Origin: Hyalangium ruber
GTDB lineage: Bacteria > Myxococcota > Myxococcia > Myxococcales > Myxococcaceae
Assembly: GCF_034259325.1 (NCBI RefSeq)
Contig: NZ_JAXIVS010000003.1
Span: 558,001 to 622,000, forward strand
Direction of reading: 5' to 3'
DNA length: 64,000 nucleotides
The position numbers and the translations under genes were made by a program. The notes under the pieces were generated by a model. It worked only from the letters and a program-made list of their open reading frames with translations. It was not told where the DNA came from and did not search any database. This document shows, piece by piece, positions 1 to 64,000 of the stretch; within the stretch, counting starts at the first letter, position 1, and every line of letters starts with the position of its first letter.

Positions 1-336
1 CTTGACCGTGAACCAGAGCAAGTCGTAGTCGTCCTCCACCAGCTTGCTGATACATGCTCCGATGAGGCGCATGGCAACACCTGTGCCATGGAACTCCTCG
101 CATACGCCGAGCCGGGTGCTGTAGGCCTCACGACCGCGCACGAAGCACAGCATGTATCCGATGGGCTGGCCATCCACGAGCGCAAGGAAGCAGGTGTCGG
201 CAAAGAAATCGGTGCACAGCCGCAGGTAATGGGGAGACACGACGGCATAGCCCGCGCTGCCGAAGATGTCGGCTTCAAGCTGGCGCAGGCTCTCGAAATC
301 CTCCCCGCGGAGAGTACGTATCTGGATTTCCGTCAT
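1..336 (-). CDS. GNAT-family N-acetyltransferase (partial, C-terminus beyond window)
   Basis: Reading the minus strand from the ATG at 336 gives 112 residues open to the window edge, beginning MTEIQIRTLRGEDFESL. The residue pattern fits a GNAT acetyltransferase: an N-terminal strand and helix, then a central strand ending GQPIGYMLCF, then the acetyl-CoA-binding region (GVCEEFHGTGVAMRLI), which resembles the family's Q/R-x-x-G-x-G/A loop. GNAT enzymes move an acetyl group from acetyl-CoA to an amine; the substrate cannot be read. Its ATG overlaps the stop of the VOC gene by four bases (ATGA), so the two are probably translationally coupled. Confidence 0.8.
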   Translation of the reverse strand, partial: MTEIQIRTLRGEDFESLRQLEADIFGSAGYAVVSPHYLRLCTDFFADTCFLALVDGQPIGYMLCFVRGREAYSTRLGVCEEFHGTGVAMRLIGACISKLVEDDYDLLWFTVK

Positions 337-785
337 GGTGCCTCTTCGCGCGGCTCGGTGCTCAGTTCCTTCGAGAAGACCTGGTCCTGGTTGCGGAACG
401 CCTTGAACTCCAGCGCATTGCCCGAGAAGTCGTGGACGAACATGGAGACGTGCTCCCCCACCTTTCCCTCGAGCCGGATGTGCGGCTCCTTGATGAAGCG
501 CACACCGCCAGCCTTCATCCTCTTGAGCAGGTCATGGAAGGCGTCCCAGTCGAGGTTCAACCCGAAGTGGGGCACCGTGACATCGCCCCCGTCGAAGTCG
601 GACTCGCTGGTCTTCGGCCGCTCGGGCGCCAGGTGCGCGACGATCTGGTGCCCGTAGAAGTCGAAGTCCACGTAGTGGTCGGTACTGCGCCCCTCGGGGC
701 AGCCGATGACACCCGTGTAGAAGGCTCGCGCCGAGGCGAGCTCCGAGACGGGGAAGGCGAGATGGAAGTCCTTGATTCGCGCCAT
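333..785 (-). CDS. VOC (glyoxalase/extradiol dioxygenase fold) protein
   Basis: 150 residues from the ATG at 785, preceded by an AGGCGG ribosome-binding site. The sequence has the paired beta-alpha-beta-beta-beta modules of the vicinal-oxygen-chelate superfamily: FHLAFPVSELASARAFYTGV at the N-terminus, HFGLNLDWDAFHDLL mid-protein, and the closing FVHDFSGNALEFKAF. The candidate metal ligands H8 and the terminal E of ALEFK are present, as in glyoxalase-type members. It begins 13 bp after the redox-enzyme stop and overlaps the GNAT start, so the three genes look like one transcript. The substrate is unknown; a role in modifying or resisting a small molecule is only inferred. Confidence 0.85.
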   Translation of the reverse strand: MARIKDFHLAFPVSELASARAFYTGVIGCPEGRSTDHYVDFDFYGHQIVAHLAPERPKTSESDFDGGDVTVPHFGLNLDWDAFHDLLKRMKAGGVRFIKEPHIRLEGKVGEHVSMFVHDFSGNALEFKAFRNQDQVFSKELSTEPREEAP

Positions 786-798
786 GTGAAGTCCGCCT

Positions 799-1527
799 CT
801 AGGCCGCGTGGATATGCACGCCCGCGGCCTCGAAGATGTTGTCCCAGAACTGGTCGAAGACGCCCTTGCTCTTCCTGTAGCCCCCGACCAGGTCCTCCAG
901 CACCGCCGGATCCTCATCCACCGCTTCCATGAGCGCCGCGCGCATCAGCTCTCGGTGCTCGATGTCGACCTCCCCGGTGTGGATGTCCCAGAACTTCCAA
1001 TCCAGCCGGTCCTTCATCGCCTGGATGGCCGGGTTCTTGGTGAAGTGGGCGTGCATGGCCGCGAGGTAGACCTGACACAGGCACTCGCCCCCCATGCCGC
1101 GGAGACCTACCGCGTACCAGGGATACTCCGTCATCACCAGGTCGCTAATCTCCCTCAGAATCTGGAGGTTGGTCCGGTTGGCGTTCGCCTGCAGCTCCTC
1201 CTGGGGAATCCCGAGGCTCACCAGGAAGTCGTCGTAGATCTGCTGGTGCGCCTGATCGTGATTGCCGTTCCCCAGCTCGTCGTTGAGGAAGTCGGCCAGC
1301 AGGCTCCTCAGCTTCCCGAACGGAAGCCGGTAGACCAGGAGCGCGAGGTCGCTGATGTAGAAGATGGTGAAGTAGCGGTACTGCACGAAGATCCGCTTCA
1401 AGACATCAAGCGGAGCGTACTGCAGATACTGGAGCTTGCTATCGGCCAGATACTCGGTCTGGTTGCGCGCGTTATCCGCCATCCGCCAGAACTCTTCCTT
1501 CAAGGCCTGAGTGGTCTGTTGATCCAT
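799..1527 (-). CDS. Iron-containing redox enzyme, haem-oxygenase-like fold (CADD/UndA/HDO type)
   Basis: 242 residues from the ATG at 1527; a GTG at 1536 lies closer to the AGGGGG ribosome-binding site and is an alternative start. The protein is nearly all helical. It carries the spaced acidic and histidine residues expected of haem-oxygenase-like di-iron oxidases: E84 and H90/H94 in ELGNGNHDQAH, E148 in GGECLCQ, and H183 with D188-x2-H191 in HTGEVDIEH. Characterised relatives use iron and oxygen for oxidative C-C or C-N chemistry on amino or fatty acids. The substrate here is unknown. It is 92 bp downstream of merR and leads a putative operon with the VOC and GNAT genes, suggesting a small tailoring pathway. 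Confidence 0.75.
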   Translation of the reverse strand: MDQQTTQALKEEFWRMADNARNQTEYLADSKLQYLQYAPLDVLKRIFVQYRYFTIFYISDLALLVYRLPFGKLRSLLADFLNDELGNGNHDQAHQQIYDDFLVSLGIPQEELQANANRTNLQILREISDLVMTEYPWYAVGLRGMGGECLCQVYLAAMHAHFTKNPAIQAMKDRLDWKFWDIHTGEVDIEHRELMRAALMEAVDEDPAVLEDLVGGYRKSKGVFDQFWDNIFEAAGVHIHAA

Positions 1528-1619
1528 CGAGTCCACATTTCCCCCTAAGTCGAATGCCCTCTGGGTTAGACTGTAGGCCGCGCGGGTGTGACTCTTGGAC
1601 CGCTGAGTGCCCCTCCCCT

Positions 1620-2078
1620 CTACGGCCGGGATGGCATACGCCGGGGGGCTCGCACTGACGCCAGGGTGCCCGCGTGCCCCTGAACGAGCAGCGGGCAGGC
1701 TCGCATTGACGTGCATTCACAGTGCAGCGCCCGGTGGAGGAGGTCCCTCATTTTCCGCAGCCGCGCGATCTGGGCGTCCACCTCCCCCAGCTTGCGAGCA
1801 GCCAGCCGCCGCCAGCGCTGCGGGGCCGATTCTTCGTCATCCAGGCCTCGCTCCAGCAACTTCACCTCTTGGAGAGAGAAGCCCGCGGCCTGCGCCAGGG
1901 CAATGCGCTTGAGCTGTTCCAGCGTCTCGGCACCGTACACTCGCCTGCCGCCCTGGCGTTCGGGCGCAGGCAGGAGGCCAATCTCCTCGTAGTAGCGAAT
2001 GGCCGAGGTGCGCAGCCCTGCCGCTTGTCCGAGCTGGCCAATCGAAAGGCTTGACTTCAAGTCGACTTGAACAGGCAT
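1620..2078 (-). CDS. MerR-family transcriptional regulator with Cys-x-Cys sensor motif
   Basis: 152 residues from the ATG at 2078. The N-terminal winged helix is typical (LSIGQLGQAAGLRTSAIRYYEEIGLL, about residues 11-36), followed by the long dimerisation helix. A C-terminal CEC-x5-C cluster (about 125-133) probably binds a metal or other thiol-reactive ligand. It aligns with the SoxR pattern C-x2-C-x-C-x5-C, but the first cysteine is Ala. MerR proteins twist a promoter with an over-long spacer. Such a promoter lies at 2051-2081, overlapping the first codons of this gene, so the true start may be slightly downstream (for example TTG at 2060). It faces the plus-strand pair at 2161 and 2634. 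Confidence 0.88.
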   Translation of the reverse strand: MPVQVDLKSSLSIGQLGQAAGLRTSAIRYYEEIGLLPAPERQGGRRVYGAETLEQLKRIALAQAAGFSLQEVKLLERGLDDEESAPQRWRRLAARKLGEVDAQIARLRKMRDLLHRALHCECTSMRACPLLVQGHAGTLASVRAPRRMPSRP

Positions 2079-2081
2079 GAC
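2051..2081 (+). promoter_or_regulatory. MerR-type promoter/operator
   Basis: A TTGACT -35 box (2051-2056) is followed by a 19-bp spacer and a weak -10 region near 2076-2081. The spacer is filled by the perfect 16-bp palindrome TTCAAGTCGACTTGAA (2056-2071). A long spacer with a central dyad is the hallmark of MerR-activated promoters, and the dyad resembles known SoxR and ZntR sites. It points at the genes starting at 2161 and 2634. Confidence 0.7.
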
Positions 2082-2160
2082 TTCACCATGCGCTGGCCGC
2101 TTCGCCTGCGCAAGCACCACCCCGGGACAGCCGCTCTCCGGGGTCAGAGGGAGTCCTGCG

Positions 2161-2568
2161 ATGAGTTCAGTGATCCAAAATACCGAATCCCCCGTCCTGG
2201 CCTGCACACTGCCACCGCCCGAACTGCGCAGGCGCCGGGCAGAGGTCCTGTCCGCCATTCGGAGCAAGGTGCAGCAAATCGAGGAGACGCCCGAAGGCTT
2301 CGCTTTCCGCTTCGCCCGCACACCCGCACTCGCGGAAGAACTCGCCGAATTCGTCCGCTTCGAGTCGGTCTGCTGTGCCTTCCTCCAGATGGAGGTGACC
2401 GAGCACGGGGAAGACGGGCTCGTCCTGCTCATGAGGGGCGCCCCTGAAGCCAAGGCCCTGATGCGCTCCCTGTTCGTGGAGACGACCGAGGGCCTTCCGG
2501 CTACGACCCTCCCCCAGGCCGCGCCTTGTGGCTGCGACTCGGGCGCGCCGTCTTGCTCTCCAGCGTGA
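2161..2568 (+). CDS. Small cysteine-containing protein, putative metal-linked function
   Basis: 135 residues from the ATG at 2161 with a GAGGGAG ribosome-binding site. It shows a conserved-looking core, [16 protein letters not shown] (about 61-76), with an adjacent cysteine pair, and a Cys-rich tail ([12 protein letters not shown]). From memory, similar small proteins with a CC-x-FL core occur beside MerR regulators and metal-resistance genes, but no biochemical function is known to me. It is the first gene after the MerR-type promoter, so induction by the MerR ligand is likely. There is no signal peptide, so it is probably cytoplasmic. Confidence 0.65.
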
Positions 2569-2633
2569 GCCCTTCTGTCTCACCGCTGCAGCCCACTTGC
2601 GGAGGAGACCCAGGCCATGGGACGGAGTGGCTC

Positions 2634-2966
2634 ATGGTCGTCCTCATGCGGGCCTTGGGCCTCTTCGTGCTGACGGCAGTGGCGGAAGTGGTGGGCTGCT
2701 ACTTGCCATATCTCTGGCTACGCGAGGGCAAGTCGCCGCTACTCCTCGTGCCGGCAGCCGCGAGCCTTGCAGCCTTTGCATGGCTGCTGACGCTCCACCC
2801 CACGGGGGCCTCGCGTACCTATGCAGCCTATGGAGGCGTTTACATCGCGGTGGCACTGTTGTGGCTGTGGGCTGTGGAGGGTGAGCAGCCCACCGCCTGG
2901 GACATTGCAGGGGCCTTGGTGGCTTTGACCGGTATGGCGATCATCGTGCTGGCGCCCCGCAGGTAA
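2634..2966 (+). CDS. YnfA/UPF0060-family small membrane protein
   Basis: 110 residues from the ATG at 2634; the ATG at 2646 is also possible, and neither has an ideal ribosome-binding site (GGAGGAG lies at 2601-2607). Four hydrophobic segments are visible. The family's signature features are present: an Ala/Glu-rich first helix ([18 protein letters not shown]), then [17 protein letters not shown] and a final helix ending in basic residues. YnfA proteins resemble small multidrug-resistance transporters, and some members have been linked to efflux; no substrate can be assigned here. It lies 65 bp after the Cys-rich gene and probably shares the MerR-type promoter. Confidence 0.85.
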
Positions 2967-2998
2967 TTCTCCGCGACTCGCTCTGTCGCTGAACCGGA

Positions 2999-4669
2999 TC
3001 AACCCACCAGGGCCTGACGGGTCCAGGCCCTGAACTCCTGGGGCTCGAGCGTCGCGAGGAGGCTGGCGAAGTCCGAAGGCATGCCCTTCAGCTCCTCGCC
3101 GAGCTGCGAGCCAGTGAGCTCCTTGGGCTGCGGATCCTTGCGGAGCACGTCGGTCCACGCGGCCTCGCCGGTCACCCCCACGTTGAGCACCCTGCTATCG
3201 AACCCGACCTTGCCGCTGAGGGTCGCCGTCCCGGACAGCTCCCGGTCCACGGTGAGCTTCGTATCGCCGAGGTTCTTCAGCAACGCGGAGGGGTCGTACG
3301 CGGCCAGGCCCGCGAGCGCCTCCGAGTCCAGCGCCTGGAGCAGATCCCTGGTGTGCGCCGATAGCGTCACCTTGCCGCTCAGCCCGGCGTCCGCCTTGGC
3401 GGTTGCCACGCCCGGCGCCGTCGCGTGGGCCCCCAGCTTCCCGCCGACTCCCAGCTCGATGGCGGCCTTGCTGCTCACCAGCTTGGGATCTACCCCCGCG
3501 CTCACGTCACCCTTCAGGAGCTTCGCGGGATCCAGGTTGCCGCCGAGCTCGAACTCCGTGGTCGTCGAGACCTTCGCGTTGCTCTTCCCCTCCCCCTGCG
3601 GCCCCACCAGGGTGCCAGCCTTGCCCGCAGCCGAGAGGTCGATGTTGCCCGACTGTTCCACCTTCACGGAGGGCGGCTTGCCGTCCTCGCCGAAGGTGAT
3701 GTCGAGGCTGGTCTCCACCCCGCCCTTGAACTTGCCCTCCAGCTCCCCCTGGGGGAGGTTCAGCTTGCCGGCGAGCTCCACCGCCGTGCCCCCCTTCACC
3801 TGGAACCCCGTCATGTTCTGGGTGAGGAACTTCATCGCGTCCTGGTCGAGCCCGACGGCGTCATCCACCTTCTTGAAAGTGGCTGAGGCCTGGTCGAGCT
3901 TGTCACCGACGCCATCGAGCCCGGGGACGGCATGGGCCAGGCCCGCCAGGCCGCCCGTGATCTTGCTGTTGACCTTGGAGGCAACGTCCACGCCGGCGCT
4001 CAGTGCCCCCGCCGTGGGATTGCCCGCTCCCCACTGCGCGATCGCCTTCAGGCCGCGATCCAGGTCCTCCTTCGACTTGAAGGTGAACTTGGGGGCGAAG
4101 CCCGCCCCCACCTCGACGGTGGCCGAGCCGTCGGCGCCCGCCTGCTGGCCGCCGGCCGCGTTACTGGCCCTCAGGTCCTCGGTGGAGAGGCTGCCCTTCA
4201 GCTTGCCCTCGCTGAGGACCGACACCTCATACGTGCCGTCCTTCCCCTGGGTGACCTTCACCTCGGTGCCACTCTCCGCGCCCGCCTTCACCGGAGTGCC
4301 CGGAATCAAGACCTTGGCCTCTCCGCTCAGCTTCAACTTCACGTTGTCGCCCTCGGAGTTGAGCATCGTGTCCACGGCCTGGCCGATCTTGCCGTCCTTG
4401 AGGTCGGTCTCCACCTGCTGCGTGCGCGTGTTGAAGTCCGTCTCGGCCTGCTGGGGATTGAGCTCGACCTGGGTCTTCTCCTTGGCAGTCCCCTTCACGT
4501 AGCTGTCGGGGGTCTGCGCCGGCGTGGGGGCCGTCTTGTCCTTGGCGGTGCCCTTGGTGCTGACATTGGAGGGCTGCGCCTGCTTGGGGGCTGGGGCCTC
4601 GATCTTCTTCGGGGGAAGAGGCTGCGACCCAATGTTCTTGATGGACGAGTCAACGGGACCAACACCCAT
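2999..4669 (-). CDS. Large repetitive protein of unknown function
   Basis: 556 residues from the ATG at 4669, with an AGGAG ribosome-binding site just upstream. I do not recognise the family. The first 60 residues are Pro/Lys/Ala-rich and carry the near-repeat KGTAKDKT / KGTAKEKT. The rest alternates beta-strand-like Gly/Lys/Val segments (EVKVTQGKDGTYEVSV, ELGVGGKLGAHATA, TATLSGKVGFDSRV) with short helical parts. No cysteine is visible, nor a signal peptide or membrane segment. The composition suggests a modular beta-rich scaffold or an effector exported without a Sec signal, but that is a guess. It stands alone, between convergent ynfA and the Spy-like gene. Confidence 0.75.
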   Translation of the reverse strand: MGVGPVDSSIKNIGSQPLPPKKIEAPAPKQAQPSNVSTKGTAKDKTAPTPAQTPDSYVKGTAKEKTQVELNPQQAETDFNTRTQQVETDLKDGKIGQAVDTMLNSEGDNVKLKLSGEAKVLIPGTPVKAGAESGTEVKVTQGKDGTYEVSVLSEGKLKGSLSTEDLRASNAAGGQQAGADGSATVEVGAGFAPKFTFKSKEDLDRGLKAIAQWGAGNPTAGALSAGVDVASKVNSKITGGLAGLAHAVPGLDGVGDKLDQASATFKKVDDAVGLDQDAMKFLTQNMTGFQVKGGTAVELAGKLNLPQGELEGKFKGGVETSLDITFGEDGKPPSVKVEQSGNIDLSAAGKAGTLVGPQGEGKSNAKVSTTTEFELGGNLDPAKLLKGDVSAGVDPKLVSSKAAIELGVGGKLGAHATAPGVATAKADAGLSGKVTLSAHTRDLLQALDSEALAGLAAYDPSALLKNLGDTKLTVDRELSGTATLSGKVGFDSRVLNVGVTGEAAWTDVLRKDPQPKELTGSQLGEELKGMPSDFASLLATLEPQEFRAWTRQALVG

Positions 4670-4768
4670 GGGGGGACTCCTGTGTGGGAGGGCAGGGGGT
4701 GCAGGGGACCGTTCCCATGACGTCTCCCCGGCCTTTTGACCCGGAAGACAAATGGGGAATTAAAAGTG

Positions 4769-5179
4769 TTAGTGGCCAGGTGGAGGGGGCGGAGGCGGCC
4801 CCATCCCCGGGACTACCGGCGGGGGGTGGTCCGCCTTGAACTTCTCCAGGCGCTGGCGTTGCTCCGGCGTCAGGACCTGGAGGACCTGCTGCTCGATCTC
4901 CGCGCTCAAGGCCTGGACCGGAGGCAGCACCTGCGCCATGAGCTGATCCATCCTCGGCTGGTTGCGCACGAGGATGTCTCGCACCTGGGCCTCCTGCTCA
5001 GCGCTCAGCCCGATCTCCCGGTAGGGAAAGACCGGGTCCCCGTCCCTCCCTGCGCCGGGGGGCTGGGGCCCGCCGCTGGGGGCCAGGCCCAGGCCGGTCA
5101 GCACCCCAGCGCCGAACATGCCCGCCAGCAGCAGCCCAGACATCCAGCGGACGCGCCGGCGGGAAGGCTCAGGGCTCAT
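4769..5179 (-). CDS. Spy/CpxP-like periplasmic protein (heavy-metal resistance family)
   Basis: 136 residues from the ATG at 5179. An N-terminal membrane segment (about 12-32) is followed by a helical periplasmic domain. Within it, IGLSAEQEAQVRDILVRNQPRMDQL and VLTPEQRQRLEKFK are LTxxQ-like repeats of the Spy/CpxP/ZraP group. The C-terminus is a Pro-rich tail ending in a run of prolines and GH. Family members act as periplasmic chaperones or zinc/stress sensors. It overlaps the anti-sigma-like gene by 11 bp and is the last gene of the sigma operon, so it may sense the signal or be induced by it. Confidence 0.75.
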   Translation of the reverse strand: MSPEPSRRRVRWMSGLLLAGMFGAGVLTGLGLAPSGGPQPPGAGRDGDPVFPYREIGLSAEQEAQVRDILVRNQPRMDQLMAQVLPPVQALSAEIEQQVLQVLTPEQRQRLEKFKADHPPPVVPGMGPPPPPPPGH

Positions 5180-5522
5180 GGCGAGCGCCTCCGGCCGGAA
5201 GGTAGAGGAGCAGCTCCTCGGTGCTGGGCGCGCGGCGCTGGAGTGCCCACGCCAGAATCACCTGGGACCGCACCGAGGCCGAGGCCACGGTCGGCTCAGC
5301 GGGTAGCGGAGGCCGCGCCAGACGCGCGCCCCACACCAGCAACGGCACCAGCGCGGCGGTAGCCAGGGCCGGCCACGCCCAGGTCGTGAGCTGCTCCCAC
5401 AGGGACGGACGCCGCCGCGCCGCCAGGGCCTGGCGGGTGATGTTCCCTACCAGCCGGTCGAAACGTGCCGGGTCCCTCAGGTCATCCAGCGCGCTCAGAT
5501 CCAGCTTCTCGTCATCCTTCAT
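5169..5522 (-). CDS. Putative membrane-anchored anti-sigma factor
   Basis: 117 residues from the ATG at 5522, which overlaps the sigma-factor stop (ATGA). A short acidic N-terminal cytoplasmic segment (MKDDEKLDLSALDDL) is followed by a helix, one membrane span (about residues 50-68: WPALATAALVPLLVWGARLA) and a short periplasmic tail. There is no zinc-binding H-x3-C-x2-C motif, so it is not a ZAS-type anti-sigma. The call rests on position and topology: one-span proteins directly behind an ECF sigma usually hold that sigma at the membrane. Confidence 0.6.
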   Translation of the reverse strand: MKDDEKLDLSALDDLRDPARFDRLVGNITRQALAARRRPSLWEQLTTWAWPALATAALVPLLVWGARLARPPLPAEPTVASASVRSQVILAWALQRRAPSTEELLLYLPAGGARHEP

Positions 5523-6079
5523 GGCTTTTCTCCCGACGAGGGTCCCTGACCCAGGAACTCTCGCATGGCCCGCCGCGCGACGAAGAGGTGCTGGCGCGAC
5601 ATCACCTCGGAGATCTCCAGGGCCTCGGCGATCTCCCCATGTGTCCATCCCTCCAGATCGTGCAGCACCACGACCTCCCGTTGCTGCGGTGACAACCGCT
5701 GCAGCCCTTGAAGCAGCCGCTTCCTCAATCCCACCCGTTCCGCATCCAGAGGAGCCCGTGCCGGCTCGCTCGGGACAAGCTGCTCGACGGAGCGCTCATG
5801 AACCTTGCCGCGTATCCGCGCGTTGAGCGCCCGGTGGCGGACGATCCGCAGGAGCCATCCTACGAAGCGGTCTGGCTCCCGGCATGTGTCCAGCCGCTCG
5901 AAGGCCACCACCAGCGCCTCCTGGGCCACATCCTCCGCTTCCGCGCGATCTCCCAGCACGGCCATGGCCACCGACACCGCGGCCCGCAGGTGCCGACGCA
6001 CGAGCTGTTCGGTGGCGCGCGCCTCATTGTGGAGCGCGCGCGCCACGAGGGCGCTGTCGGATTCCTCGGGAGGCACCAT
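5519..6079 (-). CDS. ECF-subfamily RNA polymerase sigma factor
   Basis: 186 residues from the ATG at 6079. Sigma region 2 is clear: DRAEAEDVAQEALVVAFERL, then FVGWLLRIVRHRALNARIRGK (about residues 44-95). Region 4 follows at about 125-175 (LSPQQREVVVLHDLEGWTHG, then EIAEALEISE and HLFVARRAMREFLG). There is no extra domain, so this is a minimal ECF sigma. It is first in an operon with an anti-sigma-like protein and a Spy-like periplasmic protein, pointing to an envelope or metal stress response. The start was chosen at the ATG giving normal ECF length; the frame is open further upstream but without family-like residues. Confidence 0.9.
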   Translation of the reverse strand: MVPPEESDSALVARALHNEARATEQLVRRHLRAAVSVAMAVLGDRAEAEDVAQEALVVAFERLDTCREPDRFVGWLLRIVRHRALNARIRGKVHERSVEQLVPSEPARAPLDAERVGLRKRLLQGLQRLSPQQREVVVLHDLEGWTHGEIAEALEISEVMSRQHLFVARRAMREFLGQGPSSGEKP

Positions 6080-6284
6080 GCAGAGTCGGCAGGGAGGGTT
6101 CCCAGGCCAGGGACGAACATCGCGCGGGTAAGGGGTTGGGTTCGGATGAACTTTGCCGAGAAAGACAACCGGCGCGAAGAAACCGTTAATAAGGTCATCC
6201 GAGGTAGGATACCTCCCGCGCCGGATTGTCCCCTTCCAGTGCCTCCAGGGCCGCTGCGCGCGCTCGCCGGAGGCCTCCGGCGGC
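6080..6284. other. Intergenic region between the sigma operon and the att array
   Basis: This stretch should hold the minus-strand promoter of the sigma operon, but I cannot assign -35/-10 boxes with confidence. Just before the first att core lies the perfect palindrome GCCGGAGGCCTCCGGC (about 6266-6281). No 5' half of a tRNA or tmRNA that could pair with the core's GCCTCC end was found here. Confidence 0.5.
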
Positions 6285-6359
6285 GGGTTCGATTCCCGCC
6301 GCCTCCATCCCGAGAAGCCCAGCAATCTTAACGGGTTGCTGGGTTTTTCTTTGTCCTCG
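6285..6359 (+). repeat. att core copy 1 (attL of block A) with terminator
   Basis: The first 23 bp, GGGTTCGATTCCCGCC followed by GCCTCCA, look like the T-arm and acceptor end of a tRNA or tmRNA: stem GCGGG/CCCGC around a TTCGATT loop. A terminator follows. The 23-bp core recurs at 15807 (two mismatches), 19138 (identical) and 22011 (two mismatches). No matching 5' acceptor strand (GGAGGCG) is present upstream, so this is a fragment rather than a whole RNA gene. Confidence 0.8.
6315..6352 (+). terminator. Rho-independent terminator downstream of att core 1
   Basis: CCCAGCAA (6318-6325) pairs with TTGCTGGG (6336-6343) around a 10-nt loop, followed by TTTTTCTTT. This is the expected position for a terminator behind a tRNA-like gene. 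A copy lies at 15839-15866. Confidence 0.75.
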
Positions 6360-6397
6360 TTTTCTTCATGTGACCTCAGTGTGCCCCTTTGGCGTCT

Positions 6398-7585
6398 CTA
6401 GCCCAGAGCGGTGCGCGGCTGGGGGATGGGCCGATCCAACTCCTGCACCGCGCTCTCCCGCGCCTCGGGCGACAGGTGCGCGTACCTCATGGTCATCTCG
6501 ATGGTCGCATGGCCCATCAACTCCTGGATGACCTTGAGAGCAACGCCCCGCATCGCGAGGTGGCTGCCGTAGGTGTGGCGCAGGTCGTGCCAGCCGATAG
6601 AACCCTCCGGGCGGCTGACTCCTGCCCTACGCAGCGCTCGCAGGAGCGGGTGCTTGGTCATCCCAGCGGTGAGCGGGCGACCATCCGTCTGGCAGAACAC
6701 GTAAGGGCCGCACAGGTGGCGGTGTGCCTTGAGGGCTTCCACCGCCGACGTGGGCAGGTCCACGGTCCTTTCCCGTCCACCCTTGGGCAGTCCTACCACG
6801 CCGCGCCAGATCGTTCGGCGCACGTGGAGTTTGCCGCGCTGCAAGTCCAGGTCTGCCCACTGGAGCCCGATCAACTCTCCAAGCCGCAGCCCCGTCTTGA
6901 GCGCCACGAGGATCAACGTCCGCCACTCTGGCTCAGCGGCATTGATCATGCGCTCGGCTTCCTCGAAGGAGAGGAAATCAAAGGCGGGCTTGTCCGTCTT
7001 GAACAGCTTGACGCGCGGGACGTGTTGGAGCACGCCCTGTTCCTGGGCCAGTGCCAGCAACTTGTGCAGCACGGTCAGAACGTTGTTGATCGACTTGAGG
7101 GAGAGCAGCTTCGCCGCACCGGAGCCTTTGCGCTTGAGGAGGGCCGCCCGCGTGGGAGCTTCCTTCCGTGCGCGCGCCCCCGAGGGCTTCTTCCGCATGG
7201 CCGCCTTGAAGTCTTCGATCTCCGCTGGACCGATGGCATCAAGGGTCATGTTGCCGAAGGCGGGGATCAGGTGGTCGTCCAGGATCTGCCGCTTGGTGAC
7301 GACGCTGGAGTGCTTGTTGTTGTTCTCGCTGTACGTCAGGAAGCGCGGGACGAACTCCCCGAGGGTGAGAACCCGACCCGCGCCGTTCTCTTTTCCGAAG
7401 GTTCCGGTCAGGAGTGCATGGCGGATCTGACGCTCGTACTCTTCAGCCCCACGGCGGGTGTTGATGGGCGAGGCCTTGCGGATCCGCTCCACCCTGCCGC
7501 TGGGGTGCTGGTACTTGACGTCCACCCACCACGCCTCTTGCACCTTGCCCTCCTGGGTCTTCCACTGCCGCAGTCTGACGCTCAT
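6398..7585 (-). CDS. Tyrosine recombinase / phage-type integrase
   Basis: 395 residues from the ATG at 7585. The N-terminal arm-binding domain (about 1-80) is followed by a core-binding SAM-like domain (about 75-190, with a basic RKKPSGARARKEAP stretch) and the catalytic domain. All catalytic residues are visible: R234 (TGLRLGEL), K268, H333-x2-R336 (HDLRHTYGSH), H359 (LMGHA) and nucleophile Y368 (MRYAHLS). It should integrate and excise block A at the adjacent core. Its start overlaps the excisionase-like gene by four bases, and its 3' end lies 39 bp from the attL repeat. Confidence 0.95.
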   Translation of the reverse strand: MSVRLRQWKTQEGKVQEAWWVDVKYQHPSGRVERIRKASPINTRRGAEEYERQIRHALLTGTFGKENGAGRVLTLGEFVPRFLTYSENNNKHSSVVTKRQILDDHLIPAFGNMTLDAIGPAEIEDFKAAMRKKPSGARARKEAPTRAALLKRKGSGAAKLLSLKSINNVLTVLHKLLALAQEQGVLQHVPRVKLFKTDKPAFDFLSFEEAERMINAAEPEWRTLILVALKTGLRLGELIGLQWADLDLQRGKLHVRRTIWRGVVGLPKGGRERTVDLPTSAVEALKAHRHLCGPYVFCQTDGRPLTAGMTKHPLLRALRRAGVSRPEGSIGWHDLRHTYGSHLAMRGVALKVIQELMGHATIEMTMRYAHLSPEARESAVQELDRPIPQPRTALG

Positions 7586-7806
7586 GACTTCGTGTCTCCG
7601 AGCGCAGGTCTGCTGTTACCGGGGCGCCACGTTAGCAGCGTGTCCCGGTGAATGCGGAGGATTCGCCCGAGCCGAGCAACGCCGGGCACCTGTTCGAGCC
7701 GGATCGCCTCGTAGAGGGTTTTCCGGTTCACCCGCAGAAGTTCGGCGGCTTCCTCCACGGTGAGAAACGCGGGCGCGGTGCTCGCAGCCAGAGGGGGCGC
7801 GCTCAT
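7582..7806 (-). CDS. Excisionase-like helix-turn-helix protein
   Basis: 74 residues from the ATG at 7806. The core FLTVEEAAELLRVNRKTLYE followed by AIRLEQVPGVARLGRILRIH is the classic excisionase / MerR-like winged helix. It overlaps the integrase start (ATGA), the usual order xis-int. Such proteins bind near attR/attL and set the direction of recombination. Confidence 0.88.
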   Translation of the reverse strand: MSAPPLAASTAPAFLTVEEAAELLRVNRKTLYEAIRLEQVPGVARLGRILRIHRDTLLTWRPGNSRPALGDTKS

Positions 7807-8015
7807 GGCCGTTCCCCCTCCTGCGGCGTCGCCTGGAGTGACCAGCGACGCGCCCTGGCGTTGCTGCTGGCGTTCCTAGCGTTGTTACCGCAGTTTCTGC
7901 CAGTGTTCTCGCCGGTGTTCTCGGCGTTTCTGCCGGTGGTGTCACCGGCCAGCCAATGGCGCATGACTGCGCCGCACATGGAGGGTTGCCCCTCCAGGGA
8001 GTTGATCCCACCCAT
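7803..8015 (-). CDS. Small Asn/Gly-rich protein upstream of xis (uncertain)
   Basis: 70 residues from the ATG at 8015, ending in a four-base overlap with the excisionase-like start. The middle carries an imperfect repeat (TGRNAENTGENTGRNCGNN) that follows a repeated DNA unit around 7880-7945. No domain is recognised. The tight coupling to xis-int is the only argument that it is a real gene; the repeat could equally be non-coding. Confidence 0.35.
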   Translation of the reverse strand: MGGINSLEGQPSMCGAVMRHWLAGDTTGRNAENTGENTGRNCGNNARNASSNARARRWSLQATPQEGERP

Positions 8016-8682
8016 CGCCCTGCCCGCCCTTCACAAACTCGTCAACCAGCCCAGAACTACCCAAAGCAGGAGTGACACAGCGCAGCGCCTTGTGTCCAGA
8101 CGCGGGGCGAAGCACGAGCAGTGATTGGCAAGCGTGCAGTCGGGCAACCAAGGGCCCATGCGGGCGGGTGGATCGAGCGTGCGCGGTGCAGGGCACGGTG
8201 CGGCGGAACCGTCGCGGACGCGAAGCCGAGACGGGACTTCATACGGGACTTCTACGGGGTGCAACTCGGCGCCACGGCCGGTGCCACCGGAGCCCACGCC
8301 CGGCGCCACCGGAGCCCACGCCCGGCGCCACCGGAGCCCACGCCCGGCGCCACCGGAGCCCACCAACGGCCCCACACCCGGCGCCACCGGAGCCCACCAA
8401 CGGCCCACGTCCGGCGCCACCATATGCGTATCGGGGCAGGCCTGTGCGCCAGTGGACCCCGTGCGTCGGACGGGTGAAGTTGCGCCCAGTGGAGTCTCCC
8501 GCGTCCAGGCTCACCTGCTGGGCGCGTGGAGCCCTCGCGCATGAGTCGTGGCGTGCGCGGTGGGGCCGTGAACGGCACGCGGAAAGGACGCCGACGTATG
8601 GCACATGGACAGCGCCTGACTTCGACGTGGGGGCGCTCCCCTGTCTGCTACTCTGGGGACCTACCCGGGAGGTTTCCCCGCC
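8016..8682. other. 667-bp non-coding stretch inside block A
   Basis: No convincing gene; open frames over it follow the tandem repeat at 8283-8420 in several phases on both strands. The segment 8460-8545 matches a spacer motif that recurs at about 11580-11710 and 16920-17215 (GGTGAAG followed by repeats of CCTGCTGGGC-like sequence). The right end should hold the promoter of the DUF2381 gene. Confidence 0.5.
8283..8420. repeat. Tandem repeat, 22-bp unit degenerating to 33-34 bp
   Basis: The unit GCCACCGGAGCCCACGCCCG plus GC is repeated without change three times, then continues as two longer units containing CACCAACGGCCC. It lies in non-coding DNA of block A. It could bind a protein or simply reflect slippage; no hairpin-terminator logic is seen. 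Confidence 0.85.
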
Positions 8683-9588
8683 TTGTTCCGACCCTTCACC
8701 CCAAGTTTTGCGCTCGCCTCCCTGCTGGTGGGCCTTACAGCGACGGTACAGGCTGCGCCCGCAGGGCGCTCCGTCGTTCTCACGGGCAGGTCGGGCGAGT
8801 CCCCGGTGCTCTACATCGCGCCTGGCACCGTCACGGTGATCCTGCTTGGCGCTCCGATCCTGCGTGAGTCGGTCCAGGTGGAGGGCCGCGCCCGCTTCGC
8901 TGTGTTCGAAGTGGGGGATGCAGGCGTGACGCTCTCGCCCGCCGTGGCGCTCGTGACTGGCGAACGACTCGCGTTGCGAGTCACCTACCGCGAGGGCTCA
9001 CCCGCAAGCGTCGTGTTCCTGCTGACCGGGCAGCCGGGCACAGCGGATGGCTTGGTCAACGTGAGCCGCCCGCAGCAAACCGTCGAGGCGTGCCGCGTTG
9101 AACTGTCGGCCACGCGCGAGCGGTGCGAGGCGCAAGCCAAGGAACTGGAGGCGTTGAAGGCACGGCCCGCAGCCTTGAGCCCGGCAGCCGTGGCGCTCTC
9201 GGGCTTCGTGAACGAGCACGGCATGGGGGGGCTGGCCTTTGATCGAGGGTGCTACAAGGCGCGCGGGGGTGAGCTTCGCCCCGTTATGTGCTGGGGTCTC
9301 GGGGGGGCAACGTGGAGCGTGGTTGTCCTCGAAGTGAGCAACACCGGGGGGGAGCCGTGGGCGCCCGAGTGGGCCGAAGTCACGCCCGCAGGAGGGGAGC
9401 CGCGCCGCGCTCGCGCGGTGCTCACCGAACAGGCACCCATCCCCCCGGGCGGTGTAGTGGGCGTGGCAGTGGAAGTAGAGATGCCCGCGCGTGGGGAGCC
9501 CGAAGAATGGCTGCGGGAGCAGCACGCGGTGCGGGTGTGCAACGGTGACGGGAGCCGCTGTCTGTCCGTTCCCGAGGTGAAGCTGTAG
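8683..9588 (+). CDS. DUF2381-family secreted protein (Myxococcus paralogous family)
   Basis: 301 residues from a TTG start at 8683, supported by GGGAGG ten bases upstream. An N-terminal signal peptide (about 1-24, cleavage near VQAAPAG) is followed by a beta-rich domain and a short coiled segment (CRVELSATRERCEAQAKELEALKAR, about 137-160). The C-terminal beta domain has a conserved-looking VVVLEVSNTGGEPWAPEWAEV region. This matches the Myxococcus paralogous family DUF2381, whose genes sit beside Ser/Thr kinase genes; function unknown. It is 22 bp ahead of the kinase, so the two probably work as a pair, with this protein in the periplasm. Confidence 0.85.
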   Translation: MFRPFTPSFALASLLVGLTATVQAAPAGRSVVLTGRSGESPVLYIAPGTVTVILLGAPILRESVQVEGRARFAVFEVGDAGVTLSPAVALVTGERLALRVTYREGSPASVVFLLTGQPGTADGLVNVSRPQQTVEACRVELSATRERCEAQAKELEALKARPAALSPAAVALSGFVNEHGMGGLAFDRGCYKARGGELRPVMCWGLGGATWSVVVLEVSNTGGEPWAPEWAEVTPAGGEPRRARAVLTEQAPIPPGGVVGVAVEVEMPARGEPEEWLREQHAVRVCNGDGSRCLSVPEVKL

Positions 9589-9610
9589 CCACTGGCGAGA
9601 GGTGCGCGGC

Positions 9611-11551
9611 ATGTTCGCGGATTTTGATCCCTTGGACTTGAAGCCCGGCCAGATGGTGAGCGACTGGCGCATTGTCCGACGCATCGGGAGCGGCGGTTAT
9701 GCCGTCGTCTACGAGGTGGAGAGGGACGGCGAGCGCTTCGCGCTCAAGGTGGCCTGTCAGACAGAGCGCAGCATTGATCCGAGGCAGACGGACGCGCGCG
9801 CGCGGCGCGAGGTGGCGTGCCTCCAGCAACTCAACCACCGGAACATCATCCGCATGTTGACGAGTGGCCGGTGGCCGGGTGCGCGATCAGGCTTCTACTA
9901 CATCGTTCTGGATTTCGTGGACGGCTACACGCTCGCCCGCTGGGTAGAGCGGACCCACCCGACGCCGCATGAAGTCGTCGTCCTGTTCCTCAAGCTGTTT
10001 GACGCCTTGGAGCACATGCACGCGAAAAAGGTGCTCCATCGGGATTTGAGCCTGAGAAACATCATGGTCACCAAGGACGGCGAGCCGGTGATCATCGACT
10101 TTGGAGCGGCGGACTATGCGACCGCTGAAGATTTGACGGACGGGCCGCTGCCCCCTGGAACGCCGCGCAACCGCAGCCCCGAGGCTCAAAGGTTCTGGGA
10201 TGAAAACCGCCTCAAGCACGGGGCCCGTTACACGTTCCAGGCGACGGATGATATTTTCGCGCTCGGGGCCAACCTCTACGACGTGCTGACGGCCCCCACA
10301 CCGGAACGCAGCGAGCGGCGGCCCGTGCTGAATAGCATGTTGCTGATCCCGCCCACCCCGCACCGGGCAACCAAGGGGCGCGTTCCGGCGGAGTTGGGCG
10401 CCTACGCAATGAAGCTGATCCATCGCGACCTGGAAGTGCGTCCTGCAACTGCGAAGGATGCGCGGCGCTTGCTGGCCGACATGGAGCGCTACGAGGGCGC
10501 CGATTGGCGCGAGATCCCCATTCACCCGGCATCCTCGCAGCTACAGCCAGAGCCCCCGGAAGCCGAGCCCTTGCCAATCGGAGCGAGACAACCCGAGGGC
10601 CCGCAGGTTCCGATCCCTTCCCATCCGCTCCCAGTGCAGGTGGGGCCAGCGGATGCGGCGCCCGTGCCTGCTCCGGTACAGGTAGCGCCAGCGCCAGCGG
10701 ATGCGGCGCCCGTGCCTTCTGCTGCGGGGGCTGGTGCGCAGCACAGCGCGCGCCGTGCGTGGCTGCGCCCGGTGTTCGTCGGGCCGCTGGCGCTCTCTGT
10801 CTGCGCGGCAGTCGTAGCCGCCTCCCTGCTGCATGGGCCAGCACAACCCGAGCCGCCCCCCGTGGCCAGGAGCACATCAGCGGAGGAATCCCCGGCCTCA
10901 AGCCCTCTGGCCGAAAAGCCGACAAGCCGCCCCGAACGGTTAGCCTCGCCTCTCCCTACCCAGAAGGAGGCGAGCCCGTCCGTGATGCTGCCCGACAACT
11001 CCCCGACTCTCACCAATGGCGTACCCAACTCGCAGCAGGTCCAGAGAGTCAGCGCGCGGCGAGCGCTCATCAAGAAGTGCGCGGCGCTCGTGGCCTCCGT
11101 CGCATGGCTTGAAGCGGGCTGCACTGGCGTGCAGACGCGCCCAGATCCCGAGCCATGCCCCGAGGAAGCCGTTAAGGCGATGAGGGAGCTAGATTGGGCA
11201 GTGGGCAGCCATGGGCCCTTCATCCTGTTGGATGTGACCAAGGGGAGCGCTGAAGAGGCGCGCGAACAACCTTTGACCGTTTGGAAGGATGGGCCCGTTA
11301 CGGGTGCGCTGATCAGGGCGGAAGGAAAGGCGCCTGCGGGGATGCGGATCGATGGGCACCTGTGGACGACGGGAGATCGCATCTACGGGCGCTATCTCCG
11401 TGCCCACCTTCCAGGCGGGCGCACCGTGCCGATCTGCCTTGAACTGGCTGACGGGCGCGACTTGGGCCTACCCAAGCAAGAGGGCTCGAAGCCCGACCAC
11501 ACCGTAGGAGACAAGGTGTCCGATACGGAGGCCGTCAAGCAGTGGAGATGA
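9611..11551 (+). CDS. Eukaryotic-like Ser/Thr protein kinase, membrane-anchored
   Basis: 646 residues from the ATG at 9611, which has GAGAGG at good spacing; a GTG at 9602 is an alternative. The kinase domain is complete: glycine loop GSGGYAVV (26-33), ATP lysine K46 (FALKVA), catalytic loop HRDLSLRN (143-150), and DFG (163-165). A Pro/Ala-rich linker leads to one membrane span near 387-407 and a C-terminal region predicted to be periplasmic with two or more cysteines. The protein should phosphorylate partners in the cytoplasm in response to an outside signal, perhaps via the DUF2381 protein encoded just upstream. Its 3' end and downstream spacer recur as remnants at 16791-17150. Confidence 0.93.
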   Translation: MFADFDPLDLKPGQMVSDWRIVRRIGSGGYAVVYEVERDGERFALKVACQTERSIDPRQTDARARREVACLQQLNHRNIIRMLTSGRWPGARSGFYYIVLDFVDGYTLARWVERTHPTPHEVVVLFLKLFDALEHMHAKKVLHRDLSLRNIMVTKDGEPVIIDFGAADYATAEDLTDGPLPPGTPRNRSPEAQRFWDENRLKHGARYTFQATDDIFALGANLYDVLTAPTPERSERRPVLNSMLLIPPTPHRATKGRVPAELGAYAMKLIHRDLEVRPATAKDARRLLADMERYEGADWREIPIHPASSQLQPEPPEAEPLPIGARQPEGPQVPIPSHPLPVQVGPADAAPVPAPVQVAPAPADAAPVPSAAGAGAQHSARRAWLRPVFVGPLALSVCAAVVAASLLHGPAQPEPPPVARSTSAEESPASSPLAEKPTSRPERLASPLPTQKEASPSVMLPDNSPTLTNGVPNSQQVQRVSARRALIKKCAALVASVAWLEAGCTGVQTRPDPEPCPEEAVKAMRELDWAVGSHGPFILLDVTKGSAEEAREQPLTVWKDGPVTGALIRAEGKAPAGMRIDGHLWTTGDRIYGRYLRAHLPGGRTVPICLELADGRDLGLPKQEGSKPDHTVGDKVSDTEAVKQWR

Positions 11552-11850
11552 GCCGGGCCCGGTGGCGCGCGCGTTGGGCAGGGAAGTTGGGCGCGTGAAG
11601 CCCGCGCGCGTCCAAGCTCGCCTGCTGGGCCGGTGGAGCCCGCGCGCGCGTCGGATAGGTGAAGCCGGGCACGCTGGAGCCCTCGCGCGTCCAGGCTCTC
11701 CTGCTGGGGTTGCTGAGGCGTTCCGCTAACGCTGTAGCCAAGGATCGCGCCGCTCCCAACCTTCAGCGTCGTTCCATCCCCTGGCACATGCTGGGTAGTG
11801 TTTCGCTCCGTTGCGGCGCCCTCTCGCGCGCCGCGAGGAGTCGATCCCGC
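11552..11850. other. Spacer repeat upstream of the second kinase
   Basis: 299 bp of GC-rich non-coding DNA built from repeats of GGTGGAGCCCGCGCG-like and GTCCAGGCTC-like segments. About 11718-11795 is closely similar to about 16983-17060 in block B, and the repeat phrases also occur at 8460-8545. It is probably the remains of duplicated kinase cassettes. GAGGAG at 11835-11840 is the ribosome-binding site of the next gene. Confidence 0.6.
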
Positions 11851-13050
11851 ATGGCTACTTCTCGCCAGCCCTGGAGCGTCCCGGGGGTGATTCTCTTCTC
11901 TCATGGCGATCTCTCGTATGAGGCGGATCTGTCACGTCCGTTGGTCGAGGAGTTGGCCCAATCCAGGCTCGGGGAAATGACCGTCCCAGCCTGGGAACGC
12001 ACAGAGAAGAAGCGCCTGCGGGAAGTCATCGTCCGCTCTCTGCCGCCCACGTCGTCAGACGATCCCGAAACGCTGGAGAGGATGCGCGCACGGCTCCGGG
12101 AAGAGGCGCACCTCGCCACCTACCTGCAACACCCGAGGATCGCCCGCACCCTCGGGCCCTACGAAGTCCAAGGCGTTATCTACATCGTGTCTGACCGTGT
12201 AGAGGGCACCTCGCTCAACACCCTGATCACCTACTCGCAGATGCGCGAGAAGTTCCTGTCTCCGGCGTTCTGCCTCTACGTGGGCGCCGAGGTTGCGGGC
12301 GCCCTGCACTACGCGCACACCTGCAAGGGCGAGAACGGCGCACCGCTGGGCATCGTTCATCGGGACCTGAACCCCGCCCGCATCTTCCTGGAGCCAGAGG
12401 GAGGGGTAATCCTGACGGACTTTGCCCGCGCGCGCTCCCTGCTGCCGGGCCGCGTGGCATCGACGCTGCCGCGTCCTCAAGGTGAGGTGTTCTATTGCTC
12501 GCCCGAGGCGTTGCTATGCGAGGAGACGGATCCGCGCTCGGATCTGTTCTCGCTGGGGCTGATGCTGCTGGAATTGGCCACGTGTCGCCACCTCTACAAC
12601 ACGGCCAACGTGCTGCCAGACGACTTGGAGGAGGCGCTAACAGAGAAGGTCAAGGGGAAGGTTCTGGACGCCGCGATCACGGCCATGCTGGCAGACCTAC
12701 CGGACCACGCGGACGACTGCATCTTGCGGGCTGCCACGTTCACCCGGCAGGACGTGGACGAGATCACCGAGCCGCTCGCCCATCCGCTTCGCTCCATCGT
12801 CCGCAGGTTGATCCAGCGGGAGCCGGAAGATCGTTATCAGTCGGCGGCTGACGTGGAGGCCGATCTGCGGGCGGGCCTTGCTGCGCTGGGAGCCCCTTTC
12901 GGAGCGAGGGAGGCGCTAGACGAGGTGCTGATCTCCCTGACGGGGGCCAGCATGAATCAGCGCGTGATTGGGCCCACGAATGAGGGCCAACTACCTCCCG
13001 ACATGGTGACAGAAGAGGACATCATCACCGAGCGGGGCGGGACCACCTAG
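11851..13050 (+). CDS. Degenerate Ser/Thr kinase-like protein (possible pseudokinase)
   Basis: 399 residues from the ATG at 11851, with GAGGAG ten bases upstream. The kinase fold is recognisable: EEAHLATYLQHPRIART, the HRD loop (170-172, IVHRDLNPARIFL), SPEALLCEETDPRSDLFSLG after the activation loop, and RLIQREPEDRYQSAADVE. Key residues differ: no glycine-rich loop, the ATP lysine position reads VIVRSL (R62), and DFG reads DFA (190-192). It may be a pseudokinase, or an atypical enzyme that binds or regulates the kinase encoded upstream. No membrane segment is seen. It could also be a substrate-docking protein for the XRE regulator that follows. Confidence 0.8.
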   Translation: MATSRQPWSVPGVILFSHGDLSYEADLSRPLVEELAQSRLGEMTVPAWERTEKKRLREVIVRSLPPTSSDDPETLERMRARLREEAHLATYLQHPRIARTLGPYEVQGVIYIVSDRVEGTSLNTLITYSQMREKFLSPAFCLYVGAEVAGALHYAHTCKGENGAPLGIVHRDLNPARIFLEPEGGVILTDFARARSLLPGRVASTLPRPQGEVFYCSPEALLCEETDPRSDLFSLGLMLLELATCRHLYNTANVLPDDLEEALTEKVKGKVLDAAITAMLADLPDHADDCILRAATFTRQDVDEITEPLAHPLRSIVRRLIQREPEDRYQSAADVEADLRAGLAALGAPFGAREALDEVLISLTGASMNQRVIGPTNEGQLPPDMVTEEDIITERGGTT

Positions 13051-13242
13051 CTACCCGCCGCGTTCCTTTCTCACGTTCCCCGCAGTCACCGCTTCGGCGT
13101 CGTGCCGAGGATGGGATCGCCTTGTCTCCGAGGTGGATGGGAGACCTGCCGTTCTGCACCTCTCCCCCTCTGACCGTTGCCTTCCGCCGCTGGCCCCTTG
13201 TGCCCTTCACCTGTCCGACAGGACAACGCCCGCAGGTTCCGT

Positions 13243-13716
13243 ATGCCAAGAGCCCCCGCGAAACCTCCCGCCGCTGCACGCTCCCGGCGCCCTACGGAGC
13301 GAAACCGCAAGCCCTCCCCACTGCCGCGCCACATCGAGATCCGGCAGCGCCGATTACCCGCCACTCTTGGTGCGGCGTTGAAGCAGGCACGCAAGCGAGC
13401 GGGCATGACTCAGGTAGAAGCAGCCGAGGGCATTGGCATCGCTCCCGAGGTGTACGGGCGCATGGAGCGGGGGGGCATGCTGCCGAGCGTTCCAACGCTG
13501 TTGCGCCTGTGCCTGATTCTCGGGAGCGGGCCCCATGAACTGATGGGGTTTACCGAGGTGGAGCCGAGGCAGAACGCTCCCGAGGCAAACACGATGCCGC
13601 CCGGCATCAATGATACGCCCGAGAAGCGCCGCCTCTTGCGCCGCCTCGCTCGCCTGGACACTCCGAGGATCAAGGTTCTGGCGCGCTTGGTCGCCTTGCT
13701 TCTGCTGAGGCGGTGA
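13243..13716 (+). CDS. XRE-family helix-turn-helix regulator
   Basis: 157 residues from the ATG at 13243. A basic Pro/Ala/Arg-rich N-terminal extension (about 1-45) precedes the HTH domain: LGAALKQARKRAGMTQVEAA, then EGIGIAPEVYGRMERGGMLP and TLLRLCLILG (about 43-98). A C-terminal part ends in a Leu/Arg-rich helix. Single-domain XRE regulators usually control neighbouring genes in mobile elements, here possibly the kinase group or the nuclease gene that follows about 200 bp later. The N-terminal extension is unusual and the true start could be further in. Confidence 0.82.
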   Translation: MPRAPAKPPAAARSRRPTERNRKPSPLPRHIEIRQRRLPATLGAALKQARKRAGMTQVEAAEGIGIAPEVYGRMERGGMLPSVPTLLRLCLILGSGPHELMGFTEVEPRQNAPEANTMPPGINDTPEKRRLLRRLARLDTPRIKVLARLVALLLLRR

Positions 13717-13912
13717 GGATCAACGGCTGCGGGACCTCCGTACTCGTGCCTCTCCACAGGCTTCGCAGGCGAGCTTGGTTGCACGAGTGGGCCACGGCCC
13801 CCCTGGCTGGCTCGAAGTGGAGGGTCCTCCCGCAGCAGTGCGCTCGAACTCGACAGGCAAGGCTGGTAGAAGAAGGAGAGACCAAACGGCGCGCGTGTGC
13901 CCTGAGACGCCT

Positions 13913-15568
13913 GTGACTACATTCAACATCAAGCAGATCAACGTCCCACTATTCGGGGTTGTTGAGAATCCGAACCAAGTGCCGTGGCACACTGCCTTCG
14001 CGGGCACCGGAAACCTCGTGCCCGTCTCCATCGACACGACGGCCTTAGATTTCATCGCCGACGAGCTGGAACTCGAAGCCACAGACCTTATTGCCGGAGC
14101 TGAGCGGTATGTGCAGGGCCACTTCAGGTCGAAGGCACGCGGCCTTGGTGGCTCCCAACTTGGGGACTTCGGCGAGGTGCTCACCTTCGTCATCAATCGT
14201 GCGGTCCCCGGGCGAGAGATCCTTCGCGTCTTCTCGTGGCGTCCCGGCGCCAGCCCGGTTGCGAAGGGCAGCAGATTTCCTCAGCCGGACTTCATCGTGC
14301 GCGACAACGGGCAGTTGTCCGCACTAGAGGTCAAGTCCACCGAGGCATTCAACTATCAGGACCTCTTGCCCACGAGGAGGTGGACTTGGCTTCAACCGTG
14401 TTCCTACGTCTCTCCCCGTCGAGACGAGGCGCTTCAGCAACTCGGCTACTCAGGGCAAACACTTACCCCGCAGCAGCACTCGCTGGAGATCCAGAATGGA
14501 ATGGTCGTGCCGTTCCCAGTCAGCCAGGGGAGGGCTGTCGTCGTCCTCGCTCATGATGGCCGCGTGAGCGCTCTTCGCAACGATTCGAGATACAAAACCC
14601 CACCGGACTGTCGTGGAGCGACGCCACCGCGAGACTGCTGGTCTTGTGTCGCTAAGGGGCACGATGCGGTCGTCGTGTCGATGCCCAATATGCCGGGATG
14701 GCTTTCCCTCGGCGACGACGGCAAAGGTGAGCAGGGCCATTGGTTCCGGGCGTACCAGCGTTGGACTCAAGCTCTGCGAACCCGCGAAATGTCGGCTGCC
14801 CAGAGAACGTCTTCGGAGCTAGCCACAGCCGTCAATGCTTGGCTGGAGGGGGAGAGGCCAGAGCGGGACGGCCAAATTCTCCGCGCGTTTTGGGGGTCAT
14901 ACCTGGGCGACGCTCTCCGACATCACGGCCTCAACGTGGAACTTGGGACCGCGCTTCCCGATCTTGGGAAGGTCGCTCCCGCGTTCAACTGGGAACCAGT
15001 GCCCATGACTGAACCGCCAGTTCGCGAGGGGAGTATGGAGGAACTTCAGCGCGCTCTTGCGGAAGGGCCTGAGAAGACCAGCACACGCTGGTTTTCGACA
15101 AGAGTCCCCAGCAGCGAAGGCAGCAAACAAGAGACAGAGACGCTGGCACTTGGGCTTACCGAGCAAGCCATCGTCTTCAACTTCGTCTCGCGTGCATGGT
15201 GGCATGGTCGCGAATTGGAGCGTGATGAGGAGGCCTCACAGGTAGCGGCGCGTATTGTGTCACTTGCGCAAGACCTCTGGAGGGGAAATGCATACGTACG
15301 ACACCCGCAGTCCATCCCGCTTCGCCGCATAGTGGTGCGCGTTGGAGATCGAGAGATTCTGTTCGGCTGGAAACCGGAAACCAGCCCTGATGGCTGGTGG
15401 CGACGTTGGGAGCAGCTCCTCTGGGCTGACGCGCATTTCTGGCCTTATCAGGATCCATCATGGTATGGGCTGCTGGCGCACGACGATTCGCGTGTCCGCC
15501 TGCGCGTTCACCGTGATGGTCGTGCTGATCTTCGCGTGCTGCGTAGCGTCTGGCCGAGGCTGTTTTAG
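13913..15568 (+). CDS. PD-(D/E)XK nuclease-like protein, putative defence effector
   Basis: About 551 residues from a GTG at 13913; the start is uncertain, with an in-frame TTG at 13775 and no clear ribosome-binding site. The nuclease core lies at about 85-145: GDFGEVLTFVIN, then QPDFIV (P125-D126) and LEVKST (E139-V140-K141). This is the PD-x12-ExK signature of restriction-like nucleases. The remainder (about 300 residues) is unrecognised, with Trp-rich patches near the C-terminus. Standing alone on an integrative element beside kinases and an XRE regulator, it is most simply a phage-defence or element-maintenance nuclease. No methyltransferase partner is present. Confidence 0.72.
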   Translation: MTTFNIKQINVPLFGVVENPNQVPWHTAFAGTGNLVPVSIDTTALDFIADELELEATDLIAGAERYVQGHFRSKARGLGGSQLGDFGEVLTFVINRAVPGREILRVFSWRPGASPVAKGSRFPQPDFIVRDNGQLSALEVKSTEAFNYQDLLPTRRWTWLQPCSYVSPRRDEALQQLGYSGQTLTPQQHSLEIQNGMVVPFPVSQGRAVVVLAHDGRVSALRNDSRYKTPPDCRGATPPRDCWSCVAKGHDAVVVSMPNMPGWLSLGDDGKGEQGHWFRAYQRWTQALRTREMSAAQRTSSELATAVNAWLEGERPERDGQILRAFWGSYLGDALRHHGLNVELGTALPDLGKVAPAFNWEPVPMTEPPVREGSMEELQRALAEGPEKTSTRWFSTRVPSSEGSKQETETLALGLTEQAIVFNFVSRAWWHGRELERDEEASQVAARIVSLAQDLWRGNAYVRHPQSIPLRRIVVRVGDREILFGWKPETSPDGWWRRWEQLLWADAHFWPYQDPSWYGLLAHDDSRVRLRVHRDGRADLRVLRSVWPRLF

Positions 15569-15962
15569 GCGCTGCCACTGTCCTGCCTCATTCACCACCA
15601 ATGGGAGGCAAGCTGCGCTCTCCATGGTCGAGCACCCGGCAAGACAGGCGGAACCGCATGTGCCCCCAGTGTGCCCCCTCCAGCGGGGAACGGAACGGGA
15701 CGAGACGGGACGAGACGGGACGGAGCGGGGGAACGATCCGATGTGAGATCAAGGCGTTGGCCGGTAACAGCGCGACCTGCTTAGGGGTTTGCTTCCGCCT
15801 TGTTACGGGTTCGATTGCCGCCGCTTCCATTCCGAGAAGCCCAGCAGTCATAACGGGTTGCTGGGCTATTCTTTGTCCTCGCTTTCATCGCCCGGTAAGC
15901 AGAGGCTGTTGCCTATCGCGGTAATCCCGCAGGCCTAGGACTGCATACAGGAGGACAGACGC
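15569..15962. other. Junction of blocks A and B
   Basis: No gene. It holds the arm-like motif GTGCCCCCAGTGTGCCCC (15659-15676), a short GGGAC/GAGAC microrepeat (about 15696-15722), a 110-bp conserved lead-in, att core copy 2 with terminator (15807-15881), and about 80 bp of leader for the next gene. 15657-15829 is a close direct repeat of 18990-19160. Confidence 0.7.
15807..15881 (+). repeat. att core copy 2 with terminator (attR of block A)
   Basis: Aligns with 6285-6359 over all 75 bp with about 7 substitutions. One change falls in the T-stem (CCC to GCC) and one in the acceptor end (CCTCC to CTTCC), so this copy could not form a proper tRNA arm. The terminator hairpin GCCCAGCA (15839-15846) / TGCTGGGC (15859-15866) is kept. 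Confidence 0.8.
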
Positions 15963-16655
15963 GTGGCCACGGTCAGGATCACAGTCGAATTTGCAGCGGG
16001 TGTAGAGACGCATTTGGCAGACTTAGAGGTAACGGCTCCGGCTTGGAAATACGTTCAGCGCCATAAACGAAAGCTCAAGGTCTTCGGCACCGAGCATTTC
16101 GGTTTCGATAAGCGGATTGACGACATGACGGTTGGCCGCTTCTGTTCCGGTAAATTAGAACTCGACGAGTTGAGTCATCAGCCGCCTCACTCAGTAGACA
16201 CCGTGGTGGTTGTGCTGGAGTCGCCGCACAAGAACGAATACGCACTTCGCCAGCCATTGGTGCGGTCACGGGACCGATTAATGCGAAATGTCACTTTGCT
16301 ATGCGGATTCTATCTGCCTCAAAAGCAGGCGGATGTCATCGTGTGTAACCCTATTCAGTGGCAAGCCTCACTCGCAGAATACTATAAATTCATCCAAGGA
16401 GAAGAACCCCGGGATCTGCTCAAAAGCGTTCGTAAAGATGTCTGGGAGCATCTGTGGAATCACCATGAGGATGACCGGTATCCTGCTCGTGAAGGCTTCA
16501 TGACCCGAGTCCGAAACTACCGTCCACTCCTGGTGATCAACGCCTGCACAGCCGAGTTGCACCATCATGTACAAGATGAATTGGCTCAACTCCCGGGGGT
16601 GCCAGTGGTAGATGCCTTACATCCATCGTGTTGGCGCATGCTCAAAGAATCCTGA
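15963..16655 (+). CDS. Hypothetical protein with UDG-like motifs
   Basis: 230 residues from a start at 15963 (GTG), with AGGAGG upstream. The centre reads VVVVLESPHKNEY (E86-S87-P88-H89) and later VIVCNPIQWQ; the C-terminus has VVDALHPSCWRML (H220-P221-S222). An acidic/Pro motif after a hydrophobic strand plus a late H-P-S is the layout of the uracil-DNA-glycosylase superfamily (motif 1 and motif 2). That assignment is inference from pattern only. No membrane or signal sequence. Codon use is more AT-rich than in neighbouring chromosomal genes. With the HEPN gene it may form a two-gene defence cargo. Confidence 0.6.
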   Translation: MATVRITVEFAAGVETHLADLEVTAPAWKYVQRHKRKLKVFGTEHFGFDKRIDDMTVGRFCSGKLELDELSHQPPHSVDTVVVVLESPHKNEYALRQPLVRSRDRLMRNVTLLCGFYLPQKQADVIVCNPIQWQASLAEYYKFIQGEEPRDLLKSVRKDVWEHLWNHHEDDRYPAREGFMTRVRNYRPLLVINACTAELHHHVQDELAQLPGVPVVDALHPSCWRMLKES

Positions 16656-16662
16656 GTTGCTT

Positions 16663-16778
16663 CTAGTGCTACTGTGTCACAAACGTCTGATTTCTCCTCG
16701 GGGATATACTGCTCCACCGAGGCTGCCAACACACCTGCTCCCAAGGAAGCCCTAACATTTATGACACAGTAGTACTAG
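16663..16778. mobile_element. 116-bp MITE-like element with 24-bp terminal inverted repeats
   Basis: Arms 16663-16686 and 16755-16778 are inverted repeats matching at 21 of 24 positions (CTAGTGCTACTGTGTCACAA at the left). Both ends finish in CTAG, consistent with a TA-type target of IS630/Tc1-like transposases. The interior has no coding capacity. Confidence 0.7.
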
Positions 16779-16790
16779 GCATGGACAAGA

Positions 16791-17060
16791 AAGAGGGCTC
16801 GAAGCCCGGCCATGCTGTGGAGATGAAGGTAGCCGATGGCGTTGTTGTCGAGCGGTGGAGGTGAGTTGGGCCCGGTAGGGCCGCGTAGAGGCGCTCTCGT
16901 TGGCCCTGCGGAGCGCTCCTGCGTCGGAGGGTGAAGCTGGGGCCGTGAAGCGCTCCCCTCGCGCCCATGCTCACCTGCTGAGACGTTCCGCTGATGCTGT
17001 AGCCGAGCCGCGCGCCGTTCCCAACCCCCAGCGTCATTCAATCTCCCAGCACATGCCGAG
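16791..17060 (+). pseudogene. Remnant of a Ser/Thr kinase 3' end plus spacer
   Basis: AAGAGGGCTCGAAGCCCG and the following ~70 bp parallel the last codons of the kinase gene ending at 11551, including the GAGATGAG/GAGGTGAG region around its stop. The similarity resumes over the downstream spacer (16983-17060 against 11718-11795). The kinase body is missing. A second degenerate copy of the end starts near 17057. Confidence 0.6.
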
Positions 17061-17366
17061 GGATCGAAGCCCGGCGCCGCCGTGGGAGGCAAGGAAGCCG
17101 CTGGGTAGCGGTGGAGGTGGGGCGGGCCCGGTGGAGCGCGCCCGCGTCGGACAGGTGAACCGGGGCCGGTGGCGCGCTCGTGCCTGTCCAAGCGGGCCTG
17201 CTGGACCCGGAACCCTGCATCCCTCTTTGGCAGGAAGTTAGCTACACACAAAAAAGAAGAGCCCACCTTACCAGGACCGGCATAAAATCGCAGCGTCGAA
17301 CGGATACAGCATCAAACACGCGGTTCATGGGCCACCGGCTTCAGCACTGTGGCCAGGGAGGCTTGA

Positions 17367-18758
17367 TTGAGTCAACAACTGGTCGAGGTCCTGCGCAGAG
17401 CTGTTGCGCGCGGAACTCACGTCCCGCGCGACTTCCTTTTTGTTACCGACCTCCCAGCGTACTTCACCGAGCCCGGGAATGGATTTTCCATATCGGCTCG
17501 TCATAAACAGATAGCGTTTGACGCGACGGCTGAGTCGGATCTGGAATCTGTCGTATCCGCCTTACTGCAACGCAAACCGATTTCGTCGCGCATGGACGAC
17601 GATGTGGTCCGACAGGTCGTGTTTCGTAGTGCCGCCGAAGCCGCCGACGATAGATTGGCCAACCGTGAAAGCCGTGCGGAAGAAACTCTCAAGCGTATCG
17701 AGAGAACTCTCGCGGAGACACGTCCAACGCTCATTGTCTTCCCTGTGAAGGGACTCGCTTGGAAGAAGCGGGTTCTCAGGCTTGGTCCAGTAGTCATTGG
17801 GCGTGTGGGACAAAGGATGGAAGAAGAAATCGATAGTCTGCTAAGAGAGAAACATGAACGCGGGTTCTCCTTCTCCGACGAGGTTCCATGGGCTGAAGAA
17901 TACGTCTCCCAAGAAACCAATAAGGAGGGTTATCAGGGGGCCCTTTGTGTAGCGGTTCTCAGTGAATTCCGTGGCTCGTTGGGTGTGGCAGACTGTTTCG
18001 CCAAACTTGATGTGTTCTTTGCGGTGCTCGTGTACCTCGCGGAGCTTTCTCGGCTAGACCACTTTCAGATGCCCGAGATTGGCCGTGAAAAGAAAGGCGC
18101 GATTCGTATCGCCGGGCGCGACGATCTTGATTTCAACGAGGAGGATCTGTTCCATGTGAGTTCTGAAAGTGGTGTCGACACAATAACGACGGCCACTCCG
18201 ACGCTTGTCCTGGACGCCGACAGTTTACTGCGTAAGAAATCCGCAAGGGACCTTTGTGCGCGATTAGTGCCTGTCGTATCGGAGGCGCGCCCAAGCGAAA
18301 GTGACGCGCGGATGGTGCGCTTCATGCAATGGTTTCTGCGCGCTCGCCAGTCATTTGATGGTATAACATCCGTTGCGTATTATGTCTTTGCTCTAGAGGC
18401 GATCCTGGGGAGCAGCGACCAGCACGAGAGGATTGCAGCATTGCTGGCCGAGCGAGTCGCGTTCTTGATGCCGAACGGCAGCGGTGTAGCCCGAGCGAAC
18501 CTCGCCAAAAAAGTAAAGCAACTTTATGCAACCCGAAGCAAGCTGGCTCATGGTGCAGTGATTCTTGGGGCGCGAGTGATTGGCGGCTTCGCAGTCAGTG
18601 ACGAGGCCCGGAGCCTTTGTGTCTCAGTTGCGCAACAGTTTCAACGGGTTGCAGCGCGACAACGCTGGTCTTCTGAGCAGGATATGGCGCAATGGTTTGA
18701 ACGAATGAAATATTCTGGTGGAACTCGCCAGGCTGCCCATACGCGAAAGCATGACTAA
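17367..18758 (+). CDS. HEPN-domain protein (ApeA-like), putative abortive-infection RNase
   Basis: 463 residues from a TTG at 17367, supported by AGGGAGG six bases upstream. The first ~330 residues are unrecognised (mixed alpha/beta with a Lys/Arg/Glu-rich helix around 95-115). The C-terminal ~130 residues are helical and carry LYATRSKLAHG, the HEPN R-x4-H motif (R390, H395). HEPN proteins of this form are metal-independent RNases used in phage defence, and ApeA-type proteins share the layout of a variable sensor and C-terminal HEPN. AT-richer codon use suggests recent transfer. The stop TAA is duplicated by a MITE insertion immediately after it. Confidence 0.75.
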   Translation: MSQQLVEVLRRAVARGTHVPRDFLFVTDLPAYFTEPGNGFSISARHKQIAFDATAESDLESVVSALLQRKPISSRMDDDVVRQVVFRSAAEAADDRLANRESRAEETLKRIERTLAETRPTLIVFPVKGLAWKKRVLRLGPVVIGRVGQRMEEEIDSLLREKHERGFSFSDEVPWAEEYVSQETNKEGYQGALCVAVLSEFRGSLGVADCFAKLDVFFAVLVYLAELSRLDHFQMPEIGREKKGAIRIAGRDDLDFNEEDLFHVSSESGVDTITTATPTLVLDADSLLRKKSARDLCARLVPVVSEARPSESDARMVRFMQWFLRARQSFDGITSVAYYVFALEAILGSSDQHERIAALLAERVAFLMPNGSGVARANLAKKVKQLYATRSKLAHGAVILGARVIGGFAVSDEARSLCVSVAQQFQRVAARQRWSSEQDMAQWFERMKYSGGTRQAAHTRKHD

Positions 18759-18837
18759 GAGCTCCTAACAAAAATAAGGTTTGAGGGGTCTCTCCCCTCG
18801 GGGCCGTGGCTCCAGCCCTGATTTTTGTTAGGAGCTC
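18759..18837. mobile_element. 79-bp MITE with perfect 17-bp TIRs inserted at a stop codon
   Basis: GAGCTCCTAACAAAAAT (18759-18775) and its exact inverse (18821-18837) flank a 45-bp core with no coding capacity. The bases on each side are TAA (18756-18758 and 18838-18840), a 3-bp T-N-A target duplication typical of some IS5-group elements. The left TAA is the HEPN stop codon. The hairpin may also act as a terminator. Confidence 0.85.
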
Positions 18838-18840
18838 TAA

Positions 18841-19532
18841 GACGTCTGCACCGGGTCGAATAGGCGGCGTCCGATGCGGATGCTCCATCGACCCGAGAGA
18901 GCGGGCCTTGGCGATGTTTGCTGCCCGGGCGCACTCCAACGGGCCGAGAGGGAGGTGTCCGTGCTGTTAGTAGGACAAGGAGGGAATCACATGTGCCCCC
19001 AGTGTGCCCCTCCAGCGGGGATAAGAACGGGACGAGACGGGACGAGACGGGATGGAGCGGGGAACGATCCGGTGTGAGTTCAAGGCGTTAGCCGGTAACA
19101 GCGCGACCTGCTTGGGGTTTTGCTTCCGCCTTGATGCGGGTTCGATTCCCGCCGCCTCCACTGTTTTACTCCGCAACTACGGATGGTTAGACGCTGGCTC
19201 CATCCTTGTTGCACCTATGTCGCACGCTGGCGCAGAGGGCTCTGGCGGACGTGAGCTGCCCGTGCTGCCGGTGTGGCAGGAGGCCCCCTCCCCTGGGGGA
19301 GGAGGGAGCGCGTCTCGTCATGGTGGAGGCCGAGACGTTGCCCGGCGAGGCGGAGGGACATTCACGCTCAAACTCTGGGACAGAGGCGGCATGCGCACTG
19401 TGACCCTCGGCAGGATGACGTTCCCTCCGCTCCAGGTATCCGCGGCCTCCGTGATTGACGGGCATCTCATGGCTCCCCTGTAATCTCGGGTGGTGCTCCC
19501 GGCGCGCGGGGGCCATGGCCAGGAGGCTCCCT
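18841..19532. other. Junction of blocks B and C and leader of the toxin gene
   Basis: No certain gene. It contains the lead-in repeat (18990-19137), att core copy 3 (19138-19160) and ~370 bp upstream of the SitA-like gene. A GTG-started frame near 19250-19403 would give a ~50-residue peptide with CPCCRCG, but codons continue plausibly in other frames afterwards, so it may be a broken zinc-ribbon gene or chance. Confidence 0.5.
19138..19160 (+). repeat. att core copy 3
   Basis: The 23-bp core is identical to copy 1 (GGGTTCGATTCCCGCC then GCCTCCA). The downstream sequence (CTGTTTTACTCC) differs from copies 1 and 2 and has no terminator. Upstream, 18990-19137 closely repeats 15657-15806. Confidence 0.8.
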
Positions 19533-20972
19533 ATGCCGCGCTCGGCGGTCCTGCTGCTGTTCGTGTGCCTCTCCGGGTGCAGCGTCTCAACGAGGGGCGT
19601 CGTCCGCTTGGACACAGGCCAGGGCGAGCCCATCGTCCACACTCCGCGCCGCGACGTGGAGCCTGTGCAACTGAGCCAAAAGGAGTTCAAGAAGGCCGTT
19701 GCGCAACATGCCCCCGCTGTGCCTCTCGTGGAGCGGCCTCTGGAGCACGCCCGGAAGCTGTTCGGAGTACCGGAGCGAAGCGGCTGGTACCGGTACGAGG
19801 GCCGCAGCCAGCGCCTCCTGGCCTCGGAGCCGGGGAGCACCCGGAACCTGCGCCTGTTGCCCGAGGACGAGGAGCTCAAGCGCTGCTACCTGTTGTGGTG
19901 CGAGCGGACCTGGGGTCCCGGGGATTGCTTGCGCCTGCTGGTGGACAAGCCCTTCCTGGATGGGGATGCCAAGTATGCGCTGGCCATGGCGATTGCCCAG
20001 AGCAAGGTGCTGGGGGCCATGAAGGAGGAACTCGCCCGGATGGTGAGCCCCCAGGCGGTCGTGGCCACAGTCGTGGGCGGCCTGACCATGTACGCGATCT
20101 TGCTCGCACTGCCCGAGCCGGTGAGTAAGGGCATCGCCGCGCTGATGACGCTGGGGGCCATGGCCTACCTGGGCTGGGACACGGTATGGCGGCTCATTGA
20201 TGGGTGGCTGGTGCTGATGAAGGAAGTGGATCAGGCCAGCACATTCGACGGCATCTACGCCTCCGGAGAGAAGTTTGGGGACACGATGGGGGAGAAGGCG
20301 GCCCGAGCCTTCGTCATGCTGGGCACCGTAGCCCTGGGGAACACGGCTTCGGGCATGGCGGCGACGCTGCCGAAGTTGCCGGGAGCCGGGCAGGCCGCAG
20401 TGGTGGCTGAGACGCAGCTGAACATCCGCTTCACGGCCCCATCACTGGCTCAGGTTGAGTCGGTCGCCATCACTGCCGAGGGCATCACCCTCGCGTTGGC
20501 CCCCAACGCAGTCGCCATGGCGGCGCGCGATAGCTCAGGCGGCAAGGCTGGCGCGAAGGCTGCGCCGCCCAGCTCTGGTGGGCCGGGTGAATGGGTACAG
20601 GCGGATGAGTACATGTCCGAGAGCGCCCGGATCTATCAGGCAGAGAGGACGGGGGCACCCAAGGGTTACGCCTACCGCGTGAAACGGGGCAACGATGAGG
20701 TGGACTTCGATGGCTTCGACCAGGGGGTGCTGCTCGAGGTCAAGGCCACCGGATACGCGCAGTGGATCACCAAGAAGCTGGACTTCCTGCCGAACTTCAA
20801 GGGTGCCCGCAAGCTGCTTGATCAGGCGAGGCGCCAGGACAAGGTCGCCAACGGAACGCCCATCCGGTGGATAGTCGCCGAAGAGACACTCGCGGGTGCA
20901 CTCAGGAAACTGTTCGCGTTCAACAAACTCAGGATCGACGTCATACATGCTCCCCCGACCCCGACCCCGTGA
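19533..20972 (+). CDS. SitA-like polymorphic toxin lipoprotein with C-terminal REase-fold domain
   Basis: 479 residues from the ATG at 19533, chosen because AGGAGG lies seven bases upstream; the ATG at 19515 is the alternative. A lipoprotein signal ends in LSGC (Cys16). The region RLDTGQGEPIV ... SGWYRYEGR and a hydrophobic middle segment (about 165-215) resemble the conserved part of myxobacterial SitA toxins, which pass between kin cells by TraA-dependent outer-membrane exchange. The C-terminal ~130 residues match a restriction-endonuclease-fold toxin: EVDFDGFDQGVLLEVK with D391/D393, E402 and K404. The next gene is a matching immunity protein. Confidence 0.85.
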   Translation: MPRSAVLLLFVCLSGCSVSTRGVVRLDTGQGEPIVHTPRRDVEPVQLSQKEFKKAVAQHAPAVPLVERPLEHARKLFGVPERSGWYRYEGRSQRLLASEPGSTRNLRLLPEDEELKRCYLLWCERTWGPGDCLRLLVDKPFLDGDAKYALAMAIAQSKVLGAMKEELARMVSPQAVVATVVGGLTMYAILLALPEPVSKGIAALMTLGAMAYLGWDTVWRLIDGWLVLMKEVDQASTFDGIYASGEKFGDTMGEKAARAFVMLGTVALGNTASGMAATLPKLPGAGQAAVVAETQLNIRFTAPSLAQVESVAITAEGITLALAPNAVAMAARDSSGGKAGAKAAPPSSGGPGEWVQADEYMSESARIYQAERTGAPKGYAYRVKRGNDEVDFDGFDQGVLLEVKATGYAQWITKKLDFLPNFKGARKLLDQARRQDKVANGTPIRWIVAEETLAGALRKLFAFNKLRIDVIHAPPTPTP

Positions 20973-20986
20973 GGACTAGCCGTCCG

Positions 20987-21706
20987 ATGATAGAAACCTA
21001 TTACGCTGGCTCCTACTGGCTCGCCCGGCCTGAATCCGCCCAGGCTTGCGCACGACGCGCGGAGCGTTTCTTCCACCTCCTGGGGCACTGCGACCCGGCG
21101 TGGACCCGCTGGTATCAGACGGCGGACTCCTTCGAGGAGGCGCGCAAACTCCAGTTCGCGACAGACGCGGCGAGTTTCCAGAAGCTGTTTAGCGAGAAGG
21201 AAAACCGGATCGGTGACGGCTTCACTTTCTGGCTGTGGACGGGCGACAACCTTCAGGAGACGTCCAGCGTTAACGGGGCGTGCGGTTCAGCTGACCCCCG
21301 ACCTCCTTCTACCTGCGTGCTCAAGCCTTACGATGAGGGGCTCATCGGACAGCGGGTACTGACCGCTCCCGTCATGACCGAGGTGTTGCGTGCCATGGCC
21401 CTGGCGTGGGACCCGGAGTGGGGAGTGGCCACCTCCTATGAGCATCAGGAAATGATAACGAAGGGGGACTCCCCGGATACCTTCGTAGGTTGGGTGATGT
21501 ACTTCTCACGGCTGCGAGGCAAGGTGCCCCCACTGCCTGCCCCCGTGCGCATCGAGCCGGTGGAGGACAAGGGAACCCTCGTCACCCTCACCCCCGAGCG
21601 GTTCACCGCTTCCAACCCGGAGCACGTCGCGCTGGCCGCACGTGTCCACGAACTGCTGGACCGAGCTGGGCTGCTGCGGCCGTTGCAGCCCTGGCCGGCA
21701 GGTTGA
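20987..21706 (+). CDS. Imm52-type immunity protein
   Basis: 239 residues from the ATG at 20987, 14 bp after the toxin stop, with TGAGGA upstream. It begins MIETYYAGSYWLARPESAQA, which with its later segments (FFHLLGHCDPAWTRWYQ, FTFWLWTGDN) I recognise as like Imm52 immunity proteins found with Tox-REase-5 toxins. There is no signal peptide, so it should stay in the cytoplasm and block the nuclease domain when kin deliver the toxin. The pair is adjacent, same-strand and closely spaced, as expected for a toxin-immunity unit. Confidence 0.82.
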   Translation: MIETYYAGSYWLARPESAQACARRAERFFHLLGHCDPAWTRWYQTADSFEEARKLQFATDAASFQKLFSEKENRIGDGFTFWLWTGDNLQETSSVNGACGSADPRPPSTCVLKPYDEGLIGQRVLTAPVMTEVLRAMALAWDPEWGVATSYEHQEMITKGDSPDTFVGWVMYFSRLRGKVPPLPAPVRIEPVEDKGTLVTLTPERFTASNPEHVALAARVHELLDRAGLLRPLQPWPAG

Positions 21707-22124
21707 GCATGGCCGTAGGTTGCTCCCTCGCACGACGCGGGCTCGGGCGGGCTGGCGCAAAGGCCCGCGCAAGGATCCGAGGTACGCGCCTTCAGGTCGT
21801 TGCCAAAAGCCGCAGGACGGAGGGCAGCATGTGCAGCGTGGGCGTGAGGGTTCGGCCTCCGCCATGTTGCACGTATGTCGCAGGAGCCTGCGGAACGGGA
21901 TGGGACAGGACGGGACGAGACGGGACGCGGCGGGATATCGACTCCGAAGCATTCCGGGCGGTTACGAGGTAAGGGCGCGATTCTGCTAGAGGTTTCGCAC
22001 CGCCCGGCGCGGCTTCGATTCCCGCCGCCTCCGCGTGGTAGCGACGATGGCGCTCGATGTGCTGGTCAGGGTGGGCAGCTTGCTCAAGCGAGCAATGGAG
22101 ACATCCCTCTCGGTGAGGGCGCTC
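21707..22124. other. Right end of the att array
   Basis: 418 bp without a gene. It holds the GGGAC/GAGAC microrepeat (about 21892-21945) and the diverged att core copy 4 (22011-22033). TTGCACGTATGTCGCA near 21864 resembles TTGCACCTATGTCGCA near 19208, so another short repeat frames block C. After the core, ordinary chromosomal sequence leads to the polysaccharide locus. Confidence 0.5.
22011..22033 (+). repeat. att core copy 4 (diverged)
   Basis: GGCTTCGATTCCCGCC then GCCTCCG matches the 23-bp core at 21 positions. It is the last copy in the array. No terminator follows. Confidence 0.65.
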
Positions 22125-23177
22125 TCACGGCACGTCTCTTCGCCCCGCTCCTGACAGCCGGGCCCGCGCGGCCTCTCGCAGCCGCCACAGCCCGTAGCGC
22201 GCCATCGGACCCGCGCGCGGCGCGAGCAGCACCTTGGCGGCAGCCCACTCGGCGCGGTGCTTGACGAGGCGGGTCTCCAGCAGCCGCTCCTCGGAGAAGA
22301 ACCTCGAGGCGAGCAGGCGCTGCCAGCGCGGTGGCGCCAGCTCCGCGAGCACCTCCGGCGGTACGGGCGCTCCCAGCAGCCGGTGCGCTGCCTCCAGCGC
22401 GTACCACGCCAGGTGCGGGAAGGCCGTGTCGCGCGCCACCTCCACTACCCGAGACCCGCTCAGCTGGGGACGCGCGAGCACCAGCAGCTTCAAGTCGAAC
22501 AGCCACGAGAGGCGTTGCAGCAGGTGGTTGCTCGCATGGAGCGACAGGTACACCAGCTCGTCCTCCGCGCGCAGATAGCGCACTCGCCGGCCCTCCAGCT
22601 CGGCCTCCTCCGCGTGGGCCAACAGCGCATCGGCCTCCAGCGCCTGCCCGTAGCCTGCCAGGGCACGGAAGTGCAGCTCCACCAGCCCCGCGGCGCCCTG
22701 GAACTCGAGGTGGTGCGAGTGCTCTCCGCCGTGTCCGGGCCGCTCCGGCGCCCGCGCCAACCCCAGCCCCTCCAGCGCGCGCGCGGATGCCTCCACCTGC
22801 TCGTGGGCGACGAGCAGATCCACGTCCGTGGTGGCCCGGTGGAAGGGCTCCGGGTAGAAGCGCCGGGCCAGCGCGGTGCCCTTGAGCACCACCGGCACCA
22901 CCCCCACCGCGGCGAGCGCGTCCAGGGAGCGCATCAGCAGCGCGTTGACGCGGATGGCTCGCGCCGCGCTGCTCAGGGACTCGCGGCGCAGGACCTCTCG
23001 TGCGCCCTCGGGCAACGTCCACCCTGCCCGCTCCAGCGCGTGCGCGGCAAACCCCGCGAGCCCGTGCCGGGAGGCGGCACGCACAAGAGCCTCTGCCTGC
23101 GCGGGGGGAGCACCCCCGGGCGACTCCGGCCAGGAGCGGAGCAGCGCCAGGAACGCCCGCGCCCCCACGCGCGTCAC
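22125..23177 (-). CDS. Nucleotidyltransferase-family protein (NTP_transf_5-like)
   Basis: 350 residues from the ATG at 23177, overlapping the WecA-like stop (ATGA). The active-site-like segment VPVVLKGTALARRFYPEPFH is followed by RATTDVDLLV, the G-x(n)-D-x-D layout of an uncharacterised nucleotidyltransferase family common in polysaccharide loci. A helical C-terminal half contains His/Glu-rich stretches (HLEFQGAAGLVELHFR). Its reaction is unknown; it may modify a polysaccharide precursor or regulate the initiating transferase with which it is translationally coupled. Confidence 0.75.
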   Translation of the reverse strand: MTRVGARAFLALLRSWPESPGGAPPAQAEALVRAASRHGLAGFAAHALERAGWTLPEGAREVLRRESLSSAARAIRVNALLMRSLDALAAVGVVPVVLKGTALARRFYPEPFHRATTDVDLLVAHEQVEASARALEGLGLARAPERPGHGGEHSHHLEFQGAAGLVELHFRALAGYGQALEADALLAHAEEAELEGRRVRYLRAEDELVYLSLHASNHLLQRLSWLFDLKLLVLARPQLSGSRVVEVARDTAFPHLAWYALEAAHRLLGAPVPPEVLAELAPPRWQRLLASRFFSEERLLETRLVKHRAEWAAAKVLLAPRAGPMARYGLWRLREAARARLSGAGRRDVP

Positions 23178-24658
23178 CGCCTCAGCGAAACGACTCGGCC
23201 AGGCTCGGCCTCGGCGCGGGCCATGAAGCTGGCGGCACGCTCGGCCACGGTGTCGGCGACGAGCTCCAGCGCCAGCTCCTCGTCCCGGTTGATCTCCGCG
23301 CGCCCGTCACGCCAGGACAGCTGCAGCCAGCCCAGCGGCACCTCGTCGTCCTTCACCTCGATGCGCACCTCCAGCGGCAGCGCCGAGCCGGCGGGGCGCT
23401 GCGTCTCGAAGACGACGCCGTCGGTGAGCCCTTCATGCTGGTGCTGAAGGCGCAGCTCCAACCGCGCCACATCGAGCGTCTCGGCCAGGGGACGAACGGC
23501 CGCCCACAGCTCCTGGAGCGAGCCCGTCTGGCGAACGGCGCGGTTGAGGTCCTTCACCACCGAGCGCAGACGGATGTTCTTGCGCCGCACCTCACCCACC
23601 GCTCCCGCGCGGCGCAGATCCAGATAGCCCAGCTTGCGCATGAGCACGCCGATGACGACCGCCATGCCGATGAGCAGCATGGCGCTCTGGACGCTGTTGG
23701 CGAAGTTGAGGCCTAGGGCGGTCAGGGTGAACAGGCCGCACAGCCCGTAGAGCACCAGCACGGCGGAGCGGTGGCTGAGCACCAGCCGGCTCATGAGCCG
23801 GTGGTGGATGTGCTCCTTGTCGGCGCTGAACATGGGCCGGCCCAATATCGACCGGCGGATCATCGCCAGCAGGGTGTCCATGATGGGCAGGCCCAGCGCC
23901 ATCACCGGCACGAGCATCGCCACGGCGGTGCCGCTCTTGGTGGACGTCTTGAGCGAGACGGCGGCCAGCACGAAGCCCAGGAACATGCTGCCGGTGTCCC
24001 CCATGAAGATGGAGGCCGGGTTGAAGTTGAAGATCAGGAAGCCGAGGATGGCTCCAGCCAGCGCGGCCATGAGCAGGCACATGACGACATCCCCCCGCGC
24101 CAGCGAGAGGATGAAGTTGGTGCCCACGCCGAAGAAGGCGACTCCGCCGGCCAGGCCATCCAGCCCATCGATGAGGTTGAGCGCGTTGACGACGCCCACC
24201 ATCCACAAGAGCGTGAAGGGCAGGCTCAGGACGCCCAGGGGAATCGCGGGGCCGAAGGGGTTGGCGATCAACTCGACGCGGAAGCCGAACAGATAGAGGG
24301 CGATGGCGACGGCGATCTGGACGGAGAACTTGAGCCGAGCGCCCGTGCCGTGCAGGTCGTCATAGAGCCCGAGCACGGCGATGGTGGCGCCGCCGCCGAA
24401 CAGCCCCCAGACGAGCTGGTCATGGGAACGAAATAGCGAGCCCACGCCCGAGTCGACGAGGAACAGGGCGCACAGGGGCGCGAAGAAGCCCGCGACGATC
24501 GCCACGCCCCCCAGACGCGGGATGGGGCGGACATGCACCTTGCGGCTGGAGTTCGCCTGGTCCACCCAGCCCCAGGCCAGGGCGCGGTTGCGCACCACGA
24601 GCGTGAGCCCGAGGGAAACCATGAGTGAAACGAGGAAGGTGACGAGGAAGGTAATCAT
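23174..24658 (-). CDS. WecA/MraY-like polyprenyl-phosphate sugar-1-phosphate transferase with C-terminal extension
   Basis: 494 residues from the ATG at 24658. About eleven membrane segments occupy residues 1-330. Family motifs are complete: GLYDDLHGTGARLK, ALNLIDGLDGLAGG, FMGDTGSMFLG and the histidine motif KEHIHHRL. Such enzymes attach the first sugar phosphate (usually an N-acetylhexosamine) to undecaprenyl phosphate, starting repeat-unit assembly. The ~150-residue soluble C-terminal extension (after about 345) is unusual and unrecognised; it could regulate the enzyme or bind the nucleotidyltransferase-like protein. As the only visible initiating enzyme, it probably starts the polymer made by this locus. 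Confidence 0.92.
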   Translation of the reverse strand: MITFLVTFLVSLMVSLGLTLVVRNRALAWGWVDQANSSRKVHVRPIPRLGGVAIVAGFFAPLCALFLVDSGVGSLFRSHDQLVWGLFGGGATIAVLGLYDDLHGTGARLKFSVQIAVAIALYLFGFRVELIANPFGPAIPLGVLSLPFTLLWMVGVVNALNLIDGLDGLAGGVAFFGVGTNFILSLARGDVVMCLLMAALAGAILGFLIFNFNPASIFMGDTGSMFLGFVLAAVSLKTSTKSGTAVAMLVPVMALGLPIMDTLLAMIRRSILGRPMFSADKEHIHHRLMSRLVLSHRSAVLVLYGLCGLFTLTALGLNFANSVQSAMLLIGMAVVIGVLMRKLGYLDLRRAGAVGEVRRKNIRLRSVVKDLNRAVRQTGSLQELWAAVRPLAETLDVARLELRLQHQHEGLTDGVVFETQRPAGSALPLEVRIEVKDDEVPLGWLQLSWRDGRAEINRDEELALELVADTVAERAASFMARAEAEPGRVVSLRR

Positions 24659-24840
24659 CCGAAATCGGACGCATGGTGGCCGTTCATGGTGTGGTGCGTC
24701 AATCTTGCGATCTGAGTGAGCCCTCCCTCGCCCGCCTGGCTGCCTCTGTGCCGCCAGGAGGGGCAATGCGCACTTCCCAGGCAATATCCCACACGCGCAT
24801 AAGCTCTCGGAACTACTCGGATTTCCCCTCTGATTCACGC

Positions 24841-24875
24841 TGGCGCGATCCGATGATTCTTTGGCGCGATCCGAT
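24841..24875 (+). promoter_or_regulatory. 21-bp-spaced direct repeat, candidate AraC-type operator
   Basis: TGGCGCGATCCGAT occurs at 24841-24854 and again at 24862-24875, exactly 21 bp apart (two helical turns). That spacing is typical of AraC-family binding half-sites. It lies 69 bp upstream of the SDR gene, whose partner gene encodes an AraC-type regulator. The rest of 24659-24943 shows nothing else clear. Confidence 0.55.
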
Positions 24876-24943
24876 TCGAGGGACTCGAGGCGTTGGCGCA
24901 TCTTGCGTGGGCCGAATCCCCGGCTCCACGAAGGATGGTTCCG

Positions 24944-25828
24944 ATGTCCAAGGTGTGGCTCATCACTGGAAGCTCGCGCGGCCTCGGCCGCTCTCTGGCC
25001 AAGGCCGTCCTGGAGGCCGGCCATCGCCTGGTGGCTACCGCGCGCAAGCCCGAGGAGCTTCGTGACCTCGTGGCCCCCTATGGCGAGCGGGCGCGCGCGG
25101 TCGCACTCGATGTGACCGATCCCGCAGCGGCGCGTTCGGCCGTGGCCGAGGCCATGGCCGCGTTCGGCCGGCTCGACGTCGTCGTCAACAACGCCGGCTA
25201 TGCCAATGTCGGTTCGATCGAACACGTCGCGGAGGACGACTTCCGCGCGCAGGTCGAGACGAACTTCTTCGGGGTCGTCAACGTGACGCGCGCCGCGCTC
25301 CCGGTGCTTCGCGCGCAATGTGACGGACACATCATCCAGATCTCGTCCATCGGCGGGCGGGGCGCGTCTCCCGGACTCGCGGCCTACCAGGCCTCCAAGT
25401 GGGCTGTCGGTGGCTTCTCCGAGGTCCTCGCGAAGGAGGTAGGCCCGCTGGGCATTCGCGTGACCGTGGTGGAACCCGGGGGCATGCGCACCGACTGGGC
25501 GGGCGCATCAATGCGGATCGACCCGGTCCCGAGCGAGTACGCGCAGACGGTGGGCGCGTTCAACCAACACGTCCGCGGCAGCGCCGATGTCATGCGGGGC
25601 GACCCGGCGAAGGTCGCGCAGGCCATCTTGCGGCTCACGTCGCAGCCGCAGCCGCCGCTGCGGCTCCTGATGGGCACCGACGCGGTGTTCCTGGCGGGGG
25701 TAATCGCGGAGACGCGGGCCCTCGAGGACGCGCAGTGGCGAGCGGTGAGCGCCTCGACGGACTTCGACGGGTTGGTAGACTTCGCCGAAACGCCCGTCGC
25801 CCAGATGCTCAGACCGAAGCGGAGCTGA
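24944..25828 (+). CDS. Short-chain dehydrogenase/reductase (SDR)
   Basis: 294 residues from the ATG at 24944 (AAGGA eight bases upstream; ATG at 24935 possible). Classical SDR features: cofactor loop TGSSRGLGRSL (about 8-18), NNAG (about 79-82), catalytic Ser in ISSIGGRG and Y-x3-K in YQASKWAVG. It should oxidise or reduce a small molecule with NAD(P)H. A C-terminal extension past the usual ~250 residues is typical of a subgroup often paired with regulators. The pair SDR-AraC is only 1 bp apart and sits inside the polysaccharide locus without an obvious link to it. Confidence 0.92.
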   Translation: MSKVWLITGSSRGLGRSLAKAVLEAGHRLVATARKPEELRDLVAPYGERARAVALDVTDPAAARSAVAEAMAAFGRLDVVVNNAGYANVGSIEHVAEDDFRAQVETNFFGVVNVTRAALPVLRAQCDGHIIQISSIGGRGASPGLAAYQASKWAVGGFSEVLAKEVGPLGIRVTVVEPGGMRTDWAGASMRIDPVPSEYAQTVGAFNQHVRGSADVMRGDPAKVAQAILRLTSQPQPPLRLLMGTDAVFLAGVIAETRALEDAQWRAVSASTDFDGLVDFAETPVAQMLRPKRS

Positions 25829-25829
25829 C

Positions 25830-26837
25830 TTGCCTACCGAGCTCGTCCCCGTCCCCAGCGTCCTCCTCGACCGCCTGCTCACGCTGGGCGTCGACGCGGC
25901 GCAGGTGCTGCGCCATGCGGGCATCGTCCCCTCTCGGTTCCAGCCGCCGAGGGCACGGCTCACGGTGGCCGAGTTCTTCGCGTTCTGGCGCGCCCTCGAG
26001 CAGGTCGGGGCACGGCGAGACCTCGGCGTGCGGCTCGGAGGCGAGGCCCCCCCGCATCAATTCGATGTCGCGTCGCTCGCCGCGCTGCACGCACCGACCC
26101 TCGGGGAGGCCTTCCAGAAGTTCGCGCGCTACAAGCGGGTCGTCTGCGGGGAGCAAGTGACGATCGACCGCGGCGACGGGGAGGCCCGCGTGGGCTTCCA
26201 CTGGCTGCACATCGAGGAGGCGCTCCCGCTGCTGCTCGTCGATGCGACGTTCTCCTCGCTCGTCGCCCTCGGGCGTCGTGGCACCGGGCAGCCCCTGACG
26301 CCCCTGCGGATCGAGTTGGCACGGAGCCGCTCGGACGAGGCGATGTTTCGCCAGCATTTCGGGTGTGAGATCCGCTTCGACGCGCCGCTCGACTTCCTCG
26401 TGTTCGAGGAGAGCGCGCTCGCTCGGCCCTTCATCACGCACAACGCCGATCTCCTGGCGTTGATGGTGCCGGGACTGGAAGCGGCGCTGACCGAGAGCCT
26501 GAGCTCGGCATCCGTAGCGGATGACGTGCGGTCGATTCTCGGCCGTCGCATGTGCGGCGAACGGCCCAGTGTCGACAAGGTCGCCCGGGAGATGCGGATG
26601 AGCTCACGCACCCTTCAGCGCCGCCTCGAGCAGCTGGGCACCTCCTACCAGGGGCTGCTGGACCAGGTGCGCCGCGACACCTCGCGCCGCTTGCTGGAGA
26701 ACACGCACCTCGAGCTCGGCGAGGTCGCGTTCCTGCTGGGCTTCGAGGAGCTGAACTCCTTCAGCCGCGCGTTCCACACGTGGGAGGGGGTCACGCCCAA
26801 CTCGTGGCGTCAGCGCGTTCGGAGCACGTCCTCGTAG
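25830..26837 (+). CDS. AraC-family transcriptional regulator
   Basis: 335 residues from a TTG at 25830, with GGAG five bases upstream, directly after the SDR stop. The N-terminal ~200 residues match the arabinose-binding-like domain of one AraC subgroup (AQVLRHAGIVPSRF..., GVRLGGEAP). The C-terminal double HTH is clear: VDKVAREMRMSSRTLQRRLE, then LLENTHLELGEVAFLLGFEE and SFSRAFHTWEGVTPNSWR. It probably controls the SDR gene, perhaps through the direct repeat at 24841-24875. Its last 28 bases overlap the end of the convergent glycosyltransferase gene. Confidence 0.92.
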   Translation: MPTELVPVPSVLLDRLLTLGVDAAQVLRHAGIVPSRFQPPRARLTVAEFFAFWRALEQVGARRDLGVRLGGEAPPHQFDVASLAALHAPTLGEAFQKFARYKRVVCGEQVTIDRGDGEARVGFHWLHIEEALPLLLVDATFSSLVALGRRGTGQPLTPLRIELARSRSDEAMFRQHFGCEIRFDAPLDFLVFEESALARPFITHNADLLALMVPGLEAALTESLSSASVADDVRSILGRRMCGERPSVDKVAREMRMSSRTLQRRLEQLGTSYQGLLDQVRRDTSRRLLENTHLELGEVAFLLGFEELNSFSRAFHTWEGVTPNSWRQRVRSTSS

Positions 26838-27952
26838 AGCCGAAGCGTGCGCAGAGCCACCTCCCGCCAGGTCAACCCCTGGACGGCCTTCTGTGCCGCG
26901 CGCCGCACCTCGAGGAGGCGCTCCCGGTCCTCGGCGAAGCCGCGCACGGCGGCGGTGAGGCCGGGCACGTCCCCGATGGGCCGCAGCCGCCCGGTCTCTC
27001 CCTCGCGCACCACCTCGGGGGCCACTCCGACGGGAGTCGTCACGGGCGCGAGCCCGCAGGCCATGGCCTCCACGAGCGCCATGCCATAGCCCTCGGCGTG
27101 GCTGGGGAAGAGCAACACCTCGTGGCCCGCCAGCAGACCGGGCAGCTCCTCATGGCGGTAGCGCGGCACCACGCGCACGCGCTCTCGCACGGCCGGGGGA
27201 AAATCGCCGAGCACCTCGGCCTCGCCGATGCCCGTGCCCAGCAGGGAGAGCGAGAAGGCCCCCCCCTGCTCGAGCAGCGCGCGCGCCACGGCGACGATGT
27301 CCTCCCGCCCCTTGCGCTGGATCCACGTCCCCACGAAGGCAAGGCGCAGGGGCCCCTCGGCGAGGCGCTCGGGAGGGGGCAGTCCTTGGAAGGGCTCGGG
27401 CAGTCCGTGGGGGATGAGGGAGATGCGGTCCGCGGGGATGCCCAGGCGGTCCCTCGCGTAGTCGCGGTCCATCGGGTTGAGGAGCACCACGTGGTCGGAG
27501 ACCCGAAGGGACTCGCGCACCTCCCAGAGCCGGAAGCCTCCATGGTAGAGCGGGTACTTCCAGCTCAGGTGCGCCACCCCGGCGCGGACGTCGGCGCGGA
27601 GCTGCTCGGAGACGACGTGCTCCAGGCCATGGCTGCGGGTGAGCAGGGCCTGACGGCGCGGGGCTCCCGGGCGACCGAGCCGGGCCCAGGGCCAGCAGTC
27701 TCCGGTGGTGATGTCGAGCACATCGAAGCGCCCGGCGTTGCGGGCCAGCCACGCGGACAGGGCCCAGGGAAAGCGCACCGAGTGCCAGGCGGAGTACTCG
27801 GTGGTCCCCGGGAAGGCCTCGCCGAACCCGTAATAGGAGACCTCGCAGCCCAGCGCGACGAGGGCGCGGCCCAGGGTGAGGGTGACCCCAGGCGCGCCGA
27901 GGTTCGGGTCGAGCGGGTGGTGGATGCCGAGGAGGACTCGTGGGGCGGGCAC
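26810..27952 (-). CDS. Glycosyltransferase family 4
   Basis: 380 residues from the ATG at 27952. It is a GT-B-fold retaining transferase. The donor-side domain carries LRLAFVGTWIQRKGREDIV and the E-x7-E-type motif in SHAEGYGMALVEAMACG (about residues 285-300). The N-terminal domain binds the acceptor (GIHHPLDPNLGAPGVTLTLG). It should add one sugar to the lipid-linked repeat unit at the inner face of the membrane; donor and acceptor are unknown. It lies on the minus strand, with the SDR/AraC insertion separating it from the WecA-like gene. Confidence 0.92.
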   Translation of the reverse strand: MPAPRVLLGIHHPLDPNLGAPGVTLTLGRALVALGCEVSYYGFGEAFPGTTEYSAWHSVRFPWALSAWLARNAGRFDVLDITTGDCWPWARLGRPGAPRRQALLTRSHGLEHVVSEQLRADVRAGVAHLSWKYPLYHGGFRLWEVRESLRVSDHVVLLNPMDRDYARDRLGIPADRISLIPHGLPEPFQGLPPPERLAEGPLRLAFVGTWIQRKGREDIVAVARALLEQGGAFSLSLLGTGIGEAEVLGDFPPAVRERVRVVPRYRHEELPGLLAGHEVLLFPSHAEGYGMALVEAMACGLAPVTTPVGVAPEVVREGETGRLRPIGDVPGLTAAVRGFAEDRERLLEVRRAAQKAVQGLTWREVALRTLRLYEDVLRTR

Positions 27953-28102
27953 CTGGCCTCCAGGGAGCGGAAAGAGGGAGCGCTGGATAACACGGAGCGT
28001 GGGAGACAGGGAGAAGGGCCCACCGCGAGGATCCGTGTTAGGGATACCGGTGCTTGCACCCCAGCCGTGACAGTCGTGTCACGACTCCGAGGAGTCCTCT
28101 TC

Positions 28103-28696
28103 ATGCGCGTCATCACCCACTTCGGCCTCTGGTTCGTCGGACTGGAGCAGGCCCAGACCCAGACGAGCCCCGGGGAGCGCGCCTGTCTGGCCAAGCACGC
28201 CGCGGGTAAGCGGCGGCTGGTGGAGATCGGCGTGTGGCACGGGGTGACGACGCGGGTGCTGCGCAGCGTGATGGACCCGAGCGCGACGCTGTACGCGGTG
28301 GACCCGTTCCCTCCGGGGCGGCTGGGCTTCAGCTTCCAGTACCGCATCGCCCACCGGGAGGTGGGAGCGGTGCGCAACGGCAAGGTGGTCTGGGTGCGGT
28401 CCACGGGCGAGGAGGCCGCGCGCAAGCACCGGCTGCAGGGCCTGCCGCCGCTGGACTTCATCTTCATCGACGGCGACCACACCTACGAGGGGCTGAAGGC
28501 GGACTGGACGGGGTGGAGCCCGCTGCTGGCGCCCGGGGGCGTGGTGGCGCTGCACGACAGCCGCGACACGAAGGAGAGCCCTCGACCGGGCGCGGGCAGC
28601 GTGCAGTACACGAGCGAGATCATCGTGAAGCACCCGGCCTTCGAGGTCATCGACGAGTTCGAGTCGCTGACCGTGCTGCGCCGTCGCGCCTCGTGA
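28103..28696 (+). CDS. Class I SAM-dependent methyltransferase (Methyltransf_24-like)
   Basis: 197 residues from the ATG at 28103, with GAGGAG eight bases upstream. The SAM-binding motif LVEIGVWHGVTTRVL (about 40-54) and acidic strand end YAVDPFPPG are followed by FIFIDGDHTYEGLKADW and GGVVALHDSRDT. The DGDHTYEG/HD pattern belongs to metal-dependent small O-methyltransferases or CmcI-like enzymes. It probably methylates a sugar of the polysaccharide or its precursor. It is divergent from the GT4 gene at 26810 and convergent with the GT2 gene at 28701, only 4 bp away. Confidence 0.85.
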   Translation: MRVITHFGLWFVGLEQAQTQTSPGERACLAKHAAGKRRLVEIGVWHGVTTRVLRSVMDPSATLYAVDPFPPGRLGFSFQYRIAHREVGAVRNGKVVWVRSTGEEAARKHRLQGLPPLDFIFIDGDHTYEGLKADWTGWSPLLAPGGVVALHDSRDTKESPRPGAGSVQYTSEIIVKHPAFEVIDEFESLTVLRRRAS

Positions 28697-28700
28697 GCCC

Positions 28701-29612
28701 TCACCGCGCCAACTGGCGCAGCGTGGCGGCGACCATCCACGGTGGGAAGCCCAACACGTAGCGCCAGCGCGGCACCACGAGGTGTCCCATCAGGCCGCGC
28801 CGGTACAGGTCCAACGCCAGGTCCGGGCGCTTGTGCTCCACCAGCCAGCGCGTCACGTGCCGCACGCCGTGCAGGATCAGCGTGAGCCGGTCGCGCTTCC
28901 GGGCCTCGCCTCCGGGGTAACGGCCGAGCCGCTCCTGCTCCAACTGGTAGCACAGCCCCTGGTAGCCCCGCTCCAGCTCCCGAGACGAGGAGCCCCCATG
29001 CTGGCGGTAGCCCGCCACGAGCGGCGCCTCCACCCAGACGAAGCCGCGCTCGGTGCCCAGGCGGTAGAGCAGGTCATGGTCCTCCGAGATGATGCGCTCG
29101 GAGGTGAAGCCACCCACGCGGCGCAGCGCCTCGGTGCTGGCGGCGATGATGCAGGCGGTGCGCGCGAACGACTCCTCCGCGCTGGCGAAGTAGTCGCCGA
29201 AGGCATGGGCCCGCAGGGGCTGGCGCCGCACGCCGGTCAGCTCCTCCGGGCGGTGGAAGTTCGCCGGAGTCCCCATCACCACCGCGGGCCGGCCGTACAT
29301 GTCCAAGGCGTGGCGGTACGTGGCCAGCGTCCACGGGAACCACAGGTCGTCACTGTCCAGGAAGACGACGTACTCGCCCGTGGCGTGCTGGATGCCCAGG
29401 TTTCGCGCGACGCCCTGCCCCTGGTTCCGCTGGCTCAGCACGCGCACGCGCTCGCCGTAGCGGGCCAGCACCGTCTGCGTGTCGTCCGTGGAGCCGTCAT
29501 CGACGACGAGCACCTCGAAGTCGGTGAACTCCTGGGCGAAGACGGAGGCCAGCGTCTCCGGCAGCAGCCGGGCCCGGTTGTAGGTGGGGATGACGACGGA
29601 GAAGAACGCCAT
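28701..29612 (-). CDS. Glycosyltransferase family 2
   Basis: 303 residues from the ATG at 29612. GT-A fold: FSVVIPTYNRARLLPETLAS, the first Asp in VLVVDDGSTDDT, the metal motif FLDSDDLW (D-x-D, about 91-98), and SEDHDLLYRLG carrying the likely ED catalytic base (about 180). It is an inverting transferase that should add a sugar to the growing repeat unit. It lies 12 bp downstream of the next GT2 gene in the flippase operon. Confidence 0.93.
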   Translation of the reverse strand: MAFFSVVIPTYNRARLLPETLASVFAQEFTDFEVLVVDDGSTDDTQTVLARYGERVRVLSQRNQGQGVARNLGIQHATGEYVVFLDSDDLWFPWTLATYRHALDMYGRPAVVMGTPANFHRPEELTGVRRQPLRAHAFGDYFASAEESFARTACIIAASTEALRRVGGFTSERIISEDHDLLYRLGTERGFVWVEAPLVAGYRQHGGSSSRELERGYQGLCYQLEQERLGRYPGGEARKRDRLTLILHGVRHVTRWLVEHKRPDLALDLYRRGLMGHLVVPRWRYVLGFPPWMVAATLRQLAR

Positions 29613-29624
29613 ACCCTCGGGCCT

Positions 29625-30578
29625 CTACCCCACGCGCGCGCGCAGGCCCATCTCGGAGATGCGCAGGAAGGTGGAGAGCTGCCGCTTGTACTCGGCCGCG
29701 CTCAGGCGCCGCCGCAGCAGGGACTGGGTGAGCACGAACGAGTTCCACGGCAGCGTGCCCACGAGGATGAGGCGCATGAGCTGCTCGTGGAGCCGGCCGT
29801 GGTGCTTGCGGAAGTAGGCCAGGCGCGTGCGCCACAGCTCCACCCGCACCTTGTCCGGGCCCGAGGCCGACGGCCGGAACGAGCGGCTGGTGAGATGGGT
29901 GATGACGGCCTCGGGGCAGAAGGCCACCTCCCAGCCCGCCTTGCCCGCGCGCACGCACCAGTCCGTATCCTCGGTGTTGCCCCACGGCGAGAGCTGCTCG
30001 TCCAGGAGCCCCACGTCGCGCAGGCACTCCTCGCGCACGACGATGCAGGCACCCAGCACCCAGTTCACCCGGGCCTGCTCGTAGCCGTACTGCGCCGGGT
30101 CGATGTGCAGCTCCTTGAGGAAGTGCAGCGGGCGCGGCAGGAAGCAGATGTCGAACAGCGCCGAGGCGAGCGTCATCTCCCGGAAGGCGCTGTTCTGCAC
30201 GGTGCCGTCCGCGTTGAGCAACCGGGAGCCGGCCATGCCCACCTGGGGGTGCTCGTCCATGAAGCGCACCAACGCGTCGAACGCCCCCTCGTGGACGATG
30301 GTGTCGTCATTGAAGACGCAGATGTGACGCGCCTGGGCCTGGGAGAGGACCTGATTGTGGTTGGCCGAGAAGCCCTTGCGCTCGGTGTTGAAGAGCCAGC
30401 GCACCTGGGGGAAGTCGCGCCGCATGGCCTCCACGCCGCGCCCATCGGTGGCGTTGTCCACCACCCACACCTCGAAGGTGCATTCCTTCGTGGTCTGGAA
30501 CAGCGTGCGCAGGCAGTCGTGCAGCAACTCGGGGTTGCTGTGGTTGACGATGGAGATGGCCAGATCGGGCTTCTTCAT
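29625..30578 (-). CDS. Glycosyltransferase family 2 (rhamnosyltransferase-like)
   Basis: 317 residues from the ATG at 30578, overlapping the flippase stop (ATGA). It shows LAISIVNHSNPELLHDCLRT, VWVVDNATDGRG, the FNDDT metal motif (about 90-94), and WGNTEDTDWCVRAGKAGWEV with the catalytic-type ED. The arrangement is that of rhamnosyltransferase-like GT2 enzymes; the true donor is unknown. It is translationally coupled to the flippase. Confidence 0.92.
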   Translation of the reverse strand: MKKPDLAISIVNHSNPELLHDCLRTLFQTTKECTFEVWVVDNATDGRGVEAMRRDFPQVRWLFNTERKGFSANHNQVLSQAQARHICVFNDDTIVHEGAFDALVRFMDEHPQVGMAGSRLLNADGTVQNSAFREMTLASALFDICFLPRPLHFLKELHIDPAQYGYEQARVNWVLGACIVVREECLRDVGLLDEQLSPWGNTEDTDWCVRAGKAGWEVAFCPEAVITHLTSRSFRPSASGPDKVRVELWRTRLAYFRKHHGRLHEQLMRLILVGTLPWNSFVLTQSLLRRRLSAAEYKRQLSTFLRISEMGLRARVG

Positions 30579-32092
30579 GTCGAGGCAGACACCCGCGGGG
30601 CCGCCCTCCTCAGCCGGGCTTGGATGAGGGCGGCGATGGTGCGCAGCTCGGTCACCAGGGGCAGCACTCCCGGGACACGCTCACGCACGAGGAACACACC
30701 CAGGAACAGCGCCACACCGAGGAACCCCTGCCCCCAGAGCCCCTCGGGGAGGAGGAGCGGGACGGCGAGGTAGATGCCCAGCAGCGCGAAGCTCACGGAG
30801 AGGAACGGCTCCACCACCTCGAATACCAGCCCCTTGAGCGCGGGGTTGAGACGGGTGACGAGCCACACGGTGACCCACATCTCCCCGAGGCTCGCGAGCA
30901 GGCCCACGGGCCCGACGCCCGCGTAGCCGAACTGGCTGACGAGCCACAGGCCCAGCGACCACCGCACGACGCCAAAGCCCGAGGCGACGGCGAACCGCTG
31001 CCACGGGCGCCCACCCGCGTTCTGCGCGGTGCCCAGCAGTCCGACGAGCGTGTTGAGGATGGCCTCCATGCTGAACCACTGGACGAACGGCACCGCGGGC
31101 ACCCAGCGCTCGCCGAAGAACAGCGGCACGGCCACCGGCACCGCGAGCACCAGCAGGGGGACGAACAGGCAGAGCGCGGCGGTCAGGCGCCGCAGCGAGG
31201 TGCGCAGGTACTCGGCGAACCCGGCGGGGTCATCCTGCATGCGGCAGTAGGCGGGGAAGGCCACCCGGTTGAGGATGGTGCTAAACATCATCGGCGTGGC
31301 GGCCAGCGCCGCGGCCCAGTTGAAGTAGCCCACCGCCTCCTTGCCCAGCATCTGCCCCACCACGAGCGGGCCCCAGCCCACGGCGAGGGTACCCACCAGG
31401 GGCGGGAGCTGGAACGCCAGCCCGAAGCCCAGCAACCTTCGGACGACGTCGAGGCGGAAGCTGCCCTGGGGCCGCCAAGGCGAGGCGCGCCAGATAAAGA
31501 ACAGGCCCGAGACGCCGCGCACCAGGCCTCCGCCGACCAGGGACCAGGCGCCGCAGCCCAGCGCCGCGAGGCCGATGGTGGCGGCCACCTGGGCCACGTT
31601 CTCGATGAGCTCGGCGCGAGCGATCTCGGGGAAGGCGAGCTTGCGCTCCAACGCCATCAGGGGCAGCACGCGCAGGGAGGACAGGAACAGGCCCAGCGCC
31701 ATGACGTAGATCATCGGCAGGGCCTGGGCGCCCAGGGCGTACCCTTCGACGAGCGAGGGAGCCAGGGCGATGATGGCGAGGACGATGAGGGCGGTGAGGG
31801 CCTGGTGACACCAGAAGACGGTGGAGGCCTCGTCCTTGCTGGGCTCACGCGCCTGATGCACGAGGGCGGCGCTGAGTCCCAGGTCTCCCAGGAAGACGCC
31901 CAGGGAGGTGGCGTAGGAGACGATGCCGAAGAGGCCATAGTCGCCGGGGAACAGCAGGCGCGAGAGGCACAGGGCGCTGACGACGCGCAGTCCTTGGGAG
32001 ACGGCGGTGCGGGCCGCGAGGACGAAGACGCCCTTCTGGGCTCGGTCCTTGACCTCGGCGGTGGTGACTTCTGGGGCGGCGGTGGCGTTCAT
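30575..32092 (-). CDS. wzx: Wzx-type polysaccharide flippase (MATE/PST superfamily)
   Basis: 505 residues from the ATG at 32092. Twelve to fourteen hydrophobic segments cover the protein from about residue 20 onward (VFVLAARTAVSQGLRVVSAL ... FGIVSYATSLGVFLGDLGLS). The pattern LFPGDYGLFG near the N-terminus is typical of oligosaccharide flippases. It should turn the completed lipid-linked repeat unit from the inner to the outer face of the inner membrane for polymerisation. It is first in an operon with two GT2 genes. The 190 bp to the divergent acyltransferase gene must hold both promoters. Confidence 0.9.
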   Translation of the reverse strand: MNATAAPEVTTAEVKDRAQKGVFVLAARTAVSQGLRVVSALCLSRLLFPGDYGLFGIVSYATSLGVFLGDLGLSAALVHQAREPSKDEASTVFWCHQALTALIVLAIIALAPSLVEGYALGAQALPMIYVMALGLFLSSLRVLPLMALERKLAFPEIARAELIENVAQVAATIGLAALGCGAWSLVGGGLVRGVSGLFFIWRASPWRPQGSFRLDVVRRLLGFGLAFQLPPLVGTLAVGWGPLVVGQMLGKEAVGYFNWAAALAATPMMFSTILNRVAFPAYCRMQDDPAGFAEYLRTSLRRLTAALCLFVPLLVLAVPVAVPLFFGERWVPAVPFVQWFSMEAILNTLVGLLGTAQNAGGRPWQRFAVASGFGVVRWSLGLWLVSQFGYAGVGPVGLLASLGEMWVTVWLVTRLNPALKGLVFEVVEPFLSVSFALLGIYLAVPLLLPEGLWGQGFLGVALFLGVFLVRERVPGVLPLVTELRTIAALIQARLRRAAPRVSAST

Positions 32093-32282
32093 CCAGGGTG
32101 AGCCCGCGCCTGTCGAGGCGCTAAGCGCGCGCGAGGCCTCGGATGCTAACGGTGGCCACCTGCGCCCACAAGCACGGTAGAACCTGCTCCCCTGCTCCCC
32201 AGGAAGGTACTGGTAGGCCGGCCCCCTGGATGCTTTGCGCCTCCCGGGGCTCGGACCACAATGCGCCGCCCGCATCCTCTAT

Positions 32283-33488
32283 ATGTCCTCGACTCCCTCC
32301 CCCAGGCCAAATGAAGGCTCGGCTCCGGCGCTGGACGCCTCCCCGCCGCATGCCGTCTCCTTGCCGCCGCCAACCTCTGGGGTGGTGAGAGCGGCGGCCG
32401 AGGCGCGCCAGGACGGGCTGGATGTGCTGCGCGCGGTGGCCATCCTCCTGGTGCTGTGCTTCCACTCTCCCGAGGCCGTGCGGAACGTGCTGCCCCCGGT
32501 GCTCGTCCCCGCCTTCACGCTGGGGTGGATGGGGGTGGATCTGTTCTTCGTACTCTCCGGCTACCTCATCGGGCGGCAGGTGTTCGCCACCCGGGAGGAC
32601 CTGCCCCTGGGCGCGCGGCTGCGCACCTTCTGGGTGAAGCGCTGGACGCGCACTCTGCCGCTGTACCTCGTGGTGCTGGGGACGTACGCCGTCCTCAAGC
32701 CGCTCGTTTTCAAGGCGCCCTTCCTGGGCGGAGGCTGGCACTTCGCGCTTTTCCTTCAGAACTACAGCGCGCTGCGGGACTTCGTGCAGAGCTGGTCGCT
32801 GTGCGTGGAGGAGCACTTCTACCTGGTGCTGCCGCTGCTGGCGTTCGGGCTGCGGGGCCAGCGCTGGCCGGCGTGGGTGTGGCTGATGCCCATGGCCGTG
32901 AGCGTCCTGGGACGAGCGCTCCTCGTCGGAGTGATTCCGTCGAGCCCTCCCGTCCGGGAGTGGCTGGCCGCGTACCCGTGGGGCACGCACCTGCACCTGG
33001 ATGGGCTGAGCGTGGGCGTGTTCCTCGCGCGCACGGCGCCGCGCTGGCGCACCTGGCCGGCGCGGTGGAAGGCGGCGAGCACGGTGCTGGGGTTGGGGGT
33101 GCTGGCGGTGACGCTGGGGCTCTACGGTGCCACGGTGCTGGGACATACCTACCTGGGGCTCTATCCAGGGCTGAGCGCGGGCTTCGGGCTGCTGCTGGTG
33201 GGGATGGAGTCCTGGCGGCTGCCCACCGGGCCACGGCGGGCGGTGTACGCGGTGGCGGTGACCTCCTATGGGGCGTACCTCTGGCACGGGCTGCTGGTGC
33301 GAGTCTTCGAACGGAGCCACTTCACGTTGGGCATCTGGGCGCTGGATCTGCTGGTCTTCTTCGCGGCGACGCTGCTGGTGTCGTGGGTGACGTACGTGGC
33401 GATCGAAAAACCGGGCCTGCGGCTGAGGAACTGGCTGCTGGCGCGCGAGGAACCTGGACAGGTGCCGGGCAAGCCGGGTTACTCGTAA
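32283..33488 (+). CDS. Acyltransferase family 3 membrane protein (sugar O-acyltransferase)
   Basis: 401 residues from the ATG at 32283. After a ~40-residue Pro/Ala-rich cytoplasmic N-terminus come about ten membrane segments. Acyltransferase-3 motifs are present: GLDVLRAVAILLVLCFHSPE with the H in the first membrane helix, MGVDLFFVLSGYLIGRQVF, the R-x10-R-type loop FWVKRWTRTLPLY and SWSLCVEEHFYLVLPL. These enzymes acetylate or otherwise acylate sugars at the membrane, so this one likely decorates the polysaccharide. The gene is divergent from wzx. Confidence 0.92.
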   Translation: MSSTPSPRPNEGSAPALDASPPHAVSLPPPTSGVVRAAAEARQDGLDVLRAVAILLVLCFHSPEAVRNVLPPVLVPAFTLGWMGVDLFFVLSGYLIGRQVFATREDLPLGARLRTFWVKRWTRTLPLYLVVLGTYAVLKPLVFKAPFLGGGWHFALFLQNYSALRDFVQSWSLCVEEHFYLVLPLLAFGLRGQRWPAWVWLMPMAVSVLGRALLVGVIPSSPPVREWLAAYPWGTHLHLDGLSVGVFLARTAPRWRTWPARWKAASTVLGLGVLAVTLGLYGATVLGHTYLGLYPGLSAGFGLLLVGMESWRLPTGPRRAVYAVAVTSYGAYLWHGLLVRVFERSHFTLGIWALDLLVFFAATLLVSWVTYVAIEKPGLRLRNWLLAREEPGQVPGKPGYS

Positions 33489-33502
33489 GGCATGGAGGCC
33501 TT

Positions 33503-34684
33503 CTGAGCCCGTCTCGTTCCGCAGCCCCCGCTTCCGCCGTCGCCTGGCACCTGCTCACGGGCGAGTACCCGCCCCAGCCGGGCGGCGTCAGCGACTACAC
33601 GCGGCTGGTGGCGACGGAGCTGGCGCGCACGGGCGCGGAGGTACACGTGTGGGCGCCCGGAGCGGCGGGAGTGGCCCAGGAAGAAGGCGTCACGGTCCAC
33701 CGCGAGCCGGGCCTCTTCACCCCCACGGGGCTGGTGAAGCTGACCCGAGGGCTGGATGCGTGCCCGGGGCCGAGGCGACTGCTGCTCCAGTACGTGCCGC
33801 ACGCGTTCGGACTGAAGGCGATGAACGTGCCCTTCTGCGCGTGGTTCGCCGCGCGGCGGCACGAGGAGCGCTGGGTCTTCTTCCATGAGGTGGTGTACCC
33901 GTGGAGCCCCCGCGCGCCGCTGCGCCACCAGGTGCTCGCGGGCACCACGCGGGTGATGCTGCGGCTGGTAGCGGGCGTCGCGGACCGCGCGTTCGTCTCC
34001 ATTCCGACGTGGGCCGAGCACCTGCCCGCGTCGCTGCGCGCCCGGGCCGAGTGGCGCCCCGTGCCCAGCAACCTGCCCACGCAGGTGCCCTCCACCGCCG
34101 TCGCCCGCGTGCGCGAGGAGCTCGGAGAGGGCCCGCTGCTCGGACACTTCGGCACGTACGGCCACGCCACGGCGGGGCTCCTGGAGCGCGCGCTGGTGCC
34201 CCTGCTGCGCGCCGATGCCACCCGCCGGGTGCTGCTGCTAGGCCGGGGCAGTCATGCGTGGCGCGAGGGACTGGCTCGACGCTCCCCGGAGCTGGCCGGG
34301 CAGCTCCTCTCCCGGGACTCGCTGGAGCCCGGGGCGCTGGCGGCCCACCTCCGGGCCTGCGAGCTGCTCCTGCAACCTTATATAGACGGGGTGAGCGCGC
34401 GGAGAGGCAGCACCATGGCCAGCCTGGCGCTGGGCCGGCCGCTGGTCACCAACACCGGGCACCTCACCGAGCCGCTGTGGCGCACACTGGGCGCGGTGGC
34501 GCTGGCGGAGGGACCGGATCCGGTGGCCCTGTCCCGAGCGGCGGAGCGACTCCTGTCCCATCCCGAGGAGCGCGCGGCCCTGGGCGCTCGGGCGGCCGAG
34601 GTGTACCGGGAGCGCTTCTCCCTGGAGCGCACCGTAGAGTCGCTGCTGCGCCCCGCGCCGTGCGAGGAGAGAAACCCCTCATGA
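33503..34684 (+). CDS. Glycosyltransferase, GT-B fold (GT4-like, divergent)
   Basis: About 394 residues. The N-terminus is family-like from WHLLTGEYPPQPGGVSDYTR, but no ATG, GTG or TTG precedes it in frame near a ribosome-binding site; a CTG at 33503 with GGAGG just upstream is the best candidate. The C-terminal domain has GPLLGHFGTYGHATAGLLER and RVLLLGRGSHAWREG. The usual E-x7-E motif is replaced by DGVSARRGSTMASLALG, so the donor site is atypical. It overlaps the next GT4 start by four bases. It probably adds one residue to the repeat unit. Confidence 0.8.
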   Translation: MSPSRSAAPASAVAWHLLTGEYPPQPGGVSDYTRLVATELARTGAEVHVWAPGAAGVAQEEGVTVHREPGLFTPTGLVKLTRGLDACPGPRRLLLQYVPHAFGLKAMNVPFCAWFAARRHEERWVFFHEVVYPWSPRAPLRHQVLAGTTRVMLRLVAGVADRAFVSIPTWAEHLPASLRARAEWRPVPSNLPTQVPSTAVARVREELGEGPLLGHFGTYGHATAGLLERALVPLLRADATRRVLLLGRGSHAWREGLARRSPELAGQLLSRDSLEPGALAAHLRACELLLQPYIDGVSARRGSTMASLALGRPLVTNTGHLTEPLWRTLGAVALAEGPDPVALSRAAERLLSHPEERAALGARAAEVYRERFSLERTVESLLRPAPCEERNPS

Positions 34685-35814
34685 CCTTGCGGCTGGCGCT
34701 GCTGATGGATCCGCGCGAGGAGGGCTGGCCCAGCATGGACCTCGTGGGCGAAGCCCTGCTGGAGGGCCTGTCCGAGTTCCCCTCGGAGGTGACGGCCACG
34801 GAAGTGCGCCCCGCCATCCGGCGCCTCGTGCGGCGGCTGCCCCGCGTGGGTGAGCGGGCGGCCTTCAACGCGGATCGCATCCTCACCCGCTTCGGGGCGT
34901 ACCCGGCGCGCGCCCTGCTCTCTCGCGGCCGGTTCGATGCCTTCCACGTGGTGGACCACTCCTACGCGCAGCTCGTCCACGCGCTGCCGGCGGAGCGCAC
35001 CGGCGTCTACTGCCACGACCTGGACACCTTCCGCTCGGTGCTGGAGCCGCACCGCGAGCCGCGCCCGGCATGGTTCCGGCTGATGGCGCGCGCGACGCTC
35101 CGGGGCCTGGAGCGCGCGGCCGTCGTCTTCCACGGCACGCAGGCAGTGCGCGCCGAGCTGCTGGCCCACAGCGTGGTGCCTCCGGAGCGGCTCGTCTGGG
35201 CGCCTCCGGGCGTCTCGCCGGAGTACCAGCCGGAGCCCTCCCCCGCGGACCGGAGCGAGGCCCTGCTGGCGCCATTGGAAGGTCGCCCCTTCATTCTGCA
35301 CGTGGGCAGCTCCATCCCCCGCAAGCGCCTGGACGTGCTCTTCGACGTGTTCGCGGCGCTCCGGGAGCGGCACCCGGAGCTGCGGCTCGTCCAGCAGGGC
35401 GGCGCGCTCACGCCGGCCCAGCGCGAGCAGGTGGCGCGACGGGGCCTGGGCAACGTGCTGCTCCAACCGCCCAAGCTGGAACGAGCGACGCTGGCGGGGC
35501 TCTACCGCCGAGCCCGCGTGGTGCTCGTGCCAAGCGAGGCGGAAGGCTTCGGGTTGCCCGTCATCGAAGCGCTCGCATGCGGGGCGCCCGTGGTGGCCAG
35601 CGACATCCCCGTGCTGCGCGAGGTGGGCGGCGACGCCTGTTCCTACTGCCCGGTGGGCCAGGTGGAGGCGTGGGTAGAGACAGTGGACGCGCTGCTCTCG
35701 GGACAGCGGCCCGCGCCGGCCCGCGAGGCGCGGCTCGAGCGCGCTCGGCGCTTCACCTGGCAGGCACACGCGCGGACGGTGCTCGATGCCTACCGGAGGC
35801 TCGTCCCGCGCTGA
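34681..35814 (+). CDS. Glycosyltransferase family 4
   Basis: 377 residues from the ATG at 34681, overlapping the previous stop (ATGA). The donor domain is complete: FILHVGSSIPRKRLDVLFDV (about 200-219), then PSEAEGFGLPVIEALACGAP with the E-x7-E motif and the DIPVLREVGGDAC tail. The N-terminal acceptor domain includes FHVVDHSYAQLVHALP and YCHDLDTFRSV, seen in mannosyltransferase-like GT4 enzymes. Donor and acceptor are not assignable. It lies in the plus-strand run from the acyltransferase at 32283 to the second acyltransferase at 35827. Confidence 0.93.
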   Translation: MTLRLALLMDPREEGWPSMDLVGEALLEGLSEFPSEVTATEVRPAIRRLVRRLPRVGERAAFNADRILTRFGAYPARALLSRGRFDAFHVVDHSYAQLVHALPAERTGVYCHDLDTFRSVLEPHREPRPAWFRLMARATLRGLERAAVVFHGTQAVRAELLAHSVVPPERLVWAPPGVSPEYQPEPSPADRSEALLAPLEGRPFILHVGSSIPRKRLDVLFDVFAALRERHPELRLVQQGGALTPAQREQVARRGLGNVLLQPPKLERATLAGLYRRARVVLVPSEAEGFGLPVIEALACGAPVVASDIPVLREVGGDACSYCPVGQVEAWVETVDALLSGQRPAPAREARLERARRFTWQAHARTVLDAYRRLVPR

Positions 35815-35826
35815 GGCGCTGGTACG

Positions 35827-37023
35827 ATGCCGCGCCCCTCGCCCATGAACCTCTCGCCCCTGCCCGCCCTGCGCCGCCCTCCGCTCCACGCGTGTACGGG
35901 CCTGCGCTTCTTCGCCGCGCTGGGCGTGGTCGCCTACCACTTCTACTGTCCACCGTGTGAGCCGAGCGGGCCGTCGTTCCTCGCCAACCTGTTCCAGGCG
36001 GGCTTCACCACGGTGAGCCTGTTCTTCATCCTCTCGGGCTTCATCCTCGCCTACAACTACCTGGGCGAGCGGGGCGGCTTCGTGGGGACGCTCGGAGACT
36101 TCTACCGGGCCCGCTTCGCGCGCATCTACCCCATCTACCTGTTGGCGCTCGTGGTGGACCTGCCCCTCTTCGTCCACTGGATCCGCCAGGCCAACCCCGC
36201 CGCCACGCCGGGCGAGGTGGCCCACATCTCTGTCACCACGCTCACCCTGACCCAGTCCTGGCTGGAGCTGGGCCGGCCCACGTGGAACAACATGGCGTGG
36301 ACGCTGTCGGCCGAGGCGTTCTTCTACGCGCTGTTCCCGTTCCTCGGCCTGTGGCTCTCGCGGCAGCGCTCGGGGCGGCTGGTGTTCATCGCCGTGGGCG
36401 CCTGGCTGTTGGGAGCCTCGTTCGCCGTCGCCGCGGAACTCGTCCCCACGTTGGCGGCGGACGCCTCCCTCGTGGAGCGCGGCCTGTACACCTGGAGCCA
36501 GCTGCCCCTGCAGCTCATTCCCCCTACCCGCCTGCCCGAGTTCGTCCTCGGCATGTGCCTGGGCCTGCTCTTCTGTCGCCGCACGACTCCCGGCAGCGAG
36601 TCCCGGCGAACGGTGGCGCTGTTCGGAACGTTCGGCGTGCTCATCGCGCTGCTGCTGTGGCTGCCTCCCAAGCCCTCCCCGCTGGTGCAGATGGGCGTGC
36701 TCGTCCCGCTGTTCGCGCTGATCATCTGGCTGCTCGCCGGAGGCGTGGCGTGGCAGGGCCTGAAACTGGGCTCGCGGCCGCTCGTGCTGCTGGGCGGCGC
36801 CAGCTACGCGCTCTACCTGCTGCACGGCTCGATGATGAACTACGCGCTCGCCCTCAACACCCGCTCGCTGTCGCTGCCACACAACGCCGTGGCGCTGCTG
36901 CTGGTGCCCGTCGCGGTGGCCGTGTCGATCCTCCTCTTCCATCGCCTCGAGGAGCCCGCACGTGGGTGGCTTCGCCACATGGGTCGCTCAAGGAGACTTG
37001 CGAAAACCGAGGGAGTCAGGTAA
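35827..37023 (+). CDS. Acyltransferase family 3 membrane protein (second copy)
   Basis: 398 residues from the ATG at 35827 (ATG at 35845 also possible). Ten or so membrane segments. Motifs: ACTGLRFFAALGVVAYHFY with the conserved H, FTTVSLFFILSGFILAYNYL, FYRARFARIYPIYLLALVVD and MAWTLSAEAFFYALFPFLGL. It differs clearly in sequence from the acyltransferase at 32283, so the locus may place two different acyl groups or modify two positions. It is the last gene of the plus-strand GT run and is followed by a 405-bp gap. Confidence 0.92.
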   Translation: MPRPSPMNLSPLPALRRPPLHACTGLRFFAALGVVAYHFYCPPCEPSGPSFLANLFQAGFTTVSLFFILSGFILAYNYLGERGGFVGTLGDFYRARFARIYPIYLLALVVDLPLFVHWIRQANPAATPGEVAHISVTTLTLTQSWLELGRPTWNNMAWTLSAEAFFYALFPFLGLWLSRQRSGRLVFIAVGAWLLGASFAVAAELVPTLAADASLVERGLYTWSQLPLQLIPPTRLPEFVLGMCLGLLFCRRTTPGSESRRTVALFGTFGVLIALLLWLPPKPSPLVQMGVLVPLFALIIWLLAGGVAWQGLKLGSRPLVLLGGASYALYLLHGSMMNYALALNTRSLSLPHNAVALLLVPVAVAVSILLFHRLEEPARGWLRHMGRSRRLAKTEGVR

Positions 37024-37109
37024 TACAGTTCTCTCGCCGCCGCGTGGGTCCTACCGTGGCTGTGGAAGGCGTACGCCCGGGTGGAGCCAAGCTCCCGGGG
37101 CTCCCGACA

Positions 37110-37134
37110 AAAATTGTCACCTGCTGACAATTTT
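37110..37134. promoter_or_regulatory. Perfect inverted repeat upstream of the prepilin gene
   Basis: AAAATTGTCA (37110-37119) and TGACAATTTT (37125-37134) are exact inverses around CCTGC. AT-rich arms stand out in this GC-rich DNA. The distance upstream of the sigma-54 promoter (about 235 bp) suits an enhancer-binding protein. A run of T in the right arm also allows a terminator role. Confidence 0.5.
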
Positions 37135-37365
37135 GGGCACCCCACCGTCTGGCGCCGATGAAGGCACGCCGCGGGTGTGCGTCCACAAGGAACGTACAGC
37201 GCCTCCACCCCGCCGTGCAGGGGTACTTGATCGCAACAGCCGGCCTGGATCCGAACCCCTGTTGTCTTTGCGCCGGTGCAAGCGGAGTGGATCTCTCGAA
37301 TTTCTCTGCACGTAAGAAGGCTGCCCCTTTTCGTCGCTCCACGCGCCCGTGACGGGCAAAGCCGC

Positions 37366-37381
37366 TGGCTCGGCGCTTGCT
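37366..37381 (+). promoter_or_regulatory. Sigma-54 promoter for the prepilin gene
   Basis: TGGCTC-N5-TTGCT matches the sigma-54 consensus TGGCAC-N5-TTGCW, with exactly ten bases between the essential GG (37367-37368) and GC (37379-37380). Transcription would start near 37392, about 37 bp before the ATG. Known pilA genes of myxobacteria use sigma-54. Confidence 0.75.
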
Positions 37382-37428
37382 CTCTTGGCCAGCACGGCGT
37401 TTTTTGTCCCTCTCAAGGAGCAACGAAG

Positions 37429-38067
37429 ATGATGCGGCGCCAGCAGAAGGGCTTCACCCTCATCGAGCTCATGATTGTCGTGGCGATCATCGGAATCCTG
37501 GCGAGCATCGCAATTCCGAGCTTCCTTCGCATGAAGGCGCGGGCACGGCAGTCCGAAGTGAGCACGAACCTCAAGAGCCTCTTCACGGCCCTGCGCACCC
37601 AGCACCGGCTGCCCCCGCGGGATATCCACTCCACGGGCTTCGCGCCGGATCGCGGCAATCGCTACAGCTATCACCTGCAGGATGACTGCCCCGCCTTCGA
37701 GAACCGCAGCGCGGTGAACGCGGTGTCCAACAACCCGGACCAGTGCGTGGGCGCGGACACCTTCCGGTACGCGGGCTTCCCGGACGTGTTCCCGGTGGTG
37801 CCGATGTCAGCCGTGACCTGGGACGATGGGGCCGTGTCCAACGGCCTGAGCACCCAGTCGGGCATCTTCGGCACCCCCGGCACCTGGGACTTCATGGCGT
37901 ACGGCGCGGGGGATGTGGATGACGAGATCCTGGACGGCGCGGACACCTGGCTCATCGCGTCGGCCGACGGCGAGCTGACGCCCGCCTGCCCGACGACGGG
38001 CGGTGTGGCGGGGCGCGTTGCGGCGGGCGAGCCGTTCAACACCAACAACGACGTGAACTGCCGCTAG
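37429..38067 (+). CDS. Type IV prepilin-like protein
   Basis: 212 residues from the ATG at 37429, with AAGGAG eight bases upstream. The class III signal is exact: a short basic leader MMRRQQKG, cleavage before F, then FTLIELMIVVAIIGILASIA, with E5 of the mature protein. The rest is a globular domain with four cysteines (two probable disulfides) and acidic patches. The sequence after the helix (RMKARARQSEVSTNLKSLFT) resembles myxobacterial pilins. It should be exported by the type IV pilus or a related machine. Its place inside an exopolysaccharide locus is unusual, since no pilus assembly genes are nearby. Confidence 0.92.
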   Translation: MMRRQQKGFTLIELMIVVAIIGILASIAIPSFLRMKARARQSEVSTNLKSLFTALRTQHRLPPRDIHSTGFAPDRGNRYSYHLQDDCPAFENRSAVNAVSNNPDQCVGADTFRYAGFPDVFPVVPMSAVTWDDGAVSNGLSTQSGIFGTPGTWDFMAYGAGDVDDEILDGADTWLIASADGELTPACPTTGGVAGRVAAGEPFNTNNDVNCR

Positions 38068-38074
38068 GAAACGG

Positions 38075-38098
38075 GGCGAGGGCTCGCCTCGCCTCGTT
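38075..38098 (+). terminator. Possible terminator after the prepilin gene
   Basis: GGGGCGAGG pairs largely with CCTCGCCTC around a short GCTCG loop a few bases past the stop. There is no U-tract, so this is only a candidate. Confidence 0.35.
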
Positions 38099-38183
38099 CT
38101 CGAGTGTCGCCCTCTTTGGTCGGGAGAGGGCGATCGCCTTTCGGGCGCCCACGCCTCGCGCGCCTCCTGCTTGACGGTGCGGA

Positions 38184-39443
38184 GTGGGTCTGCTTCGGTC
38201 GCGGGCCTTGCGCATCCTCTTCCTCAATCCCGTGGGAGTGCTGGGCGGGGCCGAGCGGGCGCTGCTGGATCTGCTCGCGTGCCTGCGCCAGTTGGACCCT
38301 GCGCTCTCGCTGCACCTGCTGGCCGGCACCGAAGGGCCGCTGCTGCAGGAGGCACGGGCGCTCGGCGTGGATGCCCGGCTGCTGCCGCTGCCCGAGCGAC
38401 TCTCCGCCCTGGGTGACAGCGGACTGCGCGAGCGGGCACCTCGAGCACTGTGGGGACTGGCCCGTGGCCTCGCGCCCGCACCGGGACTCCTGGCGGGCTA
38501 CCTGCGCCAGCTGCGCCGAGAGGTGCGCGCGCTGCGGCCGCATCTGATCCACTCCAATGGCATCAAGACGCACCTGCTGAGCCCCGCCACCGTGGGTCTC
38601 TCGACACCCTGCGTGTGGCACATCCACGACTTCATCGGAGAGCGGCCACTGGTGCGCCGGGCGCTCCAGGCGCTGCGTCCGCTGGCCACGGCGGCCATCG
38701 CCAACTCGCGCGCGGTGGGGCTGGATGCCCGCGAGGTGCTGGGCCAGGTGCCGGTCCATGTCGTCTACAACGGGGTGGACGCGGAGCGCTTCGCGCCGGG
38801 CCCCGGAGAGGGTGTGCGCCTGGATGGGCTGGCGGGGCTCTCTGCCGCACCCGAGGGGACGCTGCGCATCGGACTGGTGGCCACCTACGCGCGGTGGAAG
38901 GGCCAGGAGGTCTTCCTCCAAGCGGCGGCGGAGCTGCTGCGCGAACACCCGATCCTGCCCGTGCGCTTCTACCTCGTGGGCGCGCCGCTCTACCGCACGC
39001 CGGACTCCCAGTTCTCGGAGGAGGAGCTGCGCGGCCGGGTGCAGCAACTGGGGCTGAGCGGGCACGTGGGGTTGGTGCCGTTCCAGCAGGAGCCCGCGGC
39101 CATCTACCGAGCCCTGGACATCTTCGTACACGCGAGCACCCGCCGTGAGCCCTTCGGCCTCACCATCGCGGAGGCCATGGCGTGCGGGCGGCCGGCCATC
39201 ATCTCCCGCGCGAGCGGTGCGGCGGAGCAGCTCACCGACGGAGAGGATGCGCTGACGCTGCCCTCGGGGGACGTGGAGGCGCTGAAGGAAGCGCTGCGGA
39301 CGCTGGTGGAGGACGCAGGGCTGCGCGAGCGGCTCGGACAGGCCGCGCGGCGGACGGCGGTGGCGCGCTTCTCCCGCGAGCGCTACGCCCGAGAGATCCT
39401 GGCGGTCTACCAAGGGCTCCTGCGCGCGGAGGGCACTCCGTGA
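38184..39443 (+). CDS. Glycosyltransferase family 4
   Basis: 419 residues from a GTG at 38184. GT-B fold: RILFLNPVGVLGGAERALLD at the N-terminus (the GG-E loop contacts donor phosphate), VYNGVDAERFAPG, then RIGLVATYARWKGQEVFLQA and STRREPFGLTIAEAMACGRP with E-x7-E. Unlike most GT4 genes here it has a long loop around 75-110. It should add a sugar to the repeat unit. It is the first of three plus-strand genes with overlapping ends (GT4-GT4-methyltransferase). Confidence 0.93.
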   Translation: MGLLRSRALRILFLNPVGVLGGAERALLDLLACLRQLDPALSLHLLAGTEGPLLQEARALGVDARLLPLPERLSALGDSGLRERAPRALWGLARGLAPAPGLLAGYLRQLRREVRALRPHLIHSNGIKTHLLSPATVGLSTPCVWHIHDFIGERPLVRRALQALRPLATAAIANSRAVGLDAREVLGQVPVHVVYNGVDAERFAPGPGEGVRLDGLAGLSAAPEGTLRIGLVATYARWKGQEVFLQAAAELLREHPILPVRFYLVGAPLYRTPDSQFSEEELRGRVQQLGLSGHVGLVPFQQEPAAIYRALDIFVHASTRREPFGLTIAEAMACGRPAIISRASGAAEQLTDGEDALTLPSGDVEALKEALRTLVEDAGLRERLGQAARRTAVARFSRERYAREILAVYQGLLRAEGTP

Positions 39444-40582
39444 GGCGCACGCGCCGGCTCGTCACCGTCTCCCACTCTTATGTGGTGGCCCTCAACCGGC
39501 GCCTGGCCAACGAGATGGCGCGCGTGGGAGCTGGCCGTTGGGAGGTGACGGCGGTGGCGCCGCGCTTCTTCCATGGCGACCTGAGCCCCATCACGCTCCA
39601 GCGCGAGCCGGAGGAGGCAAGCCAGCTGGCGGCGGTGCGCGCGCACTTCAGTCGCTCGGCGCACATGTTCGTCTACGGGCCGGAGTTGCGCGCGAGGCTG
39701 GCGGGCGGCGTGGACCTGGTACACGCGTGGGAAGAGCCCTACGTCTTCGCGGGAGCGGAGGTCGCGCTGCTCACGCCGCGAAAGGTGCCACTCGTCTTCT
39801 CCACGGCCCAGAACCTCTCTAAGCGCTACCCGCCGCCGTTCGCCCAGCTCGAGCGACTCGTGGTGGCCCGCTCGGCGGGCTGGGTCGCCTTCGGAGAGAC
39901 GGTGAAGCAGAACCTGCTCACCCGCCCCGGCTATGCCCAGCGCCCGGCGCGCTACATCCCCATGGGCGTGGACGTGGAGCTGTTCCGGCCGGACCGGGCG
40001 CTGGGTGCGGACTTCCTGCGCGAGCTCGGGTGGGAGGCCGAGGGTCCTCCGGTGGTGGGCTACCTCGGGCGTTTCGTGCCAGAGAAGGGCGTGGAGCTGC
40101 TGCGGGGCGTCCTGGAGCGCCTCACCACGCCCTGGCGTGCGCTCTTCGTGGGCGGAGGCCCGATGGAGGCGAGCCTGCGCGCGTGGGGCGAGCGGCAGGG
40201 AGGCCGGGTCCGGGTCGTCACGGGCGTGACGCACGCCCGCGTCCCGAGCGCGCTCAACGCGATGGATGTGCTGTGCGCGCCGAGCCAGACGACGCTCAAG
40301 TGGAAGGAGCAGTTCGGCCGGATGCTGGCGGAGGGGTTCGCGTGCGGCGTCCCCGTGCTCACGAGCGACTCCGGAGAGATTCCCCACACCGCGGGGGACG
40401 CGGGCCGGGTGCTCCCCGAGGCGGATACGGCCGCCTGGACCGCGGCGTTGTCCGAGGTGCTGGAGAGCCCCGAGCGCCGGCGTGAGCTCTCTGCCCGGGG
40501 GCGCGAGCGCGCCGTGACGCGGTTCTCCTGGCCCGTGGTGGCGCGCGAACATCTCGACTTTTTCGAGTCCGTGCTCGGCTGA
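39440..40582 (+). CDS. Glycosyltransferase family 4
   Basis: 380 residues from a GTG at 39440 that overlaps the previous stop (GTGA). The N-terminal part reads RRLVTVSHSYVVALNRRLAN; the donor domain has PPVVGYLGRFVPEKGVELLR and FGRMLAEGFACGVPVLTSDS. The region before this, APSQTTLKWKEQFGRM, matches GT4 enzymes that use W-K-E-Q-F instead of the more common E-G-F/Y. Acceptor unknown. Coupled to the GT4 gene upstream and 10 bp ahead of the methyltransferase gene. Confidence 0.92.
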   Translation: MRRTRRLVTVSHSYVVALNRRLANEMARVGAGRWEVTAVAPRFFHGDLSPITLQREPEEASQLAAVRAHFSRSAHMFVYGPELRARLAGGVDLVHAWEEPYVFAGAEVALLTPRKVPLVFSTAQNLSKRYPPPFAQLERLVVARSAGWVAFGETVKQNLLTRPGYAQRPARYIPMGVDVELFRPDRALGADFLRELGWEAEGPPVVGYLGRFVPEKGVELLRGVLERLTTPWRALFVGGGPMEASLRAWGERQGGRVRVVTGVTHARVPSALNAMDVLCAPSQTTLKWKEQFGRMLAEGFACGVPVLTSDSGEIPHTAGDAGRVLPEADTAAWTAALSEVLESPERRRELSARGRERAVTRFSWPVVAREHLDFFESVLG

Positions 40583-40592
40583 CCGTGGTTTC

Positions 40593-41264
40593 ATGCTGGG
40601 CATGGAGATGCCCTCGGAGCTCCAAGCCCGCACCATCCCCGGGCTGCATGACGAAGTGGTCGCCGTGCTCCAGCGACACTTGCCCGCTCCGGCGCGCCTC
40701 GTGGACCTTGGCGCGGGCTCTGGCGCCTGGGCCGCGCGCCTCGTCTCCCACGGCTACGCCCTCACCGCCATCGAGCGCGACGCCGCCTTCTACCGCTTCA
40801 CCGGCGCGCCCCTCATCGTCGCGGACCTCAATGAGCCCTTCAGCGCCCGGCTCCCAGGAACCTTCGACGGGCTCACGGCCATCGAGGTCATCGAGCACCT
40901 GGAGAACCCTCGCGCCTTCCTGCGCGAGTGCCACAAGCTGCTCGCGCCTTCAGGGCTGTTGGTGCTCACCACGCCCAACATCGAGAACGTGCCCGCGCGC
41001 CTGCAGTTCCTCGCCACCGGCGGCCTGCGCATGTTCGGCCGGGACACGCGCTACAACGACCCGACGCACATCACGCCGATCCACACCTATATGCTCGAGC
41101 GGATGATGCGCGACACGGGCTTCAGCCTCGTCGAGCACACCTTCAACAAGCCGCGCCCCACGGTGACCAAGCTGGCGAACCGGATCCTCTCCCGCGCCGT
41201 GGCCCCGCTGCTCCGGGGCCTCAAGGGCGGGGACTGCCACATCTTCGTGATGCGAAAGCAGTAG
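40593..41264 (+). CDS. Class I SAM-dependent methyltransferase (Methyltransf_23/UbiG-like)
   Basis: 223 residues from the ATG at 40593 (ATG at 40602 possible). SAM-binding motif I is ARLVDLGAGSGAWAARLV (about 34-51). The post-I acidic residue is in LTAIERDAAF, and motif IV/V in GLTAIEVIEHLENP and APSGLLVLTTPNIENV. This resembles methyltransferases acting on sugars or lipid intermediates in polysaccharide loci. It probably methylates a repeat-unit sugar or caps a chain. It is convergent with the GT4 gene at 41280, 15 bp away. Confidence 0.9.
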   Translation: MLGMEMPSELQARTIPGLHDEVVAVLQRHLPAPARLVDLGAGSGAWAARLVSHGYALTAIERDAAFYRFTGAPLIVADLNEPFSARLPGTFDGLTAIEVIEHLENPRAFLRECHKLLAPSGLLVLTTPNIENVPARLQFLATGGLRMFGRDTRYNDPTHITPIHTYMLERMMRDTGFSLVEHTFNKPRPTVTKLANRILSRAVAPLLRGLKGGDCHIFVMRKQ

Positions 41265-41279
41265 CGCCGCGCGAGGCGC

Positions 41280-42425
41280 TCACCGCGCGGCCTGGCGCTC
41301 CAGGAGCTCGACGATGGCGGCGGACATGCCGTCCCACGTCTGAGAGCGCAGCTCCTCGGCGAGCCGGGAGACATGGGGCGAGAACTCCGCCTCCCGGGCC
41401 CGCCATCCTTCCAGGCGCCGCACCAGCTCCTCCACATCGTTCGGATCATCGATCAGCAACGTCTTCAGCGCGTCGGGGTAGCGCTCGGCCACGCCCGCCG
41501 TCCGGCTCACCAGCGCTGGGAGCCCGGTACACAGCGCCTCGTGGACTCCCAGCCCGTAGGCCTCGTAGCGCGTGGGCGCGATGAGCAGATCCGCGGCGGC
41601 CATGAGCACGGGCACGTCCTTGCGGAAGCCGAGGAACTGGATGCGCTCGCCCAGCCCGCGCGCCTGAGCCTCCCGCTCCCACAGCTCGCGCTGAGCGCCC
41701 ACGCCCACGACCTTCAAGTCCACGTTCCACTCGCCGCGCGCGCACAGCCGTGCCCAGGCCGGGAAGACCGTGTCGAACCCCTTGCGTCGGTCCCCCAGCG
41801 CGCCGACGAAGAGCGCCACCCGCCGCCCCTCGGGCCACCCCAACGATGCCCGCGCCTCGAGCCGCTCCTGCGCGCTCCGGGGACGAAACCGCTCCGCTTC
41901 GATGCCGTAGTACACGACATGGATGCGCTCGGGCGAAGCGCCCGTGGCCTGCACGATGTCCGCCTTCGTCCGCTCGGAGTTGGCGATGATGACCCGCGCG
42001 CGCCGCAGCGCCTTGCGCTCGCCGCGCAGGTACAGCCGGTGGCTCACCCGCCCCTTGAGACGGCGGAGCATGGAGCCGGTGCCCTCGGAGACATAGGCCC
42101 CGTGGACATAATGGACCCAGTTGGCCGCGGGTACCTGGCAGTTGCCGCCGTTGGCCAGCACCTGCCCGCCCTCGGCCAGCGTTCGCCACGCCCAGAGCCG
42201 CCCGACCCTGTCCAGCAGGGGTTCGCCCAGCATGTACGCGTTGGCGGGCTTGGGAACGCGGATGAAGCGCACGTTGGGGAAGCCGAGCAGCTCCTCGGCC
42301 ACCCGGTGCGCCACGAGGCGGACCGGACCGCCCTGGCGCGCCAGATAGCTGGCCAGGGCGAGGTTGGCGCGATCCATTCCGCCGGTCGAGACGAAGTCAC
42401 CGGCGATGAGGGTGTAGGGTCGCAT
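41280..42425 (-). CDS. Glycosyltransferase family 4
   Basis: 381 residues from the ATG at 42425. N-terminal domain: LIAGDFVSTGGMDRANLALA; donor domain: RVALFVGALGDRRKGFDTVF and APTRYEAYGLGVHEALCTGL with E-x7-E (about 290-305). It overlaps the polymerase gene by 29 bases, the largest overlap in the locus, so expression of the two must be tightly linked. It should act before polymerisation, adding a sugar to the lipid-linked unit. Confidence 0.93.
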   Translation of the reverse strand: MRPYTLIAGDFVSTGGMDRANLALASYLARQGGPVRLVAHRVAEELLGFPNVRFIRVPKPANAYMLGEPLLDRVGRLWAWRTLAEGGQVLANGGNCQVPAANWVHYVHGAYVSEGTGSMLRRLKGRVSHRLYLRGERKALRRARVIIANSERTKADIVQATGASPERIHVVYYGIEAERFRPRSAQERLEARASLGWPEGRRVALFVGALGDRRKGFDTVFPAWARLCARGEWNVDLKVVGVGAQRELWEREAQARGLGERIQFLGFRKDVPVLMAAADLLIAPTRYEAYGLGVHEALCTGLPALVSRTAGVAERYPDALKTLLIDDPNDVEELVRRLEGWRAREAEFSPHVSRLAEELRSQTWDGMSAAIVELLERQAAR

Positions 42426-43914
42426 TCGGTGTGGGGCGCGGCGTCTGCCGGGCCGCGTGGAAGAAGGCTCCGAAGAGGGCAGCGTTGAGCAACCAGAACT
42501 CCATGCCGGCCTGGCTCATGAAGAACGGGTAGCTGAAGGTGAGCGCGATGGCCCCCAGGTCATACGCGAAGATGACGCTGCCCCACAGCCAGAACTCACC
42601 TTGCTCCCCACGCTGAAGCGCGAGCCGGAACACCCAGAGGGCGGTGGCCAGCAGCGCCAACGGGTAGAGCAGCAGCACCAGCACGCCGCCATCGAAGATC
42701 CACGCCGTCCACTGGATCTCCACCCAGAGCGGAGGCCGGGACGGATCGCTGTTGTCTCCGAAGTAGGCGTTCGCCATCCCGTAGCGCCCCAGCCCGGCGC
42801 CCAACGGATACGCGGGGACGACATCGTTGAAGGTGCCCTCCAGGAAGTGGCCGCGGTTGCTGTAGTAGACCTGCCCGGCGTCCGCCTCGAAGAGGCGGTT
42901 CCAACGAGCGGTGGCGGCCTCGCCTCCCATGGTGACGGCCCAGCCCACGGCCACCACGGCCAGCCCGCCCACCACCGCCAGCAGCTTGGTCAGCCGCAGG
43001 ATTCGGCCCGAGAGCATGAGCACCCCCGCCATGGCCATGAGGCACACCACCAGCATGAGGGCCAGGGCCCGCACCTGACAGAGGTAGAGGCTGACGATGC
43101 CCACGAAGATTCCACCCACGCTCAGCAGCCGGACCGGACCGCGCCGCGAGCTGATCAGGAACCCCGAGCCGAGCAACACCGCGTAGAAGGCGCCCGTGGC
43201 GGCGCCCCCTGGCACGTCCGTGAGGCCAAAGGGACGGAAGACGAGCGCACCGCTGCCCGACTCGAATTGAAGGCTGCGGATATAGGTCTCGCCCATCCCC
43301 GCGATGGCCGAGGACATGCTGGGCTGGAAGCGCCCGGGGAAGTAGACCTGGAGCACGCCCATCGCGGCGCTCGCGGCGTTGAAGAGGAACAGCAGCGCCA
43401 ACGTGCGACGGAACGTCACCGCGTCGATGCGCAGCCGCGTCACCCAGAAGAGCGGCGCGAGGACGGAGATCTGGATGCCAAGCTGCGTCGCGCCCGCCAG
43501 GAAGCTGCTCGTCTGCGGGTGGAACATGTTCAACGCGGTGATGGCCGTGGAGGCCAGCAGGAACGGCACCGCCGGATGCCGCAGGCGCGGACCCCGCACG
43601 AACGCGAGCAGCGCCAGGCTGCACCCAAACGCGAGGATGCGAATGAGCACCCGCAGCGGGGAGATAGCCTCCACCAGCAACGAGAGCTGGCAGCCGATCT
43701 GCATGGAGATGAAGGCGGTGACCACGCGCCCCGAGGCCCAGAACGCGGGCGGTGCCTCGGCGGCAGCGGGCGTGGCCTCGCCACTCGCGGCGGCGCCCTC
43801 CGCCGGGGCCACAGGAGGCGGAGCGGGACGCACATAGCGCCGACGAAGCACCCCCGGTCCACGGAGCTGCGGGCGCCCCGACGGAGCGGACGGCTTGAGC
43901 GGCGTCTCACTCAC
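42397..43914 (-). CDS. wzy: Wzy-type polysaccharide polymerase / O-antigen ligase-like membrane protein
   Basis: 505 residues from the ATG at 43914. A ~60-residue Pro/Ala-rich cytoplasmic N-terminus is followed by about eleven or twelve membrane segments and a large outside loop around 335-400 (RWNRLFEADAGQVYYSNRGH ... PLGAGLGRYGMANAYFGDNS). The G-x-G-L-G-R-Y-G element in that loop is typical of Wzy/WaaL-fold proteins. It should join flipped repeat units into polymer at the outer face of the inner membrane. It overlaps both neighbours, the GT4 genes at 41280 and 43911. Confidence 0.85.
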   Translation of the reverse strand: MSETPLKPSAPSGRPQLRGPGVLRRRYVRPAPPPVAPAEGAAASGEATPAAAEAPPAFWASGRVVTAFISMQIGCQLSLLVEAISPLRVLIRILAFGCSLALLAFVRGPRLRHPAVPFLLASTAITALNMFHPQTSSFLAGATQLGIQISVLAPLFWVTRLRIDAVTFRRTLALLFLFNAASAAMGVLQVYFPGRFQPSMSSAIAGMGETYIRSLQFESGSGALVFRPFGLTDVPGGAATGAFYAVLLGSGFLISSRRGPVRLLSVGGIFVGIVSLYLCQVRALALMLVVCLMAMAGVLMLSGRILRLTKLLAVVGGLAVVAVGWAVTMGGEAATARWNRLFEADAGQVYYSNRGHFLEGTFNDVVPAYPLGAGLGRYGMANAYFGDNSDPSRPPLWVEIQWTAWIFDGGVLVLLLYPLALLATALWVFRLALQRGEQGEFWLWGSVIFAYDLGAIALTFSYPFFMSQAGMEFWLLNAALFGAFFHAARQTPRPTPNATLHPHRR

Positions 43915-45035
43915 GCGGCACGCCCCTTCGCGGTGAGCTCCTGGAGATCCTCCTGGAGCCCGCGCAGGAAGGCTCCCGGCTCACACAGCGCCGCGGCCCG
44001 GGCAGGCCCACCCGCGCCCAGCTTCCGTCGCAGCTCCGGCGTCTCCACCCACTCTCGGAGCACCTCGGCGAGCGGCTCGGGACGCGGCTGAACAAGCCGA
44101 CCGCACGAGTCGTCGACGATCTCCAGCGGCCCGCCCATGGCGGTGGTGAGGACCGGCAGCCCTGCCTGCAGCGCCTCGATGAAGGCGATCCCGAAGGGCT
44201 CCGCGCTCAAGTTGGGCTGGCAGTGGATGTCCGCGGCGCGCAGCAGTTGGGGCACGTCCGTGCGCTGGCCGAGGAACCGCACGCGCTCACGGATACCGAG
44301 CTCCGTCGCCAGCGCCTCCAGGCTCTCCAGGTAGCGCGCCTCCTGGGGACGTTGCACGCCACCGGCCACCCAGAGCGCCCAGCCCGGCAGGGTCCGCAGC
44401 CGCCCCAGCGCCTCCAGCAGCAGGCGATGCCCCTTCCACTCCTCCATGCGGCACGCCTGGATGATGACGGCCTGATGCTCGCTCGCGCCCAGCTCGGCGC
44501 GCACCCGGGCGCGCTCCACGGGCCCAGGCAGGAGCTCCGGCAGAGGGACCGGCAGGTAGCGCACCTTCCACGGGACGCGCGGATACACGTTGGCCAGCGA
44601 CTGCGCGGAGAAGCGGCTGTTGGACAGCGCCAGCGCCGGCTCGGTGACGCGGGCCCAGCGCTCCAGCCAGTGCCGTCCGTTCAGCCCATCGTGCTGGTAG
44701 AAGATGAGCGGCACCCCGGCGGCGCGCACCACCGGCCCGAAGAGCGCCTGGGGCCACGCCGCGTGACACACCACCGCAGTATACCGCTCGCGGCGCAGCA
44801 GCTCCGCCAGCACGCTCCGCGCGCGCCACACCGTCCACGGCCGGCTCACCTTCACCGCGCCCAGCAGGTGCGTGACCGCGCCCGCCTCGCGCAGCTCCTG
44901 ACTCAGCCGGCCCTCGAAGCAAAGGGCGAACTCGTGCGTCAGCTCCGGAGCGCTCGGCGCCAGGCGGGCCAGCGTCCGCAGGAACACCTCGATGCCCCCG
45001 TAGAGGTTGCCGCTATAGACGTGGAGAAGCCGCAT
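43911..45035 (-). CDS. Glycosyltransferase family 4
   Basis: 374 residues from the ATG at 45035; the frame is open further upstream, but MRLLHVYSGNLYGGIEVFLR is the family N-terminus. The donor domain shows GWALWVAGGVQRPQEARYLE, RVRFLGQRTDVPQLLRAADI and LSAEPFGIAFIEALQAGLPV with E-x7-E. It overlaps the previous GT4 gene (45013) by 23 bases and the polymerase gene by four. One sugar addition to the repeat unit is the expected role; donor unknown. Confidence 0.93.
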   Translation of the reverse strand: MRLLHVYSGNLYGGIEVFLRTLARLAPSAPELTHEFALCFEGRLSQELREAGAVTHLLGAVKVSRPWTVWRARSVLAELLRRERYTAVVCHAAWPQALFGPVVRAAGVPLIFYQHDGLNGRHWLERWARVTEPALALSNSRFSAQSLANVYPRVPWKVRYLPVPLPELLPGPVERARVRAELGASEHQAVIIQACRMEEWKGHRLLLEALGRLRTLPGWALWVAGGVQRPQEARYLESLEALATELGIRERVRFLGQRTDVPQLLRAADIHCQPNLSAEPFGIAFIEALQAGLPVLTTAMGGPLEIVDDSCGRLVQPRPEPLAEVLREWVETPELRRKLGAGGPARAAALCEPGAFLRGLQEDLQELTAKGRAA

Positions 45036-46257
45036 CAGCCTGGGAAGTTCCGCGAGGGGAGACCTGCCGAGGTGCGCGCAAGGCCTCCGCGTACAGCGCA
45101 AGGCTGCGCTCGGCCATCACGTCATGCCGGAACTCGGCCTGGGCGCGAGCCCGAGCCGCCTGGCCCAACCGCTCGGCCAGCCCTGGCTCCTCCGCCAGCC
45201 GCCGAGCCGCCCGCGCGAGCGCCCCCGCATCGCCCACCGGCACGGTGAGCCCCGTCTGCTCATGGAGGCTCACCCACGGCACGCCCGAGTGGGCGATGGC
45301 GGTGTTGATCACGGGCAGCCCGCTGGCCATCGCCTCCACCTGCGAGAGCCCATAGGCCTCGCTGCGCGCATTGCTGGGGAACCACAGGGCCGTGGCGGCG
45401 CGGTACGCCCCGGTGAGGGCCTCCGGAGACAGGTAGCCCGCCCACGTCACCCGGCCTTCCACCCCAAGCGCCCGCGCCCGCTCCCGGCCTTCCTTCTCCA
45501 GGGGCCCCACGCCCACCACCAACAGTCGGCCGGGCGCGCGCACCAGCGCCTCGAGCGCGGTGAAGAGCCCCTTGTAGTAGACGAGCCGCCCCACCATCAG
45601 CCACAGGGGCCCATCGCCCTCCGCGCGCAAACGGGCCTCGGCCTCCAGCACCGCCGGCGAGGGAGACAGGAAGGGCGCCAGGTCGATGCCCAGCGGCAGC
45701 GCGCGCACCTTGTTGCGGAAGCCGCGCAGCAACGGCGAGCCGGCCACGTAGGCGGAGCTGGTAGCGAGCAGCAGGCGGGCCCGCGCGTACAGCAGCGCCT
45801 CGAAGGGGCGGAACAGCGTACCCGCCACCCGCTGGCGGATGACGTCACTGTGGTGGGTGACGACAACAGGCGGCAGCCACGGCATCGAATCCAGCGCCAA
45901 GACCAGCGTGGGGTTGGGCGTGTGCAGATGCAGCACGTCCACGCCGCGTGTCAGCGCGCGCAGCAGCTCACGCGGCAGCTCCGGCATGACATCCATGCGC
46001 AGCACCGAGGCCCACCGGCCCACGCGCACCACTCGGATCGGCCCGTCCCACTCCTCGCGGGTAGCGCTGCGGCCCTCGAACTCGTGGCTGAAGCCCTCTC
46101 CGCCCGCCGCGTGGTTGATGCAGAGCACCTCCACGCGAGCCCCCAGCTCGGCCTGGGCGCGCGCCAGCGTCTGCACGTGCCCCTCCATGCCACCGGAGGC
46201 CGGCGGGTAGAACTTCCCCAGGTGCAGCACGCGAAGCGAGGTTCCCGGCAGGCTCAC
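45013..46257 (-). CDS. Glycosyltransferase family 4
   Basis: 414 residues from the ATG at 46257, overlapping the Wzc stop by four bases. N-terminal: RVLHLGKFYPPASGGMEGHV; a helix pair in THHSDVIRQRVAGTLFRPFE; donor domain: GPLWLMVGRLVYYKGLFTAL and NARSEAYGLSQVEAMASGLP with E-x7-E (about 300-317). This is close to the mannosyltransferase-like GT4 group by pattern. It is the second gene of a minus-strand operon running wzc, GT4, GT4, wzy, GT4. Confidence 0.93.
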   Translation of the reverse strand: MSLPGTSLRVLHLGKFYPPASGGMEGHVQTLARAQAELGARVEVLCINHAAGGEGFSHEFEGRSATREEWDGPIRVVRVGRWASVLRMDVMPELPRELLRALTRGVDVLHLHTPNPTLVLALDSMPWLPPVVVTHHSDVIRQRVAGTLFRPFEALLYARARLLLATSSAYVAGSPLLRGFRNKVRALPLGIDLAPFLSPSPAVLEAEARLRAEGDGPLWLMVGRLVYYKGLFTALEALVRAPGRLLVVGVGPLEKEGRERARALGVEGRVTWAGYLSPEALTGAYRAATALWFPSNARSEAYGLSQVEAMASGLPVINTAIAHSGVPWVSLHEQTGLTVPVGDAGALARAARRLAEEPGLAERLGQAARARAQAEFRHDVMAERSLALYAEALRAPRQVSPRGTSQADAASPRL

Positions 46258-48443
46258 GAGGAAGCCACCCCGTCCTTCGACTCCTCGGGGTGCCCGTAGT
46301 AGCGATAGCCCAGGTACGAGTCGCGGTAGGGCCCGTCCGTCAGGTCCAGGTCATTGAGGATGGCGCCGTACATCGTGGCCTGCACGTCCGCCAGCGAGCG
46401 CAGCGCGCGCCGCGCCGACTCGCGATTGGTCTTGCCCGCGCGCAGCACCAGCACCACGCCATCGCACCTCGTGGCCAGCACCGCCGAGTCCGACACCGCG
46501 TTGAGCGGCGGGCTGTCGAGGATGACGCGATCGAACTTCTCGCTGGCCGCCTTGAGCAGATCCGCGAAGGCCTGGGTGTGCAGCAGCTCGGCGGGGTTGG
46601 GAGGAATGGGGCCGCACGGCAGCACGAAGAGGTTGGGCACCTCGGTGCTCTTCACCGCCTTGTCCAGCGTGCCCTCGCCCACCACCAGCGAGCTGATGCC
46701 CACGTCATTGGGCACGCCGAAGGACTTGTGCAGCCGCGGCCGGCGCATGTCCGTATCCAGCAGCAGCACGCGGTTGCCACTCTGCGCCATGGCCACGCCC
46801 AGGAAGATGCAGTTGGTGGACTTGCCCTCCTGGGGGCCGCTGCTCGTCACCACCAGCGTCTTGAAGGGCTTGTCGGGCGACATGAACAGCAGGTTCGTCC
46901 GGATGGCCCGACAGCACTCCGCCACGGAGGACTTGGGCTGATTGTGGACGTACAGGTCCCGCTCGCGCCCGTTCTCGGCCTTCCCCTCCACGCTCGGCAG
47001 GAAGCCCAGGAAGGCCAGCCCCAGCTGCTCCTCCACGTCCGCCTGCGAGCGCACGGTGTTCTCGAGGAACTCCAGCAGCACCACCACGCCACAGCCGATG
47101 ACCAGCCCGAAGATGAGCGCCATCATCACCGAGCGGCGCACGTTGGGCTGGATGGGCATGAAGTTGGGCCGCGCCGGATCCAACACGCGCACGTTGGTGG
47201 TGCGCAGCAGGCCCGACAGCTCGATGTCCTTGAGCCGCCGCAGCACCAGCTCGTACAGGCGCCGGTTGTTCTCCGCCTCGCGGTGCAGGTTCTCGAATTC
47301 GATCTGCTTCTTGCCCAGCTGGAACGCCTCGTCCCGGGCCACGGCCAGCACGCGCAGCAGGTGCTTCTCCTCGGCCACCCCCTGCGCCAGCTCCGTCTCC
47401 GCCTTGCGCACCACGTTGTTGAGGCTGCGCACGAAGTCCTCGCGCACCACCCCCAGCTTGCTGTTGCACTCGAGCATCTTCGGGTGCTCGGGCAGGTAGC
47501 GCTCGCTCAGCTCCACGCACACCGCGCGCTGCTCGATATAGCGGCGCTTGAACTCCTGGATGGCCGAGTCGCCCGCGCCGGGCACCGCCTCCGCCCAAGT
47601 CTCATCCCCCGTCGGAGAGCTCTTCTGGAGCTGGCGGATGGCATCCACGCGGCCCTGCAGCGCCGCGAGCTTCATGCGCACCTGGGTGAGGTTCTGCTCG
47701 TAGGTGTTGATGCGGTCGTTGACGCTGCTCTTGCGGCTCTCGGGCGAGACGGAGAGCATGTCCTCGCGCTTCTTGAAGTCGTAGAGCGTCAGCTCGCTGG
47801 ACTTGGAGGCCTTCTCCAGTTCCACCTTGCGCTCCTCCAACCACTGGGTGGCGCTCTCGGTGGTGCGCAGCCGCAGCGCGAGGTTCTCGGCCATGTAGGC
47901 CTCGGCCACCTCGTTGGCCAGCAGCGCGGCGCGCTGGGGGTCCAGGTCCTCCACGCCGATGTTCACCACGCGCGAGTCCTTCACCGGCATGACGCGGATG
48001 CGCGACTGGAGCAGGCCCGCCGCGTCTCCGCCCTGCGCGGCCTGCATCCGCTCCTTCTCGTCCTGGATGTGGGACAGGCCCAGGAAAGCCGCGTCGTGCT
48101 GCAGGCCCAGCTTCTCCACCACGCGGGTGGACACCGCGCGCGAGGTGATGACCTCGTTCTGCGTGGCGTAGTACTCCTTGTTGAACCAGTAGTTGCTGCG
48201 CTCCTCGCCCATCACCTCCTTCACCTCGGAGTCGAGCACGCGCGGAGCGGTGACATCGATGATGAGCGAGGTGCTGGCGGCGTACACCTTGGGCTTACGA
48301 AGGGTGTGGAGCGCGGCCAGGCCGGTGATGAGCACGGCCACCCCGAGGACGATCCACTTGCGACGCCAGAACGCGCGCACGAAGCGCATCACGTTCAATG
48401 GCGTCATGCCGGCGTTGACCGGATCGTTCCCGGAACCTTCCAA
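46254..48443 (-). CDS. wzc: Wzc-type polysaccharide co-polymerase / BY-tyrosine kinase
   Basis: 729 residues from a TTG at 48443 (AGGAG seven bases upstream); the ATG at 48407 is the other candidate. Two membrane helices (about 28-45 and 465-490) flank a large periplasmic coiled domain, the Wzz fold. The cytoplasmic BY-kinase is complete: Walker A GPQEGKST (about 537), Walker A' LLLDTDMRRP (about 558), Walker B VILDSPP (about 640). A Tyr-rich tail (YRDSYLGYRYYG, about 708-719) is the autophosphorylation site. It should control chain length and export together with Wzy and an outer-membrane OPX protein, which is not in this window. First gene of its operon. Confidence 0.93.
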   Translation of the reverse strand: MEGSGNDPVNAGMTPLNVMRFVRAFWRRKWIVLGVAVLITGLAALHTLRKPKVYAASTSLIIDVTAPRVLDSEVKEVMGEERSNYWFNKEYYATQNEVITSRAVSTRVVEKLGLQHDAAFLGLSHIQDEKERMQAAQGGDAAGLLQSRIRVMPVKDSRVVNIGVEDLDPQRAALLANEVAEAYMAENLALRLRTTESATQWLEERKVELEKASKSSELTLYDFKKREDMLSVSPESRKSSVNDRINTYEQNLTQVRMKLAALQGRVDAIRQLQKSSPTGDETWAEAVPGAGDSAIQEFKRRYIEQRAVCVELSERYLPEHPKMLECNSKLGVVREDFVRSLNNVVRKAETELAQGVAEEKHLLRVLAVARDEAFQLGKKQIEFENLHREAENNRRLYELVLRRLKDIELSGLLRTTNVRVLDPARPNFMPIQPNVRRSVMMALIFGLVIGCGVVVLLEFLENTVRSQADVEEQLGLAFLGFLPSVEGKAENGRERDLYVHNQPKSSVAECCRAIRTNLLFMSPDKPFKTLVVTSSGPQEGKSTNCIFLGVAMAQSGNRVLLLDTDMRRPRLHKSFGVPNDVGISSLVVGEGTLDKAVKSTEVPNLFVLPCGPIPPNPAELLHTQAFADLLKAASEKFDRVILDSPPLNAVSDSAVLATRCDGVVLVLRAGKTNRESARRALRSLADVQATMYGAILNDLDLTDGPYRDSYLGYRYYGHPEESKDGVASS

Positions 48444-48653
48444 AATGCATCTCCTGGGGACTTCGCGCGCGGAGCTGGCCCGACTCGACTCCCTTGCCCC
48501 GACCTGCACCCACAGCCTCGACCGAGCGTGCACTTTCCGGAGCGAGGGGTCAATCTTCCAGGCCGCGCTCACCAACGGCTGGACGCCTGGCATCCATTCC
48601 CTTGGCCACGGGGCGCGAGCACGCCCCCGGCGCGTGTGCTAGTCACGCGCCCC

Positions 48654-49997
48654 ATGGGTCACCGTCTGTCCGTCGTCGTCCCCTATTCTCCCACCACGGC
48701 CGCCACCGCGGCCCACTTCGCTCGGAGCCTCGCCGACCAGGCGGAAGTCATCCTGGCCGGAGAGGGACAGATTGAGGTGGCTCCCGGACCCAACCTCCAT
48801 GTGCTCTCTGGCATGGCCGGCAAGGGAGCGGCCATCCGGGCGGCGCTGGGTAAGGTGACGGGGGCGGTGACGGTGCTCCAGGACCCGGACGAGGCCTACA
48901 CGCCCGGGGACTACGAGGCGTTGTGCCGGCCCATCCAGGAGGACACGGCGGACGCGGTCTTCGGCCGTCGCGAGGCGCAGGGACTGCGGCCAGAGCTGCT
49001 GGCGGAGCGCGCGCTGGGAGGCTTCACCCGCCTCGTCACGGACGTGGCGCTGGAGGATCCGCTCACGGGTGTGCGCGCCTTCCGCACCGAGGCGCTGCGC
49101 TCGGTGACGTTGACCAGCGAGGACGACGCGGTGGACGCGGAGCTGGTGGTGAAGCTGGCCGCACAGCTCTTCCGGCTGACGGAGGTGCCGCTGCCGCTGC
49201 AGGCGGTGCCGAAGCGCCCGCTGGCCTCGCACCTGTCGAAGCTGCGGACGCTGATGCGCTACGCCACGGTGCAGGACGACGCGGACAACCGACACGAGGG
49301 CTACAGCTCGCTGGAGCGGATGGACGGCGCCAACAACTACAACGCGTGGCTGGGCCGCCGCTTCCGCGAGCACCTGGGCAAGCGGGTGCTGGAGATCGGC
49401 GCGGGCATCGGCACCATCACCCGCGAGCTGGAGGCGGGGCGCGAGCTGTTGATCGCCCTGGAGGTGGACCGCTTCTATGTGGACCGGCTGAAGAACAAGT
49501 TCCGGGGCAAGCCGCACGTGCGGCCGTACCTGTCGGACGTGGCGCTGGCGGACTGGGAGGCGCTCAAGGCCGAGCGCATCGACACCATCGTGCTCTCCAA
49601 CGTGCTGGAGCACATCCCGGATGACGCGGCGGCGGTGCGGCGCTTCCGGCAGATCCTCCCGGTGGGCGGCAAGGTGGTCATCCTGGTGCCGGCGCTGCAG
49701 CAGTTGTTCGGGGCGATGGACGAGGCGGTGGGCCACCACCGGCGCTACCACCCGGACACGCTGCGCAGGGTGCTGGAGGAGAACGGCTTCGCGGTGGACA
49801 CGCTGGAGTGGATGAACCTGGTGGGCATTCCGGGCTGGTTCATGAACAGCCGGGTGATGCGCCGCCGGACGATGCCCAAGCTGCAGCTCAAGCTGTACGA
49901 CCGGCTGGCGCCGCTGCTGGCGCAGGCCGAGAGCCACGTGAACCTGCCGGTGGGGCTGAGCCTGTTCGCGGTGGGCCGCGTCACGGGAGAGGTGTGA
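48654..49997 (+). CDS. Fused glycosyltransferase family 2 / SAM-dependent methyltransferase
   Basis: 447 residues from the ATG at 48654; a GTG at 48636 is also in frame. Residues 1-210 are a GT2-like domain (RLSVVVPYSPTTAATAAHFA, QDPDEAYTPGDYEAL, FGRREAQGL), with the usual DxD weakened to DPDE. Residues about 215-447 form a class I methyltransferase: KRVLEIGAGIGTITRELEAG, LIALEVDRFYVDRL, TIVLSNVLEHIPDD and VPALQQLFGAMDEAVGHHRR. The fusion would add a sugar and a methyl group, or use the GT part only for binding. It is divergent from wzc, so the ~210 bp between holds both promoters, and it is coupled to the next gene (GTGA). Confidence 0.9.
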   Translation: MGHRLSVVVPYSPTTAATAAHFARSLADQAEVILAGEGQIEVAPGPNLHVLSGMAGKGAAIRAALGKVTGAVTVLQDPDEAYTPGDYEALCRPIQEDTADAVFGRREAQGLRPELLAERALGGFTRLVTDVALEDPLTGVRAFRTEALRSVTLTSEDDAVDAELVVKLAAQLFRLTEVPLPLQAVPKRPLASHLSKLRTLMRYATVQDDADNRHEGYSSLERMDGANNYNAWLGRRFREHLGKRVLEIGAGIGTITRELEAGRELLIALEVDRFYVDRLKNKFRGKPHVRPYLSDVALADWEALKAERIDTIVLSNVLEHIPDDAAAVRRFRQILPVGGKVVILVPALQQLFGAMDEAVGHHRRYHPDTLRRVLEENGFAVDTLEWMNLVGIPGWFMNSRVMRRRTMPKLQLKLYDRLAPLLAQAESHVNLPVGLSLFAVGRVTGEV

Positions 49998-51622
49998 GCG
50001 CGGAGTCCAAGCCGAGGGCCACGCCGCGCGCGGTGTGGGCGGTGCTGGTGGCGCTGTACGTGCTGGCGTTTCCGTACCACCCGGGGCTGCGCTCGCCCAA
50101 CGAGCTGTGCCGGCTGTGGCAGACGCGGGCGCTGGTGGAGTACGGGACGCTCGACATCAACCAGGCGCTGCAGGACTACGGCTACGTGGGAGACCTGTCG
50201 GTGAAGGACGGCAGGTACTACCCGTCCAAGGCGCCGCTGCTGTCCTTCGCGGCGGTGCCGGTGTACGCGGCGCTACGGGTGGTGGGCGGAGGCTTCCGGT
50301 ACGCGGTGCCGGAGGTGCCGCTGGTGTTCTTCAGCCGGCTGCTGCTCACGGTGCTGCCCACGCTGGTGATGCTGTGGGGCGTGCGCCGCTTCCTGCGCGC
50401 GTACGTGTCGGAGGCGGTGGCGGACGCGGTGACGGTGACGTACGGGCTGGGCTCGCTGGCGTACAGCTACTCGCTGCTCTTCATGAGCCACCAGACGACA
50501 GCGGTGCTGCTCTTCGGGAGCTTCTACGCGCTGTGGCGGTGCGCGAGGGGCGAGTGGCGGGAGCGCGGCTACGTGGTGGCGGGGGCGTACGCGGGGGCCA
50601 CGGTGGCGGCCGAGTACACGGGCGCGATGGCGGTGCTGGGGCTGGTGCTGTACGCGGTGCTGACGCTGCTGTGGCGACAGGAGCCGATGCGCGCGCGACT
50701 CGTCCGGCTGGGGCGCGCGGCGGGACTGGCCACGGTGGGGGCGCTGCCCTTTGTCGTCGGGCTGATGCTCTACCACCAGGCGGCGTTCGGACACCCGCTG
50801 GAGAGCGGCTACAAGTACCTCAACGACGCGGCGTACCAGCCGTGGCACCTGGGCGGCTTCCTGGGCATCCGGTATCCGGATCCGCGCGCGTTCGTCCTCT
50901 CGTACTTCTCGCCGCTGCGAGGGCTCTTCACGCTGTCGCCGTTCCTGCTGCTAGCGCTGCCGGGGTTGGTGCTGCTGCGAAGGCAGGGCCGGGCATCGGC
51001 GGAGTTCCGAACGCTCTTCTGGCTCTCGGTGGTGGTGCTGGCGGGGTACACGTACTTCACCTCGTCCTTCTCCTATGAGTCGTGGGGATGGACGACGGGC
51101 CCCCGGCACCTGACGGGGCTGGTGCCCTTCCTGCTACTGCCGGCGGGGCTGGTACTGGAGCGGCTCCGGGCCGGGGGCGCGCGGTGGCTGCTGGGCGCGG
51201 CGGCGGCGGCGTGTACGGCGTCCATCGTCATCACCGGCACGGCTACCTTCATCAACTACGTGCCCGACGACGTCTCCACCGCCTTCTTCGGGCTGGCGGT
51301 GCCACTGTTGAAGGCGGGCTACCTGCCGCCCACGGTGCTGAACTTCTGGGGCATGACGCAGCCGCTGGCGGGACTGCCACTGCTGCTGGGGCTGCTAGGG
51401 GTGGCGAGCTGGGTCTTCGTGCGACTGGGCGCGAGCCAGAGCTACAAGCCCTCGCTGGACACGCTGCTGGGAGGGGTGGCGGCGTGCGCGCTGCTCTTTG
51501 GCGCTCAGGGGCTGACCCCGAAGCACCCCGCGCAGGACCATGGCGCGGTGCGCCATCTCCAGTCCGTGTGGCTCACGCCTCCGCACCGGCCCCTGTCCTT
51601 CTGGCCGGACCCGCGCGGCTGA
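49994..51622 (+). CDS. GT-C-like integral membrane protein (glycosyltransferase 39/PMT-like)
   Basis: 542 residues from a GTG at 49994 overlapping the previous stop. Twelve or more membrane segments. The first outside loop, FPYHPGLRSPNELCRLWQTR, carries the acidic residue expected of GT-C enzymes, which use polyprenyl-phosphate sugars; a second loop has YPSKAPLLSFAAVPVYAALR. A further loop includes YKYLNDAAYQPW and FTSSFSYESWGWTTGPRHL. It probably adds a sugar to the polymer or to a protein on the periplasmic side. It ends the polysaccharide locus as seen here. Confidence 0.78.
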   Translation: MSAESKPRATPRAVWAVLVALYVLAFPYHPGLRSPNELCRLWQTRALVEYGTLDINQALQDYGYVGDLSVKDGRYYPSKAPLLSFAAVPVYAALRVVGGGFRYAVPEVPLVFFSRLLLTVLPTLVMLWGVRRFLRAYVSEAVADAVTVTYGLGSLAYSYSLLFMSHQTTAVLLFGSFYALWRCARGEWRERGYVVAGAYAGATVAAEYTGAMAVLGLVLYAVLTLLWRQEPMRARLVRLGRAAGLATVGALPFVVGLMLYHQAAFGHPLESGYKYLNDAAYQPWHLGGFLGIRYPDPRAFVLSYFSPLRGLFTLSPFLLLALPGLVLLRRQGRASAEFRTLFWLSVVVLAGYTYFTSSFSYESWGWTTGPRHLTGLVPFLLLPAGLVLERLRAGGARWLLGAAAAACTASIVITGTATFINYVPDDVSTAFFGLAVPLLKAGYLPPTVLNFWGMTQPLAGLPLLLGLLGVASWVFVRLGASQSYKPSLDTLLGGVAACALLFGAQGLTPKHPAQDHGAVRHLQSVWLTPPHRPLSFWPDPRG

Positions 51623-51743
51623 CGCCGTTGAAACAGATGTCTCGTATCGGGAGGCGCGTCCCCGCGCCCCCATCAATAAGGCAGACCCGAACCTCGGCTT
51701 TGGCGGATACTCAGGCCCCAACAGACCGACAGAGAGAGCGCCC

Positions 51744-53081
51744 ATGGGATCCCCCCTCGAACCGAACGATCGTGAGCTGGCCGCCTATTGGATGCCGTTC
51801 ACGCACAACCGCTACTTCAAGCAGCACCACGCCCGCCGCATGCTCGCCAAGGCGGAGGGCGCGTACTACTGGACCACGGAGGGCGACAAGCTCTTCGACG
51901 CGCTCTCGGGCCTGTGGTGCAGTGGCCTGGGCCACCGCCACCCGAAGATCGTCGAAGCGGTGAAGCAGCAGCTCGACTCGGTGGACTACAGCCCCGCCTT
52001 CCAGATGGGCTACGGCCCCACCTTCAAGCTGGCCGAGCGCATCATCGGCATGTCACCTGCGGGCATGGGCCAGGTGTTCTTCGTCAACTCGGGCTCCGAG
52101 GCGGTGGACACGTCGATGAAGATGGCGCTGGCCTACCACCGGGTGAAGGGCGAGGCCCACCGCACCCGCTTCATCGGCCGCGAGAAGGGCTACCACGGCG
52201 TGGGCTTCGGCGGCATCTCCGTGGGCGGCATGGTGGCCAACCGGAAGATGTACGCGTCGGCCATGCTGACCGGCGTCGACCACCTGCCCCACACGCACAG
52301 CCTCAAGGACATGGCCTTCAGCCGAGGCGAGCCCACCTGGGGCGCGCACCTGGCCAATGACCTGGAGCGGCTGATCGCCCTCCATGACGCCTCGACCATC
52401 GCGGCCGTCATCGTCGAGCCGATGCAGGGCTCGGCCGGCGTGATTGTCCCGCCCAAGGGCTACCTGCAGCGCCTGCGGGAGATCTGCACCAAGCACGGCA
52501 TCCTGCTCATCTTCGACGAGGTCATCTGCGGCTTCGGCCGCATGGGAGCCAACTTCGGCGCCCACCACTTCGGCGTGGTGCCGGACATGATCACCTTCGC
52601 CAAGGGCGTCAACAACGGCACGGTGCCCATGGGCGGCGTCATCGTCCGCAAGGACCTCTACGAGGCCTTCATGACGGGCCCGGACCACGCGGTGGAGTTC
52701 TTCCACGGCTACACCTACTCGGGTCACCCGCTGGCGGTGGCCGCCGCGCACGCCACGCTGGATGTGCTGGCCACCGAGGGCATCAACGAGCGCGTGAAGT
52801 CGCTGGTGCCGGTGCTGGAGGAGGCGGTTCACGCCCTCAAGGGCGAGCCCAACGTCATCGACATCCGCAACTGCCAGCTGGCCGCCGCGGTGGAGCTCAC
52901 GCCCATCGAGGGCAAGCCCGGCCTGCGCGCGGTGCGGGTGTTCGAGGAGGCGCTCAAGCGCGGGGTGCTCTTCCGCTTCACCGGCGACATCCTCGCCATG
53001 GGGCCGCCCTTCACCTCCACGCCGGAGGAGCTGGGCCGCATGGCCGAGGTGCTGCGCGAGTCGATTCGTGCTGCAGGCTAG
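51744..53081 (+). CDS. Class III aminotransferase (omega-amino acid--pyruvate type)
   Basis: 445 residues from the ATG at 51744. PLP enzyme of fold type I: FVNSGSEAVDTSMKMALAYH (phosphate-binding), YHGVGFGGISVGGMV, LLIFDEVICGFGRMG with the Asp that pairs with the pyridine nitrogen, and ITFAKGVNNG with the PLP lysine K287. The N-terminal YWMPFTHNRYFK is characteristic of omega-amino acid (beta-alanine) aminotransferases. It should move an amino group from an omega-amino acid to pyruvate. It lies 121 bp after the polysaccharide locus and looks like housekeeping metabolism. Confidence 0.92.
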   Translation: MGSPLEPNDRELAAYWMPFTHNRYFKQHHARRMLAKAEGAYYWTTEGDKLFDALSGLWCSGLGHRHPKIVEAVKQQLDSVDYSPAFQMGYGPTFKLAERIIGMSPAGMGQVFFVNSGSEAVDTSMKMALAYHRVKGEAHRTRFIGREKGYHGVGFGGISVGGMVANRKMYASAMLTGVDHLPHTHSLKDMAFSRGEPTWGAHLANDLERLIALHDASTIAAVIVEPMQGSAGVIVPPKGYLQRLREICTKHGILLIFDEVICGFGRMGANFGAHHFGVVPDMITFAKGVNNGTVPMGGVIVRKDLYEAFMTGPDHAVEFFHGYTYSGHPLAVAAAHATLDVLATEGINERVKSLVPVLEEAVHALKGEPNVIDIRNCQLAAAVELTPIEGKPGLRAVRVFEEALKRGVLFRFTGDILAMGPPFTSTPEELGRMAEVLRESIRAAG

Positions 53082-53083
53082 TT

Positions 53084-53115
53084 TTACAGCTTATTCCTGT
53101 AACACAGGCTTGACT
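53084..53115 (+). promoter_or_regulatory. Small inverted repeat and possible -35 before the lipoprotein gene
   Basis: TTACAG-(7)-CTGTAA (53084-53102) is followed by TTGACT (53110-53115) in the 93-bp gap. The repeat may be an operator or terminator; no clear -10 is seen. Confidence 0.3.
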
Positions 53116-53174
53116 TGATTGCCCTTGGGGGCTGTGACAGAGCCGGACTCTTCCTCAGCTCCCGAGGCAGTCAC

Positions 53175-54434
53175 ATGCGTCGCCACCTGAAATCCCTCTG
53201 GCTCGTGCCCGCGCTGCTGGCGAGCGCCTGCGGCCCCACCGACCTTCCGGTCAACGAGGAGCAGGCCTCCCTGGACGTCACCACCCAGGAGGTGCTCTAC
53301 GCGCCGCCTCCGCCGGCCAGCGGCAACATCCTCGACAGCACCACGTACATGGGCGCGGTCGCGGTTCCGGGCGCGGTGCAAACGCGCTTCACGACCAACC
53401 CCCAGTACTTCTCCTTCAACTTCCAGGTGCGTGCGGGCGCGCAGGTCAAGCTCGAGGTGACGCACCTGGGCAGCAGCATGGGGCTGGACACGGGCCTCTT
53501 CGTCTACGGCCCCAAGGGCTCCGATGGCCGCTACAGCAGCGCGATCCTCGCCCTGGACGATGACGACGGCTATGGGCAGCTCAGCAAGATCGACTCCGTC
53601 ACCCTGGCCACGCAGGGCGACTACCTGGCGGTGGTGAGCGCGGGCGCTGGCTCGGGCAAGCAGTTCCGCCTGCAGCTCAGCTGTCTCAGCGGCAACTGCG
53701 CCCCGGTATTGGATCCATCGTTGTATGACGCGTGCGAGCTCAACGTCGCCACCCGCATCGAGATCTGCGTCCAGGCGCGCGTGGAGGAAGTGGATCCGGT
53801 GCTCGGCCGGCGCATGACGGCGCAGGAGGCGTATGACGCCTGCACGGGCTCGGACGACGCGCACGCCAACTATCTGTACGTGTGCAACGGTGGCAGCGAG
53901 CAGCCGGAGTTCTGCGCGGGCGGCGAGCCGACCTACACCGAGCTGATGTGGCCGGTGTGCAAGGACTTCTACAAGCACTACTACGGCCTCTACACGCTGA
54001 CGCTCGCGCCCGAGCCGATCAGCGCCAACCTCCAGTCCAAGGTGAGCGCGGGCAACGCCTGGTGCCAGACGCAGAACTGGTCCACCTGCCATGGTGCGCT
54101 GGAGTCCTACAGCTTCCCGTGGAGCACGACGGCGACGCCGTGGCTCCAGCGAGCGGCGGAGGCGGTGGCCAACGAGCGTGGCGGTATTCCCTACTGGGGT
54201 GAGGAGGTGCTCACCTACGCGCAGTTCGTGGCGCAGGCGAACCCGAACTTCCAGCTCGACCCGGCGCTGCTCAACGACGTGGGCAACGGCACCGAGGCGG
54301 TGCAGGTACACCACTATTACGACCAGGCCATGACGGCACCGGACTACTGCGAGTGGTTCGACACCTACGTGCTGCTCTTCCCCGAGTCGCACAAGGTCGC
54401 GGTGTTCGACTACGTCTACGGCCGCGACTGCTAA
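53175..54434 (+). CDS. Secreted lipoprotein, pre-peptidase-C-like N-terminal domain
   Basis: 419 residues from the ATG at 53175. The signal peptide ends in LLASAC (Cys19), then Gly, which in general favours outer-membrane sorting. Residues ~45-180 are beta-rich with GAVQTRFTTNPQYFSFNFQV and GDYLAVVSAGAGSGKQFRLQ, resembling a PPC-type bacterial domain. The C-terminal ~230 residues have many cysteines (about ten) in a helical, aromatic-rich domain (WPVCKDFYKHYYGLYTLTL). I do not recognise that part. Likely a cell-surface protein of the secreted-lipoprotein repertoire of myxobacteria. Confidence 0.8.
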   Translation: MRRHLKSLWLVPALLASACGPTDLPVNEEQASLDVTTQEVLYAPPPPASGNILDSTTYMGAVAVPGAVQTRFTTNPQYFSFNFQVRAGAQVKLEVTHLGSSMGLDTGLFVYGPKGSDGRYSSAILALDDDDGYGQLSKIDSVTLATQGDYLAVVSAGAGSGKQFRLQLSCLSGNCAPVLDPSLYDACELNVATRIEICVQARVEEVDPVLGRRMTAQEAYDACTGSDDAHANYLYVCNGGSEQPEFCAGGEPTYTELMWPVCKDFYKHYYGLYTLTLAPEPISANLQSKVSAGNAWCQTQNWSTCHGALESYSFPWSTTATPWLQRAAEAVANERGGIPYWGEEVLTYAQFVAQANPNFQLDPALLNDVGNGTEAVQVHHYYDQAMTAPDYCEWFDTYVLLFPESHKVAVFDYVYGRDC

Positions 54435-54601
54435 CGCGGTCGGACCCGCGACCTGCGTCCCCAGAGCGTGCCCCCATACCTTCTCCCCAGCGTCACTCGG
54501 GAATCAAAGCCCGTGTCGGCCGGGGTATGTTCCCCTCGGAGAGAACTTCTGGCGCGCCCGTTCGTTACCTCGCGACGCCTTACCTCTCACGGGGGCAACT
54601 C

Positions 54602-57600
54602 ATGCTCACATACCTCGCGCCACGTGCCGTCGTGGCCGTCTTCGCCGTGGGGCTGGCCGTGCCAGTCTCCTTCCATCAACAAGTCCTGGGCGCACGCGCG
54701 GACACGAACTCCCTGGGCGGCGAAAACCGCTACCTGACCTTCGTCAGCACCGACAAACCGCTCTATCGCCCAGGCGAGCAGGTGATGGCCCGAGGCCTGG
54801 TGCTCGAGAGCTACAGCCGCAAGCCCTACCCGGGCGGGCTCCAGGCGCAGGTCGAGATTCGCGGCCCCAAGGGCGACGTGGTCACCACGGCGATGGTGAA
54901 CATCCAGGAAGCGGTCTGGGGCTACTCGTGGGCCATCCCCCAGGAGCTGGCGGGAGGTGAGTACACGCTCAGGGCCTTCTACCCCTGGACAGGGGAAACC
55001 CCCGCCGAGCGGAAGTTCGACGTGCGGGCCTACCGCGCGCCCCGCCTCAAGTCGCAGATCGAGTTTCTCCGTGACGGCTACGGCCCAGGCGACACGGTCA
55101 CCGCGACACTCGACGTGAAGCGTGCCGAGGGCGGAATCCCCGCAGGTGCGAAGGTGACCGCCACCGCCGTGGTCGATGGCGCCACCGCGGCGCAGGTCTC
55201 GGGCACGGTCGACGAGAAGGGCCTGTGTACCGTCAGCTTCAAGCTCCCGACGCGCATCGAGCGCGGCGAGGGCTCGCTCGCCTTCGCCATCGAGGACGGT
55301 GGCGTCGTCGAGACCGCGGCCAAGACCCTCCCCATCCTGTTGCAGACGCTGGACCTCGCCTTCTACCCCGAGGGTGGAGACCTGGTCGCGGGGCTCTCCT
55401 CGCGCGTCTACTTCGAGGCCAAGACGCCCGCGCAAAAGCCCGCGGACCTGATGGGCGCCATCATCGACCAAGCCACCGGCCAGACGGTGGCGACCGTGCG
55501 CTCCGAGCACGAGGGCCGTGGCCGCTTCGAGCTGACCCCCAAGGCCGGCGCGAAGTACGCGCTGCGCATCGACCAGCCCTCGGGCATCCAGAAGACCTTC
55601 CCTCTGCCCGAGGTGAAGGCCAAGGGCGCCACCCTCCGCACGGGTGACGAGGTGGTGGCCGCCGGCAAGCCGGTCACGCTCTCCGTCGCCCTCTCCGGTG
55701 TGAGCAAGGCCAAGTTGACGCTGAGCAAACGCGAGGTGGAGGTCGCCTCGGCCCAGGTGGGCGCGAACCAGACGGTGACCCTCGACGCGAAGGATGCCGA
55801 TGGAGTGCTCGTCGCCACGGTGTGGGACCACGATGGCCGCCCGCTCGCCGAGCGGCTCGTGTTCCGCCAGCCGGCGAAGGCCCTGCAGGTCGAGGTGCGC
55901 GCGGACAAGGAGAGCTACGTCCCGGGCGACACGGTGCAGCTCACCGCTCGGACGACGCGAGATGGCAAGCCGGTCTCGGCGGTGGTGATGCTCACCGTCA
56001 CGGACGACGCCGTGCTCGAGCTCATCGAGAAGCGCGACCAGGCGCCGCAGCTCCCGGTGATGGTGCTGCTGGAGCCCGAGGTGAAGGAGCTCGCCGACGC
56101 GCACGTGTACCTCGATGAGAAGAACCCCAAGGCGCCGCAAGCGCTCGACCTGCTGCTGGGCACGCAGGGCTGGCGGCGGTTCGCGCTCGCCGACGCGGTG
56201 AACTTCGTCTCCCTGCATGGGGACCTGGCCCGACGCGCCCTCGCGGTCCGCGTGCCCCGCCTCCAGCGCCCCGTGGACGACTTCGAGGACGTCCTGGGCG
56301 GGGCACTCGTGGAGGAGGTGGCCAAGGGAGGGCCGCCGCCCAAGCCGATGAAGGCACCTCCTCGCGGAGGCGCGCCCGTTCCAGCCGCCGCGCCCGTGGC
56401 CGCCGCGCCCCCGCCGCAGCCCGCGCCGCCGGCACCTGCCCCCGTGCAGGTCGCTCCTCAGCAGGACATCGCGGGCAAGGTGGCCGCGGCCAAGCCGAAG
56501 CCTGCCCCCAACCAGGACATGGTCGCCGCGGAGCGCAAGGCGGAGCGGGCCAAGCGAGACATGGCCCTCTTCGCCGATGAGCGGGAGATGGCTCCGGAGC
56601 CCCCGTACGAGCCGCATCCCGTCGTCTACTTCCGCGAGTACGCGCACACGGTCCGGCCGGGCCGCAAGGCGGGTGATCGCCTCGACTTCTCCGAGACGCT
56701 CTACTGGAACGCGGGCGTGCGCACCAACGCCAAGACGGGCGAGGCCAAGGTCTCCTTCGGCCTGAACGACTCGGTCACCACCTTCAAGGCCTTCGCCGGA
56801 GCGGTGGGCGCGGATGGCGCGCTCGGCTCGGCGGTGGCGACCCTCGAGTCGGTGCAGCCGTTCTACGTCGAGCCCAAGATTCCCCTCGAGGTCACCTCGG
56901 GCGATGTCATCCAGCTCCCGGTGGCGCTGGTGAACGGCACGGCCTCGGCGCTCAAGGGCGCGGGGGTGAAGATCGACCTGAAGGGTGACGTGCGCGTCGC
57001 TTCCCTGGGCGCGGTGGACCTGGCCGCCAAGGAGCGCGCCCGCCGGCTCGTCGAGCTGAAGATCGGCCAGGAGTCGAAGCCGGTCGACCTGAAGCTCGCG
57101 GCGACCGCGGGCAACTATTCGGACACCGTCACCCGCACGCTGACCATCAAGCCCAACGGCTTCCCCATCCGCGCCTCGTTCGGCGGGCTCGTCTCGGCCC
57201 AGAAGCCGGCGGTGCATACGGTGACGCTGCCGGCCAACCTGGTGCGCGGCAGCGTGAAGACCTCGGTCATCGTGTACCCGAGCCCGCTGGCCAACATGAC
57301 CCAGTCGCTGGCCCGGCTCATCCAGGACCCGTACGGCTGCTTCGAGCAGACCAGCTCGACGACGTACCCGATGACGATGGCCCAGCAGTACTTCCAGACG
57401 CACAGCGGCGTGGACCCCAAGCTGGTGGCCACCGCGCGAGAGAAGCTGGAGGCCGGCTACAAGCGGCTGATCGGCTTCGAGACGCCGGAGAAGGGCTACG
57501 AGTGGTTCGGCGAGAAGCCCGGCCACGAGGCACTCACGGCGTTCGGCCTTCTGCACTTCGCCGACATGAAGGAGGTGCGCGAGGTGGACGCGGCGATGCT

Positions 57601-58768
57601 GGCGCGCACCCGCACGTGGCTCCTGCAGCAGCGCGATGGCAAGGGCGGCTTCGAGCGCAAGCGCCGCGCGCTGCACGAGTGGGTCGAGGACCGTGACACC
57701 TCGAACGCCTACATCACCTGGGCGCTGCTGGAGAGCGCGGACCGCCCGGTCGAGGTGGCGCGCGAGATGGCCAAGGAGATCGCCTCCGTGAAGCAGTCGG
57801 CGCTCAAGAGCCAGAACAGCTACGTGCTGGCGCTCGCCGCCAACGTGCTGGCGCTGGCGGGCGAGGGCGCCGAGGCCCGGAAGCTGATGGAGCGGCTCGC
57901 CGCGAAGCAGGGCAAGGAGGGCGTGGTGGACGGCGGCACGCAGTCCATCGTCGGCAGCTCGGGCGAGACGCTTCAAATCGAGACCACCTCGCTGGCGGTG
58001 CTGGCGTGGCTCAAGGAGCCCGCCCACGCGGGCAACGTGGAGCGCTCGATGAAGTTCCTGGCCAACTCGTGCGAGGGCGGCCGCTACGGCTCGACGCAGA
58101 GCACGGTGCTCGCGCTGCGCGCCATCGTCTCCTACGACAAGGCGCGGGCGGCCAAGCGGGCCCCGGGCGCGGTGCGCGTCTACGTCAACGGCCAGCCGGT
58201 GGGCAGCGCGGTGAAGTACGCGGCGTCCTCCCAGGAGGCCATTGTCCTGCCTGACGTGTCCGAGCTGCTCGCCCCGGGCGAGCGGAAGATCGAGCTGCGC
58301 ATGGAGGGCGGCACCGAGCTGCCCTACTCCATCGAGGTCGTCTACAACGCGCTGATCCCCGACAGCTCCAAGGAGACGAAGGTCGCGCTGGAGGTGGCGC
58401 TGGCGAAGACGGCGCTCACCGAGGGCGAGCCGACCGAGGCGCGCGTGTTCGTGTCCAACAAGACCGACGAGAAGCTGCCCACGGCGGTGGCCATCTTCGG
58501 CGTGCCGGGCGGGCTCGAGGTTCGCCACGACCAGCTCAAGGAGCTGGTGAAGAAGAAGACGGTGGACGCCTACGAAGTCATCGGCCGCGACGTGGTCCTC
58601 TACTGGCGCGGAATGGAGCCGCGCAAGCGCATCGACGTGCCGCTGTCGCTCATCGCCGCCGTGCCCGGCACGTACACCGGGCCCGCCAGCCGCGCGTACC
58701 TGTACTACTCCGACGAGCACAAGACGTGGCTCGACGGCGTGAAGGTGTCCATCGCGCCGAAGCGGTAG
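54602..58768 (+). CDS. Bacterial alpha-2-macroglobulin with CFEQ thioester motif
   Basis: 1388 residues from the ATG at 54602. A signal peptide (about 1-32) lacks a lipobox, unlike YfaS-type relatives. MG domains begin with NRYLTFVSTDKPLYRPGEQV (MG1-like). The bait region may be the Pro/Ala-rich stretch at about 577-640 (encoded near 56330-56520). The thioester is intact: YGCFEQTSS (C913, Q916). The later helical TED domain includes WLLQQRDGKGGFE and TSNAYITWALLES. These proteins trap proteases in the periplasm. No penicillin-binding protein 1C gene, the common partner, is adjacent. Confidence 0.92.
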   Translation: MLTYLAPRAVVAVFAVGLAVPVSFHQQVLGARADTNSLGGENRYLTFVSTDKPLYRPGEQVMARGLVLESYSRKPYPGGLQAQVEIRGPKGDVVTTAMVNIQEAVWGYSWAIPQELAGGEYTLRAFYPWTGETPAERKFDVRAYRAPRLKSQIEFLRDGYGPGDTVTATLDVKRAEGGIPAGAKVTATAVVDGATAAQVSGTVDEKGLCTVSFKLPTRIERGEGSLAFAIEDGGVVETAAKTLPILLQTLDLAFYPEGGDLVAGLSSRVYFEAKTPAQKPADLMGAIIDQATGQTVATVRSEHEGRGRFELTPKAGAKYALRIDQPSGIQKTFPLPEVKAKGATLRTGDEVVAAGKPVTLSVALSGVSKAKLTLSKREVEVASAQVGANQTVTLDAKDADGVLVATVWDHDGRPLAERLVFRQPAKALQVEVRADKESYVPGDTVQLTARTTRDGKPVSAVVMLTVTDDAVLELIEKRDQAPQLPVMVLLEPEVKELADAHVYLDEKNPKAPQALDLLLGTQGWRRFALADAVNFVSLHGDLARRALAVRVPRLQRPVDDFEDVLGGALVEEVAKGGPPPKPMKAPPRGGAPVPAAAPVAAAPPPQPAPPAPAPVQVAPQQDIAGKVAAAKPKPAPNQDMVAAERKAERAKRDMALFADEREMAPEPPYEPHPVVYFREYAHTVRPGRKAGDRLDFSETLYWNAGVRTNAKTGEAKVSFGLNDSVTTFKAFAGAVGADGALGSAVATLESVQPFYVEPKIPLEVTSGDVIQLPVALVNGTASALKGAGVKIDLKGDVRVASLGAVDLAAKERARRLVELKIGQESKPVDLKLAATAGNYSDTVTRTLTIKPNGFPIRASFGGLVSAQKPAVHTVTLPANLVRGSVKTSVIVYPSPLANMTQSLARLIQDPYGCFEQTSSTTYPMTMAQQYFQTHSGVDPKLVATAREKLEAGYKRLIGFETPEKGYEWFGEKPGHEALTAFGLLHFADMKEVREVDAAMLARTRTWLLQQRDGKGGFERKRRALHEWVEDRDTSNAYITWALLESADRPVEVAREMAKEIASVKQSALKSQNSYVLALAANVLALAGEGAEARKLMERLAAKQGKEGVVDGGTQSIVGSSGETLQIETTSLAVLAWLKEPAHAGNVERSMKFLANSCEGGRYGSTQSTVLALRAIVSYDKARAAKRAPGAVRVYVNGQPVGSAVKYAASSQEAIVLPDVSELLAPGERKIELRMEGGTELPYSIEVVYNALIPDSSKETKVALEVALAKTALTEGEPTEARVFVSNKTDEKLPTAVAIFGVPGGLEVRHDQLKELVKKKTVDAYEVIGRDVVLYWRGMEPRKRIDVPLSLIAAVPGTYTGPASRAYLYYSDEHKTWLDGVKVSIAPKR

Positions 58769-58771
58769 GGC

Positions 58772-59761
58772 TCAGGCTGGAAGGGGCTTCACCGTAAGCC
58801 CCTTCCCGGCCAGAAAGTCTGAGTTGAACACCTTCGAGGCGTAGCGGCTGCCGTGGTCACACAGGAAGGTGACGATGCGCAGCCCTTCGCCCTGGTGGCG
58901 GCGGGCCACCTCGTAGGCGGCGCGCACGTTGATGGCCGCCGAGGTGCCCACCACCAGCGCGTCCTCGCGCGACAGGTGGTAGAGCATCTCCAGCATGTCC
59001 TGATCCGTCAGGCGCATCGCCTCGTCCACGCGCGCGTTCCGGAAGTTCTCCGTCAGGCGCATGATGCCGATGCCCTCGGTGATGGAGCTGCCCGTGCCCT
59101 CCACCTTCCCCTCGCGCACGTAGCAGTAGAGGCCCGAGCCCGGCGGATCCACCAGCACCACGCGCAGCGCCGGGTTCTTCTCCTTGAGGTAGCGGCTGAC
59201 GCCCGACAGCGTCCCACCGCTGCCCACCGAGCAGACCAGGATGTCCACCCGGCCCTCGCACTGCTCCCAGATCTCCGGGCCTGTCGTCTCGTAGTGGTAC
59301 TCGCCGTTGGCCGTGTTCTCGAACTGGTTGGCCCAGAACCACCCGTGCTGCTCGGCCAGCACGCGCGCCGAGTGGTAGAAGTGCGCCGGGTTGGAAAAGG
59401 GGACTGTAGGAACCTTGCGCACCTCGACACCCATGGCCTCGAGGTACTCGAACTTCTCGCGGGCCTGGCTGTCGGGCATGGTGACGACGACGCGGTAGCC
59501 ACGCTCGCGCCCCAGCATGCCCAGGCCGATGCCGGTGTTGCCCGCCGTCCCCTCGATGATGGTGCCTCCGGGGGGCAGCTTCCCTTCGGCCTCCGCGCGG
59601 CGGATCATCCCCTTCGCGGCGCGATCCTTGATGCTGCCGCCGGGGTTCATGAACTCCGCCTTGCCCAGGATTTCACACCCCGTGAGCCTCGAGACCGAGC
59701 CGATGCGCAGCAGTGGGGTGTTCCCCACCGCGTCCCAGAGGGTGCCGATGCGTGGTGCCAT
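58772..59761 (-). CDS. Cysteine synthase-like PLP enzyme (fold type II)
   Basis: 329 residues from the ATG at 59761. Motifs: AVGNTPLLRIGSVSR, PGGSIKDRAAKGMIRRAE with the PLP lysine K45, EGTAGNTGIGLGMLG (phosphate/substrate loop) and CSVGSGGTLSGVSRYLK. The catalytic region GTGSSITEGIGIMRL corresponds to the CysK GTGPHKIQGIGAGF segment but differs, so substrate use may not be O-acetylserine. It should make cysteine or a related amino acid from an activated serine. It is convergent with the alpha-2-macroglobulin gene, 3 bp apart, with a hairpin in its last codons. Confidence 0.88.
   Translation of the reverse strand: MAPRIGTLWDAVGNTPLLRIGSVSRLTGCEILGKAEFMNPGGSIKDRAAKGMIRRAEAEGKLPPGGTIIEGTAGNTGIGLGMLGRERGYRVVVTMPDSQAREKFEYLEAMGVEVRKVPTVPFSNPAHFYHSARVLAEQHGWFWANQFENTANGEYHYETTGPEIWEQCEGRVDILVCSVGSGGTLSGVSRYLKEKNPALRVVLVDPPGSGLYCYVREGKVEGTGSSITEGIGIMRLTENFRNARVDEAMRLTDQDMLEMLYHLSREDALVVGTSAAINVRAAYEVARRHQGEGLRIVTFLCDHGSRYASKVFNSDFLAGKGLTVKPLPA
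58779..58806. terminator. Perfect hairpin in the end of the cysteine-synthase-like gene
   Basis: GGAAGGGGCTT (58779-58789) and AAGCCCCTTCC (58796-58806) form an 11-bp perfect stem with a 6-nt loop. It lies inside the last codons of the minus-strand gene and just past the plus-strand alpha-2-macroglobulin stop. No U-tract, but it could terminate both convergent transcripts. Confidence 0.55.
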
Positions 59762-59934
59762 GAATGCACTGTCCGTTTCTGAGCAAAATAATCCCAGGCC
59801 GTCCAAAGGCCTCGCGGGACGGTGCCAGTTACACCGTTCGCTAGCGGATGCATACCTGAGCGGCTCAAAGGTTAAGCCGAAAACCCCTGCCCGGCGGGAC
59901 TCTCCTCGTTATCTGCTTCTTCATCCCTGAAGCC

Positions 59935-61548
59935 ATGAGCGCTCCTCCCTTGCCCTCCGCACCGCCGGCTACGCTGAGCGAGGAGCTCTTCTCCTCTCAG
60001 CACCACGCGCTCATCCGCGCCATCCTCGACAACATCTCCGAGGGGGTGTCCGTCGCCGACCCTCAGGGCAGGTTCATCTACGTCAGCGCCTTCGCCCGGC
60101 GGCTGTACAACTCCACGGCGCCCTACGCCGAGCCCGAGCAGTGGTCCCAGCAGTACGGCATCTTCCGGCCGGACGAGCAGACGCCCTATCCCAGCGAGGA
60201 GATGCCCATCTGGACCGCCCTCAAGGGCATCCCCGCCCGGGATGTGGACATGTTCATCCGCAACCCGAGCATCCCCCAGGGGCTCCACGTCCGTACCACC
60301 TCCCTGCCCATGCGCGACGAACAGGGCCAGCTGCTGGGCGCCCTGGTGCTCACCCAGAACATCGACAGCCAGCGCCGCGCCGAGGCCGATAAGCGCCGCA
60401 CCGAGCGGCACTTCCAGCTGCTCGTCGAAACCGCTCAGGAGGGCATCTGGACGATCGACCCGAGCTGGCGCACCACCTACATCAACCGCTACATGGCGGA
60501 GCTGCTCGGCTACCGCGTGGAAGAGGTGGTGGGCCAGCACCTCTTCAACTTCCTGGGCCCGGAAGCCCGGAAGAACGCCGAGGAGAACCTGCGGCGGGCG
60601 GGCGACGCCCCCCGGGCCCGGGTCCGGGACTTTCCGTTCCTGCGCAGGGATGGGGTGACGGTGTGGACGCGTATGTCCACCACGCCCACCTTCGACGAGC
60701 ACGGCCAGTACAGCGGCTCGCTGGCGATGATCACCGACATCACCGAGCGCCGCGCCGCCGAGGAGCAGGTGCGCCAGCTCAACGAGCAACTGGAGCGCCG
60801 CATCACCGAGCGCACCACGGAGCTCGAGTTCTCCAACCGCGAGCTGGAGGCCTTCGCCTACTCGGTGGCCCATGACCTGCGCGCCCCGCTGCGCAGCATC
60901 GCCAGCTTCAGCCAGGCGCTGGAGGAGGACTGCAAGGAGCGCCTGGACGACACGGGCCGGGACTACCTGCGGCGTATCGTCGGCGGCGCGCGGCGCATGG
61001 CCGAGCTCATCGATGGAATCCTCGCCCTGTCGCGCGTCAACCGCACCGCGCTCGCCAACCGGGAGTGCGACCTGACTGCCATGGCGCACTCCATCCTCGA
61101 GCAGCTCAAGACCCTCAACCCCGAGCGCGAGGTGCGGATCCGCGTCGAGGAGCGGATGGTGGAGCGGGGAGACCCCTCCCTGCTGCGTAACGTGCTGGAG
61201 AACCTGCTGGGCAACGCGTGGAAGTTCACCCGCGAGCGCCCGGTGGCGGAGATCGACTTCGGCTTCACCCAGGAGCCTGGGGGGGTGCGCACCTACTTCG
61301 TGCGCGACAATGGGGCCGGCTTCAACATGGCCTACCACGAGAAGCTCTTCGGTGTCTTCCAGCGGCTCCACACCCAGCGTGAATTCGAGGGCACTGGGGT
61401 GGGCCTGGCCACCGTTCAGCGTATCATCCGCCGCCATGGCGGCCGTATCTGGGGCGAGGGCCAACCTGGCCACGGCGCCTGCTTCTTCTTCACCCTCAAC
61501 GAGTTCCCCCTGCCACAGGGAACAGCGGCCCGCACGAGCGGCACCTGA
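59935..61548 (+). CDS. PAS-domain sensor histidine kinase
   Basis: 537 residues from the ATG at 59935. Two PAS-type sensor domains (about 20-145 and 155-285; TAQEGIWTIDPSWRTTYINR) precede a coiled segment and the kinase. H-box: AYSVAHDLRAPLRSI (H313); N-box NLLGNAWKFTRERP; G1 RDNGAGFN; G2 EGTGVGLATVQ. The HDLRAPLRSI form matches the phytochrome/Cph1-type HK family. No membrane segment, so it senses a cytoplasmic signal or ligand. It is first of a three-gene unit: kinase, single-domain receiver, hybrid protein. Confidence 0.93.
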   Translation: MSAPPLPSAPPATLSEELFSSQHHALIRAILDNISEGVSVADPQGRFIYVSAFARRLYNSTAPYAEPEQWSQQYGIFRPDEQTPYPSEEMPIWTALKGIPARDVDMFIRNPSIPQGLHVRTTSLPMRDEQGQLLGALVLTQNIDSQRRAEADKRRTERHFQLLVETAQEGIWTIDPSWRTTYINRYMAELLGYRVEEVVGQHLFNFLGPEARKNAEENLRRAGDAPRARVRDFPFLRRDGVTVWTRMSTTPTFDEHGQYSGSLAMITDITERRAAEEQVRQLNEQLERRITERTTELEFSNRELEAFAYSVAHDLRAPLRSIASFSQALEEDCKERLDDTGRDYLRRIVGGARRMAELIDGILALSRVNRTALANRECDLTAMAHSILEQLKTLNPEREVRIRVEERMVERGDPSLLRNVLENLLGNAWKFTRERPVAEIDFGFTQEPGGVRTYFVRDNGAGFNMAYHEKLFGVFQRLHTQREFEGTGVGLATVQRIIRRHGGRIWGEGQPGHGACFFFTLNEFPLPQGTAARTSGT

Positions 61549-61551
61549 GCC

Positions 61552-62016
61552 ATGAACGAATTCGAACGGCGCGTCATCCTCCTGGTCGAAGACAACCCGG
61601 ACGACGAACTGCTGACCCTGCGCGCCTTCCACAAGAGCAACATCCGCAACCCGGTCATCGTCGTGCGCGACGGGGCCGAGGCGCTCGACTACCTGTTCGC
61701 GCGCGGCGCCTACGAAGGCCGGGACGCCAGCCTGCTGCCCCAGGTCGTCCTGCTGGACCTGCACCTGCCCAAGCTGGACGGGCTGGCGGTGCTGCGGCAG
61801 ATCCGTGAGAACGAGCGCACGCGGACCTTGCCCGTGGTGATGCTCACCTCCTCCAACGAGGAGCGCGACCTGACGGGCAGCTACCAGCTGGGCGTCAACA
61901 GCTACGTGCGCAAGCCCGTGGACGTCACCTCCTTCTTCGAGGCGGTGCGTCAGCTGGGCATGTATTGGCTCGTACTCAACGAGCCCTCGCCTACCCCTGC
62001 AGAGGTAACCGCATGA
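61552..62016 (+). CDS. Single-domain response regulator (Rcp1/CheY-like)
   Basis: 154 residues from the ATG at 61552, 3 bp after the kinase stop. Receiver only: ILLVEDNPDDELLTLRAFHK, phosphoacceptor D69 in VVLLDLHLPKLDG, T/S in VMLTSSNEERD and K in VRKPVDVTSFF. The NPDD and Y-L-F-x-R-G segment are like Rcp1, the partner of cyanobacterial phytochrome Cph1, which fits the kinase type upstream. It should carry the phosphate from the kinase, possibly to the hybrid protein next door. Confidence 0.93.
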   Translation: MNEFERRVILLVEDNPDDELLTLRAFHKSNIRNPVIVVRDGAEALDYLFARGAYEGRDASLLPQVVLLDLHLPKLDGLAVLRQIRENERTRTLPVVMLTSSNEERDLTGSYQLGVNSYVRKPVDVTSFFEAVRQLGMYWLVLNEPSPTPAEVTA

Positions 62017-63584
62017 ACCCCACGCCGCTGCGCCTGCTCCTCATCGAGGACTCCGAGGATGATGCCCTGCTGGTGTTGCGCGAGCTGCGGCGCGGCGGCT
62101 ACGACGTCTCCTCCACCCGCGTCGAGACGCTCGAGGCGCTCGAGCGCGCGCTGGACGCGGGGCCCTGGGACGCCATCATCACCGACTACTCGCTGCCGGG
62201 CTTCACCGGCCTGGATTCCTTCACCCGGGTGCGCCAGCGGGGCCTGGACGTGCCCTTCTTCATCGTCTCGGGAGCCATCGGCGAGGACATCGCCGTGGCG
62301 GCGATGAAGGCCGGTGTCCACGACTTCCTGCTCAAGGATCGGCTGGCGCGGCTGGCGCCGGCGGTGGCGCGCGAGCTGCGCGAGGCGGCGGTGCGCGCCG
62401 AGCGCCTGAAGATGCAGGAGCAGCTGCTGCTGTCGGACCGGCTCGCCTCGCTGGGAATGCTGGCGGCCAGCGTGGCCCATGAAATCAACAACCCGCTCGC
62501 CTCGCTGATGATGAACCTGCACTTCGCGCAGCGCGCCCAGCCGACCGAGGAGCTCGACGGCACGCAGGCCCTGCGCGAGGCGCTGGAGTGCGCCGAGCGC
62601 ATCCGGGACATCATCCGCGACATCAAGATCTTCTCCCGGCCGGACGACCGGCGCGCCGAGCCGGTGGAGCTGCACCGGGTGCTGGACTCGTCGCTGCGCA
62701 TGGCATGGAACCACCTCTTCCACCGCGCCCGCGTCAGCAAGGAGTACGCGGAGGTGCCCTGCGTGGAGGGCAGCGAGGCACGGCTGGGGCAGGTGTTCCT
62801 CAACCTGCTCATCAACGCGGCCCAGGCCATCCCCGAGGGACAGCCGGACGCGCACCAGGTGCGCGTGGTGACGCGGCGCGAGCCCGACGGCACGGTGCGC
62901 GTGGAGATCCACGACACGGGGGCGGGCATCCCCACGGAGATGCACGAGCGCATCTTCGAGCCGTTCTTCACCACCAAGCCGGTGGGGGTGGGCACGGGGC
63001 TGGGGCTGCCCATCTGCCGCCGGCTGGTGAGCGAGATGGGGGGCGGCATGGGCGTGGAGAGCGCGCCGGGCCGGGGCAGCATCTTCTGGGTCCGCCTGCG
63101 CCCCGCCCAGGACAAGGTCTCGTCTCCCAAGCCCCGCTCGGCGGTAGCCATGCGGGGCGGCTTGCGCGTGCTCATCATCGACGACGAGGTGGCGCTGACG
63201 CGCTCGCTCAAGCGGCTGCTGGGGGACAAGTACGACGTCACCGCGCTCAGCCGGGCGCAGGAGGCGCTGGCGCTGATCGCCTCGGGCCGCCGCTTCGACG
63301 CCATCCTCTGCGATTTGACGATGCCGGAGATGAGCGGCGCTCAGTTCCACGAGTCGCTGTCCCTGCTGGTACCGGAGCAGGCCCGCGCCATCATCTTCAT
63401 GACGGGCGGCGCGTTCTCGGAGGAGACCCGGGCCTTCCTGGCCAGGCTGCGCCCCCCGTGCCTGGAGAAGCCCATCGACTTCGAGCGCTTGCACTCCCTG
63501 CTGGGCAGCATGCCCAAGGGGGGCTCCGAGGTGCGTGCGCCCCCCGCCCCCGGGGTGGAGGCCAAGCACCGGGCCAGCGCCTGA
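62013..63584 (+). CDS. Hybrid protein: receiver - histidine kinase - receiver
   Basis: 523 residues from the ATG at 62013, overlapping the previous stop (ATGA). Receiver 1: LLLIEDSEDDALLVLRELRR with D58 in IITDYSLPG. Kinase: VAHEINNPLASLMMNLHFAQ (H156), NLLINAAQAIPE, DTGAGIP, GTGLGLPICRRL. Receiver 2: VLIIDDEVALTRSLKRLLGD with D434 in ILCDLTMPEM. The EINNP H-box marks the HisKA/NtrB-like kinase class, distinct from the first kinase. A phosphorelay through the three genes is likely; no output domain with DNA binding is present, so the final target is elsewhere. Confidence 0.93.
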   Translation: MNPTPLRLLLIEDSEDDALLVLRELRRGGYDVSSTRVETLEALERALDAGPWDAIITDYSLPGFTGLDSFTRVRQRGLDVPFFIVSGAIGEDIAVAAMKAGVHDFLLKDRLARLAPAVARELREAAVRAERLKMQEQLLLSDRLASLGMLAASVAHEINNPLASLMMNLHFAQRAQPTEELDGTQALREALECAERIRDIIRDIKIFSRPDDRRAEPVELHRVLDSSLRMAWNHLFHRARVSKEYAEVPCVEGSEARLGQVFLNLLINAAQAIPEGQPDAHQVRVVTRREPDGTVRVEIHDTGAGIPTEMHERIFEPFFTTKPVGVGTGLGLPICRRLVSEMGGGMGVESAPGRGSIFWVRLRPAQDKVSSPKPRSAVAMRGGLRVLIIDDEVALTRSLKRLLGDKYDVTALSRAQEALALIASGRRFDAILCDLTMPEMSGAQFHESLSLLVPEQARAIIFMTGGAFSEETRAFLARLRPPCLEKPIDFERLHSLLGSMPKGGSEVRAPPAPGVEAKHRASA

Positions 63585-63756
63585 GGGAATCGCCTTTCCC
63601 CCCCAGGGGTTGCCCCTTCAAATGTCACTCAGGAGACTTCGATGGGGTCCCCTCTAGGCAGAAGCCCGGAAACGTGACACATGGGGGGCAGGCTGTGCCC
63701 CTGAATGCATGGCCGCCGGCTCAATCCATGAAGCCGGGTAAGAAAGAAGAAGAGCA

Positions 63757-63960
63757 ATGGCAACTGGTACCGTGAAGTGGTTCAACGACGCGAAGGGCTT
63801 TGGGTTCATCACGCAGGACGGCGGGGGCGAGGACCTCTTCTGCCACCACACTGCGATTCAGACCCAGGGCTTCCGCACCCTGCAGGAGGGCCAGAAGGTG
63901 GAGTTCGACATGGCCCGCGGCCCCAAGGGCCTGCAGGCCCAGAACGTCCGCCCGATCTAA
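63757..63960 (+). CDS. Cold-shock-domain protein (CspA family)
   Basis: 67 residues from the ATG at 63757, with an A/G-rich AAGAAGAG ribosome-binding site. It is a full cold-shock domain: [20 protein letters not shown] with RNP1 (KGFGFI). RNP2 reads DLFCHH where family members usually have DVFVHF or DLFVHH. It binds single-stranded RNA or DNA and melts RNA structure. The 172 bp upstream contain no gene and should hold the promoter and a leader, as is common for csp genes. Confidence 0.95.
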
Positions 63961-64000
63961 TCGCGCGCCGGCCGTTTGAAAGGCTCGGTCCCATGGGGGC

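Follow-up and report, generated by a model that had tools for sequence, protein, structure and literature searches.

The major pilin PilA of Myxococcus xanthus is described as having two disulphides (PMC11046646), with Trp146 mediating EPS/glucosamine binding and Tyr69 required for stable pilin (PMC12691611), and an M. xanthus pilR mutant is reported to be unable to express pilA (PMC11841059). Extra pilA genes have been described in the Cystobacteraceae by Sharma et al. 2018 (PMC6060248); H. minutum and S. aurantiaca have seven apiece, and conserved Cys are found in most. In the work of Tan et al. 2013 (PMC3776727), an M. xanthus pilA mutant received four pilA genes of S. aurantiaca, in constructs that carried the M. 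xanthus promoter and signal peptide; only the Sa3 product was unstable, the other three gave stable surface pili, none raised or restored EPS, and mRNA of all four genes was present in growing S. aurantiaca cells. As far as these two accounts go, the reason for several PilA genes in Stigmatella and Hyalangium is left open. Among the polysaccharide loci of M. xanthus, MXAN_1025-1052 is listed as encoding Wzc/BtkB (1025), glycosyltransferases (1026, 1027, 1029-1033), Wzx (1035), two further glycosyltransferases (1036, 1037) and Wzy (1052) (PMC7484181), and the product of this pathway is the secreted biosurfactant polysaccharide, BPS (PMC7310880). Here we describe a pilin gene of Hyalangium ruber that lies in a locus of this kind. 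The window is the whole stretch of 64,000 nucleotides that was analysed, and its features are collected in Table 1.

Table 1. Features in and around the pilin gene (positions in the window)
Feature	Position	Strand	Remarks
Perfect inverted repeat AAAATTGTCA-CCTGC-TGACAATTTT, 10-bp arms	37110..37134		inside enhancer
Double enhancer site TGCCCAAAATTGTC-AGCAGG-TGACAATTTTTGTC, 34 bp, direct double	37106..37139	-	main-pilA matrix score 32.5
Candidate third enhancer unit TGCCCCTTTTCGTC	37322..37335	+	unit matrix score 13.0; weak; close above sigma-54 site
Sigma-54 (-24/-12) promoter TGGCTCGGCGCTTGCT	37366..37381	+	one mismatch to TGGCACR-N4-TTGCW
PilA-type prepilin gene, 212 aa	37429..38067	+	Pfam PF14245/PF07963; ATG 37429 or 37432; intact frame
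Two strong predicted hairpins 3' of pilin stop	38070..38133	+	folding; no U-run
Promoter-like sequence TTGAC...TTCGGTC of downstream GT4p	38171..38200	+	sequence comparison
GT4 glycosyltransferase GT4p	38184..39443	+	adjoins pilin 3' side in 8/8 genomes
Acyl_transf_3 acyltransferase	35827..37023	+	5' neighbour here and in two orthologue loci (L096, L098)
GT4 glycosyltransferase GT4x, start approximate	34600..35814	+	flanks insertion point
Wzx-type flippase of same polysaccharide locus	30575..32275	-	Polysacc_synt_3 7.3e-58
Wzc-type co-polymerase with kinase-like domain	46254..48593	-	Wzz, GNVR, AAA_31

A PilA-type prepilin with its own sigma-54 promoter

The initial annotation of a class III prepilin under a near-consensus sigma-54 promoter agrees with our analysis on both counts. 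The frame follows a ribosome site, AAGGAG, at 37415-37420, and its open reading frame translation begins with the type III signal MMRRQQKG|FTLIE. The protein matches Pilin_PilA (PF14245) at 6e-49 and N_methyl (PF07963) at 4.6e-11, and among solved structures the closest in sequence is PilA of the M. xanthus pilus (8tj2; residues 9-211, E 3.8e-32). The class III signal G|FTLIE, mature Glu5 and full-length homology to a filament-forming major pilin, as expected of a PilA (PF14245) of the type IVa major pilins, are present. An AlphaFold model, built with three sequences, had a mean pLDDT of 36.8.

The H. ruber genome holds 12 matches to this pilin at E 0.001, and seven of them, the window gene included, are full-length at E 1e-60 or better. 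A search of 96 family genomes with a cut-off of E 1e-45 gave 42 matches, all in eight genomes of its own genus and genus g15, hereafter the clade genomes; 40 of the matches were used in the alignments and the first tree, rows C2:637802 and C2:638530 of genome G072 being left out. Glu5, Pro22, both Trp (M. xanthus 146 and 181) and three Cys columns are identical in 40/40 aligned pilins, and the first Cys column, misaligned in that alignment, was read by eye in 13 rows of another. The Cys residues of the window pilin (87, 106, 187 and 211) match the need for the two disulphides of M. xanthus PilA. Its Trp131 occupies the column of M. xanthus Trp146, which is kept in every clade copy examined (40/40) and is not special to the window pilin, and the column of M. 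xanthus Tyr69, in a gapped region of the alignment, is Pro in 40/40.

We calculated dN/dS by NG86 for the first 60 codons and for the remainder in seven window-type and six main-pilA pairs. The values for the window-type pilins were 0.05-0.29 over the first 60 codons and 0.42-0.66 over the rest, and those for main pilA were 0-0.08 and 0.55-1.12, respectively. The faster change of the first 60 codons relative to main pilA could be taken as the mark of a decaying duplicate with little function, a reading that we consider highly improbable: the frame, promoter and enhancer are intact in 8/8 genomes, dN/dS is at most 0.66 in all seven window-type pairs, and mRNA of the four Stigmatella pilA genes is reported in growing cells (PMC3776727).

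The promoter is the single TGGCNCR-N4-TTGCW match in the 64-kb window, both strands having been scanned, and it is kept in 8/8 orthologues (identical in three, with one spacer change in the other four). As expected of a sigma-54-dependent gene, GG and GC stand at the fixed -24/-12 spacing and an enhancer-like site lies distal to them. At the other end, a terminator scan of the pilin strand found none, and the two predicted hairpins could possibly form the end of the pilin transcript. The promoter-like sequence of GT4p also precedes this gene in pilin-free loci of Myxococcus, Pyxidicoccus, Citreicoccus and Corallococcus. We considered whether the pilin promoter is an older GT4 promoter and rejected this because the GT4x-GT4p gaps of seven pilin-free loci of relatives (31 to 1945 bases, gene strand only) hold no sigma-54 site at up to two mismatches and no enhancer match at up to four, and GT4p has its own promoter-like sequence.

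The upstream repeat lies within an inverted pilA enhancer

The inverted repeat reported above the promoter in the initial annotation is perfect over its 10-bp arms, and its sequence occurs at this sole place in the 10.77-Mb genome within three mismatches; an automatic repeat scan listed no inverted repeat there because the arms are shorter than its default minimum of 12. Its palindromic form is peculiar to H. ruber among the eight orthologue genomes, and what is conserved is a 34-bp direct double site. When the eight upstream regions were aligned, two conserved blocks emerged, the sigma-54 site and a block about 180-230 bp above it with the consensus GACAAAAnnCGkCACCyGCTGACAAwTTTGGnCA in most of the eight rows. 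Read on the opposite strand, this upper block aligns with TGCCCAAATTCGTCGCCGGGTGCCAAATTTTGTC, the block conserved among housekeeping pilA promoters. With a matrix made from seven main-pilA sites only (of eight main pilA copies), the eight orthologue sites, all of them inverted, scored 32.5 (window) and 21.5-30.6 (the remaining seven), whereas the background, 1476 random 450-base pieces of the window, reached a maximum of 5.2. A separate activator site for EPS genes was rejected as an explanation of the palindrome, which is not conserved as such and reads as an inverted pilA enhancer.

Searching genomes with the 34-bp pattern gave a similar picture. Two zero-mismatch sites were found in the H. 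ruber genome, at the main pilA and the window pilin, and three further sites at three mismatches, compared with two control hits. In the eight clade genomes the pattern occurs 25 times with at most one mismatch, and 25/25 of these sites precede PilA genes; those of the eight orthologues are inverted and the other 17 forward, position and orientation being judged by eye from the coordinates. The pattern was written after viewing pilA upstream regions, including that of the window, and the finding of pilA genes is thus partly built in; the independent part of the result is that nothing other than PilA genes was found at up to one mismatch. At two mismatches there were ten extra sites, nine of them outside the clade, and the control gave four hits over all genomes; we take these two-mismatch sites as chance.

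The enhancer is not universal among pilA copies. The tandem second copies, of which the tree set has seven, do not score above background, and the pilA pair on contig C7 of H. ruber has no match to the pattern. On this contig (L013, G000:C7:292000-308000, 7.2-15.8 kb) a tandem pair of PilA paralogues stands beside a 1720-aa Ig-like surface protein and a GAF-type sigma-54 activator. Two divergent full-length paralogues on contigs C24 and C5 of G000 (L015 7585-8223 and L016 7500-8138) have altered N-termini, FTLAEVLIVVAMS and FNCLELMVVLVV, and upstream matrix scores of 9.5 (weak) and -6.2. T-rich GTC sequences resembling the candidate third unit occur at the same place in some Hyalangium-type orthologues. 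In 18 further pilin loci, of which L024 and L036 are probably the same stretch, a single unit TGMC-N7-GTC (score at least 10) lies above the pilin gene in nine, for example L032 (15.8; g23, a genus with Myxococcus and Pyxidicoccus) and L038 (19.7; g8, a genus with Archangium), and is absent in the other nine.

For membership of the PilR regulon, an enhancer of the housekeeping-pilA kind is present above the window pilin. Since the shared 34-bp site marks only PilA genes in the eight genomes at up to one mismatch, membership of the pilA regulon, probably that of PilR, is the likeliest reading of the sequence for the window pilin. PilR appears the likeliest binder of the double site because the M. 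xanthus pilR mutant lacks pilA expression and the pil cluster of a relative (L080) encodes a PilS-like kinase and an NtrC-type regulator. The hallmarks given for P. aeruginosa PilR, TGT-N11-AGA and GTCT (PMC6058289), differ from the motif found here, no PilR site for M. xanthus is given in the portion of PMC6211767 drawn upon, and a different activator sharing the site is possible. Since the upstream element is a housekeeping-pilA enhancer, nothing seen ties control of the pilin to the polysaccharide genes; GT4p, moreover, has its own promoter-like sequence.

Orthologues form one clade beside the same glycosyltransferase gene

The window pilin and one orthologue in each of seven relatives form one clade (95/90), which was recovered in 96% of bootstrap trees. 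The final tree contains 35 pilins, six of the 41 rows of a first, long-branched tree (five divergent PilA copies and the PDB row) having been removed. In all eight clade genomes GT4p lies directly 3' of the orthologous pilin, and in four of these the Wzx match is elsewhere, megabases away on the same contig (G070, G071) or on another contig (G014, G072). A check of synteny in relatives, which the initial annotation had called for, thus found the pilin before the same GT4 gene in 8/8 of the closest genomes and failed to extend this to the wider family. GT4p has a match in 62/96 genomes, one in each, and no pilin was detected at E 0.01 near it in 25 of 27 named GT4p loci, over a search reach of about 2 to 10 kb upstream of GT4, beyond which a farther pilin would escape. 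These 27 are the loci, out of 51 GT4p loci, that were taken as Myxococcaceae (one is titled Comamonas). A pilin is present in the other two, one from H. versicolor and one from a MAG, on the contig that also appears in clade genome G074. On these counts we rejected the idea that a diverged pilin accompanies GT4p in other genera. In 13 chosen non-clade genomes there were one to five PF14245 matches each, and none was beside GT4p in the 12 of them that have this gene, the matches being on other contigs or far away.

The location of the pilin looks like an insertion between GT4x and GT4p. Other inserted sequence is held at the GT4x-GT4p junction in two Pyxidicoccus loci (L126 4525-10001 and L128 4593-10001) and in Myxococcus sp. 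RHSTA-1-4 (L127 8047-9992), and the junction may have served as a landing site more than once.

Seven close PilA-type genes in one genome, some in tandem pairs, bring to mind a reserve of surface variants, in which PilA versions would vary the pilus surface in relation to phages or recognition and might be swapped by recombination. Beyond codon 60, the dN/dS of the window-type pilins (0.42-0.66, seven pairs) fits such a role, as does the grouping of the main pilA genes of G073 and G075 (L083-L086) with the extra copies of the same genomes and not with the main pilA of G000, a grouping that suggests, from the tree, gene conversion or recent duplication among these other copies. The eight window-type orthologues nevertheless form a separate clade, with no exchange visible for the window pilin, and each has its own promoter; we hold the reserve to be an unlikely explanation here.

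The surrounding locus resembles that for biosurfactant polysaccharide

The prepilin does lie among glycosyltransferase genes, as the initial annotation had it, with such genes on both sides and an acyltransferase and a GT4 gene as immediate neighbours; the acyltransferase has no match upstream of the pilin in the other five orthologue loci. The naming of the locus as one for exopolysaccharide (EPS) is not supported, the gene order fitting the BPS locus MXAN_1025-1052, whereas the known pilus ligand is the EPS polymer. By tblastn, the gene order of the window matches Myxococcus loci, including that of M. xanthus AM003 (L130), and the shared order comprises GT2a, GT2b and Wzx; GT4x, GT4p and GT4q; and GT4r, a protein with no Pfam match, GT4s, GT4t and the Wzc-type kinase. 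In the same comparison the Corallococcus and Citreicoccus loci differ from the window in the Wzx part. Matches to Wzx at E 1e-80 or better were found in 52/96 family genomes. By its gene order, which is compatible with the published gene list, the locus resembles a BPS-type rather than an EPS locus, an assignment that compares the window with L130 by tblastn and with that list, the MXAN locus tags themselves lying outside the sequence comparison. L131 (BNCN01000002.1), a record titled Comamonas sp. KCTC 72670, likewise contains a BPS locus of Myxococcus type, with 62-80% to the genes of the window, and its title or assembly is probably misassigned. Elsewhere in the window, positions 16001-18000 have a G+C of 0.568, compared with 0.61-0.75 in other 2-kb pieces, and are possibly a foreign stretch.

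The position of the gene had suggested a dedicated sensor or adhesin, a special pilin able to recognise the product of the adjoining polysaccharide genes and to act back on its synthesis. The pilin precedes the same GT4 in 8/8 genomes, including the four with the Wzx match elsewhere, it keeps the Trp to which EPS/glucosamine binding by M. xanthus PilA is ascribed, and pili may inhibit the surface-active BPS output of M. xanthus (PMC7310880). Yet that Trp is kept in 40/40 clade pilins, the enhancer is of the general pilA type, the locus is BPS-type whereas the known pilus ligand is EPS, and the Stigmatella PilA proteins are reported not to have restored EPS in M. xanthus (PMC3776727). Both the enhancer and the Trp are common to other pilA copies, and the sensor idea is thus no better supported for this gene than for any PilA copy here; we judge it quite unlikely. 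The retention beside GT4p in all eight genomes could mean a functional link, and some link to the polymer is possible since pili may inhibit BPS output and the neighbourhood persisted. In its fullest form, with the pilin kept beside the polymer genes to couple the pilus surface to BPS-type output, binding or gauging the polymer and tuning surfactant secretion, such a link seems to us doubtful. If true, it would give swarms of the Stigmatella/Hyalangium type a pilus matched to their own polysaccharide.

A probable role as an alternative major pilin

The gene, its promoter, the shared inverted enhancer, the single clade and the fixed neighbour are all apparent in the sequences compared. In light of these, the window pilin probably arose by lineage-specific duplication of the gene for PilA, the type IVa major pilin, and serves as an alternative major subunit. 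In the common ancestor of H. ruber and the Stigmatella/Hyalangium group a copy of pilA, equipped with a sigma-54 promoter of its own and with the pilA enhancer, would have landed between two GT4 genes of a BPS-type locus and stayed before the second, the enhancer now being inverted and, in H. ruber, about 230 bp above the promoter. We propose that the activator of housekeeping pilA, most likely PilR, switches the gene on, that PilD cleaves the product, and that the ordinary pil machine incorporates it as a major subunit of different surface, either in place of the usual one or mixed with it. The polysaccharide locus would probably be mainly a landing site, where ordinary synteny has kept the gene. 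The full-length match to 8tj2, the residues identical in 40/40 clade pilins and the dN/dS of 0.05-0.29 in the first 60 codons of the seven window-type pairs speak for this proposal.

Heterologous expression in M. xanthus bears on this proposal through one of the orthologues. Genome G071 is, we assume, that of S. aurantiaca DW4/3-1. The primers given for five S. aurantiaca pilA genes (PMC3776727) match loci of this genome with 0-1 mismatch in their gene-specific parts, and those for STAUR_6924 match the pilin of locus L081, the clade orthologue, with none. By our mapping (L079-L082), STAUR_6924 is pilA-Sa4 in the text of that paper, Sa2 by its cloning primers and Sa1 by its RT primers; under each of the three numberings its product is one that gave stable surface pili. 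Against the proposal of an alternative major subunit count the dependence of this result on the M. xanthus promoter and signal peptide and its inconsistent gene numbering, the faster change of the first 60 codons than in main pilA, and the Pro at the M. xanthus Tyr69 column in 40/40 pilins.

The shared inverted pilA enhancer is the informative regulatory twist of this locus. It suggests that many of the PilA copies make up one regulon, marked by a testable 34-bp double site, and the fixed home of the window pilin in a polysaccharide locus makes it a test case for a link between pilin choice and polymer.

Comparison with known systems

Linkage of a pilin to a polysaccharide locus, or a shared enhancer, was not found in the literature among the matches listed (titles and abstract starts). 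The account of extra pilA genes in PMC6060248 describes genes like those here and, as far as consulted, brings up neither a link to a polysaccharide locus nor a common enhancer. The M. xanthus BPS locus MXAN_1025-1052, as listed in the source cited above, is like the window in a compatible order of Wzc-kinase, GT, GT, non-GT, GTs, Wzx, GT and GT; unlike the window, BPS-type loci mostly have no pilin near GT4 (25 of the 27 named), including those of Myxococcus, Corallococcus, Citreicoccus and Archangium.

Housekeeping PilA, of M. xanthus (8tj2) and of the same genome (C6:153781), shares with the window pilin full-length homology, the class III signal, a sigma-54 promoter and the kind of enhancer. 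The two differ in setting, as housekeeping pilA adjoins pilus-machine genes and the window pilin does not, and in the enhancer, which at main pilA runs forward from about 184 bp before the ATG, whereas that of the window pilin is inverted and lies 323 bp before it. In STAUR_6924 of S. aurantiaca, on whose neighbourhood and enhancer PMC3776727 is silent in the parts used here, the Wzx match is about 6.5 Mb away and the protein is 60% identical to the window pilin, but the gene is its orthologue, with the same clade, GT4 neighbour, promoter and inverted enhancer.
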